Virus record (IMG/VR): IMGVR_UViG_3300037557_000625
Coordinates: 1-24,167 of that record
From: a virus
DNA length: 24,167 nucleotides
Direction: 5' to 3' (one strand)
The notes below the pieces were generated by a model. That model saw only the letters and a list, made by a program, of their open reading frames with translations, searched no databases and was not told the DNA's origin. Both the position numbers and the translations under genes were made by a program. How positions within the stretch are numbered: position 1 is the first letter of the stretch; the number at the start of each line of letters is the position of its first letter. Below, piece after piece: positions 1 through 24,167 of this stretch.

Positions 1-2
1 AT

Positions 3-224
3 GGGAAACTTAAAGTTCAAGCAAATGATTCCAAAACATCTGTAGATAGTTACGCAGTTGATCTAGGACCCTCCGATGCAAATTTTAAAATGATTTTCAA
101 ACTAGAAAATCTTAAACTCTTGAAAGGATCTTATGATGTTAAGATATCAGACAAAGGTTTAGGACATTTTAAAAATGTTGATCTCGATCTAGAATATTGG
201 ATTGCAACCGAACAAACAACTTGA
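3..224 (+). CDS. 45: Sliding clamp gp45, C-terminal part (5' end outside window)
   Basis: An open frame enters from the left edge (first full codon at base 3) and stops with TGA at 222-224, giving 73 residues ending in LEYWIATEQTT. It lies immediately upstream of gp44, where T4-like phages carry gp45, the trimeric DNA-polymerase processivity clamp. The visible part has alternating beta-strand character and the tail resembles the end of T4 gp45 (a Y/F-x-A-x-E pattern, from memory). The identification rests mainly on synteny because the N-terminal two thirds are missing. The gene ends 4 bases before the gp44 start. Confidence 0.72.
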   Translation, partial: GKLKVQANDSKTSVDSYAVDLGPSDANFKMIFKLENLKLLKGSYDVKISDKGLGHFKNVDLDLEYWIATEQTT

Positions 225-233
225 AATTATGTC
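218..233 (+). promoter_or_regulatory. Possible RegA translational operator at the gp44 start
   Basis: The gp44 start is embedded in TTGAAATTATG, with no strong Shine-Dalgarno sequence. T4 RegA represses gene 44 by binding the initiation region, whose core I remember as GAAAUUAUG; this stretch matches it exactly. Since regA itself lies two genes downstream, autogenous control of the clamp-loader operon is a reasonable inference. It is unproven, because such A/T-rich start regions also occur by chance. Confidence 0.35.
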
Positions 234-1167
234 AAAAAATATATTATGGGTTGAAGCTTATAGGCCTCAAAAGGTATCTGAATGTATCCTACCTAAACAT
301 TTAAAAGAGCCGTTTGAATCTTATGTAGCTTCTGGAAATATTCCAAATCTTCTTTTATGTGGAGGTCCGGGTATGGGCAAAACCACTATTGCGAAAGCAA
401 TGTGCAAAGAGATTGGGCTTGATTATATTGTTATAAATGGTTCTCAGGAATCCGGTATTGATTTATTGAGAGTTAAGTTAGAAAATTATTGTAGCAGTGT
501 TTCATTAATTGGTGGTCGTAAGGTTGTTATTATAGATGAGGCTGATTATTTAAATCCACAATCTACTCAACCAGCAATGAGGGGGTTCATTGAAAGATTT
601 GCGGATAATTGTAGTTTCATTTTTACTTGTAATTATCTTAATAGAATTATTGAACCAATTCATTCTCGATGTGCGGTAATTGAATTTAAGGTAGATAAAA
701 AAGAATCTCCTCAGATAGCTACTCAGTTATTAGATAGGGTTAAAACAATTCTTAATGATAATAATGTAGAGTTCAATGAAAAAGTCGTTGTTGAACTCAT
801 TATGAAATATTATCCAGATTTTAGAAGGACATTAAATGAATTACAGCGTTATAGCAGCCACGGTCATATTGATAGTGGTGTACTTAGTTTGCTCTCTGAT
901 TCCGATTTTAACGCTCTAATCAATGCATTAAAGGAAAAGAACTTTACTAAGGTTCGTAAATGGGTAGTTGATACAAGCCATACAGATGCAAGGACCGTAT
1001 ATAGAAAGTTATATGATAATTTGCATGACCATTTAACTCCAGCAGGGATACCACCAGTAATACTCTTATTAGCAGATTATCAATATAAGAGTGCATTTGC
1101 AGCTGATCAAGATATAAATCTTACAGCGTGTTTAATTGAGATTATGATAGAAGGACAATGGCAATAA
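229..1167 (+). CDS. 44: Clamp-loader large subunit gp44 (AAA+ ATPase)
   Basis: This is the ATPase subunit of the gp44/gp62 loader that opens gp45 and places it on primer-template DNA. The 312-residue product (T4 gp44 is about 319) opens with EAYRPQKVSECILP, the N-terminal RFC-box style motif of gp44. Walker A GGPGMGKTT lies at about residues 45-53, the Walker B/DEAD box at 103-106, a sensor-1 Asn in FTCNYLN near 135, and the SRC arginine-finger motif near 146-148. The reading frame is open upstream to a TTG at 202, but that would overlap the clamp gene, and the ATG at 229 gives the expected N-terminus. Its end overlaps gp62 by 10 bases. Confidence 0.95.
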   Translation: MSKNILWVEAYRPQKVSECILPKHLKEPFESYVASGNIPNLLLCGGPGMGKTTIAKAMCKEIGLDYIVINGSQESGIDLLRVKLENYCSSVSLIGGRKVVIIDEADYLNPQSTQPAMRGFIERFADNCSFIFTCNYLNRIIEPIHSRCAVIEFKVDKKESPQIATQLLDRVKTILNDNNVEFNEKVVVELIMKYYPDFRRTLNELQRYSSHGHIDSGVLSLLSDSDFNALINALKEKNFTKVRKWVVDTSHTDARTVYRKLYDNLHDHLTPAGIPPVILLLADYQYKSAFAADQDINLTACLIEIMIEGQWQ

Positions 1168-1583
1168 ATCCCTTCGATTTTGTTAATGATATTAATTATA
1201 AGAAAAAAGATATTCTAAAAGATGACTTAGATAATCAATTAGAGGGGCAATATAAAGCGTTTCTTGTTAATCGTTCTTTAAGTTTTAATTTCGACACTAT
1301 CCTTCAAGCTAATGAGATGAATATTAGAAATCATCTAGATAACAAGCTTCAATACCACTATTTGCTAAATATTACCAGACCCAAGAATAGATTTGGTCGA
1401 TGGCTCAAAGCTGAAAAGTATGAGGCCGTGGATCTTATCGTTGAATATTATGGATACAGCCTTCAAAAAGCGCGAGAGGTTGTCGACATCTTCAGTGATG
1501 AGGATCTAAGTAATCTTAGGCAAGAATTATTTACAGGTGGATTGAAGGAGAACAATGAGCGTAGAGATAGAGTCTCTCGTTGA
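1158..1583 (+). CDS. 62: Clamp-loader small subunit gp62
   Basis: The product has 141 residues, shorter than T4 gp62 (187). It is placed directly between gp44 and regA as in T4. The segment RPKNRFGRWLKAEK followed by a helical stretch resembles the conserved RGKRYGKWAK region of T4 gp62. The protein has no ATPase motifs, as expected for the non-catalytic subunit that joins the gp44 tetramer. The ATG at 1158 is preceded by AAGGAC and overlaps the gp44 stop, suggesting coupled translation, which would keep the 4:1 loader stoichiometry manageable. The short size looks like loss of terminal extensions rather than truncation. Confidence 0.88.
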   Translation: MAINPFDFVNDINYKKKDILKDDLDNQLEGQYKAFLVNRSLSFNFDTILQANEMNIRNHLDNKLQYHYLLNITRPKNRFGRWLKAEKYEAVDLIVEYYGYSLQKAREVVDIFSDEDLSNLRQELFTGGLKENNERRDRVSR

Positions 1584-1995
1584 AATTAAGTTGAAACAAC
1601 CCGATGATTTTTTAAAAGTAAAAGAAACTTTAACGAGAATAGGTGTAGCATCTAAGAAGGATAGGACTTTATATCAATCTTGTCATATTCTTCATAAACA
1701 AAGTAGATATTATATCGTCCATTTTAAAGAATTATTTATGTTGGACGGGAAACCTTCCAACTTTTCGGAAAATGATCAAGCGAGAAGAAATACCATAGTT
1801 AATTTATTAGCTGAATGGGATCTAGTCGAAAAAGTTAGTAATGATAATATTGATGAAGATAACATAGTTCCAATTAATCAATTAAAGATTATAGCTTTTA
1901 AGAAAAAAGAAGAGTGGGAACTAGTTGCGAAATATAATATAGGTAATAAAAAAAATGACGACATTAAGCCTCAAAGCACACAAATTATATCCTGA
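1555..1995 (+). CDS. regA: RegA translational repressor
   Basis: RegA is an mRNA-binding protein that blocks translation initiation on early replication transcripts, including the clamp, the clamp loader and its own gene in T4. The 146-residue product strongly resembles T4 RegA (122 residues): QPDDFLKVKETLTRIGVA, YQSCHILHKQ, YYIVHFKELF and a C-terminal KEEWELVAKYNIGN block all match from memory. About 20 residues follow KYNIGN beyond the T4 end; these codons overlap the dUTPase gene by 41 bases. The start at 1555 has GGAG six bases upstream and lies 29 bases inside gp62, giving a tightly coupled gp44-gp62-regA unit. Confidence 0.95.
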   Translation: MSVEIESLVEIKLKQPDDFLKVKETLTRIGVASKKDRTLYQSCHILHKQSRYYIVHFKELFMLDGKPSNFSENDQARRNTIVNLLAEWDLVEKVSNDNIDEDNIVPINQLKIIAFKKKEEWELVAKYNIGNKKNDDIKPQSTQIIS

Positions 1996-2464
1996 CGTAA
2001 TACTCCCTTCATTTTCAACACAAGGTTCCGCATGTTTTGATATACATGCATATTATAAACCAGAATTGGGTTATAAAATTTGGAGCGATGATCGAAAAGA
2101 TTTTATTGAAAGACATGATAAGAATATAACAATACATCCTTTTCAAAGAGTTTTAGTTCCCACAGGAATTATTTTGGATATTCCAGCGGGTTATTCAGTA
2201 AGAATACATCCAAGATCTGGCACAGCAATTAAACAAGGTATGAGTTTTATTAATTGTGAAGGAGTGATAGATAATGATTATATCGATCCACTATTGATTC
2301 CCATAATAAATTTATCAGATATTCAGTCAATCGTTATAAATAACAATGATAGGATTGCTCAGGGAGAACTTGTGCAATTGGAGCATTATAATATCAAAGA
2401 AATTAGTTCGCCACCTACACAAAAAACCAGCCGAACAGGTGGTTTTGGGAGTACTGGCAAATGA
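1955..2464 (+). CDS. dut: dUTPase (trimeric dUTP pyrophosphatase)
   Basis: This enzyme hydrolyses dUTP to dUMP and pyrophosphate, keeping uracil out of phage DNA and feeding dTMP synthesis. All five motifs of the trimeric family are visible: GSACFDIHA at 24-32, PRSG at 86-89, GVIDNDYID at 103-111 (catalytic Asp, substrate-binding Tyr), DRIAQ at 132-136, and the glycine-rich C-terminal arm RTGGFGSTG at 160-168. At 169 residues it is slightly longer than typical (about 145-155) because of a loop at about 35-57. T4 itself uses an unrelated dCTPase-dUTPase (gp56), so this replaces that function. The start lies inside the end of regA. Confidence 0.95.
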   Translation: MTTLSLKAHKLYPDVILPSFSTQGSACFDIHAYYKPELGYKIWSDDRKDFIERHDKNITIHPFQRVLVPTGIILDIPAGYSVRIHPRSGTAIKQGMSFINCEGVIDNDYIDPLLIPIINLSDIQSIVINNNDRIAQGELVQLEHYNIKEISSPPTQKTSRTGGFGSTGK

Positions 2465-2655
2465 GTAAATTTAAAGTTGTAGGGCACAGTTACGACTTAG
2501 AAATATATGAAGAAGTTATAACTGATCCCGACAAAGGTACTATTGAATTCGACGAAGTTGGAGTATATAGTGCCAATTCCATATTATATTTAATATGGAT
2601 AGTGCTCAAACACAGATTTGAGCATTTTATAGCAGGAGAGGGTTGGAGAGATTAA
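2461..2655 (+). CDS. Small hypothetical protein downstream of dUTPase
   Basis: I do not recognise this 64-residue protein. Its ATG overlaps the dUTPase stop in an ATGA arrangement, so it is very likely translated by coupling. The N-terminal half is mixed charged with beta character; residues about 38-50 (ANSILYLIWIVLK) are hydrophobic but short for a confident membrane span, and the end is aromatic and basic. It is the last gene of the clamp-loader/dut unit before a non-coding gap. Confidence 0.7.
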   Translation: MSKFKVVGHSYDLEIYEEVITDPDKGTIEFDEVGVYSANSILYLIWIVLKHRFEHFIAGEGWRD

Positions 2656-2658
2656 CTC

Positions 2659-2687
2659 TTGACCTTTTCTTTTCATATTATTAAGAA
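2659..2687 (+). promoter_or_regulatory. Weak sigma70-like promoter before hsp20
   Basis: TTGACC (2659-2664) is followed after 17 bases by TAAGAA (2682-2687). The -35 box and the T/C-rich start of the spacer resemble the better promoter upstream of gp61 at 23994, but the -10 is poor and lies within the left arm of a hairpin. Host-type transcription of the heat-shock gene from here is possible, not established. Confidence 0.28.
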
Positions 2688-2711
2688 TTGCTTGCGTAAG
2701 GGTTCTTAATA
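2679..2711 (+). other. Hairpin in the dut-hsp20 gap
   Basis: A perfect 9-base inverted repeat, TATTAAGAA (2679-2687) and TTCTTAATA (2703-2711), encloses a 15-base loop. No T-run follows, so it is a poor intrinsic terminator; an mRNA-stability or processing hairpin at the end of the upstream unit is as likely. The stem is mostly A/T and therefore weak. Confidence 0.4.
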
Positions 2712-2746
2712 TTTTACTAAACGTCTTTGCTTAAAAAGGAGGACAT

Positions 2747-3223
2747 ATGATAACAACTAACGCACTTTCTATGATGGGAAGTTCCCCATTTCCCACTCAC
2801 AAACAATTCGAACAAGCATTAATTTCAGCCGTTGGGTTTGATACAATGTTTGATAGACTTTTTGAATGTAATCAACAAAACCAATCTTCTGGTTATCCAC
2901 CTTATAACTTGAAAAAAGATGGAGAACAATATATAATAGAGTTAGCAGTTGCAGGACTTAGCGAAAAAGATATTGTGGTTAATGTTGAGGACAGAGTATT
3001 AACTGTCAGTAGTGATACAGAAAAATCTGAAGAAACTTATCTTCATCAAGGTATTGCCAGACGCTCATTTAAGCGGTCTTGGACTTTGTCTGATGATATG
3101 ATAGTTAACGACGCGATTATGACTAGCGGAATGTTAATTATCACCTTAGAAAGAATTATTCCTGAGGAAAAGAAATCGAGGCGAATTCCAATTGTAACGA
3201 GGCCTTCGCACCAAGGACGGTAG
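2747..3223 (+). CDS. Small heat-shock protein (Hsp20/IbpA-like)
   Basis: This is an alpha-crystallin-type holdase chaperone that binds unfolding proteins. At 158 residues it closely resembles bacterial IbpA/IbpB: SAVGFDTMFDRLF at 27-39, GYPPYN at 49-54, an alpha-crystallin domain from about 50 to 142, YLHQGIARRSFKR at 98-110, and the GMLIITLERIIPEEKK end strand with its I-x-I/V-type tail. Hsp20 genes are common in marine T4-like phages (from memory) and are thought to help virion proteins fold. The start has an excellent AAGGAGG 5-6 bases upstream, stronger than most genes here, suggesting high expression. The gene stands alone between non-coding gaps. Confidence 0.95.
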   Translation: MITTNALSMMGSSPFPTHKQFEQALISAVGFDTMFDRLFECNQQNQSSGYPPYNLKKDGEQYIIELAVAGLSEKDIVVNVEDRVLTVSSDTEKSEETYLHQGIARRSFKRSWTLSDDMIVNDAIMTSGMLIITLERIIPEEKKSRRIPIVTRPSHQGR

Positions 3224-3238
3224 GTTCATATATTAGAC

Positions 3239-3295
3239 AAGAGGGCGCGTTATAAATATATTATATAGAAATTTGGTCATAACAACCCCTCTTTT
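3239..3295 (+). terminator. Possible long-loop terminator after hsp20
   Basis: AAGAGGG (3239-3245) pairs perfectly with CCCTCTT (3287-3293), followed by two more T residues. The 41-base loop contains the late-type promoter at 3251. Stem composition and position fit a terminator for hsp20, but the loop is long and the T-run short. Confidence 0.33.
3251..3258 (+). promoter_or_regulatory. T4-type late promoter (TATAAATA)
   Basis: This is an exact copy of the T4 late promoter octamer, read by the gp55/gp33-modified RNA polymerase in T4. It lies in a non-coding gap 49 bases before the M15 peptidase start and is well placed to drive that gene and the following small membrane ORF late in infection. 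Confidence 0.6.
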
Positions 3296-3306
3296 AGGAA
3301 TACACA

Positions 3307-3804
3307 ATGATAGATTTATTAAATACAGATGAAGACATTAGAGTAGCGAAAAATTTTACTCTTCCTGAACTCGTGAAAAGTTCAACCGCGGAAAGATTAG
3401 GAATAAGTAATATGCCTGATTCCGCACAGATTTTAGTTAACCTTACTAACGTTGCAAATCATATATTACAACCGATAAGAGATGAAGTTGGACCTCTTCG
3501 AGTTAATAGTGGGTATAGAGGAGGAGCACTGAATAAGGCAGTTGGTGGATCTAAAACCAGTCAGCATTGCTGGGGAGAAGCAGCAGATTTTGAAAGTTCC
3601 AGAATAGGCAATTATAAATTGGCTTGCTGGGTTAAAGAAAATTTAGATTTTGATCAATTGATTTTAGAATTTTATACTCAAGGCCAACCTAGCAGTGGGT
3701 GGGTTCATTGTTCATTTAAAACAAATGGGCAGAACCGTAAAAAAATTAATACAGCTTTGAGAATAAAAGGAAAAACAGTTTACAAAGATGGATTAATTCA
3801 ATGA
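3307..3804 (+). CDS. M15-family peptidase, probable endolysin or virion peptidase
   Basis: A 165-residue zinc peptidase of the M15 (D-Ala-D-Ala carboxypeptidase/VanY-like) superfamily, which cuts peptidoglycan cross-links. Visible motifs: FTLPELVKS near 17-25, SGYRGG at 68-73, SQHCWGEAADF at 85-95 with zinc ligands His87 and Asp94, DQLILE with Glu121, and GWVHCS at 131-136 with zinc ligand His134. It has no signal peptide and is a single domain. The late-type promoter upstream and the small membrane ORF overlapping its stop favour lysis; a tail-associated enzyme is the alternative. Confidence 0.9.
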   Translation: MIDLLNTDEDIRVAKNFTLPELVKSSTAERLGISNMPDSAQILVNLTNVANHILQPIRDEVGPLRVNSGYRGGALNKAVGGSKTSQHCWGEAADFESSRIGNYKLACWVKENLDFDQLILEFYTQGQPSSGWVHCSFKTNGQNRKKINTALRIKGKTVYKDGLIQ

Positions 3805-3965
3805 ACCGATTATTAATATTTCCTCTTTTGGTATATCTCCAATTTCTATATTTAATTGGTGCGTATAAGAATAAAAGAAGTTGGATTGATGATCATATAT
3901 TATGGTGCTATAAGAAATTAAAATCTTATGGACACAAAGTGGACTACAATTATTTTGATAAATGA
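3801..3965 (+). CDS. 54-residue membrane ORF between peptidase and polymerase
   Basis: This short ORF starts with an ATGA overlap on the peptidase stop and ends with an ATGA overlap on the gp43 start, so it exactly fills the gap. The product begins MNRLLIFPLLVYLQFLYLIG, one hydrophobic span of about 18 residues, followed by a basic and aromatic C-terminal tail (YKNKRSWIDDHILWCYKK). The arrangement with a peptidoglycan peptidase suggests a small holin or other lysis accessory, but I recognise no family. The precise start and stop couplings make it likely to be translated. Confidence 0.62.
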   Translation: MNRLLIFPLLVYLQFLYLIGAYKNKRSWIDDHILWCYKKLKSYGHKVDYNYFDK

Positions 3966-6466
3966 AATTTTATACAAATGTACACCAAATTGGTGATTAT
4001 ATTTTAGTTAGAGGTTATGAAAACGGAATACGTTTTGATGATCGAATTGAATATCACCCCACAATTTATATCCCCTCCAACAAAAAATCAAAGTATTCCA
4101 CTATAAATGGAAAATCTTTATCTCCCATCAAACCAGGCACAATAAAAGAAACAAGAGAGTTTATTCGAAAATATGATGGAGTAGAAAATTTTCAAATCTA
4201 TGGAATGACTGCTTGGAGATATAATTATATTTACGATGAGTTTCCCAAAGATAGAGGTATTGATTATGATTTTTCACAACTCATAGTTGCAAGTATTGAT
4301 ATTGAGGTTGGTTCAGAACATGGTTTTCCGGATCCACTTTCAGCCTCAGAAGAAATACAAGCCGTTACTGTTGGAGCAAAAGGAAAATATTTTGTATTTG
4401 GATGTGGTGAATATAATAATACTAATCCGGATGTTGAATATTTTCACTGCGCCGATGAAAATCATTTAGTTCAAGAATTTCTTTCTTTCTGGGAAAAGTT
4501 GGCACCTGATATTATTACAGGGTGGAATATTCAAGGCTTTGATATTCCATATTTAGTTAATAGAATTTCTAGATTATTTGATAGAAAGAATGTTAAGAGA
4601 TTATCTCCATGGAGAATAGTTAATGAGAGAACAACAAATTTTAGAGGTAGAGAAACAATCTTTCATGATCTCATTGGTATTGCTGTTATTGATTACATTG
4701 ATGTTTATAGAAGGAATTCTCCTCCGGCGGAAAGTTATAGGTTAGATTATATTGCTTCAGTTGAATTAGGAGAAAGAAAATTATCGTTTGAAGAATATGG
4801 AAATCTTTATACATTATATAAAGAAAATTATCAGTTGTTTATTGATTATAATATTAAAGATGCTCAGCTTGTAGAGCGACTAGAGGAAAAGAAAAAATTG
4901 ATAGAAATGGTGGTTGCTTTGGCTTATGAAGCAAAGGTAAACTATCAGGACACATTTGGAATGGTGATGATGTGGGAAGTTATTCTTGCGAATGATTTAA
5001 TGAATAGAAATATAGTAGTTCCACCTAAGAAAGATAATACAAAAAATGCCGCTTATACTGGAGCATATGTAAAAGAAGTACAAGCGGGGCTACATAATTG
5101 GGTTGTTAGCTTTGATTTAAATAGTCTATACCCTCATTTAATCATGCAATATAATATTAGCCCTGATACAATTTTAACGGGCGTTACAGAGTCTTGTCGA
5201 GTCGATTCTCTATTAAATAAGCAAATTGATTTAAACAAATATTATGATAAAGATATTATCATCGCTCCTAACGGTCAGGGATTTCGAAAAGACATACAGG
5301 GGTTTTTGCCTAGGATAATGCAGGAAAAATATGATAATAGAGTTATTTTTAAAAAGAAGGAAATCGCAGCTAAGAAAAAATTAGAAAAAGAAACGGATCC
5401 AGTCGAGATAGAAAAATTAAAAAAGGAAGCAGATTCATTTGGCAATAAACAGACCGCTATGAAATTAATGCTTAATAGTGTTTATGGAGCTTTTGGAAAT
5501 CCATATTTTAGATTTTTTGATTTGAGAATATCTGAAGCTATTACATTAGGTGGGCAGCTCAGTATTCGCTGGGCAGAAAATGTGGTCAATAATTATCTTA
5601 ATCAGATTATGGAGACAGGAGAGAATGATTATGTTCTTGCATCAGATACCGACTCTCTTTATATCACTTTAGATAAATTAGTAAAAAAAGTATTTCCTGA
5701 AAATCCAGATACAACTAAAGTAATAAATTTTTTAGATAAAGTGTGCGAGGATAAACTTCAAGGAGTAATTGATAGTGGATATTCTGAACTTGCAAATTAT
5801 ATGAATGCTTATGGTCAGAAGATGTTTATGAAAAGAGAGTGTCTCGCTGATAAAGGTATTTGGACAGGGAAGAAACATTATATTCTTAATGTTCATGATA
5901 ACGAAGGAGTTAGATATGCAAACCCTCGAATTAAGGTTATGGGGATTGAATCTGTTAAATCATCAACTCCTACATCTTGTAGAGATAAATTAAAAAAGTC
6001 TTTTGATATTATTATCAATCATGATGAAGCAACTATACAAAAGTTTATTGCAGATTTTAGAGAACAGTTTGAAAAAGAACCTATTGAAAATATTGCATTC
6101 CCCAGATCAGTTAAAGGGATTGAAAAGTATAATGGCGGTACAAAATTGTATGCTAAAGGAACTCCCGTACATGTAAAAGGAACACGCTTGTATAATCATT
6201 TTTTGAAACAGAAGAATTTACAAAATAAGTATCCACTTATTCAAGAGGGAGAAAAAATTAAGTTTGTGTATTTGAAACAACCTAATCCTATTAGAGATGG
6301 TGTTATAGCTATGATCGAAGGCTTGCCCGAAGAGTTCGGCCTTCATGATTATATTGATTATGAGAAGCAATTTGAGAAATCTTTCGGCGGTCCTTTAAAT
6401 GAAATATTAAAAGTGATTGGTTGGTCGTCAGAAAGAACGAGCTCTTTGGATGCGTTTTTAGTGTAA
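3962..6466 (+). CDS. 43: DNA polymerase gp43 (family B)
   Basis: Replicative polymerase with 3'-5' proofreading, 834 residues (T4 gp43 has 898). Exonuclease motifs: Exo I SIDIEVG with Asp113 and Glu115, Exo II NIQGFDIPYL at 189-198, Exo III YNIKDAQ with Asp300. Polymerase motifs: motif A SFDLNSLYP at 383-391, motif B KLMLNSVYGAFGN at 501-513, motif C SDTDS at 561-565 with Asp562 and Asp564, then GKKHYIL near residue 640. The C-terminus carries the expected tail for clamp contact. There is no intein, frameshift or split. The ATG overlaps the preceding small ORF by 4 bases and lacks a strong Shine-Dalgarno sequence, so it probably relies on coupling. Confidence 0.98.
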   Translation: MKFYTNVHQIGDYILVRGYENGIRFDDRIEYHPTIYIPSNKKSKYSTINGKSLSPIKPGTIKETREFIRKYDGVENFQIYGMTAWRYNYIYDEFPKDRGIDYDFSQLIVASIDIEVGSEHGFPDPLSASEEIQAVTVGAKGKYFVFGCGEYNNTNPDVEYFHCADENHLVQEFLSFWEKLAPDIITGWNIQGFDIPYLVNRISRLFDRKNVKRLSPWRIVNERTTNFRGRETIFHDLIGIAVIDYIDVYRRNSPPAESYRLDYIASVELGERKLSFEEYGNLYTLYKENYQLFIDYNIKDAQLVERLEEKKKLIEMVVALAYEAKVNYQDTFGMVMMWEVILANDLMNRNIVVPPKKDNTKNAAYTGAYVKEVQAGLHNWVVSFDLNSLYPHLIMQYNISPDTILTGVTESCRVDSLLNKQIDLNKYYDKDIIIAPNGQGFRKDIQGFLPRIMQEKYDNRVIFKKKEIAAKKKLEKETDPVEIEKLKKEADSFGNKQTAMKLMLNSVYGAFGNPYFRFFDLRISEAITLGGQLSIRWAENVVNNYLNQIMETGENDYVLASDTDSLYITLDKLVKKVFPENPDTTKVINFLDKVCEDKLQGVIDSGYSELANYMNAYGQKMFMKRECLADKGIWTGKKHYILNVHDNEGVRYANPRIKVMGIESVKSSTPTSCRDKLKKSFDIIINHDEATIQKFIADFREQFEKEPIENIAFPRSVKGIEKYNGGTKLYAKGTPVHVKGTRLYNHFLKQKNLQNKYPLIQEGEKIKFVYLKQPNPIRDGVIAMIEGLPEEFGLHDYIDYEKQFEKSFGGPLNEILKVIGWSSERTSSLDAFLV

Positions 6467-6473
6467 GAAATGT

Positions 6474-6481
6474 GATAAATA
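6474..6481 (+). promoter_or_regulatory. Late-promoter-like octamer before phosphoribosyltransferase
   Basis: GATAAATA differs from the T4 late octamer at one base and lies just after the gp43 stop, 18 bases before the next start. In such A/T-rich DNA, one-mismatch matches are expected by chance. Confidence 0.22.
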
Positions 6482-6499
6482 TATGATAAGGAATACATT

Positions 6500-6988
6500 A
6501 TGAAGGATATGAAAAAATTATGGTATAGCTGGCAGGAAATGTGTTTAGATGTAAATCAACTCTGCCGTGATATAGTGCTAGATAGATTCGAACCAGATGT
6601 TATAGTAGGTTTGAGTCGCGGCGGATTAACGCCTGGTGTTATGATGTCTCACTGGTTTAAGAAGCCATTTAAGCCCGTGAAGAGCGCTCTTAGAGATTTT
6701 CCTGAATGGGAAGATTATCTGCCACGGAAGTCAGATAAGAGGGTTTTAATCGTAGATGATATATGTGATAGCGGTGTAACGTTTGAACGTATATCAAAAT
6801 ATATTACGGGGCCAAGAGAGAACATGCCTTTAGAAATTCAGTGTGACGTAAGATTTGCATCACTCTGGTGGAATAATGAGGTAGATTTTAAACCTCATTA
6901 CTATGTTAGAGAAGTAGCTAAAGATACAGAGAAACTGTGGATCCATTTTCCGTGGGAATCTTGGTGGAGTGCACCACTACAACACTAA
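6500..6988 (+). CDS. Phosphoribosyltransferase (Gpt/xanthine-guanine type)
   Basis: A type I phosphoribosyltransferase, likely salvaging a purine base onto PRPP to give a nucleotide. In the 162 residues, the pyrophosphate loop GLSRGGL is at 37-43, the PRPP-binding signature VLIVDDICDSGVT at 82-94, and a C-terminal KLWIHFPWE at 145-153 resembles the FPWE ending of E. coli Gpt. This places it nearer the Gpt/XGPRT branch than orotate or adenine enzymes; the exact base is not decidable. A second ATG nine bases in is an alternative start, but AAGG upstream favours 6500. It follows gp43 by 33 bases, fitting a nucleotide-supply role. Confidence 0.85.
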   Translation: MKDMKKLWYSWQEMCLDVNQLCRDIVLDRFEPDVIVGLSRGGLTPGVMMSHWFKKPFKPVKSALRDFPEWEDYLPRKSDKRVLIVDDICDSGVTFERISKYITGPRENMPLEIQCDVRFASLWWNNEVDFKPHYYVREVAKDTEKLWIHFPWESWWSAPLQH

Positions 6989-7027
6989 CACTTTTTAACA
7001 ATTATAACCATAATGGAGTAATAATAC

Positions 7028-7246
7028 ATGTTAGATCAAGCAATAGGTTGGATTAAAAGCCTAACAGAAGCAGGACTCGCGCTAATAGCATTAGGCGTAG
7101 TTATGCAAATTATTTTCGGCGCAGCTGTTCCTTTCATTGGCATTGATGTCATTGGATCAGTTACCGATTTAGTTAAACAACTTGGATCAGAAGGATTAGT
7201 TGGTTTAGTAGCCATCTGGGTTCTCTGGGGAATTTATTCTAAGTAG
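7028..7246 (+). CDS. Small membrane protein, two predicted spans
   Basis: The 72-residue product has a long hydrophobic stretch at about 15-45 (AGLALIALGVVMQIIFGAAV onward) and a second near 55-70 (GLVGLVAIWVLWGIYSK), separated by a short polar segment. I recognise no family; a holin-like or membrane-remodelling role is only a guess. GGAG lies nine bases before the ATG, and a strong intrinsic terminator follows the stop closely, so the gene looks like the end of a transcript and probably well expressed. Confidence 0.75.
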   Translation: MLDQAIGWIKSLTEAGLALIALGVVMQIIFGAAVPFIGIDVIGSVTDLVKQLGSEGLVGLVAIWVLWGIYSK

Positions 7247-7257
7247 TCTATCCATAT

Positions 7258-7290
7258 AAAAGGGGGGTAAGGCAAATACACCCCCTTTTT
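7258..7290 (+). terminator. Intrinsic terminator after small membrane gene
   Basis: AAAAGGGGG (7258-7266) pairs with CCCCCTTTT (7281-7289), closing a loop of 14 bases. The stem is flanked by an A-run and a T-run in the classical form and begins 11 bases after the preceding stop codon. Confidence 0.88.
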
Positions 7291-7313
7291 ATTAAAATTA
7301 AAAGGAGAAAAAT

Positions 7314-7397
7314 ATGTGTAAAAATGAACATTGTAAAAATGAAAATTGCAATTGTGATCCATGCACATGCACAGAAGAACAATGCTGCAGTGAATAA
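7314..7397 (+). CDS. 27-residue cysteine-rich peptide (metallothionein-like)
   Basis: The ORF lies directly downstream of the terminator and is preceded by AAAAGGAGAAAAAT, one of the best ribosome sites in the window. The product MCKNEHCKNENCNCDPCTCT (first 20 residues) ends in EEQCCSE: eight cysteines in 27 residues, in CxC and CC arrangements, with acidic and Asn residues between them. This composition is typical of metal-thiolate peptides, but I cannot assign it to a known metallothionein family. The strong Shine-Dalgarno sequence and maintained frame argue for real expression. It would be transcribed by read-through of the terminator or from an undetected promoter. Confidence 0.6.
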   Translation: MCKNEHCKNENCNCDPCTCTEEQCCSE

Positions 7398-7416
7398 TTA
7401 AAAAGAAAGAAATATT

Positions 7417-7728
7417 ATGTTACCATTAGCAGGACTATTATTTAATGTAATTTCAGGATTAGTCGTAGACAAAGCAACAGATTTAGCAACAGAGCATGTG
7501 GAAAGTATGATAGATGATTTACTTCCAGCCAGTGCAAAAAAAGAATTAGATAAGTTTATAAAAGATGACCCCTCACATACTTTCACAAATGCCAAAGATG
7601 CATTGATGGGTGCAGTTGAAGGTAAGCTCCCCATACTCAAGGCAGACGGAACCCTTAAACCAATTGAAGTAACCTTTAAAATTTCATATGATCCCACTAC
7701 TGGTTCAGTTGATGTAGAAAAGTCTTGA
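7417..7728 (+). CDS. Hypothetical 103-residue protein
   Basis: The protein has a hydrophobic N-terminus (MLPLAGLLFNVISGLVVDKA), an acidic amphipathic helix (ATDLATEHVESMIDDLL), a middle helix-rich part, and a C-terminal beta-like segment (PIEVTFKISYDPTTG). The start resembles that of some small phage membrane or holin-like proteins, but this is too weak to name. It follows the cysteine-rich peptide by 19 bases, and its stop overlaps the -35 of the uvsX promoter. An opposite-strand ORF over the same bases is a shadow of this frame. Confidence 0.7.
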   Translation: MLPLAGLLFNVISGLVVDKATDLATEHVESMIDDLLPASAKKELDKFIKDDPSHTFTNAKDALMGAVEGKLPILKADGTLKPIEVTFKISYDPTTGSVDVEKS

Positions 7729-7753
7729 TATTTTTTTAAATGTGTAGTATAAT
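7725..7753 (+). promoter_or_regulatory. Sigma70-type promoter for uvsX
   Basis: TTGATA (7725-7730), a 17-base spacer, and a perfect TATAAT (7748-7753). The surrounding bases (TCTTGA, T-run, AAAT, then TATAATATAT) closely match the promoter upstream of gp61 at 23994, implying an early, host-sigma70 class. The uvsX start lies 30 bases downstream of the -10. Confidence 0.82.
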
Positions 7754-7783
7754 ATATAATGATTAATTAATTGAAAAGGATTT

Positions 7784-8869
7784 ATGAATAATTATTTTGG
7801 GGAAATGTTAAAAGTAGCCAATAATGAATATGGCGCAGTAGTAAGTGACGGAGTTGAAGCAGGCGATGTAGAAAGTTTTATTGATACTGGTTCTTATATT
7901 TTAAACGCACAATTATCTGGGAGCATCTATGGAGGATTACCATCTAATAAAATTACAGCATTTGCAGGAGAAAGTTCAACAGGTAAAACTTTTTTCGTTT
8001 TGGGTTGCGTTAGACAGTTTCTCGCAGATAATCCTACTGGCGGGGTTATATATTTTGAAAGTGAATCTGCCATAACCAAAGATATGATAGAATCAAGAGG
8101 AATCGATTCTAAGCGAATGATTATCCTACCTGTTGCCACAGTCCAAGAATTCAGAACACAAGCAACTAAAATTTTAGAAAAACATTTAGAAGAATCCAGC
8201 AAGTCTCGCCCACCAATGATGATATGTTTAGATTCATTAGGCAATCTTTCTACTACTAAAGAAATGGAGGATGTTAGCGACGGTAAGGGGACCAGAGATA
8301 TGACCAGAGCTCAAATGGTTAAAGGTACTTTTAGAGTTTTAACTTTATTAGGTGGTAAAGCTAAAGTGCCCCTTGTTGTTACTAATCACACATACGATCA
8401 AATAGGAACATTATTTCCTCAAAAAATTATGGGTGGAGGAACTGGTTTACATTATGCTGCATCTAGTATAGTATTCCTATCTAAAAAGAAAGAAAAGGAC
8501 GGTACCGAAGTAATTGGTAATATAGTTCATTGCAGGACTTATAAATCAAGACTCACAAAAGAACATAAAATGGTAGATGTTCTTCTTACCTTTAAAGAAG
8601 GATTGAATAGATATTATGGATTAGCAGAATTAGCAGAGAAGTATGGAATCTTTAAAAAAGTTTCTACCAGATTAGAAATGCCTGATGGAGAAAAGGTTTT
8701 TCTAAAAACCATGCTTAAAAATCCTACCAAGTATTTTACTAAAGAAATTTTAGACAAGTTAGACGTTGCAGCTGGGAAAGAATTTTTATATGGTGAAATG
8801 GAAATAGAAGAATTGGAAGAATTGGCTGTAGAAGAAGAATCAGCACCCAAAGAGGAACATGTCGACTGA
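7784..8869 (+). CDS. uvsX: UvsX recombinase (RecA-like)
   Basis: Strand-exchange ATPase that coats ssDNA and drives recombination-dependent replication and repair. The 361-residue product (T4 UvsX has 391) has Walker A GESSTGKT at 62-69 and Walker B MMICLDSL at 145-152 with Asp150. [10 protein letters not shown] at 91-100 and VVTNHTYDQ further on correspond to RecA-fold active-site and loop regions. The C-terminal tail is acidic ([15 protein letters not shown]), as in UvsX and RecA proteins that regulate DNA access. The start has AAAGGA upstream, and its own sigma70-type promoter precedes it. The end overlaps the next small gene by 11 bases. Confidence 0.96.
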
Positions 8870-9044
8870 TAATATGATAATAGAGAAAGTTAAAGTAGTA
8901 GAATTAACAATGGAAGACGGAACAAAAATAATCCGCCGTGGTGGTGAAGATGCTGTTCGCAGAGCTTGGAGTACTTATCCGATAGTTTCTGCCAGATGGA
9001 CAGGAGAAGAAGGAATAATGCAATGGATCCCGGAAAGAGAATAA
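8859..9044 (+). CDS. Small hypothetical protein between uvsX and helicase
   Basis: A 61-residue soluble protein with no family I recognise. It appears to be a small alpha/beta fold: beta-rich start ([20 protein letters not shown]), a helix ([11 protein letters not shown]), then a strand ending in a tryptophan motif (MQWIPERE). The ATG overlaps the uvsX stop and has GAGG at the right distance, so it is co-translated. Its place in the recombination and helicase unit suggests a replication accessory, but nothing in the sequence proves this. Confidence 0.72.
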
Positions 9045-9045
9045 A

Positions 9046-9444
9046 ATGAGCAGTGAATTAACAAAAGAAGATTACGATAGAATTAATAGTTATTTTAAAT
9101 TAGTTCCTCATCCGGAACATCCTGAGGATGTTTCTCAAATGTGTGTTGAATTAATTACGGGCCCTTTTAAAGGAACTATTATAAAATTAGGGAAGTTTCA
9201 ATTAGCTCCTCCGGATGAACAAGGAGAAAGTAATGCGAAATATGAATACGACGTTATTCTTGTGCCACCAGAATTACAGGATGTAGAACATTCTGATGAA
9301 GAAGGTGTTGAATTTGAATATATGATCGGAGAGATTTTAGTTAAATTATTATGGGACAGATATAAAGAAACATCTGAAAAGGAAGGAGTAAAAACCAATG
9401 ACGGAACGGATAGAGAGGCTGATACTATCACATTTAATACATAA
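9046..9444 (+). CDS. Hypothetical acidic protein upstream of gp41
   Basis: A 132-residue acidic protein. Notable elements are a GPFKGTIIKLGKF turn, a proline-flanked loop, YEYDVILVPPEL, and a helical C-terminal part (EYMIGEILVKLLWDRYKET). It begins one base after the previous stop and its last 47 bases overlap the start of gp41 in another frame. I do not recognise a family. The long overlap with gp41 argues for tight coupling with helicase expression. Confidence 0.75.
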   Translation: MSSELTKEDYDRINSYFKLVPHPEHPEDVSQMCVELITGPFKGTIIKLGKFQLAPPDEQGESNAKYEYDVILVPPELQDVEHSDEEGVEFEYMIGEILVKLLWDRYKETSEKEGVKTNDGTDREADTITFNT

Positions 9445-10804
9445 TGAAAATTTTTCACGAAAAGTTGTTCCTTACGTAAAATCTGAATATTTTGATGATT
9501 CATCTGAAAAGATAGTTTTTAAATTAATTCAAGAATATATTTTAAAGCATAATGACCTACCAACCAAACAAAGTTTATCAATAGATTTAGACCAACTAGA
9601 TGGCATACACGAAGCGGATTTTAATAAATCTATTGAAATAATTAATACTTTAGATAAGCCCAGTGAATTAAAAGATATCTCACCTTGGCTTGTAGAACAA
9701 TCAGAAACATTTTGTCAAGATAAAGCGATATATAATGCTGTAGTAAATGCAATTGCGATTCTTGAGGGTAATGAAAAGACTCATTTATCTAAAGGAGCAA
9801 TCCCCTCAGTTTTATCAGAAGCTTTAGCTGTTTCTTTTGATCCTCACGTAGGACACGATTTTATTGAAGATGCGGAAGATAGATTTGAATTTTATCATAG
9901 AGTAGAAGAAAAACTTGAATTCGATCTCGAGATGTTTAATAAAATCACAAAAGGAGGTTTACCTAGGAAGACTTTAAATATTTGTTTAGCAGGAACTGGG
10001 GTTGGTAAATCTTTATTCATGTGTCATCAAGCCGCTAGTTGTCTTTCTATTAATAAAAATGTTCTTTACATCACCATGGAGATGGCGGAAGAAAGGATCG
10101 CTGAAAGAATTGATGCGAATCTTTTAGATATTCCAATGAGTCAATTAGAAGAAATTCCTAGAGATATGTATAAAAAGAAAATAGATAAACTCAAAGGAAA
10201 AACCAATGGTAAAATAATTATTAAAGAATATCCTACTGCATCAGCCGGGGCAATGCACTTTAAAAATTTATTAGGCGAATTAAACTTGAAACGTAATTTT
10301 GTTCCCGATATAATATTCATAGATTATTTAAACATTTGTACATCTTCTAGAATAAAGGCGGGCGCCAATGTTAATTCATACACATATATTAAATCTATTG
10401 CTGAAGAATTAAGGGGCTTAGCCGTAGAATATAATGTTCCGATTATGTCTGCAACACAAACAACTAGATCAGGGTTTACAAGTACGGATATTGGTTTAGA
10501 AGATACCTCTGAGAGTTTTGGTTTACCGGCAACTGCGGATTTTATGTTCGCACTTATATCTTCTGAAGAAATGGAAGAATTAAATCAAATGCTTGTAAAA
10601 CAATTGAAAAACAGATATAATGATCCTACATCTTATAGAAAGTTTATTATTGGAGTAGATAGAAGTAAAATGAGACTTTATGATGTAGAACAGAAAGCCC
10701 AAGAAGACATATCGGATAGCGGACAAGATGATACACCGTTGTTTGATGTTTCTACCGATAATAGACACAGAAATAAGGCTGATTTTGGAAACTTTCAATA
10801 TTAA
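9398..10804 (+). CDS. 41: Replicative DNA helicase gp41 (DnaB-like)
   Basis: Hexameric 5'-3' helicase that unwinds the fork and recruits primase gp61. The 468-residue length is close to T4 gp41 (475). The N-terminal about 150 residues form the helical primase-interacting domain; the RecA-like motor follows with Walker A GTGVGKS at 199-205, a conserved YITMEM strand at 224-229, Walker B IIFIDYLN at 305-312 with Asp309, and a MSATQTTRSG motif resembling the DnaB sensor/H3 region. The C-terminal tail is polar and low-complexity. The AAGGAAGGAG ribosome site lies inside the preceding gene. The gp61 partner starts 13 kb downstream instead of adjacent. Confidence 0.96.
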   Translation: MTERIERLILSHLIHNENFSRKVVPYVKSEYFDDSSEKIVFKLIQEYILKHNDLPTKQSLSIDLDQLDGIHEADFNKSIEIINTLDKPSELKDISPWLVEQSETFCQDKAIYNAVVNAIAILEGNEKTHLSKGAIPSVLSEALAVSFDPHVGHDFIEDAEDRFEFYHRVEEKLEFDLEMFNKITKGGLPRKTLNICLAGTGVGKSLFMCHQAASCLSINKNVLYITMEMAEERIAERIDANLLDIPMSQLEEIPRDMYKKKIDKLKGKTNGKIIIKEYPTASAGAMHFKNLLGELNLKRNFVPDIIFIDYLNICTSSRIKAGANVNSYTYIKSIAEELRGLAVEYNVPIMSATQTTRSGFTSTDIGLEDTSESFGLPATADFMFALISSEEMEELNQMLVKQLKNRYNDPTSYRKFIIGVDRSKMRLYDVEQKAQEDISDSGQDDTPLFDVSTDNRHRNKADFGNFQY

Positions 10805-11426
10805 TGATTCTGCTACCCCAAATGGGTTAGATTTTATTAAAGATTCATTAGGATGTACAGATCTAGCATTTAATGAATTTGAAAATTCTTATAATACAAA
10901 AACAAATCGTTATATTAAGCTTTGGCATGAATGTGCTAATAGAACAGAAGAAATATTAGAAGATGAACTAGGATTTTCTTGTTATGTTAATATACGAAAA
11001 GATTTGGATCATGCCCTATATGAAATGACTTTCGATGGGGCCGCCAATGTTCCTGAAGAACATTTTTCAGAATCAGAATTAGAAATAACAATTAATTTAT
11101 CACCAGAACTATATACTCAACAATTATTTATTCCTGAATCCACTTGGGAAAAATATAGACAACAATTTACACTCACCTACATTCACGAATTAACTCATTC
11201 TTTGCAATTTGATGATCAACAAAACAAATATGATGATTATTTTTCAAACCCATTTGAAATAGATGCGTATAGTTCTGAACTCGCCTTTGATATGTATCTC
11301 CACGATAAGCCAAAAACAAGTTGTGAAGCTTTTATGAGATATTCTAAAATAAATAAACAAAAAGTTTTTAAAAAATTTATACATCTTACCGAAAAGAAAT
11401 TCGGGTATCTTAAAAACAATAAATAA
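10728..11426 (+). CDS. HExxH putative zinc metallopeptidase
   Basis: A 232-residue protein of unknown family with a textbook zinc-peptidase motif, YIHELTHSLQ, at about 151-160 (His153, Glu154, His157). A possible third ligand, Glu177, lies in FEIDAYSSELAF 20 residues later, the gluzincin-like spacing. The N-terminal part is helical and acidic. The ATG at 10728 would overlap gp41 by 77 bases; a TTG at 10785, preceded by TAAGG at good distance, would shorten the overlap and may be the true start. No signal peptide is visible, so it should act in the cytoplasm or virion. Its substrate is unknown. Confidence 0.72.
   Translation: MIHRCLMFLPIIDTEIRLILETFNINDSATPNGLDFIKDSLGCTDLAFNEFENSYNTKTNRYIKLWHECANRTEEILEDELGFSCYVNIRKDLDHALYEMTFDGAANVPEEHFSESELEITINLSPELYTQQLFIPESTWEKYRQQFTLTYIHELTHSLQFDDQQNKYDDYFSNPFEIDAYSSELAFDMYLHDKPKTSCEAFMRYSKINKQKVFKKFIHLTEKKFGYLKNNK
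11418..11425 (+). promoter_or_regulatory. Late-promoter-like octamer before the head-protein block
   Basis: AATAAATA, one mismatch from TATAAATA, overlaps the stop codon of the HExxH gene and lies 30 bases before the first gene of the 11455-18954 block. It could be a weak late promoter; chance is not excluded. Confidence 0.25.
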
Positions 11427-11454
11427 GATTATAAAACTATTTTAGGGGATAACC

Positions 11455-11697
11455 ATGAAAAAAATACAAGATCTACACAGCTCAGCTACGGACGTCTTAG
11501 TGGAAGCAGCTATAAGTAAATTAGCAGTGAAAAGCATGGAAGACGTTGCTTCGCGTGCAAATAGAATAGCGAGATGGGCTCGCAGTGCCGCTGAAATGGA
11601 ATCATCTGACGCCAAGTCAGTTAAAGCCTTAGCCAAAGATATTCAGAAGATTATGGATAAGTGGGCTAAAGGTTCCTGGGAGGGGAAATCACTTTGA
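11455..11697 (+). CDS. Small helical hypothetical protein
   Basis: An 80-residue, almost entirely alpha-helical protein rich in Ala, Lys and Ser (AAISKLAVKSMEDVASRANRI and similar). No motif is recognised. AGGGG precedes the ATG by about seven bases. Its stop overlaps the TTG start of the next gene by four bases, so it opens the block of genes with capsid-targeting-like N-termini. Such small helical proteins could be scaffold or internal head components, but this is a positional inference only. Confidence 0.7.
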   Translation: MKKIQDLHSSATDVLVEAAISKLAVKSMEDVASRANRIARWARSAAEMESSDAKSVKALAKDIQKIMDKWAKGSWEGKSL

Positions 11698-13205
11698 ATT
11701 TTAAAACATATAAATCTTTTATGGCACCAGGTTATACTAGGAATGAGATTCGGACTCTCCTAGAACGAGTAACACCTGAACTCAAAAAACAAGTTCTAGA
11801 TCAAATAGAGCTCGTTGATAAAGATGAAGTGTTAAAAAATGTATTGGAGGCCATTCAAAAAGATGTGATGGCTAACATGATAAGAGAGAAAGCTGTTGAC
11901 GCCAAAATTACTATGAATCAAGATTTATTCATAGATGCTATGATATCTTTGATTAATAAGTCTGGCACTAGTGCCGAAGACCAAGTCAGTTTTTGTCAAG
12001 AATTAATTAATGGTGATGTAATTGACTGTATTAAAATGGTTAAAGATAGTTTAAATAAAGTGGTCAAGTTAGATTCGTATGTTACTACGAGAAATCCAGT
12101 ATGGTCCAAGGTTAGAGATAAACTAATTGCGTTAGATGTAAAGATAGATAATCAAAATATAGGTCCTGGAGAAATTCTTTATATTATGTCAACTCCAGGT
12201 GGTAAAAAGGGGGACGAAGATAATAAAGGTGATTGTTGGTTAGCACCAGGTGTTAATGTTGAATTAAAAAAAGATGGTGGGACCCTTTCAAAACCAACCA
12301 AATTTGCAGATGCTAAGTTAGAATGGATTAATGCTTTTAAAGACATAGGAAGAGACATTTCTGCTGATGATGCAGATAAAATGATGTTGGGCGGTACAAA
12401 ATATTATGGTGAATCAAATAAGCGCGGTGGTATAGCAAAATCTTTATCAATAGGAAGTAGAGAATATACAGCAACGTATATGGATAAAAAAGGTGTTACT
12501 CAAAGAGTTGCAGATAAGGCCTGTGAAACATTATATAATAAAATTTGCCAGGCGGCTATGCCTAATAACGGCATGGTTCCATATACATTTAACAAAACAG
12601 TAAAAAATGGTTTAACAGATCCTAATGAATTTATAAGACAATGGAATGCTAATGCTCTACACGATTATAAGGCTCATGGTTGGGATTATTTAACTCTATT
12701 TAATTCTGATTCCGGAGATACAATTTCATTTATGACACCACAAGATTTATATAAGTCAAAACAATGGAATGTGGGTTCTGAATGGATGTTGAGATGGGGC
12801 GGTGGCGGAGGTTTTGGAGGTACTGGTTCTTCCACTCGAGTTTATGCCGGTGCTTTTAAAAATGTTGGAACTTTTGATCCGGGACAAACAGATTTTGAAG
12901 AAAAATTAAAATCTAAAGATGATATAAAATCAGTATTGATGCACACCTTTGGCCAATTAAAAAATGGTAAATTAACTAAGAAAATTAAGGATAACTTTTC
13001 TTCGGCTAGTTCATTAAAGGGTCCACAATCTAATATAACACAAAATAATGATCCAAAAGATTTTAAAACATTATCTAAAGATATTGGTGCTAAGATAGGT
13101 GAATATTTTAAAGCAAAAGCAGCACTTGGATTTGGTAAAGATCGCGCAGATAGAGAAATTGGTATAAGTTATTCTGCTATGAAACAAAAATTAGGAATTA
13201 GATGA
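11694..13205 (+). CDS. PD-(D/E)XK nuclease-like protein, possible internal head protein
   Basis: A 503-residue protein I cannot name. Residues 1-140 are helical. At 157-192 there is GPGE, then GD (179-180), then VELK (189-192) followed by a GG turn. The series Glu160, Asp180, Glu190-x-Lys192 fits a PD-(D/E)XK nuclease core as found in other phage proteins of this layout (from memory). A glycine-rich loop (RWGGGGGFGGTG) occurs near 368-379. The N-terminus, MNFKTYKSFM, resembles the T4 capsid-targeting peptide but lacks the cleavage Glu. The TTG start is chosen because it overlaps the upstream stop (TTGA) and has AGGGG eight bases upstream. Confidence 0.72.
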   Translation: MNFKTYKSFMAPGYTRNEIRTLLERVTPELKKQVLDQIELVDKDEVLKNVLEAIQKDVMANMIREKAVDAKITMNQDLFIDAMISLINKSGTSAEDQVSFCQELINGDVIDCIKMVKDSLNKVVKLDSYVTTRNPVWSKVRDKLIALDVKIDNQNIGPGEILYIMSTPGGKKGDEDNKGDCWLAPGVNVELKKDGGTLSKPTKFADAKLEWINAFKDIGRDISADDADKMMLGGTKYYGESNKRGGIAKSLSIGSREYTATYMDKKGVTQRVADKACETLYNKICQAAMPNNGMVPYTFNKTVKNGLTDPNEFIRQWNANALHDYKAHGWDYLTLFNSDSGDTISFMTPQDLYKSKQWNVGSEWMLRWGGGGGFGGTGSSTRVYAGAFKNVGTFDPGQTDFEEKLKSKDDIKSVLMHTFGQLKNGKLTKKIKDNFSSASSLKGPQSNITQNNDPKDFKTLSKDIGAKIGEYFKAKAALGFGKDRADREIGISYSAMKQKLGIR

Positions 13206-14434
13206 AATCATATCGCCAGTTTCTCATAGAAGCCTCGGGTAAGAATCTTCATATGGAACATCTCGAAGATGAGGTGTTGAATGGAGGAGTTAATGGTACT
13301 AGAGGTGCTATTAATTTTCTGAGATCGCTAAGAGATATGTTAGCAGGTAATAATAAAGAAGCTGTTAATGTTACAGTTAAATGGGATGGTGCACCGGCGG
13401 CGGTAGCAGGAATTCATCCTAATGGAAAATTTTTCGTTGATTATAAATCAATGAGGAAACCTTGCTTTACACAATCAGATGTAGATGAACATTTTGGTGG
13501 CGGACCTTTACACCCAAAAATGTCTGCTCTTTTAGAACATTTGCCCAAATTAAATATACCAGGAAATATATTCCACGGAGATGTTCTTTGGACAGATAAT
13601 AAAGATAAAAAAATTAAAACAATTGATAAAGAAAAGTATGTTACTTTTACTCCTAACACTATAACATATGCCGTACCATTAAATACTGAATTAGCTAAAA
13701 AAATTATTGCTGCTAAAGTAGGGATTGTTTTTCATACAACATATAAAACATCCGGCGAAGAGGATTTAACTAATCTTAAAGCAGAATTTGGAGCCGATAT
13801 AAATTTATGGTCTTCTCATAGAGATGTTTGGGCCGTAAATGCAGATTTTACCGATTTAAGTGGATCAGCGACATTTACTCAATCAGATACCACTAAAGTA
13901 ACTGGAATGCTTTCTGAATTAGGAAAAGATTTTAATAAAGTTAATGGAAGATTTTTAGATAATATATCAAAAGATAATATTATCAGAACGCACATTAAAA
14001 CATTCATGAACACAAAAGTTAGAGAAGGTGAATTTGTTGATAATTATAAAAAATCAGCAAAAGATTGTGTTAAGTGGATTGAGAATAAAATGCAGAAAGA
14101 AGTAGGGAAGTTAAAGTCCGAAAGAGGTAGGCAAAGAAAACAAATGACTGTTGATGGATATATGAAAACTTTAAACGGTTCTATGGATCAAATAGAGATC
14201 ATATTTCGATTAATGTCATTAATAAATAATATCAAACTTTTTATAGTTAAAAAATTAGAAGAAGTAAAAGGAATAACAAATACCTTTATAAAAACTCCTT
14301 CAGGGTATAGAGTGACTAAGCCAGAAGGTTTTGTTGCTATTGATACCTTTGATAATCAAAAAGGTTTAAAATTAGTTAACAGGATGGAATTTAGTAGAAT
14401 AAATTTCACCGCAGAAAAGGAGTGGGACCAATGA
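13202..14434 (+). CDS. KxDG nucleotidyltransferase-like protein with capsid-targeting-like N-terminus
   Basis: A 410-residue protein resembling a virus-wide family of unknown function (possibly DUF6267, from memory). I see features of covalent nucleotidyltransferases (RNA/DNA ligases): VTVKWDGAPA at 57-66 with the KxDG signature (Lys60), FHGDVLW at 124-130 as a motif III candidate, VGIVFHTTYK at 173-182, then, after a helical insert at about 230-360, EGFVAID at 375-381 and LKLVNR at 389-394 as motif IV and V candidates. The N-terminus MKSYRQFLIEA closely matches the capsid-targeting peptide of T4 internal proteins, with LIE as the candidate gp21 cleavage site. It overlaps both neighbours by four bases. 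Confidence 0.75.
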   Translation: MKSYRQFLIEASGKNLHMEHLEDEVLNGGVNGTRGAINFLRSLRDMLAGNNKEAVNVTVKWDGAPAAVAGIHPNGKFFVDYKSMRKPCFTQSDVDEHFGGGPLHPKMSALLEHLPKLNIPGNIFHGDVLWTDNKDKKIKTIDKEKYVTFTPNTITYAVPLNTELAKKIIAAKVGIVFHTTYKTSGEEDLTNLKAEFGADINLWSSHRDVWAVNADFTDLSGSATFTQSDTTKVTGMLSELGKDFNKVNGRFLDNISKDNIIRTHIKTFMNTKVREGEFVDNYKKSAKDCVKWIENKMQKEVGKLKSERGRQRKQMTVDGYMKTLNGSMDQIEIIFRLMSLINNIKLFIVKKLEEVKGITNTFIKTPSGYRVTKPEGFVAIDTFDNQKGLKLVNRMEFSRINFTAEKEWDQ

Positions 14435-14694
14435 GACCTATTTTTACAGAAGAAGCCACGTTATTTGAATCTAAGGCTTCTGATAAACTGATTGATGCGC
14501 TACGGGAATGTATTGAGGATGCTCCTGAAAGAAGTAAGAATAAACTTGCGCAAATATATGAAGACTATGCTCATAAGTTTATGAGGCGACCACAAAAGTT
14601 ACCATATATGTTACAAGGATTCTTAGACGCCATTGAAGAAGCCTCCGATGCAAGAATAGAATGGAAGGGTGGCGGAGACAGAGCAGATTGGTAA
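14431..14694 (+). CDS. Small hypothetical protein in the head-protein block
   Basis: 87 residues, mainly helical and charged (DKLIDALRECIEDAPERSKNK; LQGFLDAIEEASDARIEW). No motif is recognised. The frame is open upstream to a GTG at 14422, but the ATG at 14431 forms an ATGA overlap with the preceding stop and has AAGGAG at a good distance, so it is the better start. The N-terminus (MRPIFTEEATLFES) has no clear capsid-targeting match. Confidence 0.72.
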   Translation: MRPIFTEEATLFESKASDKLIDALRECIEDAPERSKNKLAQIYEDYAHKFMRRPQKLPYMLQGFLDAIEEASDARIEWKGGGDRADW

Positions 14695-14707
14695 TAGAAA
14701 GACATCT

Positions 14708-15022
14708 ATGAAAGACTTATGGAAAAGATTTACTGCTTGGCTTAGCGGTTGGCCGAAGAGCAGCAAGTATGGAAGAGATGACCACGAGCAAGATTTTCTG
14801 TTTGCAGAGGAAGAAAATAAGATCATTGAACGGCACCTTTTAGACAGCCTAAAGAGAGAAAAAGAATACGAAAAAAAAGAGAAGAAAAATCAAAAGACAA
14901 AACCATTAAAATTAATGAACAAACGTGAATTGGAAGAATACGGAAGAACAATCGGCATCGAATTAGATAGACGACATACCAAGGAACGGCTAATTACAAT
15001 AATAGGAGAACATAGTGGCTAA
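14708..15022 (+). CDS. Hypothetical protein with C-terminal SAP/HeH-like segment
   Basis: 104 residues. The N-terminal part has a tryptophan-rich amphipathic segment (LWKRFTAWLSGW), followed by KYGRDDHEQDFLFAEEENK, a highly charged lysine/glutamate helix near 58-73, and a C-terminal block MNKRELEEYGRTIGIELD then TKERLI, which looks like a small helix-extension-helix (SAP/Rho-N-like) nucleic-acid-binding unit. An upstream GTG at 14669 has no properly spaced ribosome site, so the ATG at 14708 is preferred. It overlaps the next GTG start by eight bases. Confidence 0.68.
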   Translation: MKDLWKRFTAWLSGWPKSSKYGRDDHEQDFLFAEEENKIIERHLLDSLKREKEYEKKEKKNQKTKPLKLMNKRELEEYGRTIGIELDRRHTKERLITIIGEHSG

Positions 15023-15218
15023 AAAACAAAATTATTTCGGAGACGGGCCTTTTGGAAATAATGAATTTGATGATCTAGCAAATTCTGTAAAAAGAATTGT
15101 AGATAAAAAAGAAAAAGGCTTTAAATGGAGTAAGGAACAAATTCGGGATATGTCGGAACAAACCGCAAACAAATCTGTTCAAGATGCCTATGTGTCAATG
15201 GTTAAAGAGGATAAATGA
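15015..15218 (+). CDS. Small hypothetical protein, GTG start
   Basis: 67 residues, basic and polar. The N-terminus is glycine/asparagine-rich (NYFGDGPFGNNEFDDL), followed by two helices (ANSVKRIVDKKEKG and KEQIRDMSEQTANKSV). The GTG start is supported by AGGAG six bases upstream and the overlap with the preceding gene. The stop overlaps the next ATG. No family is recognised. Confidence 0.7.
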   Translation: MAKKQNYFGDGPFGNNEFDDLANSVKRIVDKKEKGFKWSKEQIRDMSEQTANKSVQDAYVSMVKEDK

Positions 15219-16612
15219 CATCATTTATCGAATTACGTGAAGGAACACTAAAAACTGCTGTATTTACATTCGGCCGGTTTAATCCACCCACAACCGGGCA
15301 TGAGATTTTAGTTAATAAAATTATAACAGTGGCTTCTAGAAGTCGGGCAGATGCATTTGTTTTTTTAAGTTCCTCACAAGATTCGAAAAAAAATCCATTA
15401 GATTATAAAGATAAAGTCAAATGGATGAAGAAAATGTTTAAGCCAAGAGGCCAAAAACTTTTTAAATATTCCAGGGAGCAACCCGAAGATGTTATGAAAG
15501 TTGCTTCTTTATTGCACGATAAAGGATATGAACAAATCATTATGGTTGTTGGTAGCGACAGAATAAATGATTTTAAAAAACTCTTATCTCAATATAATGG
15601 CGTTAAAGATAAGCCGCATGGATTTTATGATTTTAAAAAAATAGAAATAGAAAGCGCAGGAGAAAGAGATCCTGACGCAGATGATGCGACAGGTATGTCT
15701 GCATCTAAGTTAAGGTCCCTCGCCATAGACAGCGATTTCGAGACGTTTAAAACCGGTTTACCGGATACTTTAAGTGAAAAAGACAAAAGAATTCTATATC
15801 AATTATTAAGAAAACAAATGAAGCTAAGTGTAATGGAAAAACAAATAAAAGAAAAATTCAATACTTCGGAAGTGCTTAACACGAGCATAAAGCGCCCGCA
15901 GCCGGTTGCCCCGATGCCCAAAGGAAATACCCCGAAACAACAAAAAAAGAGTGCTGCTTCTTTTATTGCCAAAACCTTACCAAAAGAAAAGAAAGTCCCA
16001 GCAATACCTGGAGTAGATGATGTAGATGAAGTAAAAGAAGGTTTATGGATAGAAAAAGTTGAATTTGAAGGCGAAACATATCATGTAGATAAGAAAGCCG
16101 CTGTAATATTTAATTACATAAAATCCTTACCATATAATACTCAAGAAATATCTTATATTAGAGGATGTTTAAAAGAATGCCAAGGTTTTTTTGATAATTT
16201 TACATTAATAACGGAAAAAATAAAACTTTGGGAACTTTCAAAATTAAGAGGACTTATTAAAAAGACATCTGATTATATAACTGTATTAGATGAAGGATCC
16301 GGAATGATTGATTTTAATAAGGCAGATTTTTCATATTTACATGAAATGGTAGATACTCTTCCCGTAGATGAAGTTAACTTGCAAGATCCAATTAGTAATA
16401 AATTACAAAAAATTCTTGGCTTAAGAGAATGGAATAAGAATCGGGCAGGAGAAGGCCAACAGTTAGAATTAGGAACAGATAAATATAGACAATATGTTGT
16501 GGCTTTGACTCCCGAAGAGGAGTTTAAAACCGAACAAGATAAAAAAAGATTAATGCAAACCGAAAGATATAATAAAATTCTTTCCAAAATAATTGCTAGT
16601 AGGAGCAAATGA
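15215..16612 (+). CDS. NMN-adenylyltransferase-like nucleotidyltransferase with large C-terminal extension
   Basis: The first about 190 residues are an HxGH-type nucleotidyltransferase: FTFGRFNPPTTGH at 17-29 (TxGH variant of the nucleotide-binding motif), VVGSDR at 111-116, and MSASKLRSLA at 161-170, matching the ISxTxxR motif. This fits NadM/cytidylyltransferase enzymes, which join a nucleotide to a phosphate-bearing partner; NMN plus ATP to NAD is the best guess. The remaining about 270 residues are a Pro/Lys-rich linker and a helical domain I do not recognise. The N-terminus MTSFIELREG resembles a capsid-targeting peptide with LRE as a gp21-type cleavage site. It starts by ATGA overlap. 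Confidence 0.82.
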   Translation: MTSFIELREGTLKTAVFTFGRFNPPTTGHEILVNKIITVASRSRADAFVFLSSSQDSKKNPLDYKDKVKWMKKMFKPRGQKLFKYSREQPEDVMKVASLLHDKGYEQIIMVVGSDRINDFKKLLSQYNGVKDKPHGFYDFKKIEIESAGERDPDADDATGMSASKLRSLAIDSDFETFKTGLPDTLSEKDKRILYQLLRKQMKLSVMEKQIKEKFNTSEVLNTSIKRPQPVAPMPKGNTPKQQKKSAASFIAKTLPKEKKVPAIPGVDDVDEVKEGLWIEKVEFEGETYHVDKKAAVIFNYIKSLPYNTQEISYIRGCLKECQGFFDNFTLITEKIKLWELSKLRGLIKKTSDYITVLDEGSGMIDFNKADFSYLHEMVDTLPVDEVNLQDPISNKLQKILGLREWNKNRAGEGQQLELGTDKYRQYVVALTPEEEFKTEQDKKRLMQTERYNKILSKIIASRSK

Positions 16613-18954
16613 TGGACTGGTCAAAATATTATCCCGCGAATTACAGCGCGATAACCGCAGCAGATGTTAAAATGATTAGGGAATTGAAGGACGCTCCTGT
16701 TGAAGAAGATAACACTAATGATGTATCTGATGACGGCAAGGAAATGGATAAAGTCCAACCTAAGGCGCTAAAGAAAAAATTTGGTAATCGCAAGGATAAA
16801 GATATCGACAACGATGGGGACACAGACGATTCTGATGAAGTTATTCATGCTAAAAGAAAAGCTATTGGTAAAGCCATTGATAAACAAGATGAAGCAATAG
16901 ATCCAGCTATCGCCCAAGCAAAAGCAAGGGAAGCCGCATACAAAAAAAATCTTCAACATCAGCAAGGTGGAATAAGGAAAGTCAACGTCACTACTAACAT
17001 CCCTGCACACGATGCAGCTCAAGCCCGAAAGGAAAGAGATGAAGGTGTTGAGATTGATGAAGTTGATTCATCCGGCATAGATATGTATGATAATAAAAGA
17101 AAAGAAGCAGAAAGAGCTAAGAAGGCTAGAGAAACTCCTTCTTCTCCGGAAACTAAAAGAAAGCTTAAAATTGTAAGAGCTGGAGGAACTGTTGATGAAA
17201 AGCAATTAGATCAGAAAAAAGGCAAGAATAAAAAAGATTACAGGGATGATAATTTAAAGAAGACGATAAAAGGAATAGATGAGCCTGATTTTTCTAAAAA
17301 CCAAGATACAGTAACAAATATGGAATGGGCTAAAAAGGTAATTAATGATTATCTTAATATCGAAGAACATTGCGGGTGGTGTGATCAAGGAGCACAAACC
17401 GAATCAAAAGAACTTCCCACATCAAAAGGAATAGCTCAACAAATTAAAGAATTAGCCAAAGCTGTTAGAGGAAAAGATAGACTTTCAATCGAAGGGGCCG
17501 CTTCGCTAGTATCTAAAAAAGATTATGCTAAATTAGCACCCTATCTAGATAAGATGTCAGAAGATGCTCGACAAAGTGTTTTGATGGTTCTAATGACCGA
17601 TCAAAAAGTAGCTAATTCAGTTATGAAAAAAATGAAAACAGAGCAATATGATGAATGTTTCATACCTTCTCATAAATTTATTCTTGAAGGAATGTATAAA
17701 AAATATCATGAATTAACATGGGGAGAAATTGGTGAGAGGTTAATTAAAAATACGGAACGCAGATTAGTTTCTCTTGCTTATGCTACTAAAATGGGAACAA
17801 TTGATGCTCCTTCACCCGAAGTTCAAAAATTAGCAGATGAATGTGAATTAGAAGATTTAGAAAAAGCTTGCGGTCAAATGATTACGGATGATTCAGATAT
17901 AACTGAAGTTACTCAGATGACTCAATCACAGAAGCAGTCGATGCAGCTAAAGAAAGATCTTAATAAGAAGAGACTAGCTCAAACTAATGCCGCTAGCGCA
18001 ACTCAAGCTAGTTCGGATCAAACCCGAACTAACACGGCAACTAATGCAGACAAAGATCAGCAAAAAAGAATGGACGCGGAAGCTAAAGCAAGAGCCCAAA
18101 AGAAAGCAGCTCAGGCAAGGTTATCAGATGATCCTACCATGAAAAAGGACGTCCAGACCAGTACTAAGGGGAAAGTATTAGGTGCAATTGGCACGGCATT
18201 AATTGGCAGCAACGAACCAGAAGGCCAACAAATCGAAGATCAAAAACTTGACGCCAGACGTAGAATTTTTAAAGAAAAAATTAAAAAATTGGCCTATGAA
18301 AAAGCTAAAGAAATTTTAGGTAAGAGACTATCTGTAGAACCGATAATAACTAGAGAAACTAATAAGAATGATAAGTCTGATGACGGTGAAGGGTTGGATG
18401 CGGTTCAACCAGATGCTGTAAAAAAGAAATTTAAGGATCGCAAAGACAAAGATATTGATAATGATGGTGATAAAGATGATTCTGATAAATTTATACACAA
18501 AAAAAGAAAAGCAATTTCCAAATCAGTGAAAGCTGAAGTAGAAGATTCTGCCAAAGTAAAAGAAGGTGGTAATATTGATAACAAAATAAAAATGGATCCA
18601 GAGGACAAGATGAAAGAAAGTACAGGAGTAGCCTTTGTTCGAAAATTTAAGAACAAAATGAACGAGGTAAATAAAGAAGAAGGTAATTCGTTACAAGATC
18701 AAATTTTAGAGTTGTTCCGAAGTTCTTTTGCCAGCACAGACGGCGAACCAGTTGGTGCCGAATTTGCTGTTTCAGATGAACCTGCTTCTGCCTCAACCAT
18801 TGCCAGAACATTAAGGTGCAGCCCAACAGAAGTACAAAAACTCTTAGATGATATGGTAGATGCCGGACAAATTTCTAGAGTAGGTGATGCTTATTCATAC
18901 GCTTCACCCAGACCAGCAGAGCCTAAGGGAACTAAGGATTATTCGGCCGCATAA
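16609..18954 (+). CDS. Large charged repeat protein with Asp-rich calcium-type motifs, probable virion protein
   Basis: A 781-residue, highly charged Lys/Glu/Asp/Ala-rich protein, largely helical or disordered. A 55-residue unit occurs twice (residues 39-93 and 589-643, about 65% identical), each centred on RKDKDIDNDGD then DDSD, the DxDxDGxxD pattern of EF-hand/dockerin-type calcium loops. A Gln/Ala/Thr-rich linker lies near 450-530. Residues about 696-766 look like a winged helix (ILELFRSSF, then SASTIARTLRCSPTEVQKLL, then DAGQISRVGDAYSY). A single CGWC pair occurs near 255. The ATG overlaps the previous stop; a second ATG follows immediately. A structural or internal head role is inferred from context. 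Confidence 0.75.
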   Translation: MMDWSKYYPANYSAITAADVKMIRELKDAPVEEDNTNDVSDDGKEMDKVQPKALKKKFGNRKDKDIDNDGDTDDSDEVIHAKRKAIGKAIDKQDEAIDPAIAQAKAREAAYKKNLQHQQGGIRKVNVTTNIPAHDAAQARKERDEGVEIDEVDSSGIDMYDNKRKEAERAKKARETPSSPETKRKLKIVRAGGTVDEKQLDQKKGKNKKDYRDDNLKKTIKGIDEPDFSKNQDTVTNMEWAKKVINDYLNIEEHCGWCDQGAQTESKELPTSKGIAQQIKELAKAVRGKDRLSIEGAASLVSKKDYAKLAPYLDKMSEDARQSVLMVLMTDQKVANSVMKKMKTEQYDECFIPSHKFILEGMYKKYHELTWGEIGERLIKNTERRLVSLAYATKMGTIDAPSPEVQKLADECELEDLEKACGQMITDDSDITEVTQMTQSQKQSMQLKKDLNKKRLAQTNAASATQASSDQTRTNTATNADKDQQKRMDAEAKARAQKKAAQARLSDDPTMKKDVQTSTKGKVLGAIGTALIGSNEPEGQQIEDQKLDARRRIFKEKIKKLAYEKAKEILGKRLSVEPIITRETNKNDKSDDGEGLDAVQPDAVKKKFKDRKDKDIDNDGDKDDSDKFIHKKRKAISKSVKAEVEDSAKVKEGGNIDNKIKMDPEDKMKESTGVAFVRKFKNKMNEVNKEEGNSLQDQILELFRSSFASTDGEPVGAEFAVSDEPASASTIARTLRCSPTEVQKLLDDMVDAGQISRVGDAYSYASPRPAEPKGTKDYSAA
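16723..16887 (+). repeat. Internal protein repeat, copy 1
   Basis: Codes for residues 39-93 of the 781-residue protein. It aligns without gaps to copy 2 at 18373-18537 with 36 of 55 identical residues by my count; the central 11 residues RKDKDIDNDGD are identical. Third-position changes show old divergence, not a recent duplication. Confidence 0.85.
18373..18537 (+). repeat. Internal protein repeat, copy 2
   Basis: Codes for residues 589-643 of the same protein and is the partner of the unit at 16723-16887. It shares SDDG, VQP, KKKF, the Asp-rich loop and KRKAI in the same register, so the whole 55-residue unit, not only the metal loop, was duplicated. Confidence 0.85.
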
Positions 18955-18963
18955 CAAACATAT

Positions 18964-19707
18964 ATGTTTATAGTGATTGGAAACGGTGAGAGTCGGAAAG
19001 ACTTTGACCTTAATTTATTATTGGATCATACAACATATGGATGTAATGCGATGTATAGAGATTGGACACCAACCAATCTTATATGCATTGATAATAAAAT
19101 GTTACATGAATTGGTAGAATCTCAATATCCTAAATCAAATCAATGTTGGTTTAGGAACTTTCAGTTACTGGATCCTGATATGTATCCGGTTTTTCGGTCA
19201 ACGTTAAAGTCCGGAATAAAAGTAATAGAGAATAAAAAAACAGATTATAAATTCGCGCATTACGGGCAAGAAATTAGTAGAGTTTTTCATGATGATACCC
19301 ATACAATGGATTTACAAGAAAACCCATGCTATTGGTTCACATGGATCACCGAAGACGATAAGATAAATGTAGTTGATGATTATAAACATATACCTTTGTT
19401 AGATTCAGGACCTCTTGCAACCTGGTTATGTTGTGAGAATGAAAATCCCGACAAGGTTTATTTAATGGGTTTTGATTTTAACATAAATAATGGAAAAGTA
19501 AACAATATATATAAAGACACAGATTGCTATGCCCCTAGTTATGCATTACCGGTGAAAGCGGCAGGGTGGATTCAGAATTTTGAAGTAATGTTTACAGATT
19601 ATTTTCCTGAAGTTGAATTTATACATGTTCAGGAAGAAAATTGTTTTAATAAAGAGATTTCTAATATAGATAATATTTCTATACGCGAATTTAAAAAGTT
19701 GTTATAA
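18964..19707 (+). CDS. GNGxS-type glycosyltransferase-like protein
   Basis: 247 residues. The start, MFIVIGNGESRKDFDLNLLL, followed by TYGCNAMYRDW and then NLICIDNKML, resembles the nucleotide-sugar-binding N-terminus of DUF115/sialyltransferase-like proteins, in which a G-N-G-P/x-S loop precedes a Cys-Asn motif. Later elements are LDSGPLATWLCCENE and DKVYLMGFDFN, the latter typical of the same group (from memory). It may modify host surface glycans or phage proteins. No convincing Shine-Dalgarno sequence precedes the ATG, so expression may depend on coupling with the gene ending nine bases upstream. Family placement is tentative. Confidence 0.65.
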   Translation: MFIVIGNGESRKDFDLNLLLDHTTYGCNAMYRDWTPTNLICIDNKMLHELVESQYPKSNQCWFRNFQLLDPDMYPVFRSTLKSGIKVIENKKTDYKFAHYGQEISRVFHDDTHTMDLQENPCYWFTWITEDDKINVVDDYKHIPLLDSGPLATWLCCENENPDKVYLMGFDFNINNGKVNNIYKDTDCYAPSYALPVKAAGWIQNFEVMFTDYFPEVEFIHVQEENCFNKEISNIDNISIREFKKLL

Positions 19708-19710
19708 ATA
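19703..19710 (+). promoter_or_regulatory. T4-type late promoter (TATAAATA) before virion genes
   Basis: Exact TATAAATA that includes the stop codon of the preceding gene, 24 bases before the next ATG. The predicted transcript start would leave a short leader carrying the AAGGAG ribosome site. Its position before a structural-type gene supports function. Confidence 0.62.
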
Positions 19711-19733
19711 TTTTAAACAAACAAGGAGACATA

Positions 19734-20303
19734 ATGCCTTTATGGGGAAAAGCTGCTGCCGGAACACAGGCGCAAAAACCAAAATTTATAGGTACCACAG
19801 AAGGTGCAGTATATAACAAGCAGGGTGTCTATGCAACTAACGAAGGGTGGGCTATCAATACTAAAGCAAGTAAAAATGCTTCAGCATCTCCCGAAATTCT
19901 AGTTGCTATGGGCGGTCTTGGTACAACACTTGCAGCACCATCTATTACATCAATGAGATTTACTGCCGCGGCAATCACCGGCGGATCTCGAACAGTATCC
20001 GTTCAGGTTACTTATGATGAAAGAGTTACAGTTACTGGATCACCTACAGTTTCCATTGCTAATGGTAACCAAGGATCTGGATCAGGTCGAGGACCACACG
20101 TTTGTGTTTATGCTTCAGGTTCCGGAACGAATAGACTTACATTCACCAAAGCATCTGAAACAGTTGCAACAAGTGATGTTCTTACATTAGGTGGAGCTAA
20201 CATTTTACTTGCTGGTGGAACAGTTAAAGATACAACCGATGCAACAACAGCCGCATTGTTGGTTCTTACAGGTATGACAGCAGTTACATTAACCGTAACT
20301 TAA
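19734..20303 (+). CDS. Virion structural protein with Ig/SwmB-like domain
   Basis: 189 residues. The N-terminal part (MPLWGKAAAGTQAQKPKF, then GVYATNEGWAI) resembles a module found at the start of small virion proteins of marine T4-like phages (from memory). Residues about 65-189 are Thr/Ser/Gly-rich beta structure, with VTYDERVTVTGSPTVSI typical of SwmB/Ig-like repeats and ending TAVTLTVT. The protein is low in Lys and charged residues compared with its neighbours, as expected for a surface-exposed head or fibre protein. A late-type promoter and AAGGAG lie directly upstream. Confidence 0.75.
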   Translation: MPLWGKAAAGTQAQKPKFIGTTEGAVYNKQGVYATNEGWAINTKASKNASASPEILVAMGGLGTTLAAPSITSMRFTAAAITGGSRTVSVQVTYDERVTVTGSPTVSIANGNQGSGSGRGPHVCVYASGSGTNRLTFTKASETVATSDVLTLGGANILLAGGTVKDTTDATTAALLVLTGMTAVTLTVT

Positions 20304-20317
20304 TTTAATATAATATA

Positions 20318-20560
20318 ATGGAATACATTGAAAATATAAATGTTCGCACAATTATTGAAAAACGTGGACAACATGTAGCCGCGAAAGTTGAACTAGAAAG
20401 TAGACTTTCGCGACAACTTCAAGAAATTGAGCAAATAAAAGCTAATATACAGGCCTATGCAGGTGCAGTTAGTGCCTGTGATGATATTTTAACGACAGCT
20501 GAATCTGTAGACGTTGAAGTACCCGAACTGCAAGAACTTGAAACAGAATCGAAGAAATAA
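20318..20560 (+). CDS. Small coiled-coil protein, first copy of cassette
   Basis: 80 residues, mostly one long helix (AAKVELESRLSRQLQEIEQIKANIQ) with heptad character, then AYAGAVSACDDIL and an acidic tail (VDVEVPELQELETESKK). It has the same size and plan as the protein at 22269-22508 (helix, then a G/S-rich turn leading to a DxxL/ML segment, then charged tail), suggesting remote paralogy. It lies between a virion protein and a fibre-like gene, and its stop abuts the next ATG. A chaperone or fibre-attachment role is possible. No strong ribosome site is visible. Confidence 0.68.
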   Translation: MEYIENINVRTIIEKRGQHVAAKVELESRLSRQLQEIEQIKANIQAYAGAVSACDDILTTAESVDVEVPELQELETESKK

Positions 20561-21421
20561 ATGGCAGACAAAACTATACCGGCTCTAGATACACACGCAT
20601 CGCCAACCTCTGAAGATTTATTAATCATAGTAGATGATCCATTAGGTAATCCGGTTAATAAAAAGATAAGATTAGATAATTTATTATCAGCTTTATCTAC
20701 GGATAAGACCACAAGAAGTGTTGCTAATAAAATTCAATCGCGTGCCGATACAAATGTTGCTAGAGACATAAATTTAAGAAATTCCAAAACTGCTTTACAG
20801 CCTGAAATATTAAAAGGCGAGGTAGATGATTTAAAGGTTGTTTTAGGAACTTTAGATTTAGAAGAAAATTCAGTATGGCATGTAGAAATTGATGGTACTT
20901 CTGTCTCCTCCAATGACACTTTTAAATGGTGGAGAGATGGAAATACCGCAACCGGTGCAACAACTGTTAGTATCACTGGGGGCGATCAAGCCCTTGCTAA
21001 TGGTGTTAGTGTTAAATTTGATACAGTTACCGGACATAAGACAACAGATCGATGGCAAATTGTTGGTTTAATAGAATCAAGAATAGATTTTCAAGGTAGT
21101 TTACTAATAGAAGATAGTGTTCCAGATAATGGTTCTTTTACTAGTAACTTTTCTGAAACCGGAAATATGCAATTAGAATCCGGCATTGATATGGCACTCG
21201 AAGATGGTGTCGAAAAAGATATGTATATTTCTGCTAATACTACAGTAATGAGATTTAGAGGCGGCCTACAAATAGGAAGCGCTACCGACACGGTTGGTTT
21301 TTATGGTACGTCTCCTGTAGCTGCTAATGCTACTTTTATTTCATCTGAATCAGCCGCGGCGGCCTTAGGAGGTTGGGGCGGAATTTTAGATGAATTAGAA
21401 CGCTTAGGATTAGTGTCATAA
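20561..21421 (+). CDS. Short tail-fibre-like or adhesin protein (copy 1)
   Basis: 286 residues. The N-terminus, MADKTIPALD then SEDLLIIVDDPLGNPVNKKI, is shared with the protein at 21524-22243 and resembles the attachment end of many short phage fibres. The centre (about 95-190) is beta-rich. The C-terminal part DTVGFYGTSPVAANA followed by AAALGGWGGILDELERLGLVS resembles a domain found at the end of phage fibre-like proteins, probably a trimerisation tip. It starts immediately after the coiled-coil gene stop. The exact virion location is not determined. Confidence 0.78.
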   Translation: MADKTIPALDTHASPTSEDLLIIVDDPLGNPVNKKIRLDNLLSALSTDKTTRSVANKIQSRADTNVARDINLRNSKTALQPEILKGEVDDLKVVLGTLDLEENSVWHVEIDGTSVSSNDTFKWWRDGNTATGATTVSITGGDQALANGVSVKFDTVTGHKTTDRWQIVGLIESRIDFQGSLLIEDSVPDNGSFTSNFSETGNMQLESGIDMALEDGVEKDMYISANTTVMRFRGGLQIGSATDTVGFYGTSPVAANATFISSESAAAALGGWGGILDELERLGLVS

Positions 21422-21424
21422 ATA
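21417..21424 (+). promoter_or_regulatory. Late-promoter-like octamer before second fibre cassette
   Basis: CATAAATA, one mismatch from the late octamer, includes the stop codon of the preceding gene as the exact site at 19703 does. A transcript starting a few bases downstream would begin just before the hairpins at 21438. Confidence 0.35.
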
Positions 21425-21437
21425 ATTATTTGGATGT

Positions 21438-21512
21438 CTGAGAAAAACCCTTCGCAAGAAAGCGATTCTCAGCATGATTTTAACTGGTGGTGAGTCCCAC
21501 TGCAATAGCCAG
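21438..21512 (+). ncRNA. Structured 5' leader of second fibre gene
   Basis: Two helical elements fill the 102-base gap. Element 1: CTGAGAA (21438-21444) pairs with TTCTCAG (21466-21472), continuing after a 5'-side bulge into TCGC/GCGA (21452-21455 with 21462-21465) around an AAGAAA loop. Element 2: CTGG (21484-21487) with CCAG (21509-21512), or alternatively GTGG with CCAC (21487-21490 with 21497-21500). The AAGGAG ribosome site follows directly. It is unusually G/C-rich for this genome. No known riboswitch class is recognised. Confidence 0.5.
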
Positions 21513-21523
21513 CAAGGAGAAAA

Positions 21524-22243
21524 ATGGCTGATAAGAAAATAACCGCGTTAACGCCCGCGTCAGAAGCGGCGTCAGAAGATTTACTTCATATTATTGATGA
21601 TCCGAGTGGATCGCCAGTGAACAAGAAAGTCACAGTACAATCCTTCTTAGCAAATGTTACTCATACCATAGTTGGTACAGCAGCAGGCACTGAAGAAATA
21701 GTTCACAAAACCACCCACACCGCTAATATTACACCTTCATCTACTGATGTTTTTGATAATATTACCACATCGCAAATTATTGTTGATGTAAAAGGTGCTG
21801 GAGCGACACAAGCTAATGTTGGAACTTTAACGGCTTCGTCCTCAAAGGTTCATATACATGATGCTAATGTTGCCTTTACCGCAGAAACATCAGCCACACG
21901 AGCTACGCTTGATTTAAATACATGGGATAGTGCCGATTCTGGTAACTCATACGTCATGATTTTAAGTCATGCTAATACAATGGCTGCACCTAGTGCGAGT
22001 CCTACAGCATTTATTAAATTTGATGTTGCAAGCACCTTAACAGGAGCATCACAAAATGTTGCTTTTGCTTGGGATGCGACACCAGCGGGCGGATATAGTG
22101 CTGCAGCTGGAGCCAATGTCGGACCATTTTTAACTTCCGGTGAAAATACCGTTAGTACAAATACCGGTCCTGCAAATGGTGCAATAAAAGTATGTGTATC
22201 AGGCGTAACCAAGTATCTTTTACTTTGGGACGGTGTTGCATAA
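21524..22243 (+). CDS. Short tail-fibre-like protein (copy 2)
   Basis: 239 residues. The first about 40 residues ([21 protein letters not shown], then [13 protein letters not shown]) are clearly homologous to the N-terminus of the protein at 20561-21421; the rest differs. The body is Thr/Ser/Ala-rich beta structure with few charges, ending [24 protein letters not shown], which looks like a compact C-terminal domain. Shared attachment end with a different distal part is the usual pattern of fibre diversification. AAGGAG precedes the start, at the end of the structured leader. Confidence 0.78.
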
Positions 22244-22249
22244 TAAATA
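22242..22249 (+). promoter_or_regulatory. Late-promoter-like octamer after second fibre gene
   Basis: AATAAATA, one mismatch, overlaps the stop codon of the fibre gene and precedes the next start by 19 bases. The local A/T richness makes chance a real alternative. Confidence 0.2.
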
Positions 22250-22268
22250 ATTAATTAATGGATATATT

Positions 22269-22508
22269 ATGATAAAAAAAAGTGATATTGATACGCAATT
22301 AGAATTCTTACAAAAAGATAGATTGCAAGTGCAAACAAGATTGGATCAAGCGACCGACGAAATTAAACAATTAGATCGGACGCTTGCCTCTCTTGACGGA
22401 GCAATTCAAGTTTCAAATCATTATTTAAGTATGATAGATAAAAATGATGATGTCGTTGATAATGGAACCTCCAAAGGTTCAAAAAGTGAAAAAAAAGATA
22501 AAAAGTGA
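22269..22508 (+). CDS. Small coiled-coil protein, second copy of cassette
   Basis: 79 residues. A long heptad-like helix (QLEFLQKDRLQVQTRLDQA, then DEIKQLDRTLASLDGAI) is followed by SNHYLSMID and a lysine/serine-rich tail ending KKDKK. Its size and plan match the protein at 20318-20560, and each is linked to a fibre-like gene. The stop overlaps the following GTG start. The ribosome site is weak. The function may be assembly or attachment of fibres; this is inferred only from position. Confidence 0.68.
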   Translation: MIKKSDIDTQLEFLQKDRLQVQTRLDQATDEIKQLDRTLASLDGAIQVSNHYLSMIDKNDDVVDNGTSKGSKSEKKDKK

Positions 22509-22897
22509 GTTTTGAAGATATAAATGAAAACAATATAGAATTATATTGCATGAAGTTTTATGATAATCCTCAATGTATCGGCACCGAGGATTATAGAGAT
22601 GATATGAAAAGGTTTAAATATTTAAAAAGGCTTTTAAATCATTATTTAACAACTCATGAATTAAAACAAAGATTAATTCTTAATCACTTGATTATGATAT
22701 ATAATCTATTCGAGAATGAACCCGGAACTCGAATATTATTTTATAAAATAGATGAAAATAGTTGGCACGTGTTAAAACCCTTTTTAATATATTTAAAAAG
22801 AATGCCAAAAGTTGTCTATAGTATAAAGGGAAAAAATATTCGGGATAGTGATATATCTCTTGATCAGAACGTAGTAAAGCAATTAAGAAATTTATAG
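22505..22897 (+). CDS. Conserved phage protein of unknown function
   Basis: 130 residues, helical and rich in Leu, Tyr and Asn. Segments IELYCMKFYDNPQCIGTEDY, KRFKYLKRLLNHY and RLILNHLIMIYNLFENE look like a protein widely conserved in marine T4-like phages (from memory), with no known activity. The GTG start overlaps the upstream stop (GTGA). It begins a three-gene run of similar conserved proteins before the strong terminator. Confidence 0.75.
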   Translation: MSFEDINENNIELYCMKFYDNPQCIGTEDYRDDMKRFKYLKRLLNHYLTTHELKQRLILNHLIMIYNLFENEPGTRILFYKIDENSWHVLKPFLIYLKRMPKVVYSIKGKNIRDSDISLDQNVVKQLRNL

Positions 22898-22904
22898 GAT
22901 TTTT

Positions 22905-23597
22905 ATGGGTTTAAAATCAGCACTTATACAGGGTTCAGAATTATATTTTTTATTTTCCTTCCTAAAGAGATTAGTCACCAAATTTGAAAAAACAGATGCT
23001 TATAAGTTAGGTATTATTGATAAGAATGGTAAAGTTCTCATTAAAAAAAGAGATTTTACTACTATAGAACAAAGAAATGCCTATACTATGATGGATACTC
23101 TTATCTTCAATTTGAAGAAATTGTTAGGTAAGATACCTTTTGGAAAATCAACAATTGCTACCTATGCTGCAGCCTTATTACTTCTTCGTGAAGAAAAAAA
23201 TCTAAAAATATTAACAGATGAAAAAATATTGGAAGAAAAGTTTTCAATTATATATGAAGACATGCTTCAAGAGTGGGGAGAAGGAGATTTTCTAGCAGAA
23301 GGCGACACGGAAGCTGATCGCGAAGCCGACATTAAATGGACCGATGATCCTGATTGGAAAAAATTACATGATATGGATCTTCAAATGATTAAAGATTATA
23401 TCAAACACAAAGAAGTTAAGGAAGATGCACCCGCTATGTCTATGGGAGCAGGTGGAATTGCCGGCAGCGCAGAAGCCGGAGATGATCCACCAGTAAGAAA
23501 AAAGAAAAAGAAAGGTGAAGTTTTAAAGAGACTGGAACCGATGGGTATTGGAGAACAAAGAAGGATTTTTCCTTCACACCCTAACCACAAAATATAG
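22905..23597 (+). CDS. Conserved phage protein, possible virion component
   Basis: 230 residues. The start, MGLKSALIQGSELYFLFSFL then KRLVTKFEKTDAYKLGIID, followed by KRDFTTIEQRNAYT, is a block I associate with conserved proteins of T4-like marine phages, annotated hypothetical or structural. The middle is helical (LLGKIPFGKSTIATYAAALLLL), then acidic (EGDFLAEGDTEADREAD), and the end has a Gly/Ala-rich linker and a run of basic residues (RKKKKKG). AGGAT precedes the ATG. Function unknown. Confidence 0.75.
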   Translation: MGLKSALIQGSELYFLFSFLKRLVTKFEKTDAYKLGIIDKNGKVLIKKRDFTTIEQRNAYTMMDTLIFNLKKLLGKIPFGKSTIATYAAALLLLREEKNLKILTDEKILEEKFSIIYEDMLQEWGEGDFLAEGDTEADREADIKWTDDPDWKKLHDMDLQMIKDYIKHKEVKEDAPAMSMGAGGIAGSAEAGDDPPVRKKKKKGEVLKRLEPMGIGEQRRIFPSHPNHKI

Positions 23598-23607
23598 AAA
23601 GGTAATT

Positions 23608-23943
23608 ATGGCAGGAATACAAGAAACAAAAGACGTATTAGCTTTTGTTTTTTCATTAGGTAACGCAACTGCTTCCGCATTGGAAGATGGTGACATTGGA
23701 TGGTCAGATGCAATGAAGTTCATCGAACCATTGAAGAGGTTGGGCCCAGCTATTGAAAATATCGAAGACGTTTTAGTTGAATTGCAAGATCTAGACGATG
23801 AAGAATTTGTAGAATTAGTTCAATTTGCAAAAGATGAATTTAAATTACATGATCTTGTAGAAGATGTTGAAATGCATGTTGAAGAAGCTATTAATGCAGG
23901 AGTTGAAATCATGAAGGTTGTCAGGCTGTTTAATAAACCCTAG
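23608..23943 (+). CDS. Hypothetical acidic helical protein
   Basis: 111 residues, strongly acidic and helical (IENIEDVLVELQDLDDEEF; LVEDVEMHVEEAINAGVEI). The frame is open upstream to 23548, but the ATG at 23608 has AAAGG eight bases before it, avoids a long overlap with the previous gene, and gives a sensible N-terminus (MAGIQETKDVLAF). It is followed by a strong intrinsic terminator, so it is the last gene of its transcript. No family is recognised. Confidence 0.75.
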   Translation: MAGIQETKDVLAFVFSLGNATASALEDGDIGWSDAMKFIEPLKRLGPAIENIEDVLVELQDLDDEEFVELVQFAKDEFKLHDLVEDVEMHVEEAINAGVEIMKVVRLFNKP

Positions 23944-23967
23944 TGGCATCCTCGGCAGGAAAAGAGA

Positions 23968-23992
23968 GGGGACCTTTGGTCCCTTTTTTTTT
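23968..23992 (+). terminator. Strong intrinsic terminator
   Basis: GGGACC (23968-23973 approximately) and GGTCCC (23978-23983) form a six-pair G/C stem with a short four-base loop, followed by nine T residues. It separates the conserved-protein unit from the gp61 promoter, which begins two bases later. Confidence 0.92.
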
Positions 23993-23993
23993 C

Positions 23994-24022
23994 TTGACAT
24001 TTCTTTTAAATCATACTATAAT
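23994..24022 (+). promoter_or_regulatory. Consensus sigma70 promoter for gp61
   Basis: Perfect TTGACA (23994-23999), a 17-base spacer, and perfect TATAAT (24017-24022). This is the best host-type promoter in the window. It shares extended similarity with the uvsX promoter at 7725 and drives the primase gene starting 38 bases after the -10. Confidence 0.93.
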
Positions 24023-24060
24023 ATATTATTAAATAAAACAACCCCGCATAATAGAGTACG

Positions 24061-24167
24061 ATGAGTTTATATATTGACCACAAGTATGCTAATCTACTTT
24101 CTGCTCGCTTAGCACGTTTTGCCCGAAAATCCAGAGATTTATATAATTTTAGATGTCCAATATGTGG
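24061..24167 (+). CDS. 61: DNA primase gp61, N-terminal part (3' end outside window)
   Basis: Primase that makes RNA primers for lagging-strand synthesis with helicase gp41. Only 35 full codons are present: MSLYIDHKYANLLSARLARF, then RKSRDLYNF, then RCPICG at the edge. The RCPxCG pair is the first half of the N-terminal zinc-binding motif of gp61 (T4 reads FRCPVCGDS, from memory). The upstream promoter and the gene content of the window support the call. The ribosome site is weak (GAG about six bases before the ATG). Confidence 0.85.
   Translation, partial: MSLYIDHKYANLLSARLARFARKSRDLYNFRCPIC

What the first reader, a model, noticed from the sequence alone, without database searches (positions are those of the whole stretch)
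11455..18954. Candidate cassette of head-packaged, ejected enzymes
Seen: MKSYRQFLIEA (protein at 13202), MTSFIELREG (15215) and MNFKTYKSFM (11694) share a short N-terminal pattern: basic/polar, aromatic, then F-[LIM]-x-E or a close variant. Known: T4 internal proteins carry such a capsid-targeting peptide (MKTYQEFIAEA in IPIII, from memory), which the gp21 protease removes after (L/I)-x-E. LIE/A and LRE/G fit that site. Inference: the nuclease-like, KxDG and NMNAT-like proteins are packaged in the head and delivered with the DNA, acting before any phage transcription, possibly on host DNA, RNA or NAD-based defence. Eight genes overlap or nearly abut, suggesting one unit.
Basis: partly seen in the sequence, partly recalled or inferred. 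Interest (0 to 1): 0.75.

Follow-up and report, generated by a model that had tools for sequence, protein, structure and literature searches.

The report
Head-packaging tags on phage enzymes
A marine relative of phage T4 carries enzymes whose first ten amino acids match the T4 tag that loads proteins into the phage head, and related phages carry the same tag on enzymes already found in purified particles, so these phages probably deliver ready-made enzymes with their DNA.

Summary
The window is a T4-like marine phage fragment. Eight overlapping genes (11455-18954) follow the gp41 helicase.

The 13202 protein (Pfam DUF6267) begins MKSYRQFLIEA. It matches all four residues that mutagenesis shows matter in the T4 capsid-targeting sequence (CTS): 4 and 7 for targeting, 8 and 10 for gp21 cleavage. 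Homologues down to 32-50% identity keep F/Y-x-x-F-L-x-E and vary elsewhere.

The 15215 protein (NMNAT) has a one-residue-shorter form, F-x-x-L-R-E/G. Many cyanophage NMNATs carry the full tag (MKxFxxFLxEA); three of these (S-SM1, S-CREM2, S-SCSM1) are in published virion proteomes. The 11694 protein keeps the targeting half but has Pro for the cleavage Glu; a divergent homologue has MKTYKNFMTE/S.

In ten genomes the tag is enriched at gene starts over internal Met (P about 5e-7). With Glu at P1 there are 139 distinct N-termini in 36 families; no other residue exceeds 17. The same genomes' predicted gp23 sites read alike (FLSE/A, FMTE/A).

Packaging is well supported for 13202, likely for 15215, open for 11694. 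Ejection and NAD or anti-defence roles are untested. I found no earlier report of this tag in cyanophages or other marine T4-like phages in the papers held.

The parts
11418..11425 (+). AATAAATA, late-promoter-like sequence 30 nt before the block; suggestive only
   Evidence: Conserved in 7 distinct relatives but overlaps the stop codon of the gene before, and such sites are not enriched in the window
11455..11697 (+). 80-aa protein, first gene of the block; VLVE/A within residues 15-19 resembles a cleavage site but there is no aromatic targeting half
   Evidence: L-x-E/A kept in most close relatives, lost in L013/L014 and L022-L028
11694..13205 (+). 503-aa putative PD-(D/E)xK nuclease, TTG start; N-terminus MNFKTYKSFMAP keeps the targeting half, lacks the cleavage Glu
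   Evidence: Relatives MKTYxxFMAP, divergent clade MKTYKNFMTES; E160, D180, E190xK192 conserved
13202..14434 (+). 410-aa DUF6267 protein, ligase-like KxDG nucleotidyltransferase (predicted)
   Evidence: Pfam DUF6267 1.7e-87; invariant K60, D62, G63, E375, G376, K390
13202..13231 (+). Capsid-targeting peptide MKSYRQFLIE, predicted cut before Ala11
   Evidence: Matches T4 determinants 4, 7, 8, 10; conserved in homologues
14422..14694 (+). 90-aa small ORF of the block (GTG start)
   Evidence: no family match
14669..15022 (+). 117-aa small ORF (GTG start), weak match to phrog_3281 (endonuclease VII) in its C-terminal half
   Evidence: E=2.7e-5
15015..15218 (+). 67-aa small ORF (GTG start)
   Evidence: conserved in relatives
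15215..16612 (+). 465-aa NMNAT-like nucleotidyltransferase
   Evidence: CTP_transf_like 1.1e-5, phrog_3041 1.9e-62; GRFNPPTTGH and GMSASKLR motifs
15215..15241 (+). Short-form targeting peptide MTSFIELRE, predicted cut before Gly10
   Evidence: F4, L7, E9 kept in the clade; Melnitz has MKKFSEIIEA; short form enriched at starts
16609..18954 (+). 781-aa protein with two DKDIDNDGDxDDSD repeats, last gene of the block; no tag in the window
   Evidence: Repeats conserved beside NMNAT in Melnitz, HTVC008M, Syn9 and S-SM1

Best explanation
The block is a cargo island of a T4-like phage. Step 1: the DUF6267 protein (13202), and with a weaker tag the NMNAT (15215), are made with an N-terminal capsid-targeting peptide. 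Step 2: aromatic residues 4 and 7 dock the protein to the prohead core while the core assembles. Step 3: the S77 prohead protease (gp21 homologue) cuts after L-x-E, the same site type as in gp23, and frees the enzyme inside the maturing head. Step 4: the enzymes remain in the virion beside the DNA. Step 5 (inferred): they enter the host with the DNA, as T4 IPI, IPIII and Alt do, and act at once; an NMNAT plus a ligase-like nucleotidyltransferase would fit restoring NAD or mending nucleic acid damaged by host defence. Steps 1 and 3 rest on sequence evidence, step 4 on published proteomes of related phages, step 2 on analogy with mapped T4 residues, step 5 on analogy only.
For: 13202 fits all four mapped T4 determinants and homologues keep them while other positions drift. 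Tag enriched at starts over internal Met: 35/4617 vs 15/8593, P=4.5e-7; 12/1416 vs 3/8748, P=1.6e-8 with a ribosome-site filter. Given only the targeting half, P1 is Glu in 43/55 NMNAT and 32/40 DUF6267 peptides vs 7.4% background. Decoy scan: 139 distinct N-termini for Glu, at most 17 for any other residue. gp21-type protease in all eight genomes tested; predicted gp23 sites read alike. Tagged NMNATs in virions of S-SM1 (sequence), S-CREM2 and S-SCSM1. S-CREM2 SAM hydrolase, kinase and Cas9-annotated nuclease, all virion-detected, also carry the motif; a tagged S-CRM01 kinase is a relative of the kinase reported in its virions.
Against: No virion data for the window's own phage. The 15215 tag is a short form and is absent in a sister clade; 11694 lacks the cleavage Glu. 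Patterns were shaped on these data, loci were recruited by DUF6267, and sequences are related. Virion MS does not exclude carry-over (authors' caveat). S-CBWM1, classed outside Kyanoviridae, has a virion NMNAT without a tag. DUF6267 has no full tag in the cyanophage records examined and is not in the S-CREM2 virion list. Ejection is untested.
Confidence: 0.76

Rival explanations
1. DUF6267 and NMNAT form one complex and a single tag on either partner packages both, so the weak NMNAT peptide in the window is a relic.
For: The full tag never sits on both proteins in 239 loci (77 NMNAT only, 64 DUF6267 only, 98 neither). The two domains are fused in phrog_455 and in an S-PM2 protein.
Against: The tag's place follows clades: on the DUF6267 tree the DUF6267 tag needs only 2 changes, so exclusivity rests on few events. 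S-CREM2 has NMNAT but not DUF6267 in its virion list. The short NMNAT peptide is conserved in the window clade.
Confidence: 0.25
2. The tagged proteins are core or morphogenesis components that are packaged and cut but stay in the head or only help assembly, rather than being delivered to act in the host.
For: T4 internal proteins also affect head shape (IPIII); some block neighbours are structural-looking; ejection has not been shown for any of these families.
Against: Cargo families are mostly enzymes with host-side substrates (NMNAT, kinase, SAM hydrolase, RimK ATP-grasp, HAD phosphatase), they change from phage to phage, and the window's NMNAT keeps its catalytic motifs.
Confidence: 0.2
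3. The peptides are ordinary N-terminal amphipathic helices and the proteins are made and used only inside the infected cell; virion detection of relatives is carry-over of abundant proteins.
For: Low-confidence helix predicted at residues 4-12 of the DUF6267 model; short motifs arise by chance; proteome authors raise carry-over.
Against: Specificity for Glu at P1 and not Asp (139 vs 8 distinct N-termini); the same peptide on many unrelated families; match to gp23 processing sites; association with virion proteins in S-CREM2 (6/52 vs 2/165, P=0.0028, exploratory).
Confidence: 0.1

Closest known systems
T4 internal proteins IPII and IPIII with their capsid-targeting sequence (Mullaney and Black; reviewed in PMC9026906)
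   Same: Same positions 4, 7, 8 and 10, same length, same N-terminal place, same predicted protease site, protease of the same family (S77)
   Different: T4 cargo is small non-enzymatic proteins (Alt apart); here the tag sits on large enzymes encoded next to replication genes, in several unrelated families
Cyanophage virion NMNAT / cytidylyltransferase (S-SM1 T4-GC190, S-CREM2 ORF154, S-SCSM1 ORF91)
   Same: Homologous enzyme, comparable gene neighbourhood, N-terminal tag, found in virions
   Different: They carry the full tag and no full tag on their DUF6267; in the window the full tag is on DUF6267 and the NMNAT has the short form
T4 Alt and other head-packaged NAD-linked effectors (PMC9503650)
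   Same: Head-packaged enzymes of phages with contractile tails linked to NAD chemistry
   Different: Alt uses NAD to modify RNA polymerase; here the predicted enzyme makes NAD, and no ADP-ribosyltransferase was identified in the block
SPN3US / phiKZ ejection proteins with propeptides (PMC5694885)
   Same: Protease-cut N-terminal propeptides on head-packaged proteins
   Different: Propeptides there are mostly far longer and of different sequence

Membership tests
T4-type capsid-targeting sequence | Aromatic residues at positions 4 and 7 (targeting) | tested here: met
   13202: Y4, F7; 15215: F4 with L7; 11694: KTYxxF two residues further in
T4-type capsid-targeting sequence | L/I at P3 and Glu at P1 of the cut (processing) | tested here: met
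   13202: L8, E10. 15215: L7, E9 (shorter). Not met for 11694, which has Pro
T4-type capsid-targeting sequence | Conserved in homologues with variable residues in between | tested here: met
   lost in cyanophage DUF6267 and in one NMNAT clade
T4-type capsid-targeting sequence | S77 prohead protease in the same phage with a like site in gp23 | tested here: met
   Met in full-length relatives, not visible in the window fragment; sites outside T4 are predictions
T4-type capsid-targeting sequence | Protein present and processed in the virion | not testable with these tools
   Presence is published for tagged NMNATs and a kinase of relatives; processing not reported; no data for the window's phage
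T4-type capsid-targeting sequence | Peptide alone sends a foreign protein into the head | not testable with these tools
   Needs the GFP fusion assay
DUF6267 (Pfam PF19782) | Profile match over the cut-off | tested here: met
   294.7 bits, cut-off 27, full length
ATP-dependent ligase / nucleotidyltransferase | KxDG and further motifs on the ligase fold | tested here: inconclusive
   KxDG and EG motifs invariant; ligases among weak fold matches, E 0.01 to 0.5
NMNAT / cytidylyltransferase | GxFxPxTxGH and S-x-S/T-x-x-R motifs | tested here: met
   GRFNPPTTGH at 20, SASKLR at 162; far below NCBIfam cut-offs for cellular NMNATs, so substrate unproven
PD-(D/E)xK nuclease for the 11694 protein | E...D...ExK on an alpha-beta-beta-beta-alpha core | tested here: inconclusive
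   E160, D180, E190, K192 on the expected elements; no fold match in PDB, model pLDDT 71

The most novel reading that the evidence does not exclude
Marine and other T4-like phages use one portable 10-residue capsid tag to load changing sets of unrelated enzymes (NMNAT, ligase-like DUF6267, kinase, SAM hydrolase, nuclease, HAD phosphatase, ATP-grasp), many of them from an island behind gp41, delivering a pre-made anti-defence kit that keeps up NAD and repairs nucleic acid before phage genes are expressed.
Probability: 0.3. Interest if true: 0.82.

Novelty: new variant of a known kind. Interest (0 to 1): 0.64.

Why it matters
NMNAT and kinases keep turning up in cyanophage virion proteomes, and their authors could not tell cargo from carry-over. 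A conserved, protease-cut targeting peptide gives a direct test and a way to predict cargo from sequence in a very abundant group of ocean phages. It would also extend a system mapped in T4 to large enzymes of unrelated families, and supply natural tags for loading proteins into phage heads.

Tried and rejected
Late-promoter search: NATAAATA sites in the window are below the shuffle mean (13 vs 18.6); the one before the block is conserved but overlaps a stop codon, so it was not used as evidence. PDB sequence search with both alignments: nothing. PDB fold search for the 11694 model: nothing significant. The 11694 protein has no relative in the annotated phage collection at E 1e-5. NMNAT/DUF6267 tag exclusivity was looked at as evidence for a complex and held back, because the tree shows few events. 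A search for the gp21 family in the window alone found nothing, as expected for a fragment. The HTVC008M genome has no full-tag match, but its DUF6267 type keeps M..L-x-E-D before the domain with variable x.

Full report
What is there. The window is a 24-kb viral record from a T4-like marine phage. Clamp loader, RegA, dUTPase, DNA polymerase, UvsX and DnaB-type helicase genes (recognised from sequence) fill the first 10.8 kb. Eight genes from 11455 to 18954 follow, each overlapping the next by 4-26 nt. The order helicase - unknown - DUF6267 - small ORFs - NMNAT recurs in Methylophilales phage Melnitz and Pelagibacter phage HTVC008M. The 13202 protein is Pfam DUF6267 (1.7e-87). The 15215 protein is a cytidylyltransferase/NMNAT-like enzyme with both catalytic motifs. 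The 11694 protein has no database family; ten aligned relatives share G157-x-G-E160, D180 and E190-x-K192, placed as in PD-(D/E)xK nucleases on a moderate model, without a fold match.

The observation. The T4 control is correct: a genome scan returns ipII and ipIII, both MKTYQEFIAEA. In T4, mutational tests put targeting at residues 4 and 7 and processing at residues 8 and 10 (PMC9026906). MKSYRQFLIEA (13202) fits all four. MTSFIELREG (15215) fits with one residue fewer before the site. MNFKTYKSFMAP (11694, TTG start) keeps Y and F but has Pro where Glu is needed; in T4, Asp at position 10 blocks processing yet allows targeting, so targeting without cutting at this site is possible.

Conservation. 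In 80 IMG/VR loci the 13202 N-terminus reads MKSYKQFL[IVTA]EASGKN in close relatives and MFAFxxFLTE[QA]KN at about 46% identity. Stenotrophomonas phage DLP_6 (36% identity) has MMKFTQFLAES, and phage C48C1 has three tagged genes in the same block. The Pelagibacter type keeps L-x-E-D before the domain with x mostly V or N, also K, L, H, I, F or Y. Many cyanophage NMNATs read MKxFxxFLxEA. In the window clade the 15215 peptide is M[TI][ST]FxxLREG; Melnitz has MKKFSEIIEA; the sister clade among L036-L080 starts directly at the catalytic domain.

More than chance. In ten phage genomes the full tag occurs at 35 of 4,617 candidate starts and 15 of 8,593 internal ATGs (P=4.5e-7); with a ribosome-site filter 12 of 1,416 against 3 of 8,748 (P=1.6e-8). 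Starting only from the targeting half, Glu follows at P1 in 43/55 NMNAT and 32/40 DUF6267 distinct peptides against 7.4% background. Most exceptions are not real starts or have the site shifted. A decoy scan with P1 set to each amino acid gives 139 distinct N-termini in 36 families for Glu, at most 17 distinct N-termini for any other residue, and 8 for Asp; eleven Glu families show at least two distinct N-termini, against at most three for other residues. Caveats: the patterns were shaped on these data, loci were recruited by DUF6267, and sequences are related.

Protease and its other substrate. All eight genomes tested carry a gp21-type protease. The gp23 segment before the mature protein ends FLTE/A in T4, FLSE/A in Melnitz, FLAE/A in S-CRM01, FMTE/A in G004, LLTE/A in S-CREM2, ILFE/D in G001 and LLFE/S in G002. 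The T4 site is from general knowledge; the others are predictions by alignment. Melnitz gp23 and its first block gene share FLSE/A exactly.

Virion evidence. In the S-CREM2 proteome (52 proteins, PMC10665884) the detected non-structural enzymes other than endolysins are a SAM hydrolase (MKDFDSFLEE), an APH/ChoK kinase (MKRFDAFLTEE), an NMNAT (MKNFSSFLTEA) and a Cas9-annotated nuclease (RFASFMAEA from residue 18). All four carry the motif, as do the detected ORF13 (first aromatic replaced by Leu) and ORF136. Over the genome the motif lies within the first 30 residues of 6/52 virion and 2/165 other ORFs (P=0.0028, exploratory pattern; the stricter pattern gives 3/52 vs 1/165, P=0.04). S-SM1 NMNAT (MKKFSAFLNEA) and S-SCSM1 NMNAT (MKSFLQFLKEA) are reported in virions (PMC3037559; PMC9602691; sequences). 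In S-SCSM1 the region behind gp41/mazG holds virion ORFs 89-93, 95 and 97, whereas none of the roughly 80 genes after it is labelled so. S-CREM2 DUF6267, which has no tag, is not in the virion list. The authors could not exclude carry-over; the tag argues against that. Counter-example: S-CBWM1, classed outside Kyanoviridae, has a virion NMNAT without a tag.

Where the tag sits. In 239 loci with both genes the full tag is never on both: NMNAT only 77, DUF6267 only 64, neither 98. Fused forms exist (phrog_455; S-PM2). This would fit a complex needing one tag, but the tree shows the DUF6267 tag changing only twice, so it is a hint, not a test.

What the cargo may do. DUF6267 has invariant KxDG, EG and K residues resembling ligase motifs I, IV and V; outside its own family, RNA ligases are the most frequent named viral fold matches (E from 0.01) and ligases recur in the PDB search. 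With an NMNAT beside it, NAD upkeep and nucleic-acid repair against host defence is a reasonable guess. T4 IPI and IPIII do counter host defences. No assay here bears on function.

Verdict. The packaging idea is well supported for 13202, likely for 15215, and open for 11694 and the other block genes. Ejection and function are unproven. A search of the held papers for cyanophage together with capsid targeting returned only one T4 review, which is not proof that no such report exists. The kind of system is known from T4; its spread over enzyme families in marine T4-like phages appears new.

Noticed in passing
window 10728-11426 +: 232-aa protein between helicase and block with an HELTH (HExxH) zinc-protease-like motif at residue 153; no family match.
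   Followed up: no
window 16801-16836 and 18451-18486 +: Two DKDIDNDGDxDDSD EF-hand- or dockerin-like repeats in the 781-aa protein; the same repeat sits next to NMNAT in Melnitz, HTVC008M, Syn9 and S-SM1.
   Followed up: partly
T4 NC_000866 18966-19130 -: T4 gp61.1, 54 aa, unknown function, begins MKTFKEFIKED and fits the capsid tag; it might be an overlooked T4 internal protein.
   Followed up: no
G004 (contig of L066) 81274-84318 +: Four further tagged genes lie together about 13 kb after the tagged DUF6267 gene, one of a 305-aa family with 18 distinct tagged N-termini and no Pfam match.
   Followed up: partly
S-CREM2 OR473000 3837-13331 -: A second cargo-like cluster: SAM hydrolase, Cas9-annotated nuclease, kinase and small ORFs, most with tag-like N-termini and found in virions.
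   Followed up: partly
S-PM2 NC_006820 103025-104804 (L130): DUF6267 is split over two ORFs in this record, while another S-PM2 entry has one 591-aa DUF6267-cytidylyltransferase protein; possible frameshift or sequencing difference.
   Followed up: no
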